In this document: piece by piece, positions 1 through 64,000 of the stretch
Position numbering within the stretch: position 1 is the first letter of the stretch
How the letters are laid out: every line of letters begins with the position of its first letter
Assembly: GCF_016767175.1 (NCBI RefSeq)
Contig: NZ_CP068564.1
Coordinates: 1,798,001-1,862,000, forward strand
Source: Keratinibaculum paraultunense
Lineage (GTDB): Bacteria; Bacillota; Clostridia; Tissierellales; Tepidimicrobiaceae
Reading direction: 5' to 3'
Length of the DNA: 64,000 bases
Translations under genes and position numbers: made by a program
Notes under the pieces: model-generated
What the model saw: the letters and a program-made list of their open reading frames with translations, nothing else
Databases searched by the model: none
Told to the model about the DNA's origin: nothing

Positions 1-1072
1 TTAATTCTAATTTAGGGCTTGCATTTACCTTAGCCTTTACCTCGTTGCTTTCATAAGATTTATCATTGCCGTCATATGCAATCACTTTAAAAGAATAATT
101 GCCATTTTCTTTAACATTAGGTTCCCATTTATATTTTCCATAAGGATCTACTGGAATATCTTCATCCATAATTTTAGTATTTCCTGTATCTAAATTTGTA
201 ACTTCATATTTTACATAATAAGCTAAAAAGTTAGGATCTGCTCCCATATATATGGTATCATCAAGAATTTCGCCTTCTTCTATCCCTGTCAGTAAAACCT
301 TAGGTTTTATATCCATAATAACTGAAATGGCATCTCCTCCTATGAATTTACCATTTTTATTATAGAGAGCTGCTACTAATATCTTTTCTCCTTTGTCCTC
401 TACATCTGGTAGCCAAGTATATTTCCCTACTATATTCTCCCCTCTAGCTATTACTTTTCCTTCCAATGTTTCAGGGTCTAATAATAGGTATTTTATCTCT
501 TTGGCATCTTTAAATTTATCTTGAGGAATCTCTATTTGCAATAAAGTTTTCCCATTTACAACTTGTCCAGATTTTAAAGTGGATATATTTATATCAAAAA
601 AAGGTTCTACATTTCCTTCTATATTGGAATCTATATAAACGGTTCTAGTAGATTCATCCCACTGAACTCCTACCCCTAGTGCATTTGCTATAAAACGAAC
701 AGGTACAAAGGTACGACTTTCTATAATCTTAGGTGGTACATCTATTATACTATAGTTTTTTTCTCCATCTTCATAAGAAACTAGGTGACTCCCTATTTTT
801 AATCTAACTACTTTATTATCCATTTTAATAGTTACTATTCTATCATTACCATTCCATTCAACTTTTCCTCCCAATTCTTCCGATACAAATCGAATTGGTA
901 CTAATGTTCTTCCGCTTTCAACTATAGAACTCATAAAAGAAGTAATGTCTTTCCCATTTACTATTAATTTAATGGGTTTGGCAGCAAAAGAACAAGTACT
1001 AAAGCATTGTGAACAAATTAATAGTATGAGTAATAGGGAAAACAATGTTACATTAAGTATATTCCTTTTCAT
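1..1072 (-). CDS. Secreted stalk-domain (copper amine oxidase N-terminal-like) protein, 3' part cut by window edge
   Basis: The frame is open from an ATG at 1072 to the left edge, about 357 codons without a stop, so the C-terminus is missing. AAGGAGG lies a few bases before the ATG. Residues 1-31 form a signal peptide: basic MKRN, a hydrophobic run, then a small-residue cleavage region. Residues about 33-150 hold two repeats of the stalk-domain pattern (SGRTLVPIRFVSEELGG, then SRTFVPVRFIANALG), typical of cell-surface or secreted Firmicute proteins. The rest is beta-rich and looks like Ig-type repeats (for example NGNYSFKVIAYDGND). The family usually anchors or presents other domains outside the cell. 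Its specific role here is unknown. It is a single gene with 83 bp between it and the phosphate genes. Confidence 0.85.
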   Translation of the reverse strand, partial: MKRNILNVTLFSLLLILLICSQCFSTCSFAAKPIKLIVNGKDITSFMSSIVESGRTLVPIRFVSEELGGKVEWNGNDRIVTIKMDNKVVRLKIGSHLVSYEDGEKNYSIIDVPPKIIESRTFVPVRFIANALGVGVQWDESTRTVYIDSNIEGNVEPFFDINISTLKSGQVVNGKTLLQIEIPQDKFKDAKEIKYLLLDPETLEGKVIARGENIVGKYTWLPDVEDKGEKILVAALYNKNGKFIGGDAISVIMDIKPKVLLTGIEEGEILDDTIYMGADPNFLAYYVKYEVTNLDTGNTKIMDEDIPVDPYGKYKWEPNVKENGNYSFKVIAYDGNDKSYESNEVKAKVNASPKLEL

Positions 1073-1155
1073 GTTTTTCCTCCTTCATTTTTTAAAAAAC
1101 ATTTACTTATATTATAATCATAAATAAACAAATAAGCTAACACTAAGCTGGTAAA

Positions 1156-1779
1156 TTATATATTTTTCATTATAATACCTTCTACAGTTTCTGCAACATC
1201 TTCACACGCATCGCAACAATCTTCAAATACTTGGAAAATTCGTGTCCAAACTATAACATCCATAATATCTGTAGGCTCTATATATAAATTTCTTACAGCA
1301 TTTATATAAAATCTATCTCCTTCTTCTTCTATTTGATTTATACTTACTATGAAATCATGTATATTATTTGATTTTCTAAAATTGGGAAACTCTTTCATCA
1401 TATCTTTAATCTTTTCACAGCCTCTAACTATAATATCTGCAAACTCAATAGCTTCTTCCCGTATTTCACGAATATTATACATATAAAGCCTTAACAGTAT
1501 ATCTTCTGTAGAATCTATAACTTCATCAAGCTCTTGTGCTAATAGTATTATATCTTCCCTTTCTATAGGAGGCACAAACTCCTTAGCAAGATTTTTCATC
1601 ATATCATGAACCTCAGTATCAGCTTTATATTCTTTTTTATGCATACTTTCCATTGCCTGAGGAAGTTTTTCCACATCAAAATTTTCAATTATATCTGCCA
1701 ATTCTTTAGCCACTTCATATGTATATTGTCCCATCCTCATAAACATAGCATAATAATCATATCCTTTTTTTCGTCTCAC
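1156..1779 (-). CDS. DUF47 (PhoU-like) phosphate transport accessory protein
   Basis: 207 aa, all-helical, with acidic clusters typical of DUF47/PhoU-like proteins that bind metal and modulate PiT transporters (LAQELDEVIDSTEDI near residues 80-95 and CCDACEDVAETVEG near the end). The start is GTG at 1779; GGAGGAGG lies about 8 bases upstream, and the neighbouring ATG would be followed at once by a stop. It follows the PiT gene by 17 bp in the same direction, the usual PiT-DUF47 operon order reversed on this strand. Family knowledge: DUF47 proteins are paired with low-affinity phosphate permeases; the exact mechanism is not settled. Confidence 0.9.
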   Translation of the reverse strand: MRRKKGYDYYAMFMRMGQYTYEVAKELADIIENFDVEKLPQAMESMHKKEYKADTEVHDMMKNLAKEFVPPIEREDIILLAQELDEVIDSTEDILLRLYMYNIREIREEAIEFADIIVRGCEKIKDMMKEFPNFRKSNNIHDFIVSINQIEEEGDRFYINAVRNLYIEPTDIMDVIVWTRIFQVFEDCCDACEDVAETVEGIIMKNI

Positions 1780-1796
1780 ATAAATCCTCCTCCAAT

Positions 1797-2849
1797 TTAA
1801 AATAGTACCATAAATAGTTTAGCCATTAAAAAACCTATCATACCGCAGCCAGGAAAAGTCAACACCCAAGTCATAACCATTTCCTTGACCAAAGACCAGT
1901 TTACAGAAGATAATCTTCTAGCTGAACCTACCCCCATAATAGCTGTGGTTTTTGTATGAGTAGTACTAACAGGCAATCCAAACATAGAAGAAAAAAGCAA
2001 GCAAAGGGCTGCTGCTAGATCAGCTGAAAACCCTTGATATTTTTCCAACTTTACCATATCCATACCAACTGCTTTTATTATTCTATACCCTCCCATAGAT
2101 GTACCTAATGCCATTACTAAGGAACACAATATCATAAGCCAAAAGGGTATTTGAAAATTGGATACATTACCTTGCCCTTTTGCTAAGAAAATACCTAACA
2201 TAAACACGCCCATAAACTTTTGCCCATCTTGTGCCCCATGCATAAACGCCATAGCTGCACTCCCAAATATTTGAGCTCCTTTAAAAAAACCTGTAGTTTT
2301 TCTTCTGTCAACATCCTTAAATATAAATTCCACTAATTTCACAATAATAAATCCCATTCCAAAACCCATTATGGTAGAAAAAACTAATCCATATATAACT
2401 TTAACCCATTCAGAACCATTTATACCAGAAAAACCTCCTTGAAGAGCTATAGCAGCACCAGATATTCCTGCAATAAGTGCATGGCTTTCACTTGTAGGTA
2501 TGCCAAAATACCAAGCCATAGTAGCCCAAATAACGATTGCAAAAAGTGCAGCACAAAGGGCCACAAGAGCAGTATGGGGATCGCCGCCAAAATCTACCAT
2601 ATTATATACAGTCATAGCGACAGAACTGTTTACCATGGTCATAATCAATATCCCTAAAAAATTAAATATAGCTGCCATAGTTATAGCACTTCTCGGCCCT
2701 ATGGAACGGGTAGCAATAGCTGTTGCAATTGCATTTGGAGCATCAGTCCAACCATTTACCAGGACTACTCCCAAAGTCAATATTACAGTAATAAGTAATG
2801 TAGAATTGGTCACTAATTGTTCTAAAAAATCTTCAAATAAAATAGTCAC
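1797..2849 (-). CDS. PiT-family inorganic phosphate transporter
   Basis: 350 aa polytopic membrane protein of the PiT (PF01384) family, which imports phosphate by cation symport. The two family signatures are visible: GWTDAPNAIATAIATRSI near residues 33-50, and PVSTTHTKTTAIMGVG near residues 290-305. About ten hydrophobic helices with a short central cytoplasmic loop (FKDVDRRKTTG) match bacterial PiT length. The start is a GTG at 2849 with AAAGGA upstream. It is the first gene of a two-gene operon with the DUF47 protein downstream. Confidence 0.93.
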   Translation of the reverse strand: MTILFEDFLEQLVTNSTLLITVILTLGVVLVNGWTDAPNAIATAIATRSIGPRSAITMAAIFNFLGILIMTMVNSSVAMTVYNMVDFGGDPHTALVALCAALFAIVIWATMAWYFGIPTSESHALIAGISGAAIALQGGFSGINGSEWVKVIYGLVFSTIMGFGMGFIIVKLVEFIFKDVDRRKTTGFFKGAQIFGSAAMAFMHGAQDGQKFMGVFMLGIFLAKGQGNVSNFQIPFWLMILCSLVMALGTSMGGYRIIKAVGMDMVKLEKYQGFSADLAAALCLLFSSMFGLPVSTTHTKTTAIMGVGSARRLSSVNWSLVKEMVMTWVLTFPGCGMIGFLMAKLFMVLF

Positions 2850-2888
2850 TTTTTCACGTCCTTTATCTCTAAAAAATTAATCCATATT

Positions 2889-2918
2889 AGTATAACTATA
2901 TTACATAACTTTTAACAA
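2889..2918 (-). promoter_or_regulatory. Possible promoter of the PiT-DUF47 operon
   Basis: Minus-strand TTGTTA (2913-2918) and TATACT (2889-2894) are separated by 18 bp, about 40 bp before the GTG start. The match is moderate and the region is very AT-rich, so this is only a plausible sigma-A promoter. Confidence 0.4.
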
Positions 2919-3069
2919 AATTTCTAACACAAATTATATTGTATCATATTATTTTTATATATTTAAATATATTTTTAATTTGCATACCAATCTTATCTGC
3001 ATATGTATTTAATCAATTTTATATTTTCTTATAATAAACTTATAAAACTATAATGAAATTAAAATTAAT

Positions 3070-3112
3070 AAGGACAGGAAAATTATAATATTATAATAAT
3101 TTTTCTGTCCTT
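3070..3112 (-). terminator. Terminator hairpin after hydA
   Basis: AAGGACAG (3070-3077) pairs with CTGTCCTT (3105-3112), extended inward by an AT-rich stem. It lies 25 bp past the hydA stop. The GGACAG/CTGTCC ends resemble the other 3'-end palindromes in this window. Confidence 0.7.
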
Positions 3113-3136
3113 ATTATATAAAGTTTACTAAATTAA

Positions 3137-4834
3137 TTATTTATTTGACTTTCTATCAACATGCAACAAATCGTGTCTATCTTTCAATATACCTTCGAAC
3201 AATGAAGCCACTAAAGGATTTTCTTCAGAACTCTTAATTTGCGACATTCTATCAAGCTTATATAATCCATTTGCTCTACTAGATCTTACATCTTTTTCTT
3301 TGTATACTACGGGTTGTCCACCACCACTTATGCATCCTCCTGGGCAAGCCATCACTTCTACAAAATGATAGCTTCTTTCTCCAGACTCTATTTGTTTTAT
3401 CAATTCATTAACATTTTTCAATCCATGTACTACTGCTAATCTAACCTCTATTCCTCCTACATCAAATATAGCTTCTTTTATATTTTCCATTCCTCGGACA
3501 TCTTTAAACATTATATCCTTAGTTGTATGATCAGGCTTATCTTTCAAAAGTCTTGTAATTACTGCTTCAGTAACTCCACCAGTGGAACCAAATATTACTC
3601 CTGAACCACTTACCAACCCAAAAGGCATATCAAAGGATTCTTCTTCTAATTTCTCAAACATAATACCTGCTTCTTTTATTAAAAATGCCAATTCCTGTGT
3701 TGTTATAACTATATCAACTTCTCTAATTCCATCATGTTCAAATTCTTCTCTAGCAGCTTCAGCTTTTTTAGCCGTACAAGGCATTATTGATACAACTACA
3801 GTTTCCTTACCTTCCCTTTTATCTTTATCTTTAAAATATTCTTTTAATGCTGAGCCAAACATCTGTTGAGGAGATTTACAAGTTGAAATATTTCCTACCA
3901 TATCGGGATATTTATTTTCAGCAAACTTAACCCATGCTGGACAACAAGAAGTAAATAATGGAAGTCCTTTTCCTTCTTTAAATTTCTCCATAAATTCATT
4001 GCTTTCTTCAATTACTGTCATATCTGCCCCAAAAGATGTATCATAAACTTCATCAAATCCAATCCTCTTAAGTGCAGCAACTATTTTCCCTATAGTTATT
4101 TCTCCTGGTTTAAATCCAAACTCTTCTCCTAAAGCAACTCTTACTGCAGGAGCTATTTGTGCTACCACCCTTTTTTTTTCATCATGAATTACTTCCCAAA
4201 CTTTATCATTTTCATTTTTAATTACAATTGCTCCTGTTGGACAAACAGTTCTACACTGTCCACAATTTACACAATCCACTTCAGCAATACTTCTGTTAAA
4301 TGCAGGTGTTACCCTCATTTTTGAACCTCTATATGCAAAACTTAGTGCTCCTACTCCTTGCACTTCTTCGCACACTCTTACACAATCTCCACATAAAATA
4401 CATTTATTAGGATTCCTAATAATACTCAAACTTGATTTATCTATAGGAAGTTTATCAATCATCTCACTAAATCTAATTTCTTCAATTCTCAATCTAAGTG
4501 CTAATTTTTGAAGCTCACATTGTCCAGTTATTTCGCAACTTGTACAATCTCTATCATGTTCAGCTAATAATAATTCAAGAATTACTTTCCTATATTTTTG
4601 TACCTTTGGTGTATTTGTATATATTTCCATACCATCCCTTGGTCTTTCTGAACAGGATGCAAAAGTTTTTCCATTTACATCTTCAACTATACACATTCTA
4701 CAAGCACCAAAAATACTTAATTCTGAATGATAACAAAAAGTTGGCAGGTCAATACCAGCCTTTCTCACTACTTCTAATACATTTTTTTCTTTATCAAATT
4801 CTACTTTTCTGCCATCTATAATCATAGTACCCAT
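3137..4834 (-). CDS. hydA: NADH-dependent/bifurcating [FeFe] hydrogenase catalytic subunit HydA
   Basis: 565 aa. Cofactor sites appear in order: 2Fe-2S ligands C34, C45, C48, C61; a His-Cys 4Fe-4S site H93, C97, C100, C106; two 4Fe-4S ferredoxin sites C145/148/151/155 and C188/191/194/198; then the H-cluster motifs TSCCPAW (C297), MPCTAKKAE (C353) and MACPGGC (C497, C501). All ligands are present, so it should be active. With the NuoF-like and NuoE-like partners just upstream it forms a soluble HydABC complex, which in relatives couples ferredoxin and NAD(H) to H2. Start ATG 4834 has AAAGGAGG upstream. It follows hydB by 3 bp. Confidence 0.95.
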   Translation of the reverse strand: MGTMIIDGRKVEFDKEKNVLEVVRKAGIDLPTFCYHSELSIFGACRMCIVEDVNGKTFASCSERPRDGMEIYTNTPKVQKYRKVILELLLAEHDRDCTSCEITGQCELQKLALRLRIEEIRFSEMIDKLPIDKSSLSIIRNPNKCILCGDCVRVCEEVQGVGALSFAYRGSKMRVTPAFNRSIAEVDCVNCGQCRTVCPTGAIVIKNENDKVWEVIHDEKKRVVAQIAPAVRVALGEEFGFKPGEITIGKIVAALKRIGFDEVYDTSFGADMTVIEESNEFMEKFKEGKGLPLFTSCCPAWVKFAENKYPDMVGNISTCKSPQQMFGSALKEYFKDKDKREGKETVVVSIMPCTAKKAEAAREEFEHDGIREVDIVITTQELAFLIKEAGIMFEKLEEESFDMPFGLVSGSGVIFGSTGGVTEAVITRLLKDKPDHTTKDIMFKDVRGMENIKEAIFDVGGIEVRLAVVHGLKNVNELIKQIESGERSYHFVEVMACPGGCISGGGQPVVYKEKDVRSSRANGLYKLDRMSQIKSSEENPLVASLFEGILKDRHDLLHVDRKSNK

Positions 4835-4837
4835 AAT

Positions 4838-6712
4838 TTAAACCTCCTTTATAGCTGAAAAAGCACAATGTTCAATACAGGAATAACATTTAATACAAAT
4901 ATCAGGATCTATCTGGAATTTATCTCTTATTTTACCAGATATAGCGTTCACAGGGCATATTAATCTACATTTACCACAGCCTCTACATAATTCAGGTACT
5001 ATTTTCATTATTTTTAAACCTTCGCAAGTACCAGTAGGACATTTTTTATCCACTACATGAGCTAAGTATTCATCCCTAAAATATTTTAATGAACTAACTA
5101 CCGGATTCGCTGCTGTTTTCCCAAGTCCACAAAGAGCAGTATTAGTTATGGTATCTGCTAATTCTTCCAGTAAATTTAAATCTTCTACAGTTCCCTTTCC
5201 ATTAACAATTTTTTCTAAAATTTCAAGCATCCTTTTAGTACCTTCCCTACAAGGTACACATTTCCCACAAGATTCATTTTGAGTAAAATTCATAAAAAAT
5301 CTAGCAACTTCTACTATACAAGTATCTTCATCCATTACTACCATTCCACCTGATCCAATCATAGCCCCAGCTTTTTTTAAAGAATCAAAATCCAACGGCA
5401 TATCTAAATGTTCCCTTGTTAGACATCCACCTGAAGGACCACCTATTTGAACAGCTTTAAATTTTTTGCCATCCTTTATTCCTCCGCCTATATTAAATAT
5501 GATTTCTCTAAGGGTTGTACCCATTGGCACCTCTATAAGTCCAGTATTATTTACATTTCCTGTCAACGCAAAAGCTTTAGTACCAGGACTATTTTTAGTG
5601 CCATAGGACTTGTACCATTCAGCACCATTCATAATTATATGCCGAACATTAGCAAAAGTTTCCACATTATTTAAAACAGTAGGTTTGCCCCAAAGTCCTT
5701 CTTCTACAGTTCTCTTTACTCTTACCTTCGGCATTCCTCTTTCGCCTTCTATGGAGGCAATAAGAGCACTACTTTCACCACATACAAAAGCTCCTGCACC
5801 TTTATTTACATGAATATCAAAATTTAAATCTGTACCTAATATATTTTTCCCAAGTAATCCAAATTCTCTAGCCTGTTTAATAGCTTCATTCAACCTTGCT
5901 ACAGCTAATGGGTACTCTGCTCTTACATATATATATCCTTCAGTTGCTCCTGTTGCATAAGCAGCTATAGTCATACCTTCTATAATATTATGAGGATCTC
6001 CTTCCATAATAGATCTATCCATAAATGCACCTGGATCTCCCTCATCACCATTACATATTACATATTTAATATCACTTGATTGGGAAAGTGCTTGTGACCA
6101 CTTCTTTCCAGTAGGATAACCTCCACCACCTCTGCCTCTAAGGTTTGCATCAGTTATCTCTTTACATACTTCTTCTGGAGTCATTGTATCTAAAACCTTA
6201 GCAAGGGCTTGATAACCACCATATGCAATATATTCTTCAATTGATTCTGCATCAATATGTCCACAATGCTCTAGTACAAGACGCGTTTGAGATTCATAGA
6301 AAGGTATCTCTTCTTCAGCATAAAAAACTTTACCATTAGATTTATACATGAGTCTTTCAATAGGTTGTTCTTTTATCAATGTTTGATTTACAATCTCTTC
6401 GCAATCTTCTAATTTTACTCTTATATATAAAAAATTATCAGGCTCAATTCTAACTAATGGTCCTTCTTCACAAAATCCATGGCATCCACTCTTTCTTATC
6501 CTAATTCCATCATCCTCTTCACATAATTCCACCTTTGCTAATAGGCCTTTCTCTCTTACTAATTCTTTTAATTTCTCATAAATATCTAAAGAACCGTTTG
6601 CTACACATCCGGTTCCCCCACATACCAGTACACGTTTTTGGCATTTTTTAAGAGCACCTTTATATCTTTGAGATATTTCTTTAAGTTCGCTAGTACAATT
6701 AATTTTTGCCAT
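4838..6712 (-). CDS. hydB: Hydrogenase diaphorase subunit HydB (NuoF-like flavoprotein)
   Basis: 624 aa. Order of domains: an N-terminal thioredoxin-like 2Fe-2S domain (CGGTGC near residue 31; GCHGFCEEGP near 75); the NuoF-type FMN/NADH-binding core (GRGGGGYPTGKKW, then NGDEGDPGAFMDRS); an SLBB region; a 4Fe-4S site ESCGKCVPCREGTKR; and a C-terminal pair of 4Fe-4S ferredoxin motifs (CRGCGKCRLICP and CIKCYSCIEHC). This is the standard layout for HydB of trimeric [FeFe] hydrogenases and NADP-reducing hydrogenases. It oxidises or reduces NAD(P)H and passes electrons to HydA. Its start overlaps the end of hydC by 14 bp, implying translational coupling. Confidence 0.95.
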   Translation of the reverse strand: MAKINCTSELKEISQRYKGALKKCQKRVLVCGGTGCVANGSLDIYEKLKELVREKGLLAKVELCEEDDGIRIRKSGCHGFCEEGPLVRIEPDNFLYIRVKLEDCEEIVNQTLIKEQPIERLMYKSNGKVFYAEEEIPFYESQTRLVLEHCGHIDAESIEEYIAYGGYQALAKVLDTMTPEEVCKEITDANLRGRGGGGYPTGKKWSQALSQSSDIKYVICNGDEGDPGAFMDRSIMEGDPHNIIEGMTIAAYATGATEGYIYVRAEYPLAVARLNEAIKQAREFGLLGKNILGTDLNFDIHVNKGAGAFVCGESSALIASIEGERGMPKVRVKRTVEEGLWGKPTVLNNVETFANVRHIIMNGAEWYKSYGTKNSPGTKAFALTGNVNNTGLIEVPMGTTLREIIFNIGGGIKDGKKFKAVQIGGPSGGCLTREHLDMPLDFDSLKKAGAMIGSGGMVVMDEDTCIVEVARFFMNFTQNESCGKCVPCREGTKRMLEILEKIVNGKGTVEDLNLLEELADTITNTALCGLGKTAANPVVSSLKYFRDEYLAHVVDKKCPTGTCEGLKIMKIVPELCRGCGKCRLICPVNAISGKIRDKFQIDPDICIKCYSCIEHCAFSAIKEV

Positions 6713-7187
6713 CAGAACCCCTCCTTATTTCTTGTATAAGCTCAATCGCCTTTTCTAAAGTCATATTCCCATAAACCTTGCCATTAATATTTACTACAGG
6801 TGCAAGTCCACAGGCTCCAAGGCAAGATACAGTTTCAACTGTAAACAAAAAATCATCAGTGGTACGTTTTTCACTATTTAATTCTAATTCCCTGTATAAT
6901 GCTTCTAGTATTTGATTAGAATTCCTAACATGGCAAGCAGTACCATCACAAACTTTAATAACATACTTACCCTTTGGTTCTAATGAAAAATTCTCATAAA
7001 ATGTAGCAATACCAAATAATTTTGAGGAACTAATATCCATTTTTTCAGCTATATATTCCAAAGCCTCTTTTGGTAAATATCTGTATTTCTCTTGAACCTC
7101 TTGTAATATAGTGATTATTGAAGATTTTTCTCTACCATAAGTTTCAATAATACCATCAATTGTACCTTCCATTTCTTCAATATGCAT
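6699..7187 (-). CDS. hydC: Hydrogenase 2Fe-2S subunit HydC (NuoE-like)
   Basis: 162 aa thioredoxin-fold 2Fe-2S protein with the NuoE ligand pairs CDGTACH and CLGACG. The frame stays open further upstream to 7277, but I choose the ATG at 7187. It has AAGGAGGGG directly upstream, 162 aa is the family length, and a good promoter lies at 7250-7277 inside the longer frame. First gene of hydCBA; it passes electrons within the complex. Confidence 0.92.
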   Translation of the reverse strand: MHIEEMEGTIDGIIETYGREKSSIITILQEVQEKYRYLPKEALEYIAEKMDISSSKLFGIATFYENFSLEPKGKYVIKVCDGTACHVRNSNQILEALYRELELNSEKRTTDDFLFTVETVSCLGACGLAPVVNINGKVYGNMTLEKAIELIQEIRRGSDGKN

Positions 7188-7249
7188 AAACACCCCTCCT
7201 TGTAAAGCTATCCGCTCCAATGTATTAAAATTTTGTATCATTGTTAATA

Positions 7250-7277
7250 ATTTTATCAAAGATATAAATTTAGTCAA
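7250..7277 (-). promoter_or_regulatory. Likely sigma-A promoter of hydCBA
   Basis: Minus-strand TTGACT (7272-7277), a 16-bp spacer, and TAAAAT (7250-7255). It lies 60-90 bp before the chosen hydC start and no competing gene intervenes. Confidence 0.55.
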
Positions 7278-7332
7278 TAGTTAAACAATTAACAACTTTT
7301 ATTCTAAAAAAACTTTTTTATCGCATAAAAAC

Positions 7333-7372
7333 ATGCTTAAAAATCACCTAAATATGGTGAATTTTTAAGCAT
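7333..7372 (-). terminator. Terminator after the receptor-fusion gene
   Basis: ATGCTTAAAAATCACC (7333-7348) pairs with the arm at 7356-7372 (one bulged base), leaving a 7-base loop. It sits 20 bp past the stop of the 7392-9860 gene and separates it from hydCBA. Confidence 0.8.
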
Positions 7373-7391
7373 ACATTAGTATAAAATATAT

Positions 7392-9860
7392 TTACTCATA
7401 TTTTATAATATTATCATATTTAAGCATTGCTAAGGATGATAAATTTACATTATGCACATCATCTTTAGTGCATACGCCATTTTGTGGATGAAGTATAGGA
7501 ACATTGGGGGCATCTTCTGATATTATCTTCTGAATTTCCATATACAACTCTTCTCTTCTTCTAGGATTTGTAGTTTTAGTTGCCCTATCTATAAGCTCTA
7601 CTACCTGTTCATTTTCATAAGCACTTAAGTTAGTTTGAGCATCTGGCATAAATAAAGGCTTTATAAAAGATGAAGGATCTAATGTGTCAGCATACCACCC
7701 AGAAAAATACATGTCAAAACCTTCTTGTAGCTCCTGAGCTCTTGTAAGTTTTTCATCTGAAACTTTTTTATACTTACATGTAATCCCTATAGCATTTAAA
7801 TCCTCTTCTACTAATTTCAACATAGGGTGAGGTTTTTCTCCTGAAAGAAATACTAAAGGTCTATTTAAGTTTATTCCTTCTTCCATTATAATTTTCTTTG
7901 CTTTCTGAGGATTATATTCATAACCTTTTACATGATCATCAGGTATTAATCCAGGAGGTATTATACATTTTGCTTCTACTGCAAGACCGCCAAATAGTTC
8001 ATCTATTATCCTTTGTTTATTTATAGCATGATTTATAGCTTGCCTAATTCTTGGTTGAACATAAGGTGAGCTTGTGTTTTTTAGTTTAAACCCAATATAA
8101 AATGTGGCTATTAAATCAACAAACTTTATATTGTCTCCTAATCCATAGGATTTGAGAGTTTCATAATCTTTTTTATTTTCTACTATATAAAAATCATATT
8201 CCCCATTTAAGAAGTTCTCTAATGCATCTTTATCTCCAACTTTAGCTTTAACTACATCACAATAGGGCTTACCTCCTATAAAATTAGGATTAGCTACTAA
8301 TCTATATTCATTCTCCTTATAGTTATCTATCATATAAGGACCGCATCCTATAAATTTCCCAGCTTTAAGCTCTTCTCGATCCATTACTGCACAACAACCA
8401 TGAGATAACAATAGAAGAAATCCATTAAAAGGATTTTCTAATCTAATGGATAATCTATATTCATCTAATACTTGAATACCTTTTACTTCATTGGTTTTCC
8501 CTGTCATAAAATCCTTTGCACCTTCAATATAATCTATAAACCAAGCGTTTGGTGAATTAAACTTAGGGGATAGTAACCTTTCTAAAGAATATTTTACATC
8601 ATAAGCTGTGACCTTTTTCCCATTATGGAATGTAGCATCATTTCTTAAATTAAATATCCAAGTCAGATTGTCATCCTTAACATACCATGTTTTCGCTATG
8701 GAAGGAAGTACATCCCCTGTATCACTAATTGTTAGTAAACCAGTATGAATATTGTTTAAAAATCTTAAGCTTTCCATAACATTACACATAGCTGGATCTA
8801 AAGTTTGAAGAGGAGATGAAATGGATAGCTTTATAGTAACTGACTCCTCTTTTTCCTCTATTTCTATTTCCTCCAATAGTTTATTAGTCATATCATCTAA
8901 AAGCATTGTTACTTGTTTTAATTCTTTTAAAGTTGCTTTTGTAAATTGAGTATTCATCATTGCACTTTCTACCATAGCCATAGCTTTATCTGAAGAATGT
9001 TCCATTTCGTCAGTAGAAAGCACTATGGATTCAAGGCTTTCAGTCTGAGCAGATATAGCTTGAGCTATTTCTTTCATTATTCCCAAAACATCATTTATTG
9101 CAGCTTCAATTTCTTCGAAGGCATTTTGCGATTCTTGAGCTACTGAAGAACCTTCTACTACTTTATTATTGCTATTTTCAATGGCTTCAATGGTAGTATT
9201 TACATTTTGCTGAATATTCTTTATTATATCCGATATATGATTGGCTGACTCAGCACTTCTATCTGCCAACTTTTTTACTTCCTCTGCTACAACAGCAAAA
9301 CCTCTTCCTGCATCTCCTGCCCTTGCTGCTTCTATATTGGCATTTAATGCTAATAGATTAGTTTGTTTTGCAATATCTCTTATTATGTTTAATATATCTT
9401 CTATTTGAATAATACTATCTTTTAAACTACTTATCTCATCCATTACCCCAGACATAGATTTATTAATTTCATTCATGGATTCAATGGTATTATATACTGA
9501 TTCACTGCCCTTTTTTACTACCTCTAAAGTTCCACTTGCTGTTTCATAAGAATCACTGGAACTAGCATGAAGTTCCTCTGCCATAGCAGAATAATGTCCT
9601 ATTTCATCCACTACTGCATATATATGTTTTACTTGTTCTTCTACTCTATTAGCAATAGCACCTATAGCATTTATTAAGTTTTCCGTTTGATTGGCAGAAT
9701 CTTCTATTTTAAGTTCTAAATTATGTAGTAGTTTTTTTTCATTTTGTCTAATTAAATTAAGTTGAGATTGATTTTTTAAATTTTCTTCTAAAGTATTCTG
9801 TTTTTCCACAACTTCATTTTCTTGTTGAACATTAGTTTTTTTCTTAAATAAATCAAACAT
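7392..9860 (-). CDS. Soluble chemoreceptor signalling domain fused to an OppA-type solute-binding domain
   Basis: 822 aa, start ATG 9860 with GGAGGGG upstream. Residues about 40-335 are a long coiled coil with the methyl-accepting chemotaxis hairpin tip, almost canonical ([20 protein letters not shown] at 162-181, then [20 protein letters not shown]). Residues about 345-820 are a family 5 extracellular solute-binding domain, like OppA/DppA ([55 protein letters not shown]). I see no signal peptide, no membrane helix and no HAMP domain, so both halves should be in the cytoplasm. Usual receptors place the sensor first and outside the cell; here it is second and inside. The cytoplasmic regulator SgrR shows that this binding fold can act as an internal sensor. 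Inferred role: internal peptide or metabolite sensor feeding CheA/CheW. The gene is monocistronic, with terminators on both sides. Confidence 0.88.
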
Positions 9861-9922
9861 TGAACCCCTCCATTAAACTTATGTAATTAATTAAAGTATA
9901 ATGCAAAAATACAGTTAATTCA

Positions 9923-9960
9923 ATCTTTTTAAAAAACTATTTAAGTTTTTTTAAAAAGAT
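9923..9960. repeat. AT-only inverted repeat upstream of the receptor fusion
   Basis: ATCTTTTTAAAAAAC (9923-9937) pairs with GTTTTTTTAAAAAGAT (9945-9960) across a 7-base loop. It lies 60 bp before the fusion-gene start. It may be an operator, a leader hairpin or a weak terminator; the sequence alone does not decide. Confidence 0.45.
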
Positions 9961-10032
9961 GCACCAATGTTGCACCAAGGGCGGATATTTTTGCACGAAT
10001 ATACCTTAGACATACGACATGCCCGTCAAACT

Positions 10033-10076
10033 AAAAAAGCAAATTAAAACTCACATGAGTTTTGATTTGCTTTTTT
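10033..10076 (-). terminator. Strong terminator after the activase gene
   Basis: AAAAAAGCAAATTAAAACTC (10033-10052) pairs with the arm ending at 10076 around a CATG centre. It is one stem interrupted by a mismatch, with A/T runs on both sides. It lies 5 bp past the activase stop and ends the B12/dehydratase cluster. Confidence 0.85.
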
Positions 10077-10081
10077 AATCT

Positions 10082-10837
10082 TTATATGTTTTTTGCTAGT
10101 AAAGCTCCTCCTATAGAGCCAGCATATCTACCAAGAGGACTTGTTTTTACTTCACTTCCAATTTCCTCAGAAAGTAACTGAATAAAAGATTCTAATTCAC
10201 ACAATCCTCCTGTTAAATATAGACTTCCTTTAATTCCATGCTTATTTAATAGACTTTTTATTCGTCCTATTATGGAATTCATAACCCCTCTAGCGATATC
10301 CTCTCTATCTGCTCCGCTTCCAATAAGACTTATCACTTCAGATTCTGCAAAAACCGTGCACATACTTGTAATCTTTATGTCTTTACCTCTTAAGACCATA
10401 TTTGCCATTTCATCAATAGTAACATTTAATGTATTTGCCATAAGCTCTATGAATCTTCCTGTCCCAGCAGCACATTTATCATTCATAGTAAAATTGGATA
10501 CATTCCCATCCTCAACAGTTATAATCTTTGTATCTTGTCCGCCAATATCTATTACCGTTAAATTTTCTCTTGCTAAATAATAAGCTCCTTTTCCATGACA
10601 GGTAATTTCAGTTATGGTTTTATGAGCGTATGGTACAGAAACTCGCCCATAACCTGTTGCTATTATTTTTGAATTTTCAATGTCTATTCCCTTTTTTACT
10701 AATTTTTCCCTTATTTTACTGGAAGTTTCTACACTATTCCAGCCTGTTGGCATTACAATATTTAATTTTAAATCATCATCTTCGAACACAGAAACTTTTG
10801 AAGCTGTTGAGCCTATGTCTATTCCTATATAATTCAT
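10082..10837 (-). CDS. HgdC/BadF-type ATP-dependent activase of a 2-hydroxyacyl-CoA dehydratase-like enzyme
   Basis: About 251 aa. It carries the ASKHA nucleotide-binding signatures GIDIGSTASK near the N-terminus, VIDIGGQDTK, and a C-terminal TGGLC. The two cysteines that in HgdC-type proteins hold one 4Fe-4S cluster between two subunits are present (NDKCAAGTGRF and SMCTVFAESE). Such proteins use ATP to push one low-potential electron into a partner enzyme. The partner is very likely the single-subunit dehydratase-like protein two genes upstream. The frame begins at 10846, but I prefer the ATG at 10837, which is spaced correctly behind AAAGGA. Last gene of the cluster. Confidence 0.92.
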   Translation of the reverse strand: MNYIGIDIGSTASKVSVFEDDDLKLNIVMPTGWNSVETSSKIREKLVKKGIDIENSKIIATGYGRVSVPYAHKTITEITCHGKGAYYLARENLTVIDIGGQDTKIITVEDGNVSNFTMNDKCAAGTGRFIELMANTLNVTIDEMANMVLRGKDIKITSMCTVFAESEVISLIGSGADREDIARGVMNSIIGRIKSLLNKHGIKGSLYLTGGLCELESFIQLLSEEIGSEVKTSPLGRYAGSIGGALLAKNI

Positions 10838-10849
10838 ACTTATCATCCT

Positions 10850-11071
10850 TTACTCTATAGTAAATAGTCCTTTTATTTCAACTGAATTTTTATCAATAAT
10901 ATCCTTTATAACTTCTTCATCTTTCTTATTATACATAATTGATATTCCACAACTTGTTGAGAGTTTTCTAGGTGTTGGTGAAATTACATATTTTATATTA
11001 TTTTGTTTTAACAATACTTCTAGTTTAAGTCCTTGACTATAATTGGGAAACAATATATAGTGCTTTGCCAA
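10850..11071 (-). CDS. DUF3343 small protein
   Basis: 73 aa. The motif PTPRKLSTSCG (residues 32-42, Cys41) is characteristic of DUF3343 proteins, some of which are described as putative Se/S-carrier-like. The start is TTG at 11071, one base after the upstream gene's stop codon. GGAG lies 9 bases before it inside that gene's end, so translation is coupled. DUF3343 genes often sit beside HgdB/HgdC-type genes, which suggests a role in maturing or supplying the iron-sulfur enzyme. That role is inference. Confidence 0.85.
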   Translation of the reverse strand: MAKHYILFPNYSQGLKLEVLLKQNNIKYVISPTPRKLSTSCGISIMYNKKDEEVIKDIIDKNSVEIKGLFTIE

Positions 11072-12331
11072 CTAGATCATCTCCAAGAAAGCCTCAACTC
11101 TAGTTTTGATTTGTCCTGTATCTTCTTCAGAATAATCTGTTTCTATTTTCAATAAAGGTATATCCTCTTCCTTTAGAGCCTTTGCAATTTTTTCATATTC
11201 TATTGCATAAGTATGACAGAAAGATAGATTATAGTATATTACTCCATCTACATTGTACTCATCAACATATTTAATTATATCTTCTACCCTACCTTCATTT
11301 GGGGTAAAGCAAGCACAATTTATATCCATATATCTTTCAGCCATATTTCTTACAAGTTCATCAATTGTATCCCCTTCAGTAGATACTTCATTCTCAAAAT
11401 ATCTGGTTCCTGTACATGTTTCTTCCACAACTATTTCAGCATTTAAACCTTCAACTATTGAATGAAGTTTCCAATTTGGAAGAGCCATAGGGGTACCTGT
11501 TACCATTATTCTCTTTTTGCCATTAGGCTTTAATTCCTTTACTCTCTCTTCTAACTCATCACAAAGTTCTTCTGTTTTTTCAATAAATCTTTCTGGATCA
11601 TCAGAAAAGGCAACTTGACTTACTAACAATGCATCTAAACCACTAATTGGAGAAGGAGTATTTTTCCTTAAATCATACATCCTTTTTAATGCTTTTCTTT
11701 TTCCATTACATATATCAATACCTTTTTTTAAACTTTCTATTGTTACTTTATTTCCTGTTAACTCTTCCATTCTATTTATAAATATCCTTATTTCATCTTC
11801 CCATTGTTTGATATTTTTCTCCCTCTTCATTTGAGGAAGTTCCATTACATGAACTGGTATATATTCATCCATAATCTCCCAAGCCTTTTTCTTAGCATCA
11901 CAAGTAGTTTCTCCTACAATCATATCGCATGATTGAAAATATGGACAAGTAAGACCTATTTTAGCTCCTGTAAAAGCCTTAACTAAAGGGCATATATTTC
12001 TGGGCAAAATCTTTTCTCCATCTTCAATCCAAAACTGGCTTCCTGAGCAAAGCCCTACACCTATAGCTTTTGTCGCAAGTATTACCTCATCAGGTACAAA
12101 TACACAGAAGGTTCCTACTACTTTGCCACCTTCTTTTTTATATTTTTCTAGTTCCATTATTCTAGCACCATGTATTTCAGCAACTACATAATTAAAATAA
12201 TTCATTGCTTCTGGTCTATTTTCTTGAGTTAAATAAATATCACCAAATTGCTCTGGTAAAGCTTCACATAAAATATCATGCTTCTCAATATCCATATTTA
12301 AATCTTGCCACATCTTTTTATAATCGCCCAC
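11072..12331 (-). CDS. Single-subunit 2-hydroxyacyl-CoA dehydratase-family protein (DCCP-like iron-sulfur protein)
   Basis: 419 aa of the HgdB/BcrC/BadD family. Cysteines well placed for clusters: C76 (GTFCVFVP), C95 (GLCSGSQFW), C114 (NICPL), C129 and C135 (CPYFQSCD), C144, then C306, C339, C341 and C372. True dehydratases need two different subunits. Here only one is encoded, beside its own activase, which is the arrangement of the double-cubane cluster proteins (DCCP plus reductase) described from Carboxydothermus. Those reduce small molecules at very low potential but have no settled physiological substrate. Start GTG 12331, with GGGGGA 7 bases upstream. The gap from the B12-binding gene is 146 bp, so cotranscription is possible but not certain. 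Confidence 0.85.
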   Translation of the reverse strand: MGDYKKMWQDLNMDIEKHDILCEALPEQFGDIYLTQENRPEAMNYFNYVVAEIHGARIMELEKYKKEGGKVVGTFCVFVPDEVILATKAIGVGLCSGSQFWIEDGEKILPRNICPLVKAFTGAKIGLTCPYFQSCDMIVGETTCDAKKKAWEIMDEYIPVHVMELPQMKREKNIKQWEDEIRIFINRMEELTGNKVTIESLKKGIDICNGKRKALKRMYDLRKNTPSPISGLDALLVSQVAFSDDPERFIEKTEELCDELEERVKELKPNGKKRIMVTGTPMALPNWKLHSIVEGLNAEIVVEETCTGTRYFENEVSTEGDTIDELVRNMAERYMDINCACFTPNEGRVEDIIKYVDEYNVDGVIYYNLSFCHTYAIEYEKIAKALKEEDIPLLKIETDYSEEDTGQIKTRVEAFLEMI

Positions 12332-12459
12332 AAAAAATTCCCCCTTATATATTTTATTCAGCCTAGATTATAACATTTGAAGTATGAAAAATATATGATT
12401 ATTGATATTTATGATATTAATTATCAATTTATTGATTTTTTTTATAGGCAATAATAATA

Positions 12460-12486
12460 GGACAGTAAAAACCATCCTTACTGTCC
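12460..12486 (-). terminator. GGACAG palindrome overlapping the stop of the B12-binding gene
   Basis: GGACAGTAA (12460-12468) pairs with TTACTGTCC (12478-12486). The right arm overlaps the last codons and the TAA of the gene ending at 12478, so the palindrome supplies the end of the reading frame. Related in sequence to the GGGACA...TGTCCC hairpins at 28.0, 28.5, 38.1 and 42.6 kb. It may reduce transcription into the dehydratase-like gene. Confidence 0.7.
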
Positions 12487-14382
12487 CACACGATATTTTT
12501 GGTTAAATATATATTCTACTTCTTCTAAGTTACTTCTAGCATAATCCACTACTTTTTCAGCACTCATAATATTGCCTTCCTCATCTACAACTTTTACACT
12601 ACCTCTTACAGGTCTTGTTTTTAATCCTTTAGCATATTTAAATTCATCTACTTCTCCCCATAGATAAGGTACAGGTAAAAAACCTGCTGCAAATATTTTA
12701 TAAAATCCTTCTGCTGAATAAGGATTATCTACATATTTTTCTATTCCATCAATAATAATCTTTGCAGAGCCTATAAGTTCTATCATTCTTTCATAAACAT
12801 CTTCATTTCTACTCATATCTTCTATTTTGCCTTCTTTTCTCAATCGTCTATACTCTTGTAGTGAATATTGAGTAATTTTTATACTTTCATTTATAATATC
12901 TGGCGTTGCAAGATGGGAGGCTTCTGAATAACTAACCACATGTATAATTGGAGGACTAGTTTCATCATGAGGATCTATATCATCCATAAGGGCTGTAACT
13001 GCTGCTAATTGAATTTTAGCTTCTTCTAAATCAGGTTTGAAATAGTCTAAACCTGCTCTAGGCTGTAATATAACCTTGAAATTAGAATCCTCTAAACTTT
13101 TAACTAAAGTAAGCATAGCTCTAGATTTAGCTAAATCTTGAATCCCCCATGTTAATCTAGGTGTATTTAACATATTTTGTAATATAAGAGTTTTAATTCC
13201 CAATTTTTTTGCAAGTTTTGAAGCTAAATAAGCTGATATTATATAAGTTACATCATCTGCTCCTCTAAATGCAAAGTGATGGGATACATTAGGCTCATAA
13301 GGTTTATTTGTTGTTGCAACATATTTTAAAGTTTCAATATGTTGCTGCAAATTGGTGTATAAATCATAAGGACCTCTCCCATCTAGCTTGTTAAACCACC
13401 ATAAAGATAAAGCATGCCAACATATATTTATGGTTTCTTCATATATTCTTGCCAATTCTGGTATATTTTTTGTTCCAGCATAGGTTCTCAATAATAAAGG
13501 TCTAGAAACTTCCCAAATCATTCTATATTCTTCAGGAGAATTTATAGGTACTCCTCCACCATTAGGTTTATCATCCCAATCTTCCCCAAAATTTGATTGA
13601 GTTAATTGAGAAGTTCCAATGGATAAAATGTCTAAATATCCAGTTTCAGCTAAATATTTTGCCCAAGACATAAATAGCTTTATAGCTTCTTCTCTAGTCA
13701 TGGAAGATGAATAAGGACCTGCATGAGCACGCATCAATGGTACAAAAGGACCTGATTTTTGTGCTACAAGCCTTTTTTCAACTGTATCATTAAAAGTCCC
13801 ATATTCTGGATAAGTAGCTCTATCTACTGGTTTAAAAAAATCATAGTTCTGGGACTTGATTATATCCTCACCAAATTCCATTCTAATATCATCATATCTA
13901 CTTCCTTCTAATATATGTTTAGGAATTCTTTCTTCAGGAACTCCCATTTTGTGTAAAGTTTCTCTTATAGATTCTCCACCTTTAAATGTTTTTACAAATC
14001 CTTTATGCACCTCATTTATTACTTCACATGCACGAGGTAATCCTGCAAAAAATACAGATTTAATAGGACCGCCTTGGTAATCTAACATACTTTCGCTTCT
14101 TAATCTATTCATAAGATATCCTACCAGGTCTACTGCATCATCTTCATCTAATCTATAACTTATTCCAATGTGGGTAATTTTATTTTCAATAATCCAATTT
14201 AAAATTCGCTGTTGATTTGGTTCGTGATTTATATTATCCATAACTTTTGAAATAACTTCATCTGCAATTATTACCTTATAACCACAATCTTTTAATAATT
14301 CAGCAGCTGTAGTCAATCCCAGTGTATGAGCATCAAATGAAGGTTTTATAAAAGCATATACATCTCTATCTACTAAATACAT
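12478..14382 (-). CDS. B12-binding, glutamate-mutase-like protein of unknown substrate
   Basis: 634 aa. Residues 17-22 are DAHTLG, matching the DxHxxG motif by which base-off mutases bind the cobalt of B12. The surrounding 130 residues look like the Rossmann-type B12 domain (ITHIGISY, VFFAGLP). The rest resembles the TIM-barrel catalytic subunits of carbon-skeleton mutases such as glutamate mutase epsilon, with long conserved-looking blocks (HHFAFRGADDVTYI near 355, QPRAGLDYF, VSYSEASHLATPDI). It is not a close match to any mutase I can name, so the substrate is unknown. Start ATG 14382, with a GGAGGGG site. It is the first gene of a same-strand cluster with the DCCP-like protein, DUF3343 and activase. 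Confidence 0.75.
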   Translation of the reverse strand: MYLVDRDVYAFIKPSFDAHTLGLTTAAELLKDCGYKVIIADEVISKVMDNINHEPNQQRILNWIIENKITHIGISYRLDEDDAVDLVGYLMNRLRSESMLDYQGGPIKSVFFAGLPRACEVINEVHKGFVKTFKGGESIRETLHKMGVPEERIPKHILEGSRYDDIRMEFGEDIIKSQNYDFFKPVDRATYPEYGTFNDTVEKRLVAQKSGPFVPLMRAHAGPYSSSMTREEAIKLFMSWAKYLAETGYLDILSIGTSQLTQSNFGEDWDDKPNGGGVPINSPEEYRMIWEVSRPLLLRTYAGTKNIPELARIYEETINICWHALSLWWFNKLDGRGPYDLYTNLQQHIETLKYVATTNKPYEPNVSHHFAFRGADDVTYIISAYLASKLAKKLGIKTLILQNMLNTPRLTWGIQDLAKSRAMLTLVKSLEDSNFKVILQPRAGLDYFKPDLEEAKIQLAAVTALMDDIDPHDETSPPIIHVVSYSEASHLATPDIINESIKITQYSLQEYRRLRKEGKIEDMSRNEDVYERMIELIGSAKIIIDGIEKYVDNPYSAEGFYKIFAAGFLPVPYLWGEVDEFKYAKGLKTRPVRGSVKVVDEEGNIMSAEKVVDYARSNLEEVEYIFNQKYRVGQ

Positions 14383-14541
14383 ATCTTATCCCCTCCATGG
14401 AACAGTATATTTTTCTGTATGTGTAAATATATGAGTAAATAAGGGACTCAAAAATAGTCCCTTAGTTAATGATACCCAATACATATATTTTAAAACAAAA
14501 TTATATAGATTATCAATAGGGAAATTATCCTTACTAGACAT

Positions 14542-14715
14542 GAAAAAGGAGAACTCTCTAAAGAGCATATAGATACTCATAATTCCGACATAGTCGGTAG
14601 ATATCTAGTTAAGATCGGCACCAAAGAATATGATACCGTAAGACAGATCTACTTCAACAGCCACAATGAACTAGTAGAGAATTATATAAATACCGAAGGT
14701 GTAGACGAAAAATAA
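14542..14715 (+). pseudogene. Decayed partial copy of the sigma factor C-terminal region
   Basis: Bases 14542-14700 match 15925-16083 at 154 of 159 positions by my alignment, in the same orientation. The frame is kept (GELSKEHIDTHNSDIVGRYL and onward), then leaves homology at 14701 and stops at 14715. Neither the sigma domain nor an upstream start remains. This is a remnant of a second, nearly identical gene or a recent partial duplication. The rest of 14383-14958 holds no gene I can support; the minus-strand frame across 14386-14580 runs antisense to this remnant. Confidence 0.85.
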
Positions 14716-14958
14716 TGGGATAGTGAGAAACATCCCACTACCCCAGAAATAACTTAGTAAGTTAGTGCCGGGGCGGATATTTCATATTTATCCCTTCCTT
14801 CTATACAATCTTCACTTTACTATATTTATTCGTATAATAATATATTCAATACGTGAATACAAATGTATGCTATAATATTTTAAAAATGAACCTTTCATTG
14901 TTTTTTTACGTCTATAAGGGTGAAGTCGTATTTAATGTAAAGAATGGGAGGTGATGAT

Positions 14959-16242
14959 ATGGATAATGATGAATTTGTTTTGCTGCTAAATAACTGCAAA
15001 AATTCCATCGAACGCTTTATTTATTATAAAATGCCAAATAAATATGATGCTGAGGATATATTACAAGAGGTATTAATTACAGGATATAAATCCTTCGATA
15101 AATTAAAATCTAAGGAAAAATTTAAATCCTGGATGCTATCCATTGCTGCTAATAAATGTAATGATTATTATAGAAACAGGCTTAAAGTACTAGAAATACC
15201 AATAGATAATATATACTATTATGAAAAATCCTATAGCAGAGCTGGAATAACAGTCAAAGACGCAGTAGATGATACCCTAGAAAACCTTCGTGATCAAGAT
15301 AAAAAGATATTGACTATGCATTATATCAAAGGTATGGACCAAAAAAGCATTGCTTCCATGCTCAATATTCCAGTTGGTACAGTAAAGAGTAGACTATATA
15401 CGGCTAGGCAAAACTTCAAAGAAATATATCCATATCCACCGGATATGAAAGGGGAATGTATAATGAAAAACTCAAGTTTTCCACAGATTATGCCAGAGAT
15501 TACTATAACTAAATCTAATTTGGAAGAATTTGAAATCAAATGTGAACAGGATATAGGATGGTTTATCATCCCTCGTCTAGGTGAAGAGTCAAGCTTTGCT
15601 ACCTATGATTTCGATAACTATCCTACAATGAAAAAATCTAGTGAAACTACTGTAAAGGTCATAGGAAAAGCTATCATCCATGGAGTAGAATGTGTAGAAA
15701 TAGAAGAACAAGAAGTTGGAATAGATGGAAGCACATATGGATTTACAATGTTTGAACGCCTTACAGATACACATTTACAAACAATAGCAGCCATATATTA
15801 TTCTAATGGAATTAAGAAAATATCCACCTTTTTAGATGACGATTTCCTCAGTTTTTGGGGATTTGGAGAAAACAATTGTGGTGAAGAACTACTTCAGAAA
15901 AGAAAAGGTACTATTGAATGTAATGAAAAGGGAGAACTCTCCAAAGAGCATATAGATACTCATAATTCCGACATAGTCGGTAGATATCTAGTTAAGATCG
16001 GCAACAAAGAATATGATACCATAAGACAAATCTACTTCAACAGCCACAATGAACTAGTAGAGAATTATATAAATACCGAAGGTAAGGTAGTGCTTTTCAG
16101 GCGATTTAATAGATTTGATTGGCGATATAAAAAAGGCTACGACCAGCTTTGGACGGATATGTTTCCATATTCCGATAGAATTATTCTAAATGGGGATATA
16201 TATGTTCACTGGTACAATTGTTTGCCAATATATGTAATATAG
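14959..16242 (+). CDS. ECF-like sigma-70 factor with a long unknown C-terminal region
   Basis: 427 aa from the ATG at 14959. The frame opens 15 bases earlier, but GGGAGGTGAT sits right before this ATG. Residues about 1-155 hold sigma region 2 (YDAEDILQEVLITGYKSFDK) and region 4 (DQDKKILTMHYIKGMDQKSI, then a helix-turn-helix ending GTVKSRLYTARQNFK). The remaining 270 residues are not a usual sigma region. They are rich in beta strands and aromatic residues with no membrane helix, and look like a soluble sensing or regulatory domain. No anti-sigma gene is adjacent, so the tail may replace it. That is inference. Bases 15925-16083 are duplicated at 14542-14700. A terminator follows. Confidence 0.85.
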   Translation: MDNDEFVLLLNNCKNSIERFIYYKMPNKYDAEDILQEVLITGYKSFDKLKSKEKFKSWMLSIAANKCNDYYRNRLKVLEIPIDNIYYYEKSYSRAGITVKDAVDDTLENLRDQDKKILTMHYIKGMDQKSIASMLNIPVGTVKSRLYTARQNFKEIYPYPPDMKGECIMKNSSFPQIMPEITITKSNLEEFEIKCEQDIGWFIIPRLGEESSFATYDFDNYPTMKKSSETTVKVIGKAIIHGVECVEIEEQEVGIDGSTYGFTMFERLTDTHLQTIAAIYYSNGIKKISTFLDDDFLSFWGFGENNCGEELLQKRKGTIECNEKGELSKEHIDTHNSDIVGRYLVKIGNKEYDTIRQIYFNSHNELVENYINTEGKVVLFRRFNRFDWRYKKGYDQLWTDMFPYSDRIILNGDIYVHWYNCLPIYVI

Positions 16243-16257
16243 CCATGGTATAGTAAA

Positions 16258-16282
16258 TAGGGGAGAACTTTTGTCTCCCCTA
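16258..16282 (+). terminator. Terminator after the sigma factor gene
   Basis: TAGGGGAGA (16258-16266) pairs perfectly with TCTCCCCTA (16274-16282), followed by a T-rich stretch on the plus strand. Confidence 0.85.
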
Positions 16283-16310
16283 TATGTTTTTATAAATTTC
16301 TATACCAAAA

Positions 16311-16337
16311 ATGCAAAAAGATCCGTCCCTGATGCAT
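16311..16337. repeat. Short imperfect palindrome carrying a GGACGGATCTTTTTGCA motif
   Basis: On the minus strand this reads GGACGGATCTTTTTGCA, bounded by TGCAT/ATGCA. A near copy (GGGCGGATATTTTTGCA) occurs at 9979-9995, and its first 12 bases recur at 14771-14782. It starts just after the stop of the 16343 gene, like other 3'-end palindromes here. Confidence 0.45.
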
Positions 16338-16342
16338 GAACT

Positions 16343-16822
16343 TTAGTCAGTTCTAATCATATATTGAGCATAGCCTTGGCTATCATTTTCTATTCTTTCA
16401 ATGGGATATTTACCTGTTTTTATTTTATTGCTAAAAACTCTACCCAGTTGCCAATTCCCTACCTTATCTGATAGATAATCCCAATCTTCTGGATAGAAAA
16501 GCTCTCTAAGTATAAAGGTATAACCGAAACCTATATTTCCCATTTCTATGTTTTTATTGATCATATTTATCCTATCTTCCAATATTATATCTATGGCTTT
16601 TTCTCTATTTTCTTCTATATCTATATTTTCTATTAAACTTCTATCAAATTCTTCTACAAACAATTCCATATTTGCTAATTCCTCTTTACTAATCTTACCA
16701 GCACTTACTACTTTTAATCCTGTAAATGGTGATGTATCCCCTGGTTTTATATTATATTTTTCAACAATTTCTTTATCAATGTCATATTCTCCTTCTTCAC
16801 CTACTAATTTTAATATTTCCAT
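16343..16822 (-). CDS. Conserved-looking hypothetical protein, 159 aa
   Basis: Soluble, acidic, helix-rich protein with no motif I recognise (MEILKLVGEEGEYDIDKEIV at the start, GFGYTFILRELFYPEDWDYL near residue 97). The start ATG 16822 has a GGGGGAA site upstream and codon use like the neighbours. It stands alone and converges with the sigma factor gene. I cannot assign a function. Confidence 0.7.
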   Translation of the reverse strand: MEILKLVGEEGEYDIDKEIVEKYNIKPGDTSPFTGLKVVSAGKISKEELANMELFVEEFDRSLIENIDIEENREKAIDIILEDRINMINKNIEMGNIGFGYTFILRELFYPEDWDYLSDKVGNWQLGRVFSNKIKTGKYPIERIENDSQGYAQYMIRTD

Positions 16823-16956
16823 AAACTATTCCCCCTTTCTATGATAAAAATGTACCTATTATATAGTTTATCATATATAAAAATTTACAACATTCCGATT
16901 TTTAGTTTTATATAAAATTAGATAAAAAATTAAATATTTTAAATTATTAATCTCAA

Positions 16957-17000
16957 AAATAAAGGATGCTTATAGAAATTTCTATAAGCATCCTTTATTT
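16957..17000 (-). terminator. Perfect 44-bp palindrome, terminator
   Basis: AAATAAAGGATGCTTATAGA and its exact complement meet at 16978/16979, forming an uninterrupted self-complementary 44-mer with AT tails. It lies downstream of the mannoside operon and gene scar on the minus strand. The stretch 17001-17120 holds nothing else I can name. Confidence 0.85.
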
Positions 17001-17120
17001 TATTAATCTAATGTTGTCTTGAATACATATAACGCCCACTAATTAATTCTCACACCATTACCTTATAGCCACAATATTATAATAATCTAGTACTTCCTTC
17101 CTGGGCAATATTGTTTATCT

Positions 17121-17375
17121 CTATTTACTTTCTATAGGCTTCTTTAAATTTCCTAACATAAATGCTGTTACAATAGCTCCTACTACTATAGCAACTCCAT
17201 ACAATAATACTCCTTCAACTGCATCTAAAATTACCTTTATAGTTATATCTTTTGCTTCAATATATTTAGGTACATGCCAGGTAGTAGTTCCTGAGTCTAG
17301 GATTATGGTATCCCCATTTTCTATTTCTTTAGCAGCAATATTTCCAATTTTATCCTTTTCCTCTGCATATTTATC
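17121..17375 (-). pseudogene. Fused remnant: DeoR-family regulator core joined to a fructose-PTS EIIC tail
   Basis: An open stretch of about 84 codons directly abuts and overlaps the manA stop, with no start codon or helix-turn-helix. Its first half matches the DeoR sensor domain (KIGNIAAKEIENGDTIILDS, then GTTTW). It passes without a frame break into the last membrane helix and basic end of a fructose-type PTS EIIC (GVAIVVGAIVTAFMLG, NLKKPIESK, stop). A deletion inside a typical fruR-fruK-fruA operon would give exactly this order. It is not expected to be functional. Confidence 0.75.
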
Positions 17376-18348
17376 TTATAATATTTAAAATTTCTTCCTC
17401 AACAGTCTTTACATCAGGTACATAACTCTTTATCAATCTACAATCTCCTTGGATAGTATATTTCCCTAAAGCAGCTGGTATAAGGATACTATCTCCTTTC
17501 TTAAAGCCAACTTTTCCTTCATTATAATAAATTATTCCTTCTCCTTCTACCGCTGTAAGTATATAAAACCTATCTTCATCACTTTTTTCCATAACATTTT
17601 TAAATATATCATAAACTTCTAAAGAAAAATGTTCACTTAAACAATAATAAATCTTATTATAGCCATCTTTTTCTACTAATAAACCTTCCCTTCTCTTACC
17701 CTCATAATCAAATCTAATAACATCTAATGCTTTTTCTATATGGGTTTTTCTACCTCTACCATAATCATATACTCTGTAAGTGGTGTCACTATTTTGCTGA
17801 ATTTCAGCTACAATCATTCCTGGTCCCATAGTATGAATAAGTCCACTTTTTAAATAAAATACATCCCCTTTTTTCACATTTATTTTATTCATATATTTTT
17901 CTACAGTTCCATCCTTTATGGCTTTTTTAAACTCCTCTTTGCTACACCCATTGGTTCCTAATATTATATACGCATCTTCTTTTGCCTCTACTATATACCA
18001 AGCTTCTGTTTTTCCTAATTCCCCATTTTCATATTTTTTTGCATATTCATCATCAGGATGAACCTGAACTGATAACCTGTCCCCTGGACTTAAAAGCTTA
18101 ATCAACAATGGGAATTTCCTCCCAACCAATTTATTACCTAAAAGTAGTTCCTGTTTTTGTTCAATTAACTCATCCAGTCTCTTGCCCTTGTATTTCCCAT
18201 TTGCCACAATACTCACTGCCTTTTCATGACAAGCTACATCCCAGCTCTCACCTATTCCCCCTTGAGGAATATTGTCTCTAATAGCAGATAAAGCCTGACT
18301 CCCCCATACTTTCTCAAAATATATATTTTCAAATTTTAGTGGATACAT
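17371..18348 (-). CDS. manA: Mannose-6-phosphate isomerase, class I
   Basis: 325 aa, the short Firmicute form. Zinc and active-site motifs are visible: LIKLLSPGDRLSVQVHPDDE near residue 85, GKTEAWYI, and KSGLIHTMGPGMIVAEIQQN near residue 167, followed by SDTTYRVYDYGR. It converts mannose 6-phosphate to fructose 6-phosphate. Start ATG 18348 follows an AGGAGG site. It lies 100 bp after the alpha-mannosidase gene, behind a hairpin. It therefore completes the pathway: uptake by PTS, hydrolysis, isomerisation, entry into glycolysis. Confidence 0.93.
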   Translation of the reverse strand: MYPLKFENIYFEKVWGSQALSAIRDNIPQGGIGESWDVACHEKAVSIVANGKYKGKRLDELIEQKQELLLGNKLVGRKFPLLIKLLSPGDRLSVQVHPDDEYAKKYENGELGKTEAWYIVEAKEDAYIILGTNGCSKEEFKKAIKDGTVEKYMNKINVKKGDVFYLKSGLIHTMGPGMIVAEIQQNSDTTYRVYDYGRGRKTHIEKALDVIRFDYEGKRREGLLVEKDGYNKIYYCLSEHFSLEVYDIFKNVMEKSDEDRFYILTAVEGEGIIYYNEGKVGFKKGDSILIPAALGKYTIQGDCRLIKSYVPDVKTVEEEILNIIR

Positions 18349-18394
18349 AATTAGCCTCCTTTTGTGTTTCTATAATATACATACTTTATGAGAA

Positions 18395-18425
18395 AAAAGA
18401 GCTAATCCTAAAGACTAGCTCTTTT
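18395..18425 (-). terminator. Hairpin between alpha-mannosidase and manA
   Basis: AAAAGAGCTA (18395-18404) pairs with TAGCTCTTTT (18416-18425). It probably ends or attenuates the PTS/mannosidase transcript before manA. Confidence 0.7.
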
Positions 18426-18448
18426 AATATACTTTTAATATAATAATA

Positions 18449-21079
18449 TTATCTCTTTAAACAAATCTTTAATGTAATAATTTCATTGGGATTCATAGAT
18501 TTAATTACCATATTCCTATCATAAATAATTTTTCCTTCTTTTTCTAACTCTTTTTCACTAAAATCTACAATGGATACATCTTCTACATAATCATTATTTA
18601 GGTAAACATTAATATCATATACTGGTTCATTAGAAGAATTAAAAATCCTTAATATCAAATCATCACTATCTTCACACTTTTTTATAGCACTAGTCCCTAT
18701 TAATGAATTATCTATTTTAATTAGATAAAATTCATCTGCTAAAATTGATTTTTCTTTTTCCCTATCTCCTTCTACTGCAAACATTCCATAATTATAATCT
18801 TCAGCTATATTATGAACTGACTGGTCTACTTTATGAGGTAAAATTGCATATTCCATTTCATACTTGCCAATCATATTGCTATCAGGAGTAGGTATATGAA
18901 GTCCTGATCTTCTTCCAGGTCTATTCACTAAATCTCTTTTACCCATATAATCAATTCCAGAAAGAAGAGTTAAAGCAATAGTAGGTTCACTGCCATTTAA
19001 TATTTCATATTGAGGAAGCCCCTTATTTAATACTGCAAAACCTATTTTATCATCCATTACATCTACAAATTTTTGTTGAGGATAAATTGGATAATATTTT
19101 TCTTGCCAATTTTCATCTATCCAATCTTCATATCCTTCAAACATGTTATTTCTTTTTAGTACACCAAATTGCTGATCTGAAATATGAGTTTTTGTATTTA
19201 ATCTAGTAGGGAATAAAGCTCGTATTCTATGATTGTATACTCTATTATCAATTTTAGTACTTATATCTATTCGCTTTGAACCCTTTGTTAATATTATTTC
19301 ATGACTTACCCTACAGGATTCTAATTCATCAGATCTTTTTTCTTGGTTTGTAAATTTAGGCCAATTAAATTTTAAGTTAACTCTTATCTTTCCATATATG
19401 GGTCCATTTGATATTACCTCTAAACTTTCAAAATTTCCTGCAGTTGAATAATAAATTCTATCATTTACTGGTGGAGAATAATCATATTCATCTCCTCCAT
19501 TACCTCTTTCTTCAATAAGCAACAGTTCTTCAAAAGTTTCATTAGTTTCTTTATCAGTTACAACTAAAGTTCCCTTTTCTGTTACTTTAACTATAATATA
19601 TTCATTTTCTAATCTTAAATCATCATATATTATTGGATCCTTTAGTAAAGTATTTTTTATATCTTCTCTAATATAATAGGTTCTAAAACCAATGCCATCT
19701 AACTCAGCTTCAAATGCAATTTTCAATTTATACATCTTTTGTTCCTTGTTTTTCCCAGCAAAATGACTCTCTATTGCATAGTCATTTAAATTAACCACTT
19801 CTTCTTCAATTATTTGATATGGTATATTGTTGCCATTGTTATCTATTAGCCCAAATCTATTAGTATTAAAAAGGATATCTGCAAACACAATGCTTTTTCT
19901 AGGAGTTAGTAGGGTATTAAATACAACCAAAGGTTTGGCATCTTCCATTTTGTATTCAATATTTTTTACTATATTTTCTATAGCATCTTCTAACATAGGT
20001 TGACCTAATTGCAAGGCTTTCATATACCTTACTTCCATTTCTTTATGAGTAGCATCTGTACATACATTCCCAATAGAATCATGAGCTTGATTTTGTATAA
20101 TGTACTTCCATCCTCTATTTATCAAACTATTATCATAATGATAACCTAAAATATGAGATAAAGAACATATGGGTTCTAGATATTTTTCATAATATGCCTC
20201 AGTTTGATGATTTAATTTTTTTATATCCAATCTTGTACCTGCAATACTCATGTGAACTCTCATATGTTTACCTTTTCTAAATTCTCCAGACAATATAGGG
20301 ATATTGTTACAAGTTTTTCTTACTTCTTTCACATAATCTTCTAAATTAGAAATAAAAAACTCATCTTCTGGATAATCCCTGTTCAAAGATTCGACTATTT
20401 CTGGTAAATCTGGTTTTGCAGGTCTTTGATCGTATCCACATAATAAAAGTATTTCATCAGTGTCTGTTATGCTTTTTTGTTTACAAATATTTTCTTTGAC
20501 AACTTTATCATTTCTTTCTCCAGACAAAGTTAACCATTTTGCATTTTCATAACCTAATGGCAAATAATGAGCCATTACTTTTGAACCATCAGGTGCTTTC
20601 CACCAAAATTCCCTACTATTTGTATCTTCATCGCTAATTCCTCTCCAAATAACCACATCAGTGATATTAAAACCTCTAAGAATTTGAGGGATCTGAGCTG
20701 ACTGACCAAAAGAATCAGGCAAATATCCTATTTTCATAGATCCTCCAAATTCATTAGCTATACTCATTCCAATTAGTATATTTCTAATTAGTGCTTCTCC
20801 ACTTGGAATGAATTCATCTGGTTGAATATACCATGGCCCAACTATTATTCGCCCTTTTTCAATTAATTTTTTTAATCTGTCTCTATTTTCAGATCTAACT
20901 TCTAAATAATCCTCTATAACACTAGTTTGCCCATCTAACATAAAGGATTTATATTCTTCTCTTTTTTCTAAAAGCTCTATTAAATTATCCATCATTTGAA
21001 CTAGTCTAACTAAATACTGTTCAAAAGTTTTATGCCACTCTCTGTCCCAATGAGTATGGGATACAACATGAAATCTCAT
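18449..21079 (-). CDS. mngB: GH38 alpha-mannosidase (MngB-like)
   Basis: 876 aa, matching the length of bacterial GH38 enzymes. The N-terminal catalytic domain begins MRFHVVSHTHWDREW, with the zinc-binding HxH..D. The nucleophile motif GYLPDSFGQSAQIP follows near residue 179, then RGISDEDTNSREFWW. An all-helical middle and large beta-sandwich C-terminal domains follow. In relatives such as MngB it hydrolyses the phosphorylated product of the PTS, for instance 6-phosphomannosyl-glycerate, in the cytoplasm. Position right after a fructose/mannosyl-glycerate type PTS supports this class, but the exact mannoside is not known. The gene symbol is tentative. Confidence 0.9.
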   Translation of the reverse strand: MRFHVVSHTHWDREWHKTFEQYLVRLVQMMDNLIELLEKREEYKSFMLDGQTSVIEDYLEVRSENRDRLKKLIEKGRIIVGPWYIQPDEFIPSGEALIRNILIGMSIANEFGGSMKIGYLPDSFGQSAQIPQILRGFNITDVVIWRGISDEDTNSREFWWKAPDGSKVMAHYLPLGYENAKWLTLSGERNDKVVKENICKQKSITDTDEILLLCGYDQRPAKPDLPEIVESLNRDYPEDEFFISNLEDYVKEVRKTCNNIPILSGEFRKGKHMRVHMSIAGTRLDIKKLNHQTEAYYEKYLEPICSLSHILGYHYDNSLINRGWKYIIQNQAHDSIGNVCTDATHKEMEVRYMKALQLGQPMLEDAIENIVKNIEYKMEDAKPLVVFNTLLTPRKSIVFADILFNTNRFGLIDNNGNNIPYQIIEEEVVNLNDYAIESHFAGKNKEQKMYKLKIAFEAELDGIGFRTYYIREDIKNTLLKDPIIYDDLRLENEYIIVKVTEKGTLVVTDKETNETFEELLLIEERGNGGDEYDYSPPVNDRIYYSTAGNFESLEVISNGPIYGKIRVNLKFNWPKFTNQEKRSDELESCRVSHEIILTKGSKRIDISTKIDNRVYNHRIRALFPTRLNTKTHISDQQFGVLKRNNMFEGYEDWIDENWQEKYYPIYPQQKFVDVMDDKIGFAVLNKGLPQYEILNGSEPTIALTLLSGIDYMGKRDLVNRPGRRSGLHIPTPDSNMIGKYEMEYAILPHKVDQSVHNIAEDYNYGMFAVEGDREKEKSILADEFYLIKIDNSLIGTSAIKKCEDSDDLILRIFNSSNEPVYDINVYLNNDYVEDVSIVDFSEKELEKEGKIIYDRNMVIKSMNPNEIITLKICLKR

Positions 21080-21104
21080 ATGCGACTCTCCTTTTATTCT
21101 AAGA

Positions 21105-22115
21105 CTAAACTAAATTAAATCCTTCATCTTCTCCATCTATTACATCTTCTTCTTTTCTAAACGTAATTACTAATATAGCTGTTACTAAAACTCCTACAGC
21201 AAAACCTATTAACCATCTAATTGGATGAGTCATAAAAGGTAATCCCCAAATTCCTATAGCACATGGAATTGAAGATTTTGCTCCAAGAGCCAATACTAAT
21301 GCTCCACCAATACCAGAACCTATCATTATGGAAGGTATAACTTTTATTGGAGTAGCTACCGCATAGGGTATTGCTCCTTCACTAATTCCTAGGGAACCCA
21401 TTATAGCAGCTGGTAGTGCATTCATCTTTTCAGCTTTTGAAAATTTATTTGGTGCTAAAATTGTAGCTAATGCAAGTCCTATTGGAGCTGTCATAATTCC
21501 TACCCAACAAGCAGCCATAGGTTCATAAATATTCTCAGCTAATGTTGCATAACAAAATGATAGTACAATCTTGTTTACTGGACCACCCATATCAAATGCC
21601 ATCAATGCACCTATTATAAATCCTAAAATTGCTAAACTGCCTCCTTGCAATGATTTTAGCCAAGTTTCTAGACTAACTGTAAGCGGTGCCAAAGGTATGG
21701 AAACTAAATAAACAAATAAAGTTGTTAAACCTACACCTAATACTGGGATAATCATAATAGGTTTTATAACAGCAGCTACATCAGGAACAGGTATTTTCTT
21801 TAGTTGATTAACAAGCCATCCTGCAAAAAATCCTGCAAATATTCCTCCTAAATATCCAATGCCTAGTTCTCTAGCTGCTAAGCCACCAACCAACCCAACA
21901 ACAATTCCTGGTTTATCAGCTATTGAATAAGCTATAAAACCTGCTATTAATGGAACCATTAAACTTAATGCCCATACTCCAACCTTTACAAAGGCAGATG
22001 CTACTGTACCTTCTTCTCCCATTATTACACCAATGGAAAGTAATATTCCTCCTGCAACAACTGCAGGAATCATATAAGAAACTCCTGTCATTAAATGTCT
22101 TTTTATTTTATCCAT
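21105..22115 (-). CDS. PTS EIIC, fructose / mannosyl-glycerate family
   Basis: 336 aa, about nine membrane helices, starting MDKIKRHLMTGVSYMIPAVV, the usual N-terminus of fructose-family EIIC. Motifs include GGLAARELGIGYLGGIFAGF and DMGGPVNKIV, and GSLGISEGAIPYAVATP near the substrate site. EIIA and EIIB are separate genes just upstream rather than fused. It transports a mannose-containing sugar and passes it phosphorylated to the cytoplasmic mannosidase. The last helix resembles the tail in the remnant at 17121-17375, but that copy is from a different EIIC. Confidence 0.92.
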   Translation of the reverse strand: MDKIKRHLMTGVSYMIPAVVAGGILLSIGVIMGEEGTVASAFVKVGVWALSLMVPLIAGFIAYSIADKPGIVVGLVGGLAARELGIGYLGGIFAGFFAGWLVNQLKKIPVPDVAAVIKPIMIIPVLGVGLTTLFVYLVSIPLAPLTVSLETWLKSLQGGSLAILGFIIGALMAFDMGGPVNKIVLSFCYATLAENIYEPMAACWVGIMTAPIGLALATILAPNKFSKAEKMNALPAAIMGSLGISEGAIPYAVATPIKVIPSIMIGSGIGGALVLALGAKSSIPCAIGIWGLPFMTHPIRWLIGFAVGVLVTAILVITFRKEEDVIDGEDEGFNLV

Positions 22116-22129
22116 GGTAAAACCTCCTT

Positions 22130-22447
22130 TTATTTATTTACTTTAAATGCTTCAATAGCTTTTTTTATAACATCTTGACCATCTTTAACTGCAGCAGCTA
22201 CTGAAGTTTCATAACAAAATAATGATTCAAATCTTTCTGATTTATCTACTTTTGTATCAGCAGCAAATATTACTAAATCTGCATTTTCAATATCCTTATC
22301 TGTAATTTCATTTTCGATGCCCATTGCCCCTTGAGTCTCAACTTTTATTTCATGTCCCATTGCCTTTGCTGCTTTTTGCAATGATCTTTTGGCTATAAAA
22401 GTATGAGCTACTCCAGCTGGGCAAGATGTAATTGCTAATATTTTCAT
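22130..22447 (-). CDS. PTS EIIB, fructose family
   Basis: 105 aa. The phosphorylated cysteine is C9 in ITSCPAGVAHT, the hallmark of fructose-type EIIB. The second conserved block is IFAADTKVDKSERF. It receives phosphate from EIIA and gives it to the incoming sugar at EIIC. It is 14 bp upstream of EIIC and 13 bp downstream of EIIA. Confidence 0.94.
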   Translation of the reverse strand: MKILAITSCPAGVAHTFIAKRSLQKAAKAMGHEIKVETQGAMGIENEITDKDIENADLVIFAADTKVDKSERFESLFCYETSVAAAVKDGQDVIKKAIEAFKVNK

Positions 22448-22460
22448 ATTATCCTCCCTC

Positions 22461-22949
22461 CTAGTTGTTTTTTGTCATTTCAATATTTATACCTTCATTA
22501 ATTAAATCAATAATTTCTTCATTGCTTTTCGCATTATATAGCTTTTTGACAATATCATCATTCATTAACATACTTGCAATGCTTGACAATATTTTTAAAT
22601 GAATATTATTAGAATCTTTGCTATTCACTGCTAATAAAAATACAAGTTTAACAGGTTTTCCATCTAAGGAATCCCATTCCACTTCCTCTTTTAGTCTTCC
22701 TATAGCAACAGAAGTCTTACACACTGTATCTGATTTTCCATGGGGAATGGCTATGCCTTCACCTATTCCAGTAGTGCCTATGCTTTCCCTCTCTAATACT
22801 GACTTCATATACTCATCTAAATCCAATATTCTTCCTTCTGTTTTCATCATATTTGCTAATTTCTCTATTACTTCTTCTTTTGTTTCAGCACATAAATTCA
22901 AGTCAATCAAGTTTTTATTTATTAATTCATTTGCATTCACTACAATCAC
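22461..22949 (-). CDS. PTS EIIA, fructose/mannitol family
   Basis: 162 aa. The phosphorylated histidine is H70 in EGIAIPHGKSD, with flanking GTTGIGEG typical of EIIA-Fru. Takes phosphate from HPr. The gene overlaps the end of the regulator gene by 4 bp, so the two are translated together. Confidence 0.93.
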   Translation of the reverse strand: MIVVNANELINKNLIDLNLCAETKEEVIEKLANMMKTEGRILDLDEYMKSVLERESIGTTGIGEGIAIPHGKSDTVCKTSVAIGRLKEEVEWDSLDGKPVKLVFLLAVNSKDSNNIHLKILSSIASMLMNDDIVKKLYNAKSNEEIIDLINEGINIEMTKNN

Positions 22950-24958
22950 TCCACTTCTACTAAAAATTTAACAATTTTTTCCTTGCTTTTTATTGATTTT
23001 AATTTATTTATTTTTTCCTTGTCATCTATAATTTCATATATATGATCAAATATTTCATCTAAAACTTCTCCTCTTTTATTTTCAATAGCCAACATAAAAA
23101 CTATGTCCACCTTGTTCCCATCCCAATCAATAGGTTCTTTTAAAATACATAGGGCAATTTTTGATTCAATCACATATCCAGGAAAAGCATGAGGAATAGC
23201 TATATTCCCATAAGATGTTGGAGATACTTTTTCTCTATCCATAACAGATTTATAGTATCCATCTTTTACATATCCATTTTCATGTAAGCTTTTTACCATG
23301 TGTTTTATAACTTCTTCCTTTGATTTAAAATCCATATCTGGAAATATTAATCTTTTATCAATTAATTTTTTAAATTCTCCAGATTTAATATTCAGTTTAT
23401 CTTCATCATTTAAGCTGACTTTATTTATATGCATTTTTATTTTTTCAATATCATTGGGCCCTAAAAAAGGATTTACCAAAATAGTTGGTAATTCATAATT
23501 TATTAATGGTATAGTGGTAATAATCATATTGGGCTTTTTCTCCTTTAAAACTCTTTTTAAATCTATAACAGATACAATATCTACAATATCTAAATCTGGG
23601 AATATTCTTCTTAATTTTGATGCTAATAATTGAGAACTACCTAAACCACTACCACATACTAAAATAACCTTTAATTTTTCAAAATCCTTTTGATAGTATC
23701 TTTCCCTTGCTGCTCCAAAATGCATAGCTATATATGCTATTTCATCTTCATTCATTTCCAAATCATATTCATCTTTAATCACATCACATGCATATAATGC
23801 TGCTTCAAAATCAATAGGATATAATTTTTTTATTTCCTCTAAAAAAGGATTTTTTATTGGCAAATTATATAGCAATCGATTAATAGCTGAATGAATGTGC
23901 AATAGTAATCCCATTAACAATTGTCTATCATAGGATAACTCAATGTTTAAAATCTCTGAAGCTTTGTCAATCATCATCTTACAAGTATAAAACAATCTAT
24001 TATCAATATTTAATTTAATTAAATCATCTAAATTATTTTCATCTAATAGATTTTGTTGCACTTTACCGCCTAGTATGTGCATAGTAATATATGCTGCCTC
24101 TGCTTCTGGAAATATTATATTGAACTCTTGCTCTAAATCTTTTATAATTTCCTTAGCCAATTTATATTCTGGTTTGTCTTTTAATGCATCTATGGTTTCT
24201 TGAAAAAGCTTAATCTCCTTCTTAGCATTTATTCGTGTAATTGCAATAGCAATATGAATTATCAATGCAGTGAAAGCGCTGTCAGAAAACCTATATGGAA
24301 GCTTTCTTTCAATTTTTCTAATGGAACGTTCAATGATATTTAAATCAATTGAACTAAAAAAATCCTTTGCTTCTTTGCTTATATAGTAATCTACATGCCC
24401 ATTATAATCTTCGATAACTTCTAACCATTCACTTTTAGTTATTGTTTTAGACAATAAACTTGCAATAGCAGATCTCATGTTTTTTTCACTACCACAAACT
24501 TTTAAACCTTTATTTGGTTTTCTTATAAGCTTTAATCCTTCAGTATTCAACCATTGTTCTATAAAAGTTAAATCCCTATTTATGGTACTTTTACTTACAT
24601 ATATTTCATCTGCTAAATCTTGAATTGTAATATAATCATTTAAATCCAATAGACGCATCAAAATATAGTTTTGCCTTTCCTCAGGAGTATTGGGTAAATA
24701 ATAACTGTTTGTATTCACTAAATCATAAAGTTTCATTTTAATATCATTATCAACTTCCAGTAATATTCCTACATTTGGCTTTCTAATTAATTTACCTCCA
24801 TGAGAAGCTAGCCAATGTTCTAATAGATCTAAATCATTTGAAATAGTTTTATTTGATACTCCGACTATTTTCTCCAACTTACCTATAGTTATTGGCTCAT
24901 TTGAGTCCAATAACACTTTTAAAATATATTTACATCTTGAAGAAATAGTTCTTTCCAC
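22946..24958 (-). CDS. PRD-containing transcriptional activator with EIIB and EIIA domains (BglG/MtlR/LicR type)
   Basis: 670 aa. Domains in order: two N-terminal winged helix-turn-helix units (residues 5-60, GVSNKTISNDLDLLEHWL; 88-140, YVSKSTINRDLTFIEQWL); two PTS regulation domains (about 190-400, with histidine patches AYITMHILGG and AYIAMHFGAA); a GatB-like EIIB (KVILVCGSGLGSSQ); and a C-terminal EIIA (NIAIPHAFPG). Such proteins activate their operon when the cognate PTS is busy with substrate. It is the first gene of the mannoside operon, with the EIIA start overlapping its stop. Confidence 0.92.
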   Translation of the reverse strand: MERTISSRCKYILKVLLDSNEPITIGKLEKIVGVSNKTISNDLDLLEHWLASHGGKLIRKPNVGILLEVDNDIKMKLYDLVNTNSYYLPNTPEERQNYILMRLLDLNDYITIQDLADEIYVSKSTINRDLTFIEQWLNTEGLKLIRKPNKGLKVCGSEKNMRSAIASLLSKTITKSEWLEVIEDYNGHVDYYISKEAKDFFSSIDLNIIERSIRKIERKLPYRFSDSAFTALIIHIAIAITRINAKKEIKLFQETIDALKDKPEYKLAKEIIKDLEQEFNIIFPEAEAAYITMHILGGKVQQNLLDENNLDDLIKLNIDNRLFYTCKMMIDKASEILNIELSYDRQLLMGLLLHIHSAINRLLYNLPIKNPFLEEIKKLYPIDFEAALYACDVIKDEYDLEMNEDEIAYIAMHFGAARERYYQKDFEKLKVILVCGSGLGSSQLLASKLRRIFPDLDIVDIVSVIDLKRVLKEKKPNMIITTIPLINYELPTILVNPFLGPNDIEKIKMHINKVSLNDEDKLNIKSGEFKKLIDKRLIFPDMDFKSKEEVIKHMVKSLHENGYVKDGYYKSVMDREKVSPTSYGNIAIPHAFPGYVIESKIALCILKEPIDWDGNKVDIVFMLAIENKRGEVLDEIFDHIYEIIDDKEKINKLKSIKSKEKIVKFLVEVE

Positions 24959-25102
24959 AGTATCACCTTCTTCTTAAGACAATTATAGCACTATTAGTAT
25001 GATCTAATATTCTAATAAAATTCATCATTAATTCATGTAGTTTGATATTAATTATTGGCAAGATAAAAAATATAATTAGTCAATATAAGTAAAAATATAT
25101 AA

Positions 25103-25145
25103 ATAGAACCAGTAGATTTTATAATAACAAATCTACTGGTTCTAT
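25103..25145 (-). terminator. Terminator after the HEMNH protein gene
   Basis: ATAGAACCAGTAGATTT (25103-25119) pairs with the complementary arm ending at 25145, about 10-base loop. It lies 49 bp past the stop of the gene at 25194 and isolates the mannoside operon. Confidence 0.8.
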
Positions 25146-25193
25146 AAAATTATTTATTAATCTATAATTAACTCTCAGAATACAATGTTTATT

Positions 25194-26042
25194 TTATAAA
25201 GTAATAGCTTTATATTTTTCCCAAATACATTCTGATGGCATAATAGTTAGTTTAGCGAAATCATAACCTATATCTACTAAACGCTTAATAATTTCCATAC
25301 CAACATAATACCCACTTAAATAGTGCTTATTCTCATTATCTGATTCTGACCATGTGAAATACTCTTTCATTTTATCCTGAGTCAATATTGAGCCAAACTC
25401 TCCTGTAATTTCATCTATAAGTAAATCGGCATCATCAATAAGTCTACTCACCTCTTTACTTGGCAAATTTAATGAGTTTGAGATTGTCTCTACTGTATAC
25501 TCCATATTATATAAAGCAATAGGACAAAAAGAACCTAATCCTTCCGTAATTGTCCTTTCCATAAAATCAAACATATTAATTCCCTTTATTGTGTGGGCTC
25601 TCACCATGTGATTCATTTCATGTGGAATAAAATACCTTAAAAACGATTGGTCTATTACCCTATCCAAACCAATATAAATAAAAGGTCGTCCTTTTGGATT
25701 AGGGCTAGAAAAACCTCCAATATTACCTAATTCTAAACCAAGATATATATCAAAATGTTCCTTAAAGTTTAATAAAGAAGCTACTTCTTCTGCTAAATTA
25801 ATAATTTTTTGGACTATATCATTTTCATAATTATTTTCTGCAATTTTAAGACTCTTTTGAAAATCTCTAGAATCAATCATAGGTTTAAGATTCTCCAGTT
25901 GTGTCATATATAAGCCCTTCAAAATTCCATTAAACAGTTCTGAATATTTCATAGTATATCGCTTATATGCTTCAAAAGAACCTAATTCTCTAGATTCTTT
26001 ACACAAAATTTTAAAGTCATCTATCATATGTATAATCTTCAT
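25194..26042 (-). CDS. DUF2268-like predicted zinc metalloprotease
   Basis: 282 aa from ATG 26042. The open frame reaches 26144, but AAAGGGGGA lies just before this ATG, and the extra N-terminus looks like translated leader. The motif FIPHEMNHMVRAH fits HExxH zinc proteases, and a glutamate follows in ITEGLGSF, as in the DUF2268/YjaZ type. No signal peptide or membrane helix after start correction, so it is cytoplasmic or released another way. Function unknown. A 16-bp palindrome at 26125-26140 lies upstream and may be an operator. Confidence 0.75.
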   Translation of the reverse strand: MKIIHMIDDFKILCKESRELGSFEAYKRYTMKYSELFNGILKGLYMTQLENLKPMIDSRDFQKSLKIAENNYENDIVQKIINLAEEVASLLNFKEHFDIYLGLELGNIGGFSSPNPKGRPFIYIGLDRVIDQSFLRYFIPHEMNHMVRAHTIKGINMFDFMERTITEGLGSFCPIALYNMEYTVETISNSLNLPSKEVSRLIDDADLLIDEITGEFGSILTQDKMKEYFTWSESDNENKHYLSGYYVGMEIIKRLVDIGYDFAKLTIMPSECIWEKYKAITL

Positions 26043-26124
26043 AAAATCCCCCTTTTCTTTGATTGGAAATTTGCCCCCTAGATATAGACATCCAACAGCA
26101 TTCCAAATAAAATATATAATAAAT

Positions 26125-26140
26125 TGATACAATTGTATCA
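26125..26140. promoter_or_regulatory. Perfect 16-bp palindrome, possible operator
   Basis: TGATACAATTGTATCA is fully self-complementary and sits about 83 bp before the start of the metalloprotease-like gene. No gene for a dedicated repressor is adjacent. Confidence 0.35.
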
Positions 26141-26186
26141 TCATTTATTAAAAAATCAATTATATTTAAAAATTTATTTATTATAT

Positions 26187-27011
26187 TCAACCACTAGGGC
26201 TTATACTTCCTTTACTTACCATTATAGTAATAACCTTTCCTTCAAACTTAGAAGGAATATTTAACATATAATATCCATCTTTATTACTATAAGTATGGTT
26301 AATATATTCAAATTTTTCTTCTTCATCAGTACAAAAAGCCTCAACAATTGCTCCTTCTACAAATCCATTTTTACCATTTTTGTATATTTGTCCGTGTATA
26401 ATTACATCATCAATCTTTCTTACACCTATATCTTTTCTAATCCATATATAGCCTTTTTTATATTGAGGAGGATAAAATTGAGGGAAAGGTTTTTTATAAA
26501 ATTCATCACATATATAGTCTTTAAATTCTAAACATGGATCAAATTCTGGGAAATACTCTAAATAGGGAATAAGTATTTGAACTTTTTTAACAATACTTAT
26601 TGTTATACATGTCTCAAAGGAGAAGTATGATTCATTCTCTATTGTTGTTATATCTCCTAATACATATGACCTTGTATCAATTTCTAATTTAAATTGTAAC
26701 TCCTCGTATTTTCCATCTATTATCACTATATTTTGTTTAATATTTGGAGAAACACCTTTATAGATTGTTCCATCTTTAGATCTTGCTTCAAATGGAATTT
26801 TTATTTCAAACATTACATTTTTATAATTAGGATCATCATCAATATCATAAATCCTTAATGTTCCATCTACAATAAAACCTTGTTTAAATCTAATTTTTTC
26901 TATATTATTTAGTGGAATTTCTATATCTAAAACATTTGCTTTATTGCTACATTGATAAAAAACCCTGTCACAATCAATGCACAAAGACCTAGTTCCCCTT
27001 TCCAACACCAT
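26187..27011 (-). CDS. Protein of unknown function with C-terminal transthyretin-like (carboxypeptidase regulatory-like) domain
   Basis: 274 aa, no signal peptide. Residues 1-150 are beta-rich with a cysteine-bearing start (SLCIDCDRVFYQCS). They loosely resemble the DUF3794/SPOCS fold of spore coat and morphogenesis proteins, but I am not sure. Residues about 200-270 are a transthyretin-like beta-sandwich (VIIHGQIYKNGK, GAIVEAFCTD, YSNKDGYYMLNIPS). The next gene upstream, at 27072, carries the same domain, so the two probably work together or arose by duplication. Start ATG 27011, with a GAGAGAGGAAA site. The cellular role is unknown. Confidence 0.65.
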   Translation of the reverse strand: MVLERGTRSLCIDCDRVFYQCSNKANVLDIEIPLNNIEKIRFKQGFIVDGTLRIYDIDDDPNYKNVMFEIKIPFEARSKDGTIYKGVSPNIKQNIVIIDGKYEELQFKLEIDTRSYVLGDITTIENESYFSFETCITISIVKKVQILIPYLEYFPEFDPCLEFKDYICDEFYKKPFPQFYPPQYKKGYIWIRKDIGVRKIDDVIIHGQIYKNGKNGFVEGAIVEAFCTDEEEKFEYINHTYSNKDGYYMLNIPSKFEGKVITIMVSKGSISPSG

Positions 27012-27071
27012 ATTTTCCTCTCTCCCTTTATATAATACAGGGGGCGTTTGCCCCCTGTTAATTACAATTTT

Positions 27072-27461
27072 TTACGTTGGAACTTCAGGACATTCATAAG
27101 GATCTCCTATATTTTCAGCGCCTACAGCTTGTATTATTATTTCTTTACCTGCTAATGGATAATCTATCTTCTGCCCTGGATTCTCTGAGTCATCAATTTC
27201 TACAGTAGGTGGAATATATAGCATATAGTTTCCATCACAACCTGAAAAAGTATGAGTTAACCCTTCTAGCTCTTCAGTGTTTGGATTTGTAAAAAATGCT
27301 TTTACAATTGCCCCTTCTATTGGTTCAGCATTTTCACCATCTGTAATCTTGCCATGAACTACTACTCCTTCTACTTCAGTGATACCTAAGTCTACTGCTA
27401 ATTGATCTTGTTCCATAGTTGTAGGCATTTGAACTGAACTTGCACTTAAAATATATGACAT
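27072..27461 (-). CDS. Small transthyretin-like domain protein
   Basis: 129 aa, nearly all one beta-sandwich domain. VVVHGKITDGENAEPIEGAI, KAFFTN, THTFSGCDGNYMLYIPP and GKEIIIQAVG align with the C-terminal domain of the neighbour at 26187. The first 30 residues (MSYILSASSVQMPTTMEQDQ) show no signal peptide. Start ATG 27461 is preceded by AGAGAGGTG. Both genes read in the same direction with a 60-bp gap. Possibly a structural or coat component. Confidence 0.65.
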   Translation of the reverse strand: MSYILSASSVQMPTTMEQDQLAVDLGITEVEGVVVHGKITDGENAEPIEGAIVKAFFTNPNTEELEGLTHTFSGCDGNYMLYIPPTVEIDDSENPGQKIDYPLAGKEIIIQAVGAENIGDPYECPEVPT

Positions 27462-27531
27462 TAAATTTCACCTCTCTTTACTGGGACTACTATATAATAT
27501 TAAATAGATGATAAAATTGATACTAATTTTG

Positions 27532-27828
27532 TTATTTAAAATCCGTTTCAATATTTATTTCAATTTCCTTCGTACTATTATCAAGCTTCAATTCTTTTTC
27601 AAATATAATCTCTCTATCATCAACGGGAATTTCTCTTTTAAAAGATTCTTTTTTAAATACTTCTTCATCTTTTAATTTATTTAAATTAGCAGGTTTGTCT
27701 ACCTTTTCTTGAATTTCTTGAACCATTTTTACAATATTCTCAGATCTTTTGACTAAAATAAACGCTAATATATATTGAAATAATAGTAGCCCAAATAAAA
27801 ATATCGCAATAAATATGCTTTTAAGCAT
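27532..27828 (-). CDS. Small single-pass membrane protein, unknown function
   Basis: 98 aa from ATG 27828, chosen because GAGGTGAAT lies just upstream; the longer frame to 27909 begins inside a terminator-like hairpin region. Residues 1-25 form one membrane helix (LKSIFIAIFLFGLLLFQYIL). The rest is charged, with a likely short coiled coil (KMVQEIQEKVDKP) and a strongly acidic/basic tail (EKELKLDNSTKEIEINIETD). It sits ahead of the two transthyretin-like genes and may anchor them; that is inference. Confidence 0.6.
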   Translation of the reverse strand: MLKSIFIAIFLFGLLLFQYILAFILVKRSENIVKMVQEIQEKVDKPANLNKLKDEEVFKKESFKREIPVDDREIIFEKELKLDNSTKEIEINIETDFK

Positions 27829-27914
27829 GATTAAATTCACCTCATATCTATTTACCTTGTACCTGTATATATTCAATATATGCGTTTTAAAAATGAATGG
27901 TTCAAACATAAAAA

Positions 27915-27951
27915 TCCCTTTAAGGTAAATTATCGATTTACCTTAAAGGGA
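27915..27951 (-). terminator. Terminator hairpin upstream of the small membrane protein gene
   Basis: TCCCTTTAAGGTAAAT (27915-27930) and ATTTACCTTAAAGGGA (27936-27951) form a perfect 16-bp stem with a 5-base loop, followed by TTTTT on the minus strand. Confidence 0.85.
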
Positions 27952-28024
27952 AAATAATATTTTAAACCTATTGAAATACTTAAAAATTATAGATAAAATA
28001 TCCTATACTTAGAAAGAAGTATAT

Positions 28025-28096
28025 GGGACACTTTTTCAGTGGTCTCGAACTGTCCCACTGTCCCAAGAAGTTTTGAAATATATTTTGAAACTTCTT
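28025..28096 (-). terminator. Two tandem hairpins after the 57-aa gene, one with GGGACA/TGTCCC ends
   Basis: AAGAAGTTT/AAACTTCTT (28065-28096) starts at the stop codon of the small gene. The next hairpin spans 28025-28064 with outer pair GGGACA and TGTCCC. Neither has a long U run; together they look like a palindromic element plus terminator. Confidence 0.6.
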
Positions 28097-28268
28097 ACGT
28101 AAGTAAGGGTAGTAAGAAATATATTATTAAAAATAACAATATGCATCCAACTATTGTGTTGTATGTTGTTTTTTCATTGTTTTTTATCTTTTCAATTATT
28201 GAAATATTATTTACATAGAACGAAATTGAAGTAAAAATCACAAAAATAAATATATAAAAATTTGACAT
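28095..28268 (-). CDS. 57-aa protein with two membrane helices
   Basis: Start ATG 28268 with AAAGGGGAT 7 bases upstream; stop TAA at 28095. Residues 3-19 (NFYIFIFVIFTSISFYV) and 39-56 (IVGCILLFLIIYFLLPLL) are hydrophobic helices joined by a polar loop (NNISIIEKIKNNEKTTYN). This layout is that of a small membrane protein with both ends on the same side. The good ribosome site and terminator directly after the stop argue that it is real. Rest of the 27910-28553 gap: only hairpins and AT-rich DNA. No function can be given. Confidence 0.6.
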   Translation of the reverse strand: MSNFYIFIFVIFTSISFYVNNISIIEKIKNNEKTTYNTIVGCILLFLIIYFLLPLLT

Positions 28269-28506
28269 TTTTGGATCCCCTTTGTATTAATAATATATTT
28301 GGTAATAATATGGTAAATTAATCTTATTTTTAGTCTATTACGGTAATGGATGTTTTGTCAAGTATAAAAACACAAGTTGTGTTTTATATAAATACTATTT
28401 TAATAATAAAGAAGAGGGATACCAAAGTGAAAATGTGTTAAAATAAACACAAAATTATACTATATCCAATTATTGTAATTGTTTGAATAATATTTGAATA
28501 ATAGTA

Positions 28507-28546
28507 GGAGACAGTGGTGACAGTAAAAACTGTCCCCACTGTCTCC
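28507..28546 (-). terminator. Strong terminator after pcp, GGAGACAG palindrome
   Basis: GGAGACAGTGG pairs with CCACTGTCTCC and, after a two-base mismatch, ACAGT pairs with ACTGT around an AAAA loop. It lies 7 bp past the pcp stop. Confidence 0.85.
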
Positions 28547-28553
28547 CCTTCTT

Positions 28554-29195
28554 TTAATGAGTTTTACCTTCTGGCATTTTTATGTCTTCTTTGTTTTCTA
28601 CCACTGCTTCAATAGCAAGAGTTAATGCTTTAACTATATCGTTTAAATTCATACTTGGTGTAGCTCTTTTGTCAATTACTTGTTCTGGAAGGAAAGGCAC
28701 ATGAATGAACCCACCTTTTATATTTTGATATTTCTTATCTATTAAATAATGTAGTCCATACATAATGTGGTTACATACATAAGTTCCAGCGGTATTTGAT
28801 ACACTAGCAGGAATGCCCCCTTCTCTTATTTTTTGAACCATAGCTTTTATAGGGAGTTGTGAAAAATATGCTGACTCTCCATCTTCAAATATTGGCTCAT
28901 CTATAGGCATGTTTCCTTCATTGTCTTCTATAGATGCATCACTTATATTTATAGCTACTCTTTCAACAGTTATATCAAACCTTCCACCAGCTTGCCCTAC
29001 GCATATAACTATATCTGGATTTTCTTTTTCAATAGCTTCATCTAATTTATTTATAGATTTTCCAAATACTGTAGGTATTTCTACTTTTACAATTTCTGCT
29101 CCAGCAATATTATCATCCAGTCTTTTTACTGCTTCATAAGCAGGATTTACACTTTCCCCTCCAAAGGGGTCAAATCCAGTAACTAATATTTTCAT
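28554..29195 (-). CDS. pcp: Pyroglutamyl-peptidase I
   Basis: 213 aa. The family start [20 protein letters not shown] is clear. Catalytic residues: Glu in the [18 protein letters not shown] region, Cys in [20 protein letters not shown] (near residue 142), and His in [11 protein letters not shown]. It removes N-terminal pyroglutamate from peptides, releasing 5-oxoproline. It is the last gene of a three-gene run with two membrane proteins (DUF979, DUF969), 13 bp from the nearest. Family context: this trio recurs in Firmicutes and is thought to handle 5-oxoproline or its peptides. Confidence 0.95.
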
Positions 29196-29208
29196 TTTTA
29201 AAACCTCC

Positions 29209-30123
29209 TTAAAATGCCCAAACTAGCATAAGTATTATGTGTATAACTAAAAGTGTCAATGCTATTGGTGCTTGAGTTTTTATAACTTTGTTTTTATCTT
29301 TCATTTCAAGTATTGCTGCAGGTACTATATTAAAATTTGCAGCCATAGGGGTAAGTAGAGTACCACAATACCCAGCAGTTAATGCCAATGCTCCAGCTAT
29401 AGCTGGATTTGCTCCTTGACTATATACAAATGGAACTCCAATACCTGCAGTTATAACTGCAAAAGCAGCAAAAGCATTTCCCATTATCATAGTGAACACA
29501 GCCATCCCAACACAATAAGCTATAACACCAAATACTATATTTCCTGTAGGTACTACTTTTGAAATACCACTAGCTATAACTTCTCCTACTCCAGCTGCAT
29601 TAAATAGTGCTCCTAGTGCTGCTAATAATTGAGGAAGTATTGAAAATGGTCCTACTTGTTGAAGCAATCTATTGCCTTCCTCTATAGCTTCATTAGCACT
29701 AGCTTTAGTTATAATAAGTCCAGATACTGTAGCAACAATAGCACCAATCCCCATTCCCACCAACCCACCAAGGGATGTAAATTGACCAATAACAAAAGCA
29801 AATATAGCAATACTTAATACTGGAATAAATAATTTATTCCCCAATATCTTTGATTTTTCTATTTTAAACTCCTCACTTACTTCTTTAAAGCTTCCTATCT
29901 TTACCTGTTTTGTCGCAGTCAACACTCCCATTAAAAGTACTAATATTCCAACAAATTTTGCAGGCAAAATTCTTCCAAATATAAATGTTATAGAAAGTAT
30001 TACCCAAAAAAGCCCTGTTCCAAATCTAGTTTCTAAAGTATCATCTCTAAAGGAATATATTCCAGTTATCAAGGATACTATTCCAGATAATATATATAAT
30101 ATTTCCAATGCCAATATTATCAC
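29209..30123 (-). CDS. DUF979 family membrane protein
   Basis: 304 aa, about nine membrane helices ([16 protein letters not shown] at the N-terminus, [20 protein letters not shown] near residue 260, typical of DUF979). It nearly abuts DUF969 upstream and pcp downstream. The pair DUF969/DUF979 probably makes a two-part transporter. The link to pcp suggests 5-oxoproline or pyroglutamyl peptides as cargo. The cargo is inference. Confidence 0.87.
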
Positions 30124-30133
30124 CTACCTTAAT

Positions 30134-30805
30134 TTATTTATTTCCCTCCATAATCTTCTCAATTTTTTTATCATATATCCTAAATTGAATAATTGCTAAT
30201 AATACTGCAATTACAGCTATAGGTATAGAGGCATTTGCCACTTCTTTTTCTGTAACTTGAAATCCTAACTCATTCAGTGTACCTACTATTAAAAGTACTC
30301 CACCAGCAGCTATAAACACATTTTGCCCGTAGAAATTTCCATAATTTTCAACTGCAGCTGACATTCCCTTTATATCTTCTACTGCTTCTTCTGGAATATC
30401 TCCATATTTATTTCTAGCTGCTCCTTCTGCCATTGGATATATGAGAGGTCTTATAAACTCCACATGTCCTCCTATTCTTAAAGAAAGTGCTGCTGCTATT
30501 GTTCTAATAACCATATAAATTGATAATATTTTCCCTGCAGTAGCAGCTTTTAATTTTCCTATAAGTTCAGCTGCTCTTTCTTTAAGCCCATATCTTTCTA
30601 ATAAACCAATAGCAGGTAAAGTAACAAAAAATACTGTCATATATCTATTTGTTACAAAAGCCTCTCCTAGAATATCAAGTATTTCTCCAAAATTTAAACC
30701 TCCTACTAATCCAGTCACCACTCCTGCAGCAATAACTACAGCTATGGTGTCTAATTTTAAAATAAATCCTATAACTATTATTACAATTCCTAAAAGCTTT
30801 ATCAT
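30134..30805 (-). CDS. DUF969 family membrane protein
   Basis: 223 aa with five or six membrane helices. Blocks such as RYMTVFFVTLPAIGLLERYG, the soluble-looking loop AEGAARNKYGDIPEEAVEDI and NYGNFYGQNVFIAAGGVLLI are typical of DUF969. Start ATG 30805 with GGAGGGG upstream. First gene of the pcp operon; the partner is DUF979. Confidence 0.87.
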   Translation of the reverse strand: MIKLLGIVIIVIGFILKLDTIAVVIAAGVVTGLVGGLNFGEILDILGEAFVTNRYMTVFFVTLPAIGLLERYGLKERAAELIGKLKAATAGKILSIYMVIRTIAAALSLRIGGHVEFIRPLIYPMAEGAARNKYGDIPEEAVEDIKGMSAAVENYGNFYGQNVFIAAGGVLLIVGTLNELGFQVTEKEVANASIPIAVIAVLLAIIQFRIYDKKIEKIMEGNK

Positions 30806-30891
30806 TTTTCCCCTCCTTCCTTTATTTTTATTTTCAATTAATTTAATTATATAATATACAGGAATTTATTTCTGTATACTAGACTACAATT

Positions 30892-31563
30892 TTATTTCCA
30901 TCTTATATATTTTTCTAATTTTTCTATATCTTTAATTATTATTTCACCATTTACAATATCTATAATATTTTCATCTCTAAATTTATTTAATGCTCTAGTT
31001 ACTGTAACCCTTGAACAACCTATTAGTTTAGCAATTTCTTCATGAGTAAACTTATCATTTATTTTTTTACCTTGGGCAATTTCTTCTCCTTCTTGATAAT
31101 ATAGCCTTATAAGTGTATCTGCCACTTTGCCAACGGAATCACTAAAAGTCATATTAGCCATTTGAAACATGACTATTCTAAATTTTCTTGTGATACTATG
31201 GATTATATCCCTATAAATATTAGGATTTTCAAAAAGTATTTGTTCAACTACTTCTTTATGTAGTATAGATATAGTACTATCTACCAAAGCCTTTGTTAAA
31301 AATTTAGATTCTCCGCCACAAAAATAATCCATCTCCTTAAATATTTCTCCACTCTGAAGTAAATAGAGAGTTTTCTCTTCACCTTCTATACTATATATAG
31401 ATTGCTTAATATTACCGCTCATTACAATACAAATTACATCTTCTCCTTCTATTTTTATTAAACTATTTTTAGGATATTTTCTAATAGCTCCTTTTTCCCC
31501 AATTTCTAAAAATGATTTTCTCATTTTCTCCTGCCGCTTTGTTTCAAAATATTTATCATACAT
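30892..31563 (-). CDS. Crp/Fnr-family transcriptional regulator
   Basis: 223 aa. An N-terminal cyclic-nucleotide-binding fold (residues 20-125; IYSIEGEEKTLYLLQSGEIF) and a C-terminal winged helix-turn-helix (FTHEEIAKLIGCSRVTVTRA near residue 172). It has no N-terminal cysteine cluster of the Fnr type. It lies 86 bp before the DUF969 gene in the same direction and is the natural candidate regulator of the pcp operon. The effector is unknown. Confidence 0.88.
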   Translation of the reverse strand: MYDKYFETKRQEKMRKSFLEIGEKGAIRKYPKNSLIKIEGEDVICIVMSGNIKQSIYSIEGEEKTLYLLQSGEIFKEMDYFCGGESKFLTKALVDSTISILHKEVVEQILFENPNIYRDIIHSITRKFRIVMFQMANMTFSDSVGKVADTLIRLYYQEGEEIAQGKKINDKFTHEEIAKLIGCSRVTVTRALNKFRDENIIDIVNGEIIIKDIEKLEKYIRWK

Positions 31564-31694
31564 TTTTATCTTCCTCCAGATACTTTCTAACTATATTATA
31601 TATTAGAATTTTCTATTTAATCATTTTAAAAAAATTACTACCTTATAATGAGAGTAATTCTTCGTAAATAGTGATTTAATCTTTATATATGATA

Positions 31695-31731
31695 AACCCC
31701 TATCTCTAATTCAAATATAGAGATAGGGGTT
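31695..31731 (-). terminator. Terminator after the truncated acetamidase
   Basis: AACCCCTATCTCTA (31695-31708) pairs perfectly with TAGAGATAGGGGTT (31718-31731); 9-base loop. It lies 25 bp past the stop at 31756. Confidence 0.85.
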
Positions 31732-31755
31732 GCTATACAGAAAATAAGCATACAT

Positions 31756-32541
31756 TTAATCCCATAATTTATATTGTTCTTTGATTATCTCATATAATCC
31801 TGCATTTCCCAATGCTTCAATAGGTGCCAAAAACGTTACCGTTACTGTCCCAGGGGCTCTACCAATTTCAATGGCACCATTTATAGTGGTTCTATTCATA
31901 ACTTCTGGAACTGATAAATTTAATACCTGGGAGGCTCTTTGAAGACCATTGTTTATAGCTTCATTTAAATTAGATCCTGTTCCAACAAAACTTATAGGAG
32001 CTGTTTTTTCTAATTTATCTATTCCCCATTTTTGACCCAATTCCATTGCTGCTTTTCTTTCTTCTTCAGTTATGGGTTTTGCTAAATATGGTAGATCTTC
32101 TTCTAAAGGAATGATTATAGGCCCATCTATATTTAAATTTTTTAGTACTTTAACTTTTAGCACAACAATTGCAGATACATCTGCTGTGTGTCCTGCTATT
32201 TCTCCATCTCCTTGCATAGCATGAGCATCGCCTACATAAACGCCTCCTCCTTTAACTTTTACTGGTGCAATTACTATGGATCCTTCTCTAGTCTTATTAA
32301 CATCCATATGTCCATCTGTTTTATGTTTTTTTAATTCTTTTTCAGACATTGCGTACTCATGAGAAGCATTTACTAATAATGAACCAAAATCCCCTGCATT
32401 ATGTGAATCAGGAATAGCTTTTGAAGGTGTTGTGCCTATTTGCCCTAAAAATGGCTTTAATCTTGATATGTTTCCTACTACACCTTCTCTATCTAATGTC
32501 ACCCCTATTCTTTTATTTTCATCGAAAGCTATAGTATATCC
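31756..32541 (-). pseudogene. Acetamidase/formamidase family protein, N-terminal part missing
   Basis: The readable part matches the C-terminal two thirds of the FmdA_AmdA family: PFLGQIGTTPSKAIP, the block TDGHMDVNKTREGSIVIAPV, VYVGDAHAMQGDGEI and a C-terminal INGAIEIGRAPGTVTV. A GTG at 32502 could start a 248-aa product, but no good ribosome site precedes it. The frame continues for 13 more family-like codons (GYTIAFDENKRIG) up to a TAG at 32542. Family members are typically 300 aa or longer with an N-terminal beta domain, which is absent. I take it as a broken gene at the end of the DUF3798 transporter operon. A functional short form is possible. Confidence 0.6.
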
Positions 32542-32615
32542 CTAAAAATAGTATCACTATGCCTAGAATCAAACACAATATCTACTTCTTTTTGATTTAA
32601 GTATGTTTATGGCGG

Positions 32616-33653
32616 TTATGTATTTCTTTCTACATTTTTTAAATTTATCATTAAAGCAAATACTATTGTTCCATAAGCTATAAAACTTCTAAAATACTCT
32701 CCAAGAGCTGGATTTTTAAATATATTTTGTCCCACTAAAGGTGATACAATAAATAAGGTATGAAATAAAAAAATTCCAATAAAAGCATTTTTTATGTTTG
32801 CTTTTTTAAAAGTAGCACCTCCTGCTAATAATGCTGCCGATGCAAATATATCTAAATTTAAATGACCTGTATACACGTTTAAAATACCTAAATTCTGTAT
32901 AAACATAATTTGAGCTAATGAAGCTAATATAGTAGATATTATTATTGCTATTTTCCTAGTTTTATCTACATCGATGCCTACCTTTTCAGCTAAATACATA
33001 TCTTCACCTACTGCATTCATTCGATATCCAATTTTAGATTTAGTGATTAAATGTACTATTATACCCATTATTATAATGATTATTACAGGCACTAGAGACT
33101 CTTTTACATCTCCAATTTTTATAGATAATATATTATTAAATAGATCCTTAAATTCCCCAATATCTAACATGCTTTTTACACCTATTCCCCTAGTAAGTAA
33201 GATATCTTTATTAAATGGTTTTATTATGGTACCATATGCCACCATAAATATTATTTGATATAAACTGGTTCCTAAAAAACCTATTACCATACTTGCTATC
33301 ATTTCTTTTCCTTTAGCCTTATTAAGTAAATTGCCAATTATATTTCCAAATACTATGGATAATACTGTGCTTAGCAATATCACTATAATAAATCCTAATT
33401 TAGGAGTAAAACCAATATCTATTACAAATAACATAGACATTTGGGCTGCCATTGCTCCTATTGTAATAGAAAAGTTAATACCCATACCTGACATGATAGG
33501 AAAAATAAGAGCTAATAAAAATATTTCATTCCTTACAAATCTATCATATAATTCTCCCAATATAAAATTTAAACTTGCTTTAGAAGCAATAATTCCTAAA
33601 ACAGATAAAATCAAGAAAAATATTGGAACATAATATTCCTTATACCTTTTCAT
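32616..33653 (-). CDS. ABC transporter permease (BPD_transp_2 type), second of two
   Basis: 345 aa, about nine membrane helices, with the branched-chain/ribose-type permease loop GYRMNAVGEDMYLAEKVGID near residue 205 and ASAALLAGGATFKKANI near residue 265. It overlaps the end of the first permease gene by 14 bp. It works with the adjacent ATPase (34680) and DUF3798 binding protein (36300). Substrate unknown. Confidence 0.9.
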   Translation of the reverse strand: MKRYKEYYVPIFFLILSVLGIIASKASLNFILGELYDRFVRNEIFLLALIFPIMSGMGINFSITIGAMAAQMSMLFVIDIGFTPKLGFIIVILLSTVLSIVFGNIIGNLLNKAKGKEMIASMVIGFLGTSLYQIIFMVAYGTIIKPFNKDILLTRGIGVKSMLDIGEFKDLFNNILSIKIGDVKESLVPVIIIIIMGIIVHLITKSKIGYRMNAVGEDMYLAEKVGIDVDKTRKIAIIISTILASLAQIMFIQNLGILNVYTGHLNLDIFASAALLAGGATFKKANIKNAFIGIFLFHTLFIVSPLVGQNIFKNPALGEYFRSFIAYGTIVFALMINLKNVERNT

Positions 33654-34677
33654 TTCTTTTTCTCACCTCTTCATATAAGAAAGCATATAGTATAATTCCA
33701 TTAGTTACTAACATTCTTATAATCTCAGACATCTCCGGTATTAGCAATGCATTTGCTACTGGTACTGAAAGTAAAAATGTAGTTTGATAAAGATATGTGC
33801 CTAGTATGGCATGAAATACAGTTGCTTTATTCTTAGTTGCTCCTCCAATTAATATAGCTGAAACTGCTGGAAAAGCCATCATAAATGGTCCATCATATAA
33901 GTGGATAAATCCATAACTCTGGGAATACACAATAACACCTATAGCAGCCAAAATATTAGAGAATATTATGGATATTGTTCTATATCTATTTATATCGATT
34001 CCTGATAGCTTTACAAGTACCTCGTTCTCTGGAATTGCAGCCATGGCAATTCCCATTCTTGTTTTTTGAAATAAATATACTATGAAGCATAAGATTATAA
34101 AAAATAATATTAAACCTACAGGGATAACCAATTTCCCTATATTTATCTTTAAAAAATTATCCAAAATTCCCCCAAAATAATTATCCAAATTAATTTTAGG
34201 TCTTAACCCTTGCCCACCCACTGGATAAAGCATCTGTCTATTTTTAAAAGGTGCTAAAGACCAAAAAAAATTCATTATGGGTATAAATGAAAATCCTACA
34301 AAAGTACCCACAATTTCTTCATTTCTTTTTAGCCTATTTAATACAATTGAATATATGTAACCAAATAATATAGCTATAATACTTCCAATTAATATTGAGA
34401 TACCTAAACCTACCCAACCTTTCAATCTAAATTCCAAGGCAATACACATACCTAATAGTCCTGCTGATATTCCTATAGGTAATCCAAAATTCCTTCCTGC
34501 ACCTACATTTATCATAGGTACTAAGGATAAAACTAACACCCCATTCATTACCCATTTTATTAAAGATTCGTTTATCATATCTATATAAGAAATTCCAATG
34601 AATTTAAGGCTTATTGCTAGAATAATCAAATAGGATATTACAATTAGTTGAGGTGCCTCTAATTTTAATCTCTTCAT
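33640..34677 (-). CDS. ABC transporter permease (BPD_transp_2 type), first of two
   Basis: 345 aa with about nine membrane helices. The conserved cytoplasmic coupling segment is TRMGIAMAAIPENEVLVKLS near residue 213, followed by FPAVSAILIGGATKNKATVF. It is the same length as its partner and clearly a paralogue. It starts 2 bp after the ATPase gene, so it is in one operon. Confidence 0.9.
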   Translation of the reverse strand: MKRLKLEAPQLIVISYLIILAISLKFIGISYIDMINESLIKWVMNGVLVLSLVPMINVGAGRNFGLPIGISAGLLGMCIALEFRLKGWVGLGISILIGSIIAILFGYIYSIVLNRLKRNEEIVGTFVGFSFIPIMNFFWSLAPFKNRQMLYPVGGQGLRPKINLDNYFGGILDNFLKINIGKLVIPVGLILFFIILCFIVYLFQKTRMGIAMAAIPENEVLVKLSGIDINRYRTISIIFSNILAAIGVIVYSQSYGFIHLYDGPFMMAFPAVSAILIGGATKNKATVFHAILGTYLYQTTFLLSVPVANALLIPEMSEIIRMLVTNGIILYAFLYEEVRKRNEKV

Positions 34678-34679
34678 AC

Positions 34680-36245
34680 TTATTCTAAACTCCTTCCAGA
34701 TAAAGCTAAACTCAATTCTTCAGATTTAAAATCATCATCAAATATTTTAAAAACTCGATTCCTATACATTACAACAATCCGATCACAAACTCTTTTTAAT
34801 TCAGAAATTTCACCTGAAAAAATAATAATTGTAGTATTTTTTTCTTCATTTAACTTTAACAACATATCTAGAATAATTTCTTTAGAGTAAAGATCTATGC
34901 CTCTAGTAGGTTCACCTATAAAAAGGACTTCTGGATCTATAGTAATAGCCCTTCCTATGCATACTTTCTGTTGATTTCCTCCACTTAAATCACTTACTTT
35001 TTGACCTATATCTCTGACTTTAATATTCAATTTCTCCACCATATCATTTGAATATTTCCTTATTGCTTTATAGTTTAAAGGTGATAGTTTACCAAGAGCT
35101 GGATATTTGAGAAAGCTGTTTTGCCTATCGTATGCTTCAAAAACTATATTTTCCCAAACACTTTTATTTAAGAGTAATCCCCATTCTTTGCGTTCGTCAG
35201 GTAAAAGATATATACCTTTTTTAATTATTGAATTTGTATCACCTGGAATTAATTTTTCCCTTTTATATATTACATCTCCTTTCATGTCATATAGTCCCAT
35301 TAATCCATAGCCAAAAATCTCCTGCCCATGACCTGCCAATCCTGTGATGCCTAAAATTTCACCTTTTTTAATATCTAAAGATATATTCTTATAATGTTCA
35401 TATCCATAGGATACTTCTACATTATTAAACGATAGTATATTCTCTTTAGTAGTATTTTTTCTTTCTTTTGAAACTTGTACTACTTCTTTACCTATCATAT
35501 CTAAAGCCATTTTATCCATATCATAATCTTCCTTTTTATACTCTTTTATTACTCTACCACTCCTAAATATAGTTACCCTATGGCAAACGTCAACTATTTC
35601 ATATAATCTATGAGATATAAAGATAATAGAAACCCCAGTTTCAGCTATAGCCTTTAAATTAGATAATAATATTTTAGTTTCTTCTACATTTAATGATGAT
35701 GTAGGTTCATCTAGTATAAGTACTTTTAATTTATCGTTATCTACTTCTCTAGCAATTTCTACAAATTGCTTAAGATTAGTAGGAATATCTTTTACTTTAA
35801 TTCTAGGATTAATATCTACTCCTACTTTTAATAGAGCTTTTTTTGCATCTTTTTCATTTTTATTCCTATCCACTAAAGCAAACTCTCCTAATAGTTTTGT
35901 TTTATCGATTATATTTTCTCTATTTATTTTAATATTACTGCTTATGTCTTGTTCTCCAAAAAGGGCTAGTTCCTGATGTACCATTCCTATACCTTGTTTC
36001 ATAGCGTCATATGTACTTTTTATATCTACCTTTATATTGTCAATAAATATATCTCCTTCATATCCACCAGTTTCCATAATATGTTTACTACCAAATAGTA
36101 TGTTTACAAAAGTAGATTTACCAGAACCATTGGCTCCAATTATCCCATGAATTTCTCCTTTCTTTAAATCAAAATTTATATTATCTAAGGCTTTAATCTC
36201 ATTAAAATTTTTAGAAAGATTCTCAACCTTTAATACATATTCCAA
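34680..36245 (-). CDS. ABC transporter ATPase with two nucleotide-binding domains
   Basis: 521 aa, a tandem ATPase of the sugar/nucleoside type. First domain: Walker A GANGSGKSTF (near 39), Walker B VLILDEPTSSLNVEE. Second domain: an altered Walker A region GLAGHGQEIFG, signature DLSGGNQQKVCIG, and Walker B VLFIGEPTRGID. The unusual second site is normal for this family. It powers the two permeases downstream. The DUF3798 gene is 54 bp upstream. Confidence 0.93.
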   Translation of the reverse strand: MEYVLKVENLSKNFNEIKALDNINFDLKKGEIHGIIGANGSGKSTFVNILFGSKHIMETGGYEGDIFIDNIKVDIKSTYDAMKQGIGMVHQELALFGEQDISSNIKINRENIIDKTKLLGEFALVDRNKNEKDAKKALLKVGVDINPRIKVKDIPTNLKQFVEIAREVDNDKLKVLILDEPTSSLNVEETKILLSNLKAIAETGVSIIFISHRLYEIVDVCHRVTIFRSGRVIKEYKKEDYDMDKMALDMIGKEVVQVSKERKNTTKENILSFNNVEVSYGYEHYKNISLDIKKGEILGITGLAGHGQEIFGYGLMGLYDMKGDVIYKREKLIPGDTNSIIKKGIYLLPDERKEWGLLLNKSVWENIVFEAYDRQNSFLKYPALGKLSPLNYKAIRKYSNDMVEKLNIKVRDIGQKVSDLSGGNQQKVCIGRAITIDPEVLFIGEPTRGIDLYSKEIILDMLLKLNEEKNTTIIIFSGEISELKRVCDRIVVMYRNRVFKIFDDDFKSEELSLALSGRSLE

Positions 36246-36299
36246 AACATTATTCTCCTTTCAAAACTATATGCAGGATAAATCTACCCTGCATACAGT

Positions 36300-37469
36300 T
36301 TAATAATAAATTGATTCTAATACTAATAAAAAGTAATTATTAGTGTTTTCGTTTAATGGTCTAAAATCAGCCCCAACACCCATAACTTTTTTTGAGAAAT
36401 CATCTAAAAACTTTTTATTTAAAATATTTTCATTTATCTCTAAATCATTTTCAATTATATACTTGGCCAATTCAATTTCAAATTTTGGCACATATATCTG
36501 AGAAGGCATAGCCCAACCTGATAGTCTTCCTGTCATACCAGCTTCCTTTGATTTTTCAGCAATTAATTGATTAATTTTATCATAATTTCCCAAATCCTCA
36601 GTATCTATCTCTAAATTCATTACTGTAGGATAAGCTTGTGTAGGCGTTGGGCAACATTGCTCAGCTACTATAAATTTTAACTTTAAAGCCTCATCTATTA
36701 TAACATCATACATTGGACAATTGCTTCCAAATATATTTGTATCTGGACCATATTTAGCAATTTGTCTAGGTATATCTTCCCTTAAGAATTGTTGCATAGC
36801 AGCAGGCCCATCTCCAGTTTGTGGATCTGGAGTAATAATCTCTACAAATTTTAAACCTAATTCTTCGCAAGTTTTTTCCATCATTTCTTTTCTTTGTGCT
36901 ACTGACTCTTTAGCTAAATGTGTTGGAAATGAATAATGTATAAATGTTTTAGCACCCATTTTCTTAGCCTTAGTAGGTATAGTTTCTCCACGTCTTATCC
37001 AATCAGTTGCGAAGCTTATATCTACATATTTTGCCATAAGTTCTGGTTCATCTAACATAGTAGCTATTGTAATTATATCTGGTCTTTTTTCTCTAATTTG
37101 TTCAAAAGCAGGTAATAAACCTGATTGTCCAGAATTTACTATTATAGCTTTCATCTCTGGGTCATCAGCTAAGCTGAGTATTTGTGAAATTCCCGTTTCT
37201 AATTCTGCATTAAAATTTTCTGGTAATGTAATATGTTTTACTATATCAGGATATTTTTTAGCCATTTCCGCTCCAGCTCTAAACTCATCTTCAGAAGTAG
37301 ATAATGTAGGTGTTACAATGCCTATTTTGTAATTTTTTACCCCTTCCATTTCCGCATTGTTTGCTGCTGAATTTTGCATTGTCTCTTTATCAGTATTTAC
37401 ATTTTGACAAGCTACTAATGAAAAAATCATAATTACAGATAAGATTAATGTAGCAATTTTCCTTATCAC
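36300..37469 (-). CDS. DUF3798 lipoprotein, substrate-binding component of the ABC transporter
   Basis: 389 aa. A lipoprotein signal peptide ends at the lipobox LVAC (LILSVIMIFSLVACQN, Cys about 21). The mature part is a periplasmic-binding type fold of the DUF3798 family (KIGIVTPTLSTSEDEFRAGA; GSNCPMYDVIIDEALKLKFI; EQCCPTPTQAYPTV). GTG start 37469 with GAGGAGG upstream. It captures a solute at the cell surface for the following ATPase and permeases. No ligand has been assigned to DUF3798 as far as I know. Confidence 0.87.
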   Translation of the reverse strand: MIRKIATLILSVIMIFSLVACQNVNTDKETMQNSAANNAEMEGVKNYKIGIVTPTLSTSEDEFRAGAEMAKKYPDIVKHITLPENFNAELETGISQILSLADDPEMKAIIVNSGQSGLLPAFEQIREKRPDIITIATMLDEPELMAKYVDISFATDWIRRGETIPTKAKKMGAKTFIHYSFPTHLAKESVAQRKEMMEKTCEELGLKFVEIITPDPQTGDGPAAMQQFLREDIPRQIAKYGPDTNIFGSNCPMYDVIIDEALKLKFIVAEQCCPTPTQAYPTVMNLEIDTEDLGNYDKINQLIAEKSKEAGMTGRLSGWAMPSQIYVPKFEIELAKYIIENDLEINENILNKKFLDDFSKKVMGVGADFRPLNENTNNYFLLVLESIYY

Positions 37470-37619
37470 TGTTATTACCTCCTCTTTTATTCTATCTAAG
37501 TATTTATTCTTTAAAGCAACACTATGACGACATTAAAATAAAAATAAATACATTTTTCAAATATTGCAAACTCATAACTAGATTTTATAAAAAACTTCTA
37601 AATAAACATTTTCTGTATA

Positions 37620-37795
37620 TTATATTGATTCTCCTGATATAACGCATAAGCTGACACCTGCTGCTATTGTAGCATAAATTAAATGCATAAGGGTATATGT
37701 ACAAAATGTTCCCACAATGTAAAGTTCTTTTCCTTTAAAAAAAATTCCCTTCCTATTTCTTCATAATTCTTAAAGTTTTCCGATAACTTTAACAT
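37620..37795 (-). pseudogene. Small one-helix membrane protein split by a frameshift in a T8 run
   Basis: The start ATG 37795 has a near-perfect AAGGAGGTGG site. The first 19 codons (MLKLSENFKNYEEIGREFF) read into eight T residues. In the current frame translation ends after 39 aa. With nine Ts it would continue FKGKELYIVGTFCTYTLMHL and IYATIAAGVSLCVISGESI, then stop at 37620, a sensible 58-aa membrane protein. This could be an assembly error, a decayed gene or phase variation. It is the first gene ahead of the DUF3798 transporter and has its own promoter at 37825-37854. Confidence 0.6.
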
Positions 37796-37824
37796 ACTCC
37801 ACCTCCTTCCAAAGCACCCATATA

Positions 37825-37854
37825 ATTATACGGTTTTTATCAAATCATAGTCAA
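37825..37854 (-). promoter_or_regulatory. Sigma-A promoter before the small frameshifted gene and DUF3798 operon
   Basis: TTGACT (37849-37854), 18-bp spacer, perfect TATAAT (37825-37830), about 30 bp before the ATG at 37795 on the minus strand. Confidence 0.65.
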
Positions 37855-37938
37855 ATTAGAATTTTTAATATAATTTTTCTTGCTATAAATTCCTTTAATA
37901 ACATAAAATCAAAAACAGATATAATAAATTAGCCATAT

Positions 37939-38053
37939 TTATTGATGCATAATTGGCAATTCATCTATAATCTCAGATGCTAAAACTATTATTCCATCTG
38001 CACTATAGTATATCTGGTCAATATTCAATCGTTTAGTTAGGATAAACAAAAAT
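37939..38053 (-). other. Unassigned open reading remnant after dhaM
   Basis: A frame without start codon reads LTKRLNIDQIYYSADGIIVL and ASEIIDELPIMHQ, then a stop at 37939. It looks like a real protein tail but I do not recognise it. It begins right at the GGGACA palindrome. The remaining bases up to the promoter hold nothing clear. Confidence 0.3.
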
Positions 38054-38084
38054 ATGGGACAAAGGGTCTGACCCTCTGTCCCAT
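38054..38084 (-). terminator. GGGACA palindrome directly after dhaM
   Basis: ATGGGACA, AGGGT, loop CTG, ACCCT, TGTCCCAT pair with one unpaired base on each side. It touches the dhaM TGA. It shares the GGTCTGACC core with the hairpin at 42625-42653. Confidence 0.85.
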
Positions 38085-38479
38085 CATGAAATTTTCCTAG
38101 TAGTTCTAGCTTCTTCTGCTGCTCTTCTTATATCTTCCATATCCTTTGATATGGAGGATTGTACTGATACAGCTATACTACCTTCTACTATAGGAGTATC
38201 TAAAATACAAGTTTTCTCCTTTATATCATCCTCTAACATTTCTATGGCCAATTCTGAACTCATAATTGAACTTCCTATATCTGCAAGTATTGCCACTCCA
38301 TCTCCATCATAGGCTTTTTCTATAGAATCCTTTATTAATATGGGATCTGTGCCTATCCTTCCATCAGAAGTTCCTCCTGCTGGTATTATATTTAAATCTT
38401 TGCCTGCCATTTCATAACATAAATCTACTATACCTTCTGCAATTTTATTGCTATGAGATACGATAACCAATCCAATCAT
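38084..38479 (-). CDS. dhaM: Dihydroxyacetone kinase phosphotransfer subunit DhaM
   Basis: 131 aa, the EIIA-Man-like domain only. The phosphorylated histidine is H9 in GLVIVSHSNKIAEG, and GGTSDGRIGTDP plus LADIGSSIMSSE are conserved. It takes phosphate from HPr and passes it to ADP bound to DhaL. E. coli DhaM has extra HPr and EI-like domains; this short form is normal in Firmicutes. It starts 10 bp after dhaL. Confidence 0.93.
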   Translation of the reverse strand: MIGLVIVSHSNKIAEGIVDLCYEMAGKDLNIIPAGGTSDGRIGTDPILIKDSIEKAYDGDGVAILADIGSSIMSSELAIEMLEDDIKEKTCILDTPIVEGSIAVSVQSSISKDMEDIRRAAEEARTTRKIS

Positions 38480-38489
38480 ATATATCCTC

Positions 38490-39122
38490 CTAATTTTGTT
38501 CTAATACTTCATTTATGGATTTAATCATAATATAAGTTGAGGTAGCACCAGGATCTTGATGCCCAATACTTCTTTCTCCTAGATAACTTGCTCTGCCTTT
38601 TTTAGCAATTATATCCTTAGTATATTCTACTCCTTCTAAGGCAGCTTCTTCTGCCATTTTAAAGGCTATTTTAGTATCTTTTCCTTCTTCATATGCTAAT
38701 TTTAAAGCTTCAAAAGCTGGTATTAAGGCATCTAATATGGTCTTATCTCCTTTGTTCGATTTTCCTCTCATTTTTATACCTTCCACTGCCTGTTCAAACA
38801 TATTTATAATATCCTCTTTATCTATTTCCATCTTTCCATCTACAACAGTAGAAGCTCTTAAAAAAGCAGTTCCATATAATGGTCCTGAAGCTCCTCCCAC
38901 TGTTGATATTAATGTCATAGCTACAGTTTTTAGAATACTCCCCCAATCCTTTCCACTCATTTCATCTAGTTTTGCATCTACTGCACTAAATCCTTTGCTC
39001 ATGTTTATACCATGGTCTGCATCACCAATGGCCCTATCTAGTTCAGTTAAATAATCCTTGTTTTCTATTATGTTTTTCCCCATATTTTCAATTATTTTAA
39101 TTAGTATATTTGAATTACACAT
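38490..39122 (-). CDS. dhaL: Dihydroxyacetone kinase ADP-binding subunit DhaL
   Basis: 210 aa all-helical nucleotide-binding subunit. Metal/ADP site residues are in LDRAIGDADHGINMSKGF (near residue 25) and KTILDALIPAFEAL; GGASGPLYGTAF is the loop over the nucleotide; GHQDPGATS lies near the C-terminus. Works with DhaK and DhaM to make dihydroxyacetone phosphate. 17 bp from dhaK. Confidence 0.94.
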   Translation of the reverse strand: MCNSNILIKIIENMGKNIIENKDYLTELDRAIGDADHGINMSKGFSAVDAKLDEMSGKDWGSILKTVAMTLISTVGGASGPLYGTAFLRASTVVDGKMEIDKEDIINMFEQAVEGIKMRGKSNKGDKTILDALIPAFEALKLAYEEGKDTKIAFKMAEEAALEGVEYTKDIIAKKGRASYLGERSIGHQDPGATSTYIMIKSINEVLEQN

Positions 39123-39139
39123 ATAGATCCCTCCGTAAA

Positions 39140-40138
39140 TTATAAGATTCTAAAAGCGGGAGTATCAGCTTTTGCATCTAATAATTGTTTTAGTTCAACA
39201 TCTAATTTAAGCACTGAAATGGAAGATCCTGCCATTTCTAAAGATGTCATATATTCTCCCACCATGGTTTTATATATTTTAATGCCCTTTTCATTTAATA
39301 GATTATGCACTTCTCTATTTAATATATACAATTCCATAAGTGGAGTACCACCTAATCCATTGACCATTACTGCTACTTCATCATCTTTTTCCAATTTCAT
39401 ATCTTCCAATATATTGCTTAGTAATATATTGGCAATTTCCCTTGCAGGTTTTATCTTCTCCTTACGAATTCCTGGTTCTCCATGGATTCCTAGACCAATC
39501 TCCATTTCGTCTTCTCCTATTTCAAAGCTTGGTTTGCCTACTGCTGGCACAACACAAGGAGTTAGGGACATACCCATGGATTTAACATTTTTAACGGTCT
39601 TTTCTGCTACCCTCTTTACATCATCTAAATCCATTCCCTTTTCTGCAGCAGCTCCTGCTATTTTGTGAACAAATATGGTACCAGCTATTCCCCTTCTACC
39701 TACGGTAAAGGTAGAATCCTCAACTGCTACATCATCATTAACTATTACCTGCTGAACTTCTATACCTTCCATTTGTGCTAATTCTGCAGCCATTTCAAAA
39801 TTCATCACATCACCAGAATAATTTTTAATAATCAATAATACTCCTTTGCCTCCATCTACTGCTTTTATTCCTTTGAGTATTTGTTCTGGTGTAGGAGATG
39901 TAAACACTTCTCCTGCAGCTACTCCATCTAACATGCCTAATCCTACAAAACCACCATGAGCAGGCTCATGACCACTACCTCCACCACTTACAAGAGCTAC
40001 TTTCCCCTTGATTGGTGCATCTTTTCTAACCAATACATTACTGTCATCTATTCTTTTTAGGTATTCTGGATGGGCTTTTACCATCCCTTGAAGCATTTCC
40101 TCTACTACATCTTCCTTGTGGTTTATAATTTTTTTCAC
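39140..40138 (-). CDS. dhaK: Dihydroxyacetone kinase substrate-binding subunit DhaK
   Basis: 332 aa. The motif SGGGSGHEPAHGGFVG (near residue 50) and the later GLGIHGEPGIRKEKI (His about 218, which covalently binds the substrate as a hemiaminal) are both present. GTG start at 40138 with AGGGAG upstream. Operon order gldA-dhaK-dhaL-dhaM gives oxidation of glycerol to dihydroxyacetone followed by phosphorylation. Confidence 0.95.
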   Translation of the reverse strand: MKKIINHKEDVVEEMLQGMVKAHPEYLKRIDDSNVLVRKDAPIKGKVALVSGGGSGHEPAHGGFVGLGMLDGVAAGEVFTSPTPEQILKGIKAVDGGKGVLLIIKNYSGDVMNFEMAAELAQMEGIEVQQVIVNDDVAVEDSTFTVGRRGIAGTIFVHKIAGAAAEKGMDLDDVKRVAEKTVKNVKSMGMSLTPCVVPAVGKPSFEIGEDEMEIGLGIHGEPGIRKEKIKPAREIANILLSNILEDMKLEKDDEVAVMVNGLGGTPLMELYILNREVHNLLNEKGIKIYKTMVGEYMTSLEMAGSSISVLKLDVELKQLLDAKADTPAFRIL

Positions 40139-40151
40139 AACATCTCACTCC

Positions 40152-41288
40152 CTATATATTGTGTGTTTCCTTATATTTTTTACCAATTTTATCCGCCGTT
40201 ACTATTGCAGCAGCTACCTGATTTTCTGTAATTGGAAATGGCATAGAATGAATAGACTCTTCAGGTATACAAGATTTTTGTGCTACTTTGTATAGTTCTT
40301 CTTCTGATATAGTATCTACCCCTATATCCTCTAGACAAACTGGGAGCCCTATTCTTATACAAAATTCTAATACTTCTTCTAACTCCTCCTTTGGAGCATT
40401 TTCTAATACTAGTTGGGCAATTGTTCCAAAAGCTACTTTTTCTCCATGGTAATATTTATGGGTTCCTTCCAATATAGTTAGACCATCATGAATTGCATGG
40501 GCTGCTGCTAAGCCACCACTTTCAAATCCAATTCCTGATAATAAAATATTAGCTTCAATTATATTTTCTAAAGCTGGAGTAACTTTTTTAGATTCACAAG
40601 CACGAATGGCTTTTTCTCCATCTTCTAATAGGGTTTCATAGCATAGCTTTGCAAAAGCAAGGGCTGCTTTGGTCCCCTTGGCACCTTCAGCTACTCCTTC
40701 CCTTACGCCACAGGGCAATCCTGCATTCACATTGGAATAGGAAGTTGCTGTAGCTCTAGCCTCAAAATAAGTGGATAGAGCATCTCCCATCCCTGATATT
40801 AAAAAACGTGTTGGAGCATTGGCTATTATAGTGGTATCTACCAATACAACACTAGGACTTTGCTTAAAATATGCATAATCGTCAAAAGCTCCATCTGGTG
40901 TATATAGTACTGCTGAATGGCTAGTAGGTGCATCAGTTGCAGCTATAGTTGGAACTATGATTACCTTTTCCCCTTCTGCCACACATTTTGCAGTGTCTAT
41001 AGCCTTTCCTCCTCCTAAACCTACGGTACAATCACATTGGTTTTCTTTTGCCATATCCTTTATTCTTGCAACTTCTTCTCGGGAACATTCTCCTGAAAAA
41101 CCGCTTATTACAAATTCAATATTAAATCTTTCTTGTGTTTCGTCTAATTTATCTTGTACTCTTTTTACATCATCGGGATGTCCTATCAAAAGTGCCTTTT
41201 CCCCAAAGGTTTTTACAAAATAACCTAAATTTAAAATCTCATCTTCCCCTTGTACATATTTGGTTGGGCAAATATATGCTTTTCTCAT
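40152..41288 (-). CDS. gldA: Glycerol dehydrogenase
   Basis: 378 aa, iron-containing/GldA-like alcohol dehydrogenase fold. NAD-binding GLGGGKAIDTAK (near residue 93), PTIAATDAPTSHSAV, and metal ligands in ISGMGDALSTYFEA, AAHAIHDGL and KYYHGEKVAFG are visible. It oxidises glycerol to dihydroxyacetone with NAD+. First gene of the dha operon, 13 bp from dhaK. A 227-bp gap separates it from the PocR-AraC regulator. Confidence 0.94.
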   Translation of the reverse strand: MRKAYICPTKYVQGEDEILNLGYFVKTFGEKALLIGHPDDVKRVQDKLDETQERFNIEFVISGFSGECSREEVARIKDMAKENQCDCTVGLGGGKAIDTAKCVAEGEKVIIVPTIAATDAPTSHSAVLYTPDGAFDDYAYFKQSPSVVLVDTTIIANAPTRFLISGMGDALSTYFEARATATSYSNVNAGLPCGVREGVAEGAKGTKAALAFAKLCYETLLEDGEKAIRACESKKVTPALENIIEANILLSGIGFESGGLAAAHAIHDGLTILEGTHKYYHGEKVAFGTIAQLVLENAPKEELEEVLEFCIRIGLPVCLEDIGVDTISEEELYKVAQKSCIPEESIHSMPFPITENQVAAAIVTADKIGKKYKETHNI

Positions 41289-41515
41289 TTACTAAACCTC
41301 CCATTTTTATTCTTATAGAATATGAATTTAGATAAAAATTTATGCTAATTTTTTATTACTACTTATTTCAAGAATATTTTGACATATAAAGGCATGTATT
41401 AGAAAAGGTTTTCCTTTAGTCAATATCTTGTATTTACAGTATAGCAATAATATCAAATAATTACATTAAACTATATAATACCATTATGATATTATGTTGT
41501 TGTATTATTTTGTAC

Positions 41516-42523
41516 TTATTTAATTATTTTGTACTTATTTGACTGATTTTTCAAAATTCTTCTATAATTTCCTGGAGTAATCCCTTCAAATGCCTTGAAA
41601 CGTCGAGTAAAATATCCTGCATCATTAAAACCAACTTCCATTGAAATTTCCTGTATAGTTTTGTCAGTGGTTTTTAATAATTTTTTTGCATTTCCAATTC
41701 TTATCCTAGTTAAATAATCTGAAAACTTTTCTCCAGTTTCCCTATAGAATAGTTTGCTAAAATATCCAGGAGTGATAAAGCATATATTTGCTAAATCATC
41801 CAATGTGATCTTTTCATGAAAATTTTCATTTATATATTTTATGGCAGGCTTTAAAATATCCTTCATTTCATTTGAAACATTGGAAAGATTTTTATCTGTA
41901 TTATGGTTATCTAATTTTATATTTGAATAATCATCTTTTAATACTGCTTTTAATTGTTTTTTCATATCCTGATTTTCCTGTAATAATTTATTTTTTAATA
42001 TTGATTCTTCAACAATATATTTTACTATGTATTCTATTAAGTCTAATATTTCTTTTATTTGAGTTAATGTCATATGGGGAAGTTTGCTATAAAGATATAG
42101 CATTTCATTTTGATTAGGTAAATATTCAATAGAATCCATGTATATTTTTTCAATATATTCACTCTGGCCATTTTCCTTTAATAAAATTTGTCCTACCATT
42201 ACACATCCAAAATATTTATCATCAACAATGATAGGTATGGCTGCATCTATTATATTACAGTGACATCTGTATATATAATTTTGATTAAGTCTTACTGCTT
42301 CAATCCCACCTCTAGCATCACATTTTTGACATATTGCATTTGTCTTAGGTTCAGATCTTATATTTTTACAAAACTCACTGCACTCACTATGTTTCGTAAC
42401 CGGAACACCCTTGTAGTCAACAGTAATAATAGCTGTACCAGTAACTTTTGCAAGTTTATCTTGGATCAATTGCCATTTTTCAATATCTAAAATAGATTCC
42501 ATATCAGCATAATTACCATTCAA
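41516..42523 (-). CDS. PocR-domain AraC-family regulator of glycerol metabolism
   Basis: 335 aa. Residues about 10-170 are a PocR sensory domain (cysteines in CSEFCKNI, NAICQKCDARGG and YRCHC, typical of this domain). The C-terminal 100 residues are two AraC helix-turn-helix motifs (TLDDLANICFITPGYFSKLF; TIQEISMEVGFNDAGYFTRR). PocR-type regulators sense propanediol, glycerol or related polyols. Position just upstream of gldA-dhaKLM in the same direction makes it the likely activator of that operon. Confidence 0.9.
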   Translation of the reverse strand: MNGNYADMESILDIEKWQLIQDKLAKVTGTAIITVDYKGVPVTKHSECSEFCKNIRSEPKTNAICQKCDARGGIEAVRLNQNYIYRCHCNIIDAAIPIIVDDKYFGCVMVGQILLKENGQSEYIEKIYMDSIEYLPNQNEMLYLYSKLPHMTLTQIKEILDLIEYIVKYIVEESILKNKLLQENQDMKKQLKAVLKDDYSNIKLDNHNTDKNLSNVSNEMKDILKPAIKYINENFHEKITLDDLANICFITPGYFSKLFYRETGEKFSDYLTRIRIGNAKKLLKTTDKTIQEISMEVGFNDAGYFTRRFKAFEGITPGNYRRILKNQSNKYKIIK

Positions 42524-42579
42524 ATAAAATCACCCTTTTTTAATTCTTCTACATACTTTTATCATATCACATAATTTAT

Positions 42580-42653
42580 CCCCCACCTATATTTTTTAAA
42601 TATAGATGGGGGTATCATTGTTGATGGGACAGAAGGTCTGACCCAATGTCCCA
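42580..42653 (-). terminator. Two tandem hairpins after the 5'-nucleotidase gene
   Basis: The nearer one (42625-42653) is TGGGACA...GGTCTGACC...TGTCCCA and touches the stop codon. The farther one (42580-42612) pairs CCCCCA/TGGGGG, then CTATATTT/AAATATAG. The first belongs to the GGGACA palindrome family. Confidence 0.85.
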
Positions 42654-44600
42654 CTACGCATCATGTGTAGTTGCTTCTTTTGATTTTTTTACTTTTCTTA
42701 CTATAAATCTTATCAAAAATATCAATGCAATTATTATAATAAGAACAATGGAATATATAATTATTGCAATTTTATTTGGGTTCTTAAGTTTAGCAGATAA
42801 GCTAGGATTATCATCAACAATTTTTCTTCCCTGCTTTTGATTATAATATTCAGGTACTTGAGGTACTCCTCCTTTTTTATCGAAGGATTTCAAATATTCT
42901 GCTATAGCCAACCATTCCTTAATTTCGTGCCCTTCATCATATATTATTTGAGATTCATAATCTGTAATAGGAACACCTTTTTCAGTTTTTGGTACAATGG
43001 ACAATATGCCAAAGGATTGATCACCAACAACTGAAAGCATTTGAGCAGAATATAATCCTCCAACTATTCGATAAAGTTTATCATCTATTATTTCTTCTCT
43101 ATTACCTTCCTCATCTTCAATATAAACATCAGTAACTTTATTAAAAATCAATCTATTAGGATTAAAAGTATAATTAAGTCCTGATGTATACAATTGTGCT
43201 ACACTCATTAAAGGAGTTATAGATGCATCTACCTCTGCTACAGTTTTTAACTCTTTTCCCGTTAAATATACAGAAATAAGAGGATAACCTGATACCTTAT
43301 CTGGTCCTATTCCCAATGAACTTACTGTAAACACATCTGATACAGTAATATCTCCTCTGACAAAAGATCCTCTTATAGTGCCAACGGGAGTTACAGAAAT
43401 TGCTATGGGTTTGTAATCTTTCCCTTCAGCTTTTTTTACTGCATATATGTATGAGTCACTAATTAAATTTCCTAAAGTATCTTCCTCATGTTTAGTTCCT
43501 AATAAACTATAAGGGGTAAAACTAAATGGTGTATGTGCTACTACCTCATCAAACTCCATGTTAAAAATATCTAAATACTCTTTTTGAACTATTTCCTTAT
43601 AATATTCTATAGTTTCATTAATCGATAAATCTTCGCTTAAATGATCATCTATAGGTTCCAATCTATAATCTTCTAGTTTCCAACCATTCCCTTCCTTTTT
43701 TATATCCATTACTCCAATATTTTCTCCATTTTCTCCACAAGAACCTATAATTGTATTTCCCACTACTATAGGTTCTTCAAGAGCTGTATGACTATGTCCA
43801 CTTACAATTATATCAATACCTGGAACTTTTCTAGCTAATATTTCATCTTCCGATTTTGAACTATCTTCATGAGTTCCTGAGTGGGACAAACAAATTATTA
43901 AATCTACATTCTCTTTGTTTTTCAATACATCTACAACTTTTTCAGCTGATTTAATATAATCTTCAAACACTACCTCTGCCATAGGAGCATTGGAATCTGC
44001 CTCTCTACCCATTAATCCAAAAATGCCTATTTTAACTCCTTCCCGTTGAATTATAGTGTAATCTTTTACTCCATAATATTCCATAGAATCTTTTAATTTG
44101 GATAAAGTAGGAGTTAATTTTCCATCATCATCCACTGGAAACGTGATGTTGGAAGCCACAATTTGTGGTAAATCCTCTCCACTATCCTTTGCATTTTTTA
44201 AGCTATCTGCTAATCCTTCTGCTCTAAAATCGAATTCATGATTCCCGAAGGTTACCACGTCGTATCCCATTTTGCCTAATGTTCTTAACTGAGGTGCATG
44301 ACTAGCAAAAATGGTTTGAAATAAGGTTCCCATTGAAAAATCTCCTGCATCTACCAATAATAGATTAGGGTTTCTTTCTCTTTCCTTTTTGATTGCCGTA
44401 TTAAGTCTAGCATATCCACCTATTGTTTTAATTTCCCCATCTTCTTCTATTTTCGAAGGATAAAAGTGATCATGCATATCATGGGTAAATAATATGGTTA
44501 TAGACTGAGGTTTTGTTTCTAGATAACTTACTTGGAATATAGATATGAATAAAATTATAATACTTAAACAGGCAAGAAAGGTTTTTGAAAATTTATTCAT
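42654..44600 (-). CDS. Membrane-anchored 5'-nucleotidase / 2',3'-cyclic phosphodiesterase (UshA family)
   Basis: 648 aa. N-terminal signal/anchor (TFLACLSIIILFISIF), then a metallophosphatase domain with its metal motifs (FTHDMHDHF, DAGDFSMG, FGNHEFDF, VSGHSHTAL), then the C-terminal 5'-nucleotidase domain (about 380-560; VTPVGTIRGSFVRGDITVSD). A last membrane helix follows (AIIIYSIVLIIIIALIFLIR), ending in lysines. It should hydrolyse nucleotides at the outer face and help scavenge phosphate or nucleosides. Two anchors make release unlikely. Confidence 0.92.
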   Translation of the reverse strand: MNKFSKTFLACLSIIILFISIFQVSYLETKPQSITILFTHDMHDHFYPSKIEEDGEIKTIGGYARLNTAIKKERERNPNLLLVDAGDFSMGTLFQTIFASHAPQLRTLGKMGYDVVTFGNHEFDFRAEGLADSLKNAKDSGEDLPQIVASNITFPVDDDGKLTPTLSKLKDSMEYYGVKDYTIIQREGVKIGIFGLMGREADSNAPMAEVVFEDYIKSAEKVVDVLKNKENVDLIICLSHSGTHEDSSKSEDEILARKVPGIDIIVSGHSHTALEEPIVVGNTIIGSCGENGENIGVMDIKKEGNGWKLEDYRLEPIDDHLSEDLSINETIEYYKEIVQKEYLDIFNMEFDEVVAHTPFSFTPYSLLGTKHEEDTLGNLISDSYIYAVKKAEGKDYKPIAISVTPVGTIRGSFVRGDITVSDVFTVSSLGIGPDKVSGYPLISVYLTGKELKTVAEVDASITPLMSVAQLYTSGLNYTFNPNRLIFNKVTDVYIEDEEGNREEIIDDKLYRIVGGLYSAQMLSVVGDQSFGILSIVPKTEKGVPITDYESQIIYDEGHEIKEWLAIAEYLKSFDKKGGVPQVPEYYNQKQGRKIVDDNPSLSAKLKNPNKIAIIIYSIVLIIIIALIFLIRFIVRKVKKSKEATTHDA

Positions 44601-44852
44601 AATTTACCTCCTTAGCAAACGTTTTCCTTTGTATATAATTATAGCATCATACCCTTTTTAATACATCATATATTATTGTAGTATAATAGAATTATAATAT
44701 TGTAATAGTATAAGTATTTTGTCTATATTATTAATTATTTCACTTGGTTTTAGTTTATAACTTTACATAAATTAATGTTCATAATATAATCAATAAAAAC
44801 GTAATTATTTTTCATAAGCATATTTATCGCATTTTCCTAAGGGGGAATAAAA

Positions 44853-45785
44853 ATGATTGAAAAAACTTTTACTTTTAAAGCATCAGATGGTGAAGAAATA
44901 TTTGCCTATAATTGGCGACCAGAAAATGAAAATAATAATGTAAAGGGGATTGTACAAATAGCTCATGGCATGGCTGAAGCAGCACATAGATATAAAAGGT
45001 TTGCTGAAAAACTTGTTAAAGAAGGCTATATAGTATATGCAAATGATCATAGAGGACATGGTAAAACAGCACCATCTTTAGACGAAATAGGATATATAGG
45101 TCCTGACGGATATAATAGAATGGTACAAGATATGAAAGAATTTACGGATTTAATTCGAGATAGAGAAAATAAGGATTTACCATTATTTCTATTTGGTCAC
45201 AGCATGGGGTCCTTTTTAGCTCAACGCTATATAAGTCATTATGGTGATAATATTCAAGGGGTAATATTATCTGGTACTTCAGGCGATCAAGGTTTTGTAT
45301 TAAATATAGGAATACGTATAGCAAAAAGAGAAGTTGCAAAAAAAGGGCCTAAAGCAAGAAGTCCTCGTCTAAACAATTTAAGTTTCGGCAGTTATAATAA
45401 AAAGTTTGAACCAAGTAGGACAGAGTTTGACTGGTTGACTAGAGATGAAAAAGAAGTAGATAAATATATCAAAGATCCATATTGTGGTGGAATATTTACA
45501 ACAAGTTTTTATTATGATTTCTTTAAAGGACTAAAGGAAAATTTCGAAAAAAGTAATTTAGAAAATATACCAAAAAATCTACCCATATACATATTTGCAG
45601 GAGACAAAGATCCTGTAGGCAATATGGGAAAAGGAGTACTCAAATTAGTAAAGACATATCAAAGACTTGGCATAAAGGATTTAGAATATAATTTATATAA
45701 AGATGGTCGTCATGAAATGTTAAATGAAATAAATAGAGATGAAGTAATGGAAGATGTAATCAATTGGCTAGATAAACATATATAA
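44853..45785 (+). CDS. Alpha/beta hydrolase, monoacylglycerol-lipase-like
   Basis: 310 aa, plus strand. Nucleophile elbow FLFGHSMGSFLAQ (Ser near residue 116), acid FAGDKDPVG (Asp near 251) and His in YKDGRHEMLNE make a full catalytic triad. QIAHGMAEAAHRY holds the oxyanion residues of the lysophospholipase (PldB/MGL) group. No signal peptide. Its ribosome site is AAGGGGGAA. It probably cleaves monoglycerides or other esters in the cytoplasm. Confidence 0.9.
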   Translation: MIEKTFTFKASDGEEIFAYNWRPENENNNVKGIVQIAHGMAEAAHRYKRFAEKLVKEGYIVYANDHRGHGKTAPSLDEIGYIGPDGYNRMVQDMKEFTDLIRDRENKDLPLFLFGHSMGSFLAQRYISHYGDNIQGVILSGTSGDQGFVLNIGIRIAKREVAKKGPKARSPRLNNLSFGSYNKKFEPSRTEFDWLTRDEKEVDKYIKDPYCGGIFTTSFYYDFFKGLKENFEKSNLENIPKNLPIYIFAGDKDPVGNMGKGVLKLVKTYQRLGIKDLEYNLYKDGRHEMLNEINRDEVMEDVINWLDKHI

Positions 45786-45794
45786 AAGCCTTCA

Positions 45795-47024
45795 TTAATA
45801 CTCAAAATTAGAAAAAAATTCTATTCTTTCCTCAGCTGTTGGGTGGCTATGATACCATATTTTATATATAGTGCTAGAACGTGGAATACTCAGACTTTCT
45901 TCATGTAATTTAGATATGGTAAAAATAGCCGCCTCCTTGTTTTTTGTCAATTGTATTTCCATCATATCTGCTTCTCTTTCCATATGTCTAGAATATGCAT
46001 TTGTAATTGGATTTGCAAAAAACATATAAAAATTTAATACCAAAAGTATAAGGGGGAGTGAAGCTATATCCTGTAACCTATTAAACCCAAAACTTCCATT
46101 GGATTTAATCAATATCCAATGGGATGTTCTATATACAAGATACATTAAAAGTATAGATCCTAATCCTCCTAGAATGATCCCTTTCCATATATGTCCCTTT
46201 ACATAATGCCCTATCTCATGGGCAGTAACACTTAATATTTCCTCTTTGCTCAATTTGTCTATAGTGGTATCCCAAAGCACTATCCTCTTAGATTTAAATA
46301 CCCCTGTCATATAGGCATTCATCTCCTTGGTATCTCTGCTTTTGTCCACTTTATATATATCTGCATCCTCTATGCCTGCTTTATTTAATAGCTCTTTTAT
46401 CTCTTGTCCTAATTGTTCATCTTCTATAGAGGTATATTTATTAAATATTGGATCTATATACATAGGAGATATAAATGCAATAAATATAATAACTGGTATA
46501 GAAATAAGTCCTAAATAAAGCCACCATCTAGTAGGACTTTTCCTCATCATATAGTAGGGAAACCATATTGTTAAAGACATGGCACCTGTGTTTAGTACGA
46601 AATTTTTAAAGACTAATTCAAACCATCTAGATATGGTTTGATTAGATAGATTATATCTATGTTTTAGTATAAAACCACTATAAAAACTAGTAGGTAGTGA
46701 AATAAGTAAATCAATTATTGAAAATATAACTGCATATATAAGCCCTGTTAAAAATAGATTTCTTCCATTACCTTTAGCAAAATTCCCAATTTTACTGGAA
46801 AGTCCTGTAATCAAAAATAAAAAAGGCACCAAAAATTTAAGCACAAGGCTTATAGCCCATACTTTTAAATTAGATTTTCTATATTCATAAGCCTCTTTTG
46901 GTATATCAGGATACTCTATCTGTAATTGTTCCATATTTTTATATTCCATTATCAATACCACTAATATAAAGAATAATAAAAATACTGTAAACAAGATAAT
47001 TCCTAGTGATAATTCTCTATCCAT
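45795..47024 (-). CDS. M48-family (Ste24-like) membrane zinc metalloprotease
   Basis: 409 aa with about seven membrane helices. The zinc motif VTAHEIGHYVKGH is near residue 268, and the third ligand glutamate lies in SRHMEREADMMEI near residue 350. This is the CAAX-protease-like M48 layout. The first 200 residues carry most of the helices. It likely degrades or trims membrane proteins or peptides. It converges with the lipase gene with only 9 bp between stops. Confidence 0.9.
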   Translation of the reverse strand: MDRELSLGIILFTVFLLFFILVVLIMEYKNMEQLQIEYPDIPKEAYEYRKSNLKVWAISLVLKFLVPFLFLITGLSSKIGNFAKGNGRNLFLTGLIYAVIFSIIDLLISLPTSFYSGFILKHRYNLSNQTISRWFELVFKNFVLNTGAMSLTIWFPYYMMRKSPTRWWLYLGLISIPVIIFIAFISPMYIDPIFNKYTSIEDEQLGQEIKELLNKAGIEDADIYKVDKSRDTKEMNAYMTGVFKSKRIVLWDTTIDKLSKEEILSVTAHEIGHYVKGHIWKGIILGGLGSILLMYLVYRTSHWILIKSNGSFGFNRLQDIASLPLILLVLNFYMFFANPITNAYSRHMEREADMMEIQLTKNKEAAIFTISKLHEESLSIPRSSTIYKIWYHSHPTAEERIEFFSNFEY

Positions 47025-47127
47025 TTTAAATCTTCCCTCCGAAAATTATCGTTTATTATATTATACCAAAATATCTTATTAATAATGTTCTTATTTTAAT
47101 CTTTATAATAATTAACACTAAAATATA

Positions 47128-47149
47128 AAATCCCCTGAATAGGGGATTT
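47128..47149 (-). terminator. Terminator after the ABC permease gene
   Basis: AAATCCCCT pairs with AGGGGATTT across a 4-base loop, just past the stop at 47153. Confidence 0.8.
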
Positions 47150-47152
47150 ATA

Positions 47153-47977
47153 TTATAAATCTATTTTATTTTCTATTATATATCCTGTTCCTAAAAAGAA
47201 TATTACTCCCACAGCTATGCTATATATAAATCCTGCGATATTTAACATAGCATTTCCCATATTTCCACTTGCCATTAACCCTGCACTACTCATCTCAATA
47301 TGGAAATCATAATTAAGCATATCATTGGATATAATTCTAAAGGTCTCCAAGTCTAAATAATAGGGTAATGCTTGAATAATCTTAGCTTGCCCCATAGCCA
47401 CTAGTCCACTTACTATTAGGAATATTACAAACCAAAAACCACCAATCCTTTTATTCCTAAAAGTAACTCTACTTAAAGCCATAGAGAAATAAATTAGTAT
47501 TAGTGTGCTAACGCCACCTATAAACACAATGAGTAGGAATACACTAACTTCTCTAATTGGTATACCATTTATTATGGCTATTATATCTGAAATAGCTGGT
47601 TTTATAGGAGCAAAGATAAAAGTCATAAACGCATTATACAAGCCTATTACAAGCCCTAATATTGCAAACCATATTATCGCCACGATTAATTTAGAACCTA
47701 GTATTTGATTTCCTGTTAAAGGCAAGGTAAAGGTCAAATATCCCCTATCTTCATATAGTTCCTTTCTAAAGGATCCAATTATATATAAAAAAGTAATAAG
47801 AAGTGTCCCAAATATTACCAATACAGATAAACCCATAAAGATTACACCTAATACTGAACTTTCATTAGCATTGGCTATATAGACGTATATTCCCGTTGTA
47901 AGTATTAATACTAATGCTAATACTCCTAATATAAATTTGTAATTGCCTTTTAATTCATATTTCATATATCTGCCCAT
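47153..47977 (-). CDS. ABC-2 type permease
   Basis: 274 aa, six predicted membrane helices, with the outer-facing loop between helices 1 and 2 short, as in ABC-2 exporters. YEDRGYLTFTLPLTGNQILG after helix 2 is typical. Works with the ATPase at 47989, 11 bp upstream. Such YtrA-operon systems commonly export peptides or affect the cell envelope. Confidence 0.85.
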   Translation of the reverse strand: MGRYMKYELKGNYKFILGVLALVLILTTGIYVYIANANESSVLGVIFMGLSVLVIFGTLLITFLYIIGSFRKELYEDRGYLTFTLPLTGNQILGSKLIVAIIWFAILGLVIGLYNAFMTFIFAPIKPAISDIIAIINGIPIREVSVFLLIVFIGGVSTLILIYFSMALSRVTFRNKRIGGFWFVIFLIVSGLVAMGQAKIIQALPYYLDLETFRIISNDMLNYDFHIEMSSAGLMASGNMGNAMLNIAGFIYSIAVGVIFFLGTGYIIENKIDL

Positions 47978-47988
47978 TTTTTCTCCTC

Positions 47989-48687
47989 CTATTCTCCAAA
48001 TATTTCCTTGTAAATATCATCTATTTGTTTGCTTTTTTCTTCTCGTAAAGCTTCTGCATTGCCTTCTAGTACTATCCTTCCATCTTTCAGAAATACCACA
48101 TCATCAAACAAGTTTTCCATATCTCTAACTAAATGAGTGGTGATCAACATAGAGCTATTTTCATTGTAATTATTTATTATAGCATCTAGTATTTGATCCC
48201 TCGCTACTGGATCTACGCCTGCTATAGGTTCATCTAATACATAAAGCTTAGCATCCCTTGATAATACTAGGGATAAATTTAACTTCTCATGCATCCCTTT
48301 TGAAAGGGATGTAACCTTCATGGATCTTTCCAATTTCATAAAATCCAGCAAGTTTTTAAATCTAGTTTCATCAAAATCCCTATAAAAATCCTTATAAAAA
48401 TCACAAGCATCTTGTATACTCATCCAATTATATAAAAAATTTCTATCAGGTAAATAGGATACTATAGATTTAGTATATACTCCTACCTCATGTCCATCTA
48501 TTAAAACTTCTCCTTTAGATTGTCTTAACAATCCTGCTAATATCTTGATTAGTGTGGTCTTACCGCTGCCATTTGGTCCAAGGACTCCCACTACTTTCCC
48601 TGACTGTATACTTAAATTTATATTATCTAATGCCCTTTTATTAAAATAATTTTTACTTAAATCTTTTATTTCCACAATGGGTTTCAT
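47989..48687 (-). CDS. ABC transporter ATP-binding protein
   Basis: 232 aa from the ATG at 48687, which overlaps the TGA of the regulator gene as ATGA and has AAAGGAGG upstream. Walker A GPNGSGKTT, signature LSKGMHEKL and Walker B LYVLDEPIAGVD are intact. The tail ends in a charged segment. Pairs with the permease downstream. Confidence 0.93.
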   Translation of the reverse strand: MKPIVEIKDLSKNYFNKRALDNINLSIQSGKVVGVLGPNGSGKTTLIKILAGLLRQSKGEVLIDGHEVGVYTKSIVSYLPDRNFLYNWMSIQDACDFYKDFYRDFDETRFKNLLDFMKLERSMKVTSLSKGMHEKLNLSLVLSRDAKLYVLDEPIAGVDPVARDQILDAIINNYNENSSMLITTHLVRDMENLFDDVVFLKDGRIVLEGNAEALREEKSKQIDDIYKEIFGE

Positions 48688-49052
48688 TTTATTTCCTCCT
48701 TTTCTATCCATTCTGATACAATATCCATTATTTCATTGGAATCAAATCCTAATTTTTTCATATTCATTAAGAAACCATGCACCACATCTTTGGCCATATT
48801 GCTTCTCAAATTTTTGATCATTTGTTGGTCTTCAGTTACAAATGTCCCCATTCCCCTTTGAGTAAAAACAATATTTTCTCTTTCCAACTCCTGATAACTC
48901 CTTTGTATAGTATTGGGGTTTACTTTTAATTCTTTGGAAAGTTCCCTTACTGATGGCAATTTATCACCTCCCCTTATTTCACCTGAAGCTATACTGCTCT
49001 TTATCAAATTCATAATCTGTATATATATGGGAAGATTGTCTTTAAACTCCAT
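48684..49052 (-). CDS. YtrA-subfamily GntR regulator
   Basis: 122 aa from ATG 49052 with GGAGGTGAA upstream (the frame opens further at 49184, through the operator). A GntR winged helix is at residues 5-75 (LPIYIQIMNLIKSSIASGEI, SVRELSKELKVNPNTIQRSY), and a short C-terminal dimerisation tail follows. YtrA-type repressors have no ligand domain and control the ABC genes that follow. A perfect palindrome overlaps its promoter, so autorepression is almost certain. Confidence 0.93.
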   Translation of the reverse strand: MEFKDNLPIYIQIMNLIKSSIASGEIRGGDKLPSVRELSKELKVNPNTIQRSYQELERENIVFTQRGMGTFVTEDQQMIKNLRSNMAKDVVHGFLMNMKKLGFDSNEIMDIVSEWIEKEEIK

Positions 49053-49071
49053 ATATTCACCTCCATTATTA

Positions 49072-49107
49072 AATATTAGTGTACTAAGCCTATAGTACAC
49101 TAATATT
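49072..49107 (-). promoter_or_regulatory. Operator of the YtrA-type regulator
   Basis: Perfect 15-bp inverted repeat, AATATTAGTGTACTA (49072-49086) and its complement (49093-49107), 6-bp spacer. It overlaps the -10 element and lies 20 bp before the regulator start. Confidence 0.85.
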
Positions 49108-49120
49108 GTTTTTATGTCAA
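49092..49120 (-). promoter_or_regulatory. Sigma-A promoter of the GntR-ABC operon
   Basis: TTGACA (49115-49120), exact 17-bp spacer, TACTAT (49092-49097) on the minus strand. The -10 lies inside the operator. Confidence 0.85.
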
Positions 49121-49131
49121 TATATAATTTT

Positions 49132-49165
49132 AAAAACCTTGTAACTAAAAAGTTACAAGGTTTTT
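49132..49165. terminator. Terminator-like hairpin in the divergent intergenic region
   Basis: AAAAACCTTGTAACT pairs perfectly with AGTTACAAGGTTTTT, 4-base loop, symmetric A/T runs. It sits between two divergent genes where no transcript is expected to end. The remainder up to 49390 holds no gene I can support. Confidence 0.6.
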
Positions 49166-49405
49166 GCTTAAATTTCTCTATCATTATAACCTAAAATTTT
49201 AAATCTTCATCACTCAATAAAGCTCTATATTTTAATTCTTTATAGGTAGACTATAAACCATTCCATATATTGATTTTACTATTTATCTCATTTTTTGTCA
49301 AATATGAAAAATCAAACAATTCTATTAATAATTATCCATAAAATATCTCCATTTAAAAAAGGATTTTAAAAATTCATGTAGAATATAATATATTAGGTGA
49401 TGGAT

Positions 49406-50227
49406 ATGAAAATAAAATCAAATAATGAAAAACACAAATCAAATGAACAACTGCTTAAACTATATAAAAAGAATAGAGATATAAATACTAGAAACAAGAT
49501 AATTTTAAACAATATAGGTCTAGTATATGTGGCTGCAAGAAAAAGGATTAACACAACCACATCTTTTACCTTTGAGGACTTGGTTCAAGAAGGAATTATT
49601 GGTATGATTAAAGGAATAGAAAAATATGACGTAAATAGAAATACCAATTTTTCTACCTATGTCTATTATTGGATTGTACAGCAGATGGATAGAGCAGTTA
49701 TGAATAATGGATACATAATAAGACTACCTGCTTATATATATGAAAAGATAAATAGCATATCCACAATAGAAAATGACCATTTAGCCACTGAGTATGAAAT
49801 AAATACAAAAGCTATATGCCAAGAGATGAATATAGATGAACAGGAATACTATGAAATTAATCACTATAAAAAATACTATTATAACTTAACTTCTCTAAAT
49901 AGTATAATAAATTTAGATTCTGATGATAATTATATAGAGCTTCAAGATTATATTCCCAGCGAAGAACCTTCTGTAGAAGATATTGTTTTTTATAATTCAC
50001 TAAAGGAAGAAATAAATAAAATACTAAATACCTTAACTCCTAAGGAAAAGGATGTATTAGAACTTAGATTTGGTCTAAACGGGAAAAAACCTTCCACTTT
50101 AGAAGTTATAGGCAATAAATATAATCTCACCCGGGAAAGAATACGTCAAATTGAAAGTAAAGCATTAATGAAAATAAATAAACAAAATCCTAAAACTCAT
50201 ATAAAAGATTATTTACAACAATATTAA
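49406..50227 (+). CDS. Sigma-70 family RNA polymerase sigma factor
   Basis: 273 aa. Region 2 is FEDLVQEGIIGMIKGIEKYD, with the -10 reading helix FSTYVYYWIVQQMDRAVMNN; region 3 follows (LATEYEINTKAICQEMNI); region 4 has LTPKEKDVLELRFGL and a helix-turn-helix ending LTRERIRQIESKALMKI. It lacks region 1.1, so it resembles sporulation or stress type factors rather than the main RpoD. Possible starts are GTG 49397, ATG 49400 and ATG 49406; AGGTGAT best fits the last. It has its own terminator. Confidence 0.9.
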   Translation: MKIKSNNEKHKSNEQLLKLYKKNRDINTRNKIILNNIGLVYVAARKRINTTTSFTFEDLVQEGIIGMIKGIEKYDVNRNTNFSTYVYYWIVQQMDRAVMNNGYIIRLPAYIYEKINSISTIENDHLATEYEINTKAICQEMNIDEQEYYEINHYKKYYYNLTSLNSIINLDSDDNYIELQDYIPSEEPSVEDIVFYNSLKEEINKILNTLTPKEKDVLELRFGLNGKKPSTLEVIGNKYNLTRERIRQIESKALMKINKQNPKTHIKDYLQQY

Positions 50228-50268
50228 ATAAAAAACCTTGCACCTAAATAGTGCAAGGTTTTTTATTT
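50226..50268. terminator. Bidirectional terminator
   Basis: AAATAAAAAACCTTGCAC pairs perfectly with its complement across a 7-base loop, between the convergent sigma factor and flippase-like genes. T runs on both strands. Confidence 0.92.
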
Positions 50269-51280
50269 AAGCTACTGCTTTTTTGTTCCGTATTATATTA
50301 TCAATCAAAACCACTATTCCAGTTATTATTAATTTAAAATAATAGCTTATGCCTCTCCACAACAAAAGAGCATATCCAATAAAATTCTTTGTAAATAAAG
50401 GCTTAAATAGTAGATAATATCCTCCTTCGGAAGCTCCAGCAGTTCCTGGTGTAGGAATATATGATGCTGCCATATACACCAAAGATTGTACTGCTATTAT
50501 ATCCAAAAAACTAGATCCTTTTAATCCTAAGGACAAATACACAAAATAAGTTATGCTAAAATAACAAGTTAACTGAATCAATGTAAATATAAATATTTTT
50601 AAGCTATTAAGTTTGTTTTCTTTTATTTTGGATATACTTTGTTCATATTCTTCCATAGTGCTATCCAATTTTTCTATATAACCATCTAAATCCTTTATTA
50701 TTTTTATTTTATACAATCCCTTATAGCAATATATTATAATAGGTTTAATCCATTGAGGTTTATAAAACAAAAGGATTATGCCAATTAATATTCCTAAATT
50801 AAGTATAAATCCAATAACTATGAACGGAACTGCTGGTTTAGCATCATTTAGTATAAAACCTATTTTAAATACAAACATAATTAAAGAATAGAAGGTTACT
50901 GCCATTTGATATATTATAAACTTATTAAATAATATGGTAGAGCCTTTTGCTACAGATATATCATCTTTACTCATAAGATATACTTGCACTGGTTGCCCTC
51001 CTGTTGAAAAAGGAGTTATAGCACTGTAATATTGCCCTATTATTGCGATCTTTAAGGACTTAGTATATTCCATACTACCATGAACAGTTTTAGTTATGGA
51101 ATTTAATATAAATCCATCAAATAACCAATCTATTACCATCATCAATACTGCCAGCCCTAAATATCTAATATCAGTTTTATTTATTAATTGACTAATATCT
51201 CCGTACCCCTTAAATACAATGATAAGGGTTATAAACATTATTGAAAAAAGAAAAATACGGCTTGCCTTTTTCATGTTCAT
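50267..51280 (-). CDS. Lysylphosphatidylglycerol synthase TM-region / flippase-like membrane protein
   Basis: 337 aa from ATG 51280 (AAAGG 9 bases upstream). About eight membrane helices of the UPF0104/LPG_synthase_TM family; motifs GQYYSAITPFSTGGQPVQVY near residue 88 and AASYIPTPGTAGASEGGYYL near residue 275 are typical. The MprF catalytic domain is absent, so it resembles stand-alone lipid-flippase-like members. Downstream of a lipoprotein and cardiolipin synthase genes in the same direction, it fits membrane-lipid work. Confidence 0.88.
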   Translation of the reverse strand: MNMKKASRIFLFSIMFITLIIVFKGYGDISQLINKTDIRYLGLAVLMMVIDWLFDGFILNSITKTVHGSMEYTKSLKIAIIGQYYSAITPFSTGGQPVQVYLMSKDDISVAKGSTILFNKFIIYQMAVTFYSLIMFVFKIGFILNDAKPAVPFIVIGFILNLGILIGIILLFYKPQWIKPIIIYCYKGLYKIKIIKDLDGYIEKLDSTMEEYEQSISKIKENKLNSLKIFIFTLIQLTCYFSITYFVYLSLGLKGSSFLDIIAVQSLVYMAASYIPTPGTAGASEGGYYLLFKPLFTKNFIGYALLLWRGISYYFKLIITGIVVLIDNIIRNKKAVA

Positions 51281-51326
51281 ATATTTCACGACCTTTTAAA
51301 TAAAATTATACATTAAAATTATACAA

Positions 51327-52133
51327 CTATTCCTTCAAAGAATCTATATTTTTAAATATTATTTCTTTCTTGTTTTTCAATAATTTAGGGCTATTTATAT
51401 TTAATGAATTTCCCATATCTTTTATAGATAGATCCAATTTATCTACTTTTTTAAGTTTATCCTTATCCTTTTCTAATTTTTGCCGTAGAGTCAATATACT
51501 GTCTTGTGTATTATTCAATATTTCCTTACCCATATCAGGATTTAAATATGCTTGAAGTACATAATGTTTTATTCTATATAAATCTCCACTTATATCGTCC
51601 TTATATAGATCACAAAAATAAGCCAAAGATAATAAAGATTTACTAGTAGCATCCAATATACCCATTATATCCCTATTTTCTATCATTGTTGTTATATAAT
51701 TTAAATTATTCTTCACACTTTCACTTTTTTCATCACTAGGGCTTTTTTTTCTACTTTCTATCTCATAATTATTCCAGTCATTATGAACTTTATCTATTTT
51801 ATCTCCTAAATTATTCCATAGCTTTAAAAGCTCCACATCTCTATCAGATATTTCATCTTCCTTTTGTTCTTCTTTCTTTTGTTTTTCTTCATCCTCTTTG
51901 GTTTTTTTATCCTTTTCATTTAATGATTCATATTCTAAATCAGTTAGTTTTGATATTTCTTCAATCTCATCTACCAATACAAGAATTTTATCTAATTCAT
52001 CAAGTATGGATATTAAATCTTTAGGAGCTTTATCTTTATTTTCAACTTTAGTAGATTTTTTTTCTCCTTTATTTGTACATGCTGTAAATAATAAGGACAT
52101 CAAAAGTATTATTAATATTATCTTTTTATTCAA
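51327..52133 (-). CDS. Hypothetical lipoprotein
   Basis: About 268 aa from a TTG at 52133 (GGGGTGG 5 bases before); an upstream GTG at 52142 has no site. The signal peptide ends in the lipobox LFTAC (Cys about 19). The mature part is highly charged and helical, with a lysine/glutamate-rich linker (KKTKEDEEKQKKEEQKEDEI), so it is probably coiled coil. I recognise no family. It lies between cls and the flippase-like gene, suggesting an envelope role. A leader hairpin can cover its ribosome site. Confidence 0.75.
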   Translation of the reverse strand: MNKKIILIILLMSLLFTACTNKGEKKSTKVENKDKAPKDLISILDELDKILVLVDEIEEISKLTDLEYESLNEKDKKTKEDEEKQKKEEQKEDEISDRDVELLKLWNNLGDKIDKVHNDWNNYEIESRKKSPSDEKSESVKNNLNYITTMIENRDIMGILDATSKSLLSLAYFCDLYKDDISGDLYRIKHYVLQAYLNPDMGKEILNNTQDSILTLRQKLEKDKDKLKKVDKLDLSIKDMGNSLNINSPKLLKNKKEIIFKNIDSLKE

Positions 52134-52138
52134 TATTA

Positions 52139-52169
52139 CCACCCCTAGAATAGTATTTCCTAGAAGTGG
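52139..52169 (-). promoter_or_regulatory. Hairpin covering the lipoprotein gene's ribosome site
   Basis: In the minus-strand RNA CCACUUCUAG pairs fully with CUAGGGGUGG (two G-U pairs), and the second arm contains the GGGGUGG ribosome site. It is 8 bp past the cls stop, so it may also act as cls terminator. Confidence 0.5.
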
Positions 52170-52176
52170 TTTTTTA

Positions 52177-53634
52177 TTATAATATTGGAGATAACAATCT
52201 AGATATGGATTCTTTAATTTTAACTATATTAGAACGTTCTTCATATTTCTTCATGGTAATCTGCTTACAATATTCTAAATCTAAATAAAATTGCTCTGTC
52301 ATCTTCCTATTTACTTCTTCATCATACATAAATGCATTTACTTCAAAATTTAATTTAAAACTCCTAATATCCAAATTGGCTGAACCCACAGAAGTTACAA
52401 AATCATCCATTATAAAAGTTTTACTGTGTAAAAATCCATTTTCATAAGTATAAAATTTAACTCCTGCTTCTAATAGTTCTCCTATATAGGATAACCCTGC
52501 CCAATATACAAAAGGATGATCTGGTTTACAAGGTATCATCACTCTTACATCCAATCCAGAAAGACCTGCAATTCTTAGTGCTTCAAATATACTATCATCA
52601 GGAATAAAATAAGGGGTTTGTATATATATTTTGTCTCGAGCATTGGTTATCATTTTAAAATATCCATCCTTAACACTAGGCCATTTAGAGTCAGGACCGC
52701 TACTTACTATTTGTATTCCAACTTTTCCTTCTCCCTTGCTTTCTGGAAGTTCTGTTCTACAATTAAAATCATCTTTATTGGCTGCAAATCTCCAATCCTT
52801 AGAGAATCTCCATAACAATCCTTGAATAGCAGTACCCTTTATCTTTATGTGAGTATCTCTCCAAAATCCAAATTTGGGGGAAAGACCTAAATACTCATCC
52901 CCTATGTTAAATCCTCCTAGATACGCTTCTTTTCCATCTATTATACATATCTTTCTATGATTCCTGTAATTAATTCTCAATGTAATATACCGAATAAGGG
53001 GAGGGAAAAACACAGCTACTTCACCACCAGCAGCTTTTAGTTCATCAAAACAACCTCTTTTAAGTTTTCTTCCTCCCATTCCATCATATAGTAGTTTTAC
53101 TTCTACACCTTCCTTGGCCTTTTCTGTTAACTTATCTATTATTTTAGTCCCTATATCATCACTTTTAAATATATAGTATTCCATATATATATAATCCTTT
53201 GCATTAGAAATACTATCTAGCAATGCCTTAAATTTTTCTTCCCCTGAAAAATACATTTCAACTTCATTATCTTGGGAAAAATACGCTTCCGAAGTAAGAA
53301 TATGCATCTTTATTATATCCTCATATTCTAAAAATTTCGAATCCAAAAAACAATATTCCTCATTCTTTATCTTTTCTTCCTGTTTCATAACCTTGTCCCT
53401 AAATACCCTATCTGCTTCTTCTTTTTCCTTAAACATTTTCTTCTTACTCATATCTTGACCTATAATAAGATATAATAAAAATCCAATAATGGGCAAAAAT
53501 GTAAGCACCATAAGCCACAACCAAGTACTAGTAGGATTTCGTCTTTCAAAGAACACTAATAATATGGCAAGTATAATATTTATCCATAATACATTTTTAA
53601 TAAGCCAAGTGTATACTACTATTGCTTTTTCCAT
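52177..53634 (-). CDS. cls: Cardiolipin synthase
   Basis: 485 aa. Two N-terminal membrane helices (LIKNVLWINIILAILLVFFE; TSTWLWLMVLTFLPIIGFLL) precede two phospholipase D domains with HKD motifs: NHRKICIIDGKEAYLGG near residue 224, and FLHSKTFIMDDFVTSVGSAN near residue 400. It joins two phosphatidylglycerols to cardiolipin at the membrane. Length and layout match the bacterial ClsA type. Start ATG 53634, with AAGGGTGA upstream. Confidence 0.94.
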   Translation of the reverse strand: MEKAIVVYTWLIKNVLWINIILAILLVFFERRNPTSTWLWLMVLTFLPIIGFLLYLIIGQDMSKKKMFKEKEEADRVFRDKVMKQEEKIKNEEYCFLDSKFLEYEDIIKMHILTSEAYFSQDNEVEMYFSGEEKFKALLDSISNAKDYIYMEYYIFKSDDIGTKIIDKLTEKAKEGVEVKLLYDGMGGRKLKRGCFDELKAAGGEVAVFFPPLIRYITLRINYRNHRKICIIDGKEAYLGGFNIGDEYLGLSPKFGFWRDTHIKIKGTAIQGLLWRFSKDWRFAANKDDFNCRTELPESKGEGKVGIQIVSSGPDSKWPSVKDGYFKMITNARDKIYIQTPYFIPDDSIFEALRIAGLSGLDVRVMIPCKPDHPFVYWAGLSYIGELLEAGVKFYTYENGFLHSKTFIMDDFVTSVGSANLDIRSFKLNFEVNAFMYDEEVNRKMTEQFYLDLEYCKQITMKKYEERSNIVKIKESISRLLSPIL

Positions 53635-53662
53635 AATATCACCCTTGTTTTATAATATAAGG

Positions 53663-55486
53663 CTAATTTTTCTTTGATTTATATCTTTTATTGGAATCTA
53701 AAATCTTTTTCCTTATTCTAAAGGTAGTAGGAGTAATCTCTATTAGCTCATCATCATCTATAAATTCCAATGCCTCTTCTATAGTCATTTCCTTAGGTGG
53801 TGATAGTCTTAATGCTTCGTCTGATCCAGCTGCTCTTATATTGGACTGATGCTTCTTTTTACATACATTTACTTCTATATCCACACCCTTAGGATTAGAA
53901 CCTACTACCATGCCTTTATATACTTTAGTACCTGGTGTTATAAATAAAGTGCCTCTTTCTTGAGCTGAATATAGTCCATATGCAGTAGCTTCTCCTGTTT
54001 CAAATGCAATTAAAGAGCCTTCAATCCTTTGAGGAATATCTCCTTTATAAGGAGCGTATCCATCAAATACAGAATTTAATATTCCTTCACCTTTAGTATC
54101 TGTCATGAACTCTCCTCTATATCCAATAAGTCCTCGAGCAGGAACAGAAAATACTAATCTAGAATACCCACCTCTAGCTTCTGTCATGCTTATTAATTCT
54201 CCTTTTCTCCTACCTAATTTTTCTATTACTGATCCAATATATTCGTCTGATACATCAATTGTTACCTTTTCCATAGGTTCAAGCTTTTTACCATTCTCAT
54301 ATTTATATAAAACTTCTGGTTTGGATACTTGAAATTCATATCCTTCTCTTCTCATATTTTCTATGAGTACAGATAAATGCAGCTCTCCCCTTCCAGATAC
54401 CTTAAATACATCTGTTGAATCAGTTTCTTCAACCCTTAAACTCACATCTGTTTGTAGTTCCTTAAATAGTCTATTCCTTATTTGCCTAGAAGTTAAAAAT
54501 TTACCTTCTTTTCCGGCAAAAGGACTATCATTTACTGAAAAATTCATAGCGATGGTCGGTTCAGATATCTTTACAAAAGGCAGTGCCTCAGGATGATCTA
54601 TATCGCATATGGTATCTCCTATGTGAATACCTTCCACGCCAGTTACTGCTATTATACTACCTACTGTTGAATTTTCCACTTCTACTCGATTTAATCCCTC
54701 AAATTCAAATATTTTACCTATTTTTATTTTCTTCTTGTAATCGGGCTTATTGGCATTAACTATTATAGCTTCTTGATTAGCCTCAATTTTCCCTCTTTCT
54801 ATTCTCCCAATACCGATTCTGCCTACATAGTCATTGTAGTCTATGGTGGAGATTAGAACTTGTAATGGGCTATCTATATCTCCTTGAGGTGCAGGAATGT
54901 AATTTACTATGGTTTCAAATAAATCCTCCATATTATCCTTTTTATTATTTAAATCCCTAGTGGCAATTCCTTCTCGTGCAGAAGTAAATACAAAGGGAGA
55001 ATCTAAGTATTCATCTCCTGCTCCTAGTTCTATAAATAAATCCAATACTTCATCTATAACTTCATTAGGTCTTGCTTCTGGTCTATCTATTTTATTTATA
55101 CAAACTATAGCTGGTAAATTTAACTCAAAAGCTTTTTTTAGTACAAATTTTGTCTGAGGCATAGGTCCTTCGAAGGCATCTACTAAAAGTACAACTCCAT
55201 CTGCCATTTTTAATACCCTTTCCACCTCGCCACCAAAATCTGCATGACCTGGGGTATCTATTATGTTTATTTTTATATCCTTATAATGGATAGCAGTATT
55301 CTTGGATAGTATTGTAATACCCCTTTCTCTTTCTATTTCATTAGAATCCAATACTCGCTCCTTTACCACCTGATTTTCTCTAAATATTCCACTTTGTTTT
55401 AGCATACTATCTACTAAAGTAGTTTTCCCATGATCTACATGGGCAATTATGGCAATATTTCTAAGATCATTTCTTGTAATGTTCAT
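53663..55486 (-). CDS. typA: Ribosome-associated GTPase TypA/BipA
   Basis: 607 aa. GTPase motifs AHVDHGKTTL (G1), RGITI (G2), DTPGHADFGG (G3), NKIDRPEA (G4), and TSAREG (G5). They are followed by the EF-G-like domains and the TypA C-terminal domain (SVPARGLIGYRGEFMTDTKG; GIDIEVNV-like block near 545). Helps ribosome assembly and stress translation. The C-terminus ends in the basic tail KKILDSNKRYKSKKN. Confidence 0.96.
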   Translation of the reverse strand: MNITRNDLRNIAIIAHVDHGKTTLVDSMLKQSGIFRENQVVKERVLDSNEIERERGITILSKNTAIHYKDIKINIIDTPGHADFGGEVERVLKMADGVVLLVDAFEGPMPQTKFVLKKAFELNLPAIVCINKIDRPEARPNEVIDEVLDLFIELGAGDEYLDSPFVFTSAREGIATRDLNNKKDNMEDLFETIVNYIPAPQGDIDSPLQVLISTIDYNDYVGRIGIGRIERGKIEANQEAIIVNANKPDYKKKIKIGKIFEFEGLNRVEVENSTVGSIIAVTGVEGIHIGDTICDIDHPEALPFVKISEPTIAMNFSVNDSPFAGKEGKFLTSRQIRNRLFKELQTDVSLRVEETDSTDVFKVSGRGELHLSVLIENMRREGYEFQVSKPEVLYKYENGKKLEPMEKVTIDVSDEYIGSVIEKLGRRKGELISMTEARGGYSRLVFSVPARGLIGYRGEFMTDTKGEGILNSVFDGYAPYKGDIPQRIEGSLIAFETGEATAYGLYSAQERGTLFITPGTKVYKGMVVGSNPKGVDIEVNVCKKKHQSNIRAAGSDEALRLSPPKEMTIEEALEFIDDDELIEITPTTFRIRKKILDSNKRYKSKKN

Positions 55487-55573
55487 AAATAATAATCACT
55501 TCCTGTATTAAAATTAATTGTTTGTTTAACGAAGTTAATTTTACCACAAATTTTATAAAAATGGTAGCTATAA

Positions 55574-55607
55574 ATACTATGGCAGGGATTTATCCCTGCC
55601 ATAGTAT
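55574..55607 (-). terminator. Terminator after the anti-sigma-like gene
   Basis: ATACTATGGCAGGGA pairs perfectly with its complement across a TTTA loop, immediately past the stop at 55610, followed by a T-rich run on the minus strand. Confidence 0.88.
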
Positions 55608-55609
55608 AA

Positions 55610-56014
55610 TCAACAGATATACTTTATTACTTCTACTCGATTTTCATCAATGTAGAGTTCATCAGATAAACCATCTACTAATATAAGGCCTCTTCCACAG
55701 CATTTTAGCTCTCTTGGGTTATAGGATGATATGTCAAAATCAATTCCACGTCCTTCATCACTAACTTCTATTCTAATGGTATCTTCTAAAATCTCTAAAT
55801 ATAAATAGACACATTTTTCTTTTTTACATTTATTACCATGAATAACGCTGTTTATAACTAGTTCATTTAATATCAATTTTAGATCGAATAATAAATTTTC
55901 ATCATCTACAACATCTTTAAGCCTATTCAGTATATTTTGTATAAACACCTTTGTATCATCTAAATCGCTACATACAGAACCTTGATATTTAAAATACACT
56001 TGAATCACGCCCAT
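55610..56014 (-). CDS. RsbW/SpoIIAB-like anti-sigma factor serine kinase
   Basis: 134 aa HATPase_c domain with its motifs: ILNELVINSVIHGNK (N box), VSDEGRGIDF (G1) and CGRGLILVDGLSDEL (G2). Such proteins bind a sigma factor or phosphorylate an anti-anti-sigma partner. No partner gene is adjacent; the two sigma factors in this window are 6 and 40 kb away. The start codon is uncertain: ATG 56014 has a weak ribosome site. Confidence 0.85.
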   Translation of the reverse strand: MGVIQVYFKYQGSVCSDLDDTKVFIQNILNRLKDVVDDENLLFDLKLILNELVINSVIHGNKCKKEKCVYLYLEILEDTIRIEVSDEGRGIDFDISSYNPRELKCCGRGLILVDGLSDELYIDENRVEVIKYIC

Positions 56015-56210
56015 CTAAACTAAATTATTTATTATATTATAAACTATATTTATTTTACCCATAAATGATGCCTTTAATCTATATATAATTTTCAATATCA
56101 CCATATTATATTATAGCATATTAAAAAAAAATATTGCAAAATTTTAGTTTAAAATCGCTATTTGATGGGTAATATTTCTATTGACTACATGATGAAAGGA
56201 GAATTTTATT

Positions 56211-56372
56211 ATGGACAGATATGTTTGTGAACTTTGTGGTTATGTTTATGATCCAGCTGAAGGAGATCCAGATAACGGTATTGAACCAGGTACTCCTTTT
56301 GAAGAATTGCCTGATGACTGGGTATGCCCAGTGTGTGGAGCTACAAAAGATCAATTTGTAAAAGAAGAATAA
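56211..56372 (+). CDS. Rubredoxin
   Basis: 53 aa, plus strand, ATG at 56211 with AAAGGAG upstream. The iron is held by four cysteines in [11 protein letters not shown] and [12 protein letters not shown], the standard rubredoxin pairs, with the expected length and acidic surface. It is a small one-electron carrier; in anaerobes it usually serves oxygen and superoxide detoxification. No partner enzyme is adjacent. It is divergent from the anti-sigma-like gene. Confidence 0.97.
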
Positions 56373-56376
56373 TCCT

Positions 56377-56409
56377 AAAGGCAGCACAGTTTACTTAAGT
56401 GCTGCCTTT
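56377..56409. terminator. Bidirectional terminator between rubredoxin and engB
   Basis: AAAGGCAGCAC (56377-56387) pairs perfectly with GTGCTGCCTTT (56399-56409), serving convergent genes. Confidence 0.9.
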
Positions 56410-56999
56410 CATTTTATCAATAATTTATCTTCTAATATTTTCCAAACTAAGTCCTTGTTTATATTTTTTGCAGAAGAATAGGGTATTATTAGTTCCGGAT
56501 CCTCTATGTTTAGCTTGTTCTTTATCATATTTATATTAGATTGATACTTCCCCTTAGAAATTTTATCTGCTTTTGTAGCTATTACCAACCCACTATATCC
56601 AAAAAATTTAATCCAATTATACATCATCAAATCTAATTCTGTTGGTTCATGCCTCATATCCACTAATAGTATAACTTCTATTAAATTTTCTCTGTTGCTT
56701 AAATATTCTTCTATTATGGGTCCCCATTTTTCCTTCTCAGCTTTGGAAACCTTAGCATATCCATAGCCTGGAAGATCTACAAACCTAAATTGGTCATTTA
56801 TATTATAAAAATTTATAGTTCTAGTCTTACCTGGTTTACCACTAATCCTAGCCAAGTCCTTTCTATTTACCATAGAATTTATAAAAGAGGATTTGCCTAC
56901 ATTAGATCTACCAGCAAAAGCTATTTCTGGTAGATGAGGACTAGGATATTGCTTCTTGTTTACAGCTATCTTCTCCAACTGAGCTTTCCTTATCTTCAT
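56409..56999 (-). CDS. engB: Ribosome-biogenesis GTPase EngB/YsxC
   Basis: 196 aa from ATG 56999. GTPase motifs [11 protein letters not shown] (G1), RTINFY (G2), DLPGYGYA (G3), TKADK (G4) and SSAKN (G5). Needed for 50S subunit assembly. I chose the second ATG because it matches the family start (MKIRKAQ) and has AGAGGAAG 8 bases away; the first ATG is too close. The gene begins inside lon, overlapping its end by 59 bp in another frame. Confidence 0.95.
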
Positions 57000-59349
57000 A
57001 ATCATCTTCCTCTTTTCTTAACAAAGCATGAGGTAAAACTTCTTTCATATGTTTTACCAATACTATTTCCATTCTTTTAATTACTTTTTCTGGAATTTCA
57101 TCTAAATCTTTTTTATTTTCAAAGGGGATTATTACTTTCTTTATACCAATTCTATCAGCTGCTAATACCTTCTCTTTAATACCGCCTACTGGTAAAACTC
57201 TTCCCCTTAAAGTTATCTCTCCTGTCATAGCTACATCTTTGCTTACAGGTATATTGGTAAGAGCTGATATTACGGCGGTGGTCATAGTTATCCCAGCAGA
57301 TGGTCCATCTTTTGGAATAGCTCCTTCAGGTACGTGAATATGAATATCCATTTTCCTATAAAAATCAGGATCTATATCTAATTTATCTGCATTTGCCCTA
57401 ATATAGCTAATTCCTGCCATTGCAGACTCCTTCATTACATCCCCTAGCTGCCCCGTTAATTGAATCTTCCCATTTCCTTTCATGCAATTTACTTCTATAG
57501 ATAAAGTTTCCCCTCCAAAAACAGTCCAAGCTAATCCTGTTGCAACTCCTACTTGATCTTCCCTTTCTCCCATATCTATTCTATACTTTTCTGGACCTAA
57601 ATATCTATGAATATTACCTCTATTTACTCTTACAGTTTTTACATTAGTTTCAACTATTTTTTTTGCAGCTTTTCTACATATACTAGCTAAGTTTCTTTCT
57701 AATTCCCTTACTCCTGCTTCTCTAGTATAGTTATTGATTATTTTTTTTATGGCAGTTTCTGAAATAATGAGGTTGTCCTCCTTAAGCCCGTGCTCTTTAA
57801 GCTGTTTTGGAAGCAGATGATTAGTTGCAATTTTTAACTTTTCTTCTTCTGTATATCCACTTATTCTTATTACTTCCATTCTATCTAAAAGAGGTGGCGG
57901 TATAGAAGCTGTAGTATTAGCTGTTGTTATAAAAAATACCTTAGATAAATCAAAAGGAACTTCCAGATAGTGATCTGTAAAAGTATAATTTTGTTCTGGA
58001 TCTAGTACTTCCAACAATGCACTGGCTGGATCTCCTCTAAAATCACTAGCCAGTTTATCTATTTCATCAAATAAAAAAACTGGGTTTTTGGAACCACATT
58101 TTTTTATTGAACTAATCACCCTTCCTGGCATAGCACCTACATAAGTTCTTCTATGTCCTCTAATTTCAGCCTCATCCCTCATACCACCTAAGGACATACG
58201 TACAAATTTTCTATTTAATGCCCTAGCAACAGATTTAGCTATAGAAGTTTTCCCTACTCCAGGAGGACCTACTAAACATAATATAGAACCTTTCATATCG
58301 GAAGTCAATTTCCTTACAGCAATAAATTCCAATATCCTTTCTTTCACATCTTCAAGTCCATAATGATCCTCATTTAATATATCTCTAGCTCTTTTAATAT
58401 CCACCTTATCCTCTGTTTCTTTATCCCAAGGTAATTCTATGATCCAATCTAAATAGGTTCGAATAACTGCAGTTTCTGCTGAATAAGGAGACATCTTTTT
58501 TAGTCTTTCCACTTCTTTTAACGCCTTTTCTTTTACTTCTTCAGGCATATCTATATTATCTATTTTAGTTTTATACTCTTCTATCTCTTCTAATACATCG
58601 TAATCTTCTCCTAATTCCTTCTGTATAGCTCTCATCTGTTCCTTAAGATAGTATTCTTTTTGGATTTCAGATATTTGCTTCTGTACTCTTTGATTTATTT
58701 TTTCTTCTATTTTTAGTAATTCTATTTCTTCCTGTAATATTTTATGGAGAACGACTAAACGTTCATAAAAATCAAAAGTTTCCAATATCTTTTGATTATC
58801 CTCAACTTTTAAATTTATATAAGAAGCTACAATATCAGCTAATCTACCAGGATCCTCTATATCTGTTATGGTTATTAATATATCTGGAGACAATCTTTTG
58901 CTTAAAGCCAAATAATCTTCAAAATCAGCAATAACAAGCCTCATTGCTGCTTGTAGTTCTTTATTCAATTTTATTTCATCTGGATCATAAGTAAATTCTT
59001 CTATTACTGCTTCAAAATATTCATCCTCTTTAACCATTTTAACTATTTTGCCTCGATTTACCCCTTCAACTAACACTCTAATACTTCCGCCAGGTAATTT
59101 CAACATTTGTTTTATTTTTGTAACAGTACCTATGTGATAAAAATCATCCAAAGTTGGCTCTTCCACCTTTGCATCTTTTTGAGTACATAAAAATATTAAA
59201 GAATCTTCAACCATGGCCTTTTCTAATGCCTTTATGGATTTTTCTCTTCCCACATCAAAATGAACAACCATATAAGGAAATACGGTCATACCTCTTAAGG
59301 GTATAAGGGGCAATGTTTTTCCCTCTACAATATATGAATCCTTGTACAT
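56941..59349 (-). CDS. lon: ATP-dependent protease Lon
   Basis: 802 aa. N-terminal substrate-binding domain (to about 210), coiled linker, AAA+ module (Walker [12 protein letters not shown] near residue 358, Walker [11 protein letters not shown]), and C-terminal protease with the catalytic Ser in [12 protein letters not shown] and Lys in [14 protein letters not shown]. The tail is acidic and, with no room for more domains, runs into engB. Degrades misfolded and regulatory proteins. It is preceded by a terminator, so it has its own promoter or depends on read-through from clpX. Confidence 0.97.
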
Positions 59350-59393
59350 AATCTCACTCCCTTCCTTTTGTTGTGTAACTATATATAGAATGA

Positions 59394-59421
59394 AAAAAGC
59401 TCACTAAATTGTGAGCTTTTT
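59394..59421 (-). terminator. Terminator between clpX and lon
   Basis: AAAAAGCTCAC pairs perfectly with GTGAGCTTTTT (6-base loop), touching the clpX stop codon. Confidence 0.88.
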
Positions 59422-60694
59422 ATGATGCGGATTCCTTTTTATCTCCTTTATTAGCTCTATTCTTACTATTTCTTTCAGATATTACTAAAGTTGGTTTCCC
59501 ATTTAGTACAGTCTCTTTTTTGATCAAGCATTTTTCAATATCATCTCTAGATGGTATTTCGTACATGATATCCATTAAGGTCTCTTCAATTATACTACGT
59601 AATCCTCTGGCTCCTGTTTTTCTTTCTATAGCTTTTTGAGCTATGGCACGTAAAGCTTCTTCTTCAAACTCTAGTTCTACTCCGTCCATCCTAAATAGCT
59701 CTTTATATTGTTTAACTAGTGCATTTTTAGGCTCTGTTAATATTCTAACTAATGCATTCTCATCTAGTTCTTCTAATGTTACAATGACTGGTAATCTACC
59801 TACAAATTCAGGTATAAGACCATACTTTAATAAATCTTCTGGTTGAACTTCCTTTAGTAATTCTCCTATTTGAGCATTATTTTTGCTTTTTATATCAGCT
59901 CCAAATCCCATGGATTTAGTATCTATTCTATTTTGGATTATTTTATCTATACCATCAAAAGCTCCACCAACTATGAATAATATATTGGTTGTATCCACTT
60001 GTATGAATTCCTGATGAGGATGTTTTCTACCACCTTGAGGTGGAACATTTGCAACAGTACCTTCTAAAATTTTTAATAAAGCTTGCTGTACTCCTTCTCC
60101 ACTTACATCTCTAGTAATGGAAGGATTTTCTGTTTTTCGTGCAATTTTATCTATCTCATCTATATATACTATACCCTGTTCGGCTCTTTCTATATCATAA
60201 TCTGCTGCTTGTATTAGCTTTAATATTATATTTTCAACATCTTCACCTACATATCCTGCTTCTGTTAAAGATGTGGCGTCTGCAATAGCAAATGGTACAT
60301 TTAATATTTTAGCTAATGTTTGAGCTAGTAAAGTTTTACCTGAACCAGTGGGTCCTATCATAACTATATTTGATTTTTGTAGTTCTACGTCATCGTTTTT
60401 TGATGGTCTTTTATTTATTCTCTTGTAATGATTATATACTGCAACAGCTAAGGTTTTTTTAGCTCTTTCCTGTTTTATAACGTACTCATCTAATGCTGCT
60501 TTTATTTCATTAGGTTTTGGTAATTCTCTTACTTCATAATCATAAGCATCTATAAATTCTTCATCAATTATTTCTTGACACAATTCTATACATTCATCAC
60601 AGATGAATACATTAGGTCCAGCTATAAGCCTTCTAACTTGATCTTGTGGTTTTCCACAAAAGGAACACCTAAGCTGTTTATCATCATATTTCAC
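59420..60694 (-). CDS. clpX: ClpX, ATPase of the ClpXP protease
   Basis: 424 aa. N-terminal zinc domain with CSFCG and [11 protein letters not shown]+ Walker [13 protein letters not shown] (near residue 113); Walker [11 protein letters not shown]; the pore loop GYVGEDVE; and the ClpP-docking loop near residue 268. Unfolds tagged proteins for ClpP. It lies 24 bp after clpP. Confidence 0.97.
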
Positions 60695-60718
60695 GATTAT
60701 GACACCTCTCTTAATTAA

Positions 60719-61306
60719 TTATTTCTTTTTTGACTCTATTACATCATCTATTATACCATATTCTTTAGCCTCTAAAGCGGTCATAAAGAAATCCCTATCT
60801 GTATCTCTAGAAACTTTATCTAAAGGCTGACCTGTTCTCTCACTTAATATCTTATTTATCGTATCTCTAGTTCGAATAATTCTCTCTGCATGAATTCTAA
60901 TATCTTCCGCTTGCCCTTGAGTGCCTCCTAAAGGTTGGTGAATCATTATCTCAGCATTAGGAAGTGCAAACCTTTTGCCTTTTGCTCCTGCTGCTAATAA
61001 AAATGCACCCATACTTGCTGCCATACCTATGCATATAGTTGATACATCAGGTTTTATATACTGCATAGTATCATATATTGCAAATCCAGCACTTATGGAA
61101 CCACCGGGGCTATTTATATAAAGCTGTATATCTTTATCTGGATCTTCAGCTTCTAAAAACAGCAACTGCGCTACTACTAAATTTGCAGTTACATTGTTTA
61201 CTTCATCTCCTAAAAATATTATTCTTTCCTTTAAAAGTCTAGAATATATATCATAGGATCTTTCACCTCTACTAGTCTGCTCTACAACTACAGGAACTAA
61301 AGCCAT
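60719..61306 (-). CDS. clpP: ClpP protease subunit
   Basis: 195 aa from ATG 61306, chosen because TAGGAGGG precedes it and [11 protein letters not shown] is the family start; the open frame begins 33 bases earlier. Catalytic triad: Ser in GMAASMGAF, His in IMIHQPLGG, and Asp in SRDTDRDF. Forms the 14-mer chamber with ClpX. Between tig and clpX, the conserved Firmicute order. Confidence 0.97.
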
Positions 61307-61322
61307 ATTATCCCTCCTAATT

Positions 61323-62612
61323 TTAAATAAATTTGGCATTTGAAGTTAGTAACTCTATGGTCTTCCTTCTAATTATACCCGCTTTAATATATTCTAAATT
61401 ACCTTTTTTCATATCTTCTTTAAACTTCTCTATATCTTCCTGATTGTGTTTTTCAGCTAATATTTCTAACTCTTTGTCTATATCTTCATCAGTAACTTCA
61501 AATTGTTCTTTCTTTGCCACTGCTTCTAATACCAAATTTGCTTTTACTTTCTTTTCAGCTACTGGTCTTACTTGTTCTTTGAAATCTTCTAATGTTAAAT
61601 TAGCAAATTGCATATACTGGTCTAAACTTAACCCTTGCATCATCAATCTATATTCAAATTCTTTAATTTCATTTTCTATTTGATTTTCTATCATAACATC
61701 CGGTACATCCATCTCAGATATCTCAATTAATTTTTCAATTACTTGATTTTCAATTTCTGCCTTTTCCTTTTCCTTAGCTTCTTCTTCAAGTATTTCTCTT
61801 ATATTTTGTTTATACTCTGCTAAAGTATCAAATTCTGATACATCTTTTGCAAACTCATCATCTAATACAGGCAACTCTTTTTCCTTAATTTCATTTATAG
61901 TTACCTTAAATACAGCTTCTTTCCCTCTCAAACTTTCCTCAAAATAATCCTCTGGGAAAGTTACCTTAACATCTACTACATCACCTTTTTTCTTCCCAAT
62001 TAATTGTTCCTCAAATCCTTCAATTAATCCACCTTCTCCTAAAACCAATTCTTGGTTTTCAGCTGTTCCACCTTCAAATTGTTCTCCATCAATATAACCT
62101 TCAAAATCTATGTTAATTATATCTCCTTTTTTAGTTTCCCTATCACCAGCATCAATAATTCTAGCGTTCATCTCTTGTACTGCTTTTAGCTCCTTTTCCA
62201 CGTCCTCGTCTGTAACATTATACTCTACTTTTTCAATTTCTATACTATTATAATCACCTAATACTACTTCTGGCTTCACAGTAACCTCTATCTTTATTAC
62301 TACTGGTTTCCCCTTCTCCAATTGTTCTATATTCAATTCAGGAAGATCTACTGGTTCAAGCCCTAATTCCTCTACAGCTTCATCATAAGCTTCAGGCAAA
62401 AGGCTATTTAATGCTTCTTCATAAAATATACTTTCACCATAGTTCATTTCAATTATCTTTCTAGGTGCTTTTCCTTTACGAAAACCTGGGATGCTAAATA
62501 TATGTCTATTTTTTAAATAGGCTTTTTGTATAGCTTCTTCAAATTCATCTTCGTCAATTTCAATGGTAAAAATAGCCTTATTATTTTCTTTTTTTTCTAA
62601 GACATAGTCCAT
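61323..62612 (-). CDS. tig: Trigger factor, ribosome-bound chaperone
   Basis: 429 aa. The ribosome-binding motif [12 protein letters not shown] is near residue 45, the FKBP-type prolyl isomerase domain is about 150-245 ([20 protein letters not shown]), and a helical chaperone C-domain follows. Helps nascent chains fold and feeds clients next to ClpXP. Start ATG 62612 with AGGAGG. First gene of tig-clpP-clpX. Confidence 0.96.
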
Positions 62613-62730
62613 TATTTACTTCCTCCTTAATTTCATTATTTATTTCAGAATACATACTGAAATTTAATATACTATCCTTTAAAATTATATCATAAAACTA
62701 ATAATTATCCAATTTTTATGTATAATAAAA

Positions 62731-62752
62731 AACCAATGGCACTCCATTGGTT
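62731..62752 (-). terminator. Terminator of the tRNA-Leu gene
   Basis: AACCAATGG pairs perfectly with CCATTGGTT, CACT loop, then TTTTTT on the minus strand, 5 bp past the CCA end. Confidence 0.92.
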
Positions 62753-62756
62753 CAAA

Positions 62757-62840
62757 TGGTGCGGGAGAGAGGACTTGAACCCCCACGTCAATGACACTAG
62801 ATCCTAAGTCTAGCGCGTCTGCCAATTCCGCCACTCCCGC
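62757..62840 (-). tRNA. tRNA-Leu (anticodon UAG)
   Basis: 84 nt including encoded CCA. Acceptor GCGGGAG/CTCCCGC is perfect; the anticodon stem CTAGA/TCTAG holds the loop CTTAGGA, giving anticodon TAG (UAG); the T arm has GGTTCAAGTCC; and a long variable arm marks class II. Reads CUA/CUN leucine codons. Confidence 0.95.
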
Positions 62841-62906
62841 TTAAAATTCCTACCTATATTATTATAGCATGTAGTGTATGTATGTCAATATTTTTTAAAT
62901 TTAAAT

Positions 62907-62959
62907 AACTATCAAAAATGGTGCCTGGCACCATTTTTGTGGCACCATTTTTGATAGTT
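62907..62959. repeat. 19-bp perfect inverted repeat with GGTGCC/GGCACC core
   Basis: AACTATCAAAAATGGTGCC (62907-62925) and its exact complement (62941-62959). The 15-base centre holds a second GGCACCATTTTT copy (62927-62938), so a smaller alternative hairpin is possible. It starts 5 bp past the stop of the peptide-binding gene and probably also ends its transcript. Confidence 0.85.
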
Positions 62960-62964
62960 ATTAC

Positions 62965-64000
62965 TTACTTATTTCTACCCTGAGTATAAGCATATTTAAA
63001 TTCAATTCCAGGTCCATATAATGGTTTTATTATATTTTTCACATAATCATACTGGAATCTACTGGACTTTCTATATGAAATAGGAGAAACTACTGCATCT
63101 TCATATAATAATATTTCTTCTGCTTTAGCAATAAGCTCTAATCTTTCTTCATTATCTAAACTTATCTGAGCTTTTTTAATTAATTCATCATATTCCTCAT
63201 TAGACCATCCAGTAGGTATATTTTGAGCTTCTGTTAAGAAATCTGCCATAAACGTCATTGGGTCATCATAATCTGCTGAAGCACCCATGCCTGCCATTTC
63301 ATAATCATGATTATAAACTCTATCTAAGAATACTGGCCAATCCATATATTCTGCTTCAACATTTATACCTAAAACTTTTTCATATGTTTGCTGATAATAT
63401 TCAGCAAATCTTCTACTTTCAGCGTCTGTTCCTGATTGTAACATTGTAACTGTTATTTTACTTGGATCTGGGTCCATTCCTAACTCTTCTAAACCTTTTA
63501 TAAGCAGTTCTTTTGGATCTGGATTTTCTTCTTTTAGTTTCTTTAATGGTTCATCAACTATATCTCTATACAACTTGTCTCCTACTTTCATAACTGGTGG
63601 TATCCAGCCATAAGCAGGTTCTCCTATTCCATAATATAGTACATCTAATAGTTCTTCTCTATTTACTGCCAGCATAAATGCTTTTCTTACATTAGCATTA
63701 CTAAATAATTTTGTTTTTTGGTTAAAATATTGATATACAATAGTTGGTTGAAGTTCACTAACATATACTAAGTCATCTCTTTGTTTGAATTTTTCAAGCC
63801 ATTCTGGCTTACTAACTCCACATATATCTATTTGACCATTGGAAAGCATATTATATGCTGTGCTTGGGTCTTCAATAACTTTATATGTTATTTTTTCTAA
63901 TTTTACATTGTCTGCATCCCAATAGTTTTCATTCTTTTCTAAAACTAATTCACTCTTATGGGTCCATTCAGTTAATTTAAAGGGCCCACAGGATATAGTA
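62965..64000 (-). CDS. Oligopeptide-binding protein (SBP_bac_5 / OppA family), start beyond the window
   Basis: The frame stays open to the right edge (about 345 codons to the stop at 62965), so the N-terminus with the lipoprotein signal is missing. Family blocks: SCGPFKLTEWTHKSELVLEK, KLFSNANVRKAFMLAVNREE and SYRKSSRFQYDYVKNIIKPL near the end. Captures peptides outside the cell for an Opp-type importer. The domain matches the C-terminal half of the receptor fusion at 7392-9860 in family, though the two are not close copies. Confidence 0.93.
   Translation of the reverse strand, partial: TISCGPFKLTEWTHKSELVLEKNENYWDADNVKLEKITYKVIEDPSTAYNMLSNGQIDICGVSKPEWLEKFKQRDDLVYVSELQPTIVYQYFNQKTKLFSNANVRKAFMLAVNREELLDVLYYGIGEPAYGWIPPVMKVGDKLYRDIVDEPLKKLKEENPDPKELLIKGLEELGMDPDPSKITVTMLQSGTDAESRRFAEYYQQTYEKVLGINVEAEYMDWPVFLDRVYNHDYEMAGMGASADYDDPMTFMADFLTEAQNIPTGWSNEEYDELIKKAQISLDNEERLELIAKAEEILLYEDAVVSPISYRKSSRFQYDYVKNIIKPLYGPGIEFKYAYTQGRNK

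Follow-up and report, generated by a model that had tools for sequence, protein, structure and literature searches.

The locus considered here, four consecutive genes in a window of 64,000 nucleotides (the whole stretch of DNA that was analysed), raises the question of whether a predicted cobalamin-dependent enzyme and the iron-sulfur unit encoded beside it belong to one pathway and, if they do not, where the partner of the cobalamin enzyme is to be sought.

Genes of the locus and their products

The identities that the initial annotation gave to the four same-strand genes agree with the family and fold matches, and all four are open on the minus strand. The features are as follows.

12478..14382, minus strand: B12 gene, 634 aa, open; predicted single-chain AdoCbl mutase-like protein
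12457..12489, minus strand: terminator-like hairpin overlapping the end and stop codon of the B12 gene; weak U tract, RNA fold z -3.24
11072..12331, minus strand: double-cubane-cluster protein (DCCP) gene, long form, 419 aa, GTG start, open
10850..11071, minus strand: DUF3343 / Se_S_carrier gene (PF11823), 73 aa, TTG start, conserved Cys (TSCGIS)
10082..10837, or from a start at 10846, minus strand: activase gene of the acyl-CoA-dehydratase type (TIGR00241)
10033..10077, minus strand: strong terminator-like hairpin directly 3' of the activase gene; minus-strand fold z -7.5

An intergenic gap of 146 bp (12332-12477) separates the B12 and DCCP genes. The first base of the DUF3343 gene lies directly 3' of the DCCP stop, and the activase gene, when read from the inner ATG at 10837, follows after a gap of 12 bp. 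A palindrome reported at 12460-12486 coincides with a terminator-like match in the scan (12489-12457). The same scan assigned the hairpin at 10033..10077 to the plus strand; its stem is symmetric.

Each of the three downstream products passes the cut-off of its family: DCCP that of NCBIfam NF040772 (505.9 against 350 bits), DUF3343 that of PF11823 (76.9 against 25 bits) and the activase that of TIGR00241 (246.7 against 125.4 bits). DCCP also aligns with PDB 6eno almost from end to end (511.7 bits), many Cys residues included. In a non-random set of 17 DCCP loci, made up of L030 and 16 hand-picked long-frame DCCP genes over the cut-off, DUF3343 comes directly after DCCP in all 17 and a small activase is close by in 14, and the Cys before the Gly of the DUF3343 [SC]CG motif is present in every one. 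Together with the abutting genes, this bears out the view of the last three genes as a tight unit. From the sequence matches it is most likely that they constitute a separate and common unit acting as an ATP-driven low-potential reductase, in which DUF3343 may deliver sulfur for the DCCP cluster. A two-subunit (R)-2-hydroxyacyl-CoA dehydratase was also considered for DCCP and was rejected on its NF052456 (HadC-type) score of 129.3 against a cut-off of 700 bits.

The 634-aa protein had been described as a DxHxxG cobalamin protein with a glutamate-mutase-like barrel, and both parts of that description are supported by its predicted structure. The motif reads DAHTLG at residues 17-22. Across 46 aligned sequences, the window protein included, H19 and G22 never vary, and conservation at D17 is 90% or more. 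The protein sequence scores under the cut-off for the Pfam B12-binding domain (16.9 against 32.1 bits, E 0.0059), and residues 1-170, modelled alone, match the B12 domains of AdoCbl mutases, with Z 13.5 to 2-hydroxyisobutyryl-CoA mutase, 12.7 to IcmF and 10.3 to 1cb7_A. The full-length model (pLDDT 89.4) has an N-terminal B12 domain at about 1-150 and a GlmE-like barrel at about 193-614. Its best PDB match is GlmE, 1cb7_B (VIA Z 27.3, rmsd 3.3, 375 aligned), followed by lysine 5,6-aminomutase (Z 26.1), ornithine aminomutase (24.4) and methylmalonyl-CoA mutase (19.4), and Foldseek supports a glutamate-mutase-like fold (E 1.9e-12). At the profile level a relationship to GlmE is poorly supported, with hhalign probabilities of 29% and 0.3%. 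Searches of the PDB with phmmer and profiles returned chance-level rows only, NCBIfam gave no matching family, and PF06368 found no match in the protein at E up to 10 and none in its genome at E 0.001; subfamily II relatives do match PF06368 weakly.

The best reading of the model is that the protein is a single-chain adenosylcobalamin-dependent carbon-skeleton mutase, for which cobamide binding and a radical mechanism may be supposed. In this mechanism H19 would sit below the cobalt of a cofactor bound by the N-terminal domain. The Co-C bond would break when substrate binds in the barrel, and the resulting 5'-deoxyadenosyl radical would drive a 1,2-rearrangement; the substrate itself would be small and is probably amino-acid-like.

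The B12 gene and the iron-sulfur unit

It had been suggested from the sequence that the B12 protein and the iron-sulfur unit serve a joint pathway, or that the activase and DCCP reductively reactivate the B12 enzyme. The window genes are indeed on the same strand and 146 bp apart, and their order is kept in the other member of the genus. Against this, a DCCP gene is near the B12 gene in just one of 80 named loci (the best 80 of 476 relatives), and within the window's family of genomes this nearness was seen only in the two members of the genus; the conserved adjacency that a neighbourhood search might have revealed is thus largely lacking. In the sister species the order is the same, but B12 and DCCP are 1.1 kb apart, with a PCC domain gene and a DUF6429 gene, both unrelated, in between. 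Nor is the co-occurrence of the two beyond chance (9/13 against 117/236, p = 0.25, over the order's 249 genomes and ignoring shared ancestry). The hairpin at the B12 stop also speaks against a joint pathway. A terminator between the two genes had been envisaged, and of this the hairpin stands; its U tract is weak, and separation by it is suggested only. The loci, the sister-species spacing and the co-occurrence lead us to reject both the joint pathway and the reactivation of the B12 protein, to which we give next to no probability.

It might also be supposed that the B12 gene and the DCCP unit are co-transcribed or co-regulated as a young association specific to the genus, with no pathway in common. 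Their nearness in both members of the genus and the weak U tract would be in keeping with this, but the 1.1 kb and the PCC domain and DUF6429 genes in the sister species speak against it and two genomes are too few to carry it; we regard it as very unlikely. Most likely the B12 gene and the DCCP unit are accidental neighbours, two independent units.

An opine-type dehydrogenase as probable partner

Relatives of the B12 protein point to another partner. The neighbourhoods compared are those of the best 80 of 476 relatives; many of the contigs are short, and flanks reach 8 kb at most. A member of the octopine dehydrogenase cluster is present in 61 of these 80 loci. It lies no more than 100 bp from the B12 gene in 54 of 78, on the same strand in 53, L141 and L144 having no called B12 ORF and being left out of these distance counts. 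Neighbouring genes were clustered by single-linkage BLAST, and Pfam checks covered some members of the clusters. The window protein belongs to subfamily I, and subfamilies II (about 550 aa) and III also adjoin such dehydrogenases, so that the association holds for relatives of all three. The pairing itself is not new: in the accessible text of Zhang et al. 2009 (PMC2667541) a B12-dependent family is predicted, without a function, for which an octopine/nopaline dehydrogenase is 'always adjacent', and the part available of PMC2626281 gives an octopine dehydrogenase-B12 protein operon in Halothermothrix orenii. No function or biochemistry for the family was found in the literature searched, in which few subscription journals were covered.

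Gene context pointed to no substrate. Among the subfamily I genes, 13 have an ATP-grasp gene no more than 1.5 kb away and 6 an asparagine synthase gene (best 80 of 476; Pfam check on three), and vor-type genes adjoin the subfamily II pair in four of eight families (f1, f2, f16 and f18) and are absent from f7, f12, f13 and f15; the names vor, ptb, buk, cca, glmM and fab were assigned by eye from sequence.

The genome studied here (G000) has two PF02317 genes, both away from the window B12 gene. One of them, an opine-type dehydrogenase at G000:C1:1879318-1880430, stands alone 67 kb from the B12 gene; it scores 158 bits against PF02317 and its closest solved structure is CENDH, 1bg6 (E 1.2e-84). 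At the same locus in sister genomes the dehydrogenase and a subfamily II B12 gene overlap by 1-4 bp. In all seven genomes of the family that have subfamily I and lack subfamily II, the dehydrogenase is still at that locus with no intact subfamily II gene. Among the order's 249 genomes 35 carry the dehydrogenase (>500 bits); subfamily I is present in 9 of the 10 without subfamily II, as against 2 of the 25 with it (p = 7.3e-6, Fisher, ignoring shared ancestry), where subfamily II was called at E < 1e-40, a threshold that leaves out G032-G034.

In the dehydrogenase tree the orphans nest among the II-paired enzymes, and well-supported branches force at least three label changes, although these could instead reflect one loss with later regain. 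Three of the II-paired enzymes, L172-L174, group apart from the main clade, and one tree carries a long-branch warning (L174). In G016, a genome having subfamily I, a broken remnant of the subfamily II gene lies right behind the dehydrogenase; it is the exception, no remnant being found in the other 8 of 9 stretches tested behind orphan dehydrogenases.

We consider it probable, at roughly two in three, that the locus holds two independent units, the DCCP unit being separate and the subfamily I mutase working in trans with the orphan dehydrogenase in place of a lost subfamily II. The dehydrogenase would be the leftover of a pair whose own B12 enzyme is gone, and as an NAD-dependent member of the opine dehydrogenase family it would make or consume the substrate of the mutase. 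The usual dehydrogenase partner of subfamily I elsewhere belongs to another clade and shares only some 40% identity with the orphan; this reading therefore has to postulate a mixed pair.

That difference, the 67 kb between the genes and the case of G227, which keeps two dehydrogenases and in which no B12 protein was found, would also suit a mutase whose function is unrelated to the orphan. The dehydrogenase would then have been retained for a task of its own, and that subfamily II was lost in genomes having subfamily I would be a coincidence of lineage. We think this unlikely in view of the 9 in 10 occurrence of subfamily I, the repeated label changes on the tree, the decayed remnant in a genome having subfamily I, and the dehydrogenases of this family beside relatives of all three B12 subfamilies.

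If replacement in trans is accepted, the apparent swap of partners between subfamilies would be natural evidence that I and II have one and the same function. The comparison takes away an operon link that was attractive but had little support, and it points to the probable partner of a B12 enzyme family that occurs in records from many phyla among the matches listed. As a tentative and rather doubtful extension, there may be a widespread, uncharacterised two-enzyme pathway in which opine-dehydrogenase chemistry and an AdoCbl carbon-skeleton rearrangement together form or degrade an opine or non-standard amino acid of rearranged skeleton. The mutases of subfamilies I and II would then be interchangeable at the same step, and the window lineage would be a hybrid, having the dehydrogenase of II and the mutase of I encoded far apart.

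Comparison with known systems

The window DCCP, with its near full-length match, its NF040772 score and its adjoining activase and DUF3343 genes, resembles the 6eno double-cubane-cluster protein with its activase. No clear difference from 6eno-type proteins is apparent, and on its sequence it looks like an ordinary member.

The B12 protein probably belongs to the family of Zhang et al. 2009, with which we equate it by description rather than by sequence. As far as the available text of PMC2667541 and PMC2626281 goes, the distant N-terminal B12-binding domain (PMC2667541) is shared, and so are the neighbours of its relatives, namely octopine/nopaline dehydrogenase and, in some, ATP-grasp of the D-Ala-D-Ala ligase type or asparagine synthase. 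It differs from the 'always adjacent' of that text (PMC2667541) in that no such dehydrogenase lies beside the window gene or beside the orthologues within its family of genomes.

Among known mutases, GlmE and GlmS have the same barrel and B12 domain folds respectively, but in the window protein the two domains are fused into a single chain that begins with the B12 domain, and PF06368 gives no match. For the substrate residues of GlmE, given in the available text of PMC10947579 as an arginine claw (R66/R100/R149) together with E171, no conservation is visible as far as the alignment reaches. A family-invariant Gln stands opposite R100 and the His of an RxH motif opposite R66, and R149 and E171 are not reliably alignable. 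The PLP/AdoCbl aminomutases (lysine 5,6- and ornithine 4,5-) are also near in fold. IcmF and 2-hydroxyisobutyryl-CoA mutase have a B12 domain of similar fold, and IcmF likewise carries B12 domain and barrel on one chain. The window protein differs from the CoA mutases in a barrel nearer to that of GlmE, and the roughly 45 residues between its B12 domain and barrel leave no room there for the G-protein domain of IcmF.

The B12 gene and the iron-sulfur genes

It had been proposed in the initial annotation that a B12 gene and three iron-sulfur genes could serve one pathway, or that the activase might reductively reactivate the B12 protein. All four genes are present where they had been placed, on the minus strand, in a genome (G000) that is a single contig of 2.3 Mb; the window covers G000:C1:1798001-1862000:

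12478-14382, minus: B12 protein, 634 aa
11072-12331, minus: double-cubane-cluster protein (DCCP)
10850-11071, minus: DUF3343 protein
10082-10837 or 10846, minus: activase

The DCCP is of the long form, scoring 505.9 bits with NF040772 (cut-off 350) and 511.7 bits with PDB 6eno. The activase matches TIGR00241, and the small protein is DUF3343/Se_S_carrier by its Pfam profile, for which a role as a sulfur or selenium carrier is proposed in an excerpt of PMC5322559. The genome encodes another DCCP, of the short form, which also exceeds the cut-off (529.3 bits; G000:C1:1468029-1469186, or 8029-9186 of fetched locus L183) and has neither activase nor DUF3343 among its displayed neighbours.

While the component genes stand as named, the link between the B12 gene and the DCCP is not supported. 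Among 80 named loci (the best 80 of 476 relatives, with flanks of up to 8 kb), DCCP, DUF3343 and activase occur in the flank of one alone, from the sister species in the same genus, where 1.1 kb, with genes for a PCC-domain protein and a DUF6429 protein, separates the B12 gene from DCCP. No DCCP was found in the stretches read around the close B12 orthologue in six other genomes of the family. Across the order, DCCP over the cut-off is present in 126 of 249 genomes, comprising 9 of 13 that carry subfamily I, the group of this B12 family to which the window protein belongs, and 117 of the 236 others (p = 0.25). In 17 hand-chosen DCCP loci, DUF3343 invariably follows within about 70 bp or less and a small activase is close in 14, and a B12 gene is nearby only in the sister species (L030). 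A strong terminator-like hairpin lies directly after the activase. A further terminator-like hairpin (12489-12457; fold z -3.24) spans the B12 stop codon; because its U tract is weak, it is only suggestive of a B12 transcript ending before the DCCP.

Several other genes were noted. A fragment at 14539-14700, between the B12 gene and an ECF-sigma-like gene (14944-16242), is 94% identical to the latter over 54 aa, and a comparable fragment lies directly upstream of the B12 gene of the sister species. At 7392-9860 (minus), an 822-aa protein combines a chemoreceptor signalling domain (PF00015) with a C-terminal family 5 solute-binding protein (PF00496). No signal peptide is obvious by eye, and it may be a cytosolic chemoreceptor whose sensor is a binding protein of the peptide or nickel type; among 120 genomes of the order, 24 contain matches at E 1e-60, in one of them to the binding-protein half only. 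Outside the window, in the same genome, a 1091-aa protein (L046:1598-4873) has a start resembling Cas9 by eye.

The B12 protein and its usual partner

The 634-aa protein matched no family in NCBIfam, and its only Pfam match, to B12-binding, was below threshold. The AlphaFold2 model from a 46-sequence input is confident (pLDDT 89.4, pTM 0.89), and the earlier assignment of a glutamate-mutase-like barrel proved right, since the nearest structure is glutamate mutase E, with 375 positions aligned at Z 27.3 and rmsd 3.3, ahead of lysine 5,6-aminomutase (Z 26.1), ornithine 4,5-aminomutase (24.4) and methylmalonyl-CoA mutase (19.4). Residues 1-170, modelled separately (pLDDT 86.6), match the B12 domains of AdoCbl mutases (Z 13.5, 12.7). 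The substrate-binding residues of GlmE, as described in PMC10947579, are not visibly kept, R100 aligning with Gln and R149 and E171 being unalignable. The substrate is likely to be other than glutamate.

Clustering of neighbours at the best 80 of 476 relatives gave one dominant cluster, present at 61 loci, with 59 of its genes no more than 1.5 kb away from the B12 gene. At 54 loci the distance is 100 bp or less (50 upstream, 4 downstream; 53 on the same strand), and the members tested against Pfam are Octopine_DH. Such dehydrogenases also adjoin the genes of two other subfamilies, II, with proteins of about 550 aa, and III, with proteins of about 616-629 aa (one partner checked by Pfam), and the three subfamilies form separate, strongly supported clades. 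In L125, L127, L136 and L140 the partner is 554-563 aa long; the one tested, from L127, has a fused N-terminal PTS EIIA type 2 domain by Pfam.

Probable replacement of the subfamily II mutase

No dehydrogenase lies beside the window B12 gene. The genome has two Octopine_DH genes, one adjoining a subfamily III gene and the other standing alone (371 aa; G000:C1:1879318-1880430), 67 kb from the window B12 gene and next to genes resembling vorCBA. Its nearest solved protein is N-(1-D-carboxylethyl)-L-norvaline dehydrogenase (1bg6, E 1.2e-84). At the same place in sister genomes, the dehydrogenase overlaps a subfamily II gene by 1-4 bp.

Dehydrogenases of this type (at least 72% identity) occur in 16 of 20 genomes of the family, and the same 16 carry subfamily I without II (7), II without I (8) or both (1); the remaining four lack dehydrogenase, I and II alike. 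In all seven I-only genomes the dehydrogenase still occupies the vor-like locus and is followed by no intact II gene, although in one (G012) the contig stops 818 bases past it. Across the order, subfamily I is found in 9 of 10 dehydrogenase genomes without II and in 2 of 25 with it (p = 7.3e-6, in a test that ignores shared ancestry).

Since the orphan dehydrogenases nest within the clade of II-paired ones, and the label must change three times or more on well-supported branches, repeated loss of subfamily II is probable; a single loss followed by regain could also account for the changes. Directly after the G016 dehydrogenase (in L180) are broken pieces of a subfamily II gene, its last residues included. 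In unchanged order, these pieces correspond to residues 202-226 and 488-544 in the protein of G017, a genome of the same family; the other eight of nine tested stretches after orphan dehydrogenases contain no II remnant. Subfamily I genes of the family fall into a single clade (97/93), which joins the G175 gene at 87/87; in G175 both pairs are complete. The simplest history is that two full pairs existed, after which one dehydrogenase and the mutase of the other pair were lost. Against this, G227 has the dehydrogenase and no B12 protein was found there, and the mixed pair combines proteins from different subfamilies. The best explanation, to which we give odds of about two in three, is that the window holds two separate units and that the B12 mutase uses the dehydrogenase of subfamily II in trans; our confidence is slightly lowered by the eight stretches lacking a remnant and by a tree that leaves room for regain.

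Possible functions and known systems

AdoCbl mutases bind their cofactor via His and use a 5'-deoxyadenosyl radical to move a group within the substrate. The B12 protein would hold AdoCbl through H19, the radical would form in the barrel, and a group would then be shifted within a small substrate. The dehydrogenase, judged by its family, would use NAD(H) to join an amino acid to a 2-oxo acid or to split the two. Gene pairing and the pattern of replacement suggest that the two act in sequence. In the DCCP family, ATP drives electron transfer from activase to the double-cubane cluster; DUF3343, given its proximity in all 17 chosen loci and a conserved cysteine, may supply sulfur for that cluster.

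In a 2009 survey, a predicted B12 family is 'always adjacent' to octopine/nopaline dehydrogenase (PMC2667541), and the Halothermothrix orenii genome paper reports such an operon, there with no role assigned (PMC2626281); the likeness to our proteins rests on their description in these sources. Some subfamily I genes also have ATP-grasp or asparagine-synthase genes close by, in agreement with PMC2667541. The likely partnership of the B12 protein is a published, unexplained pairing that appears to have been split and recombined in the lineage of the window; the protein families themselves were already known, and what is new is the variant arrangement.
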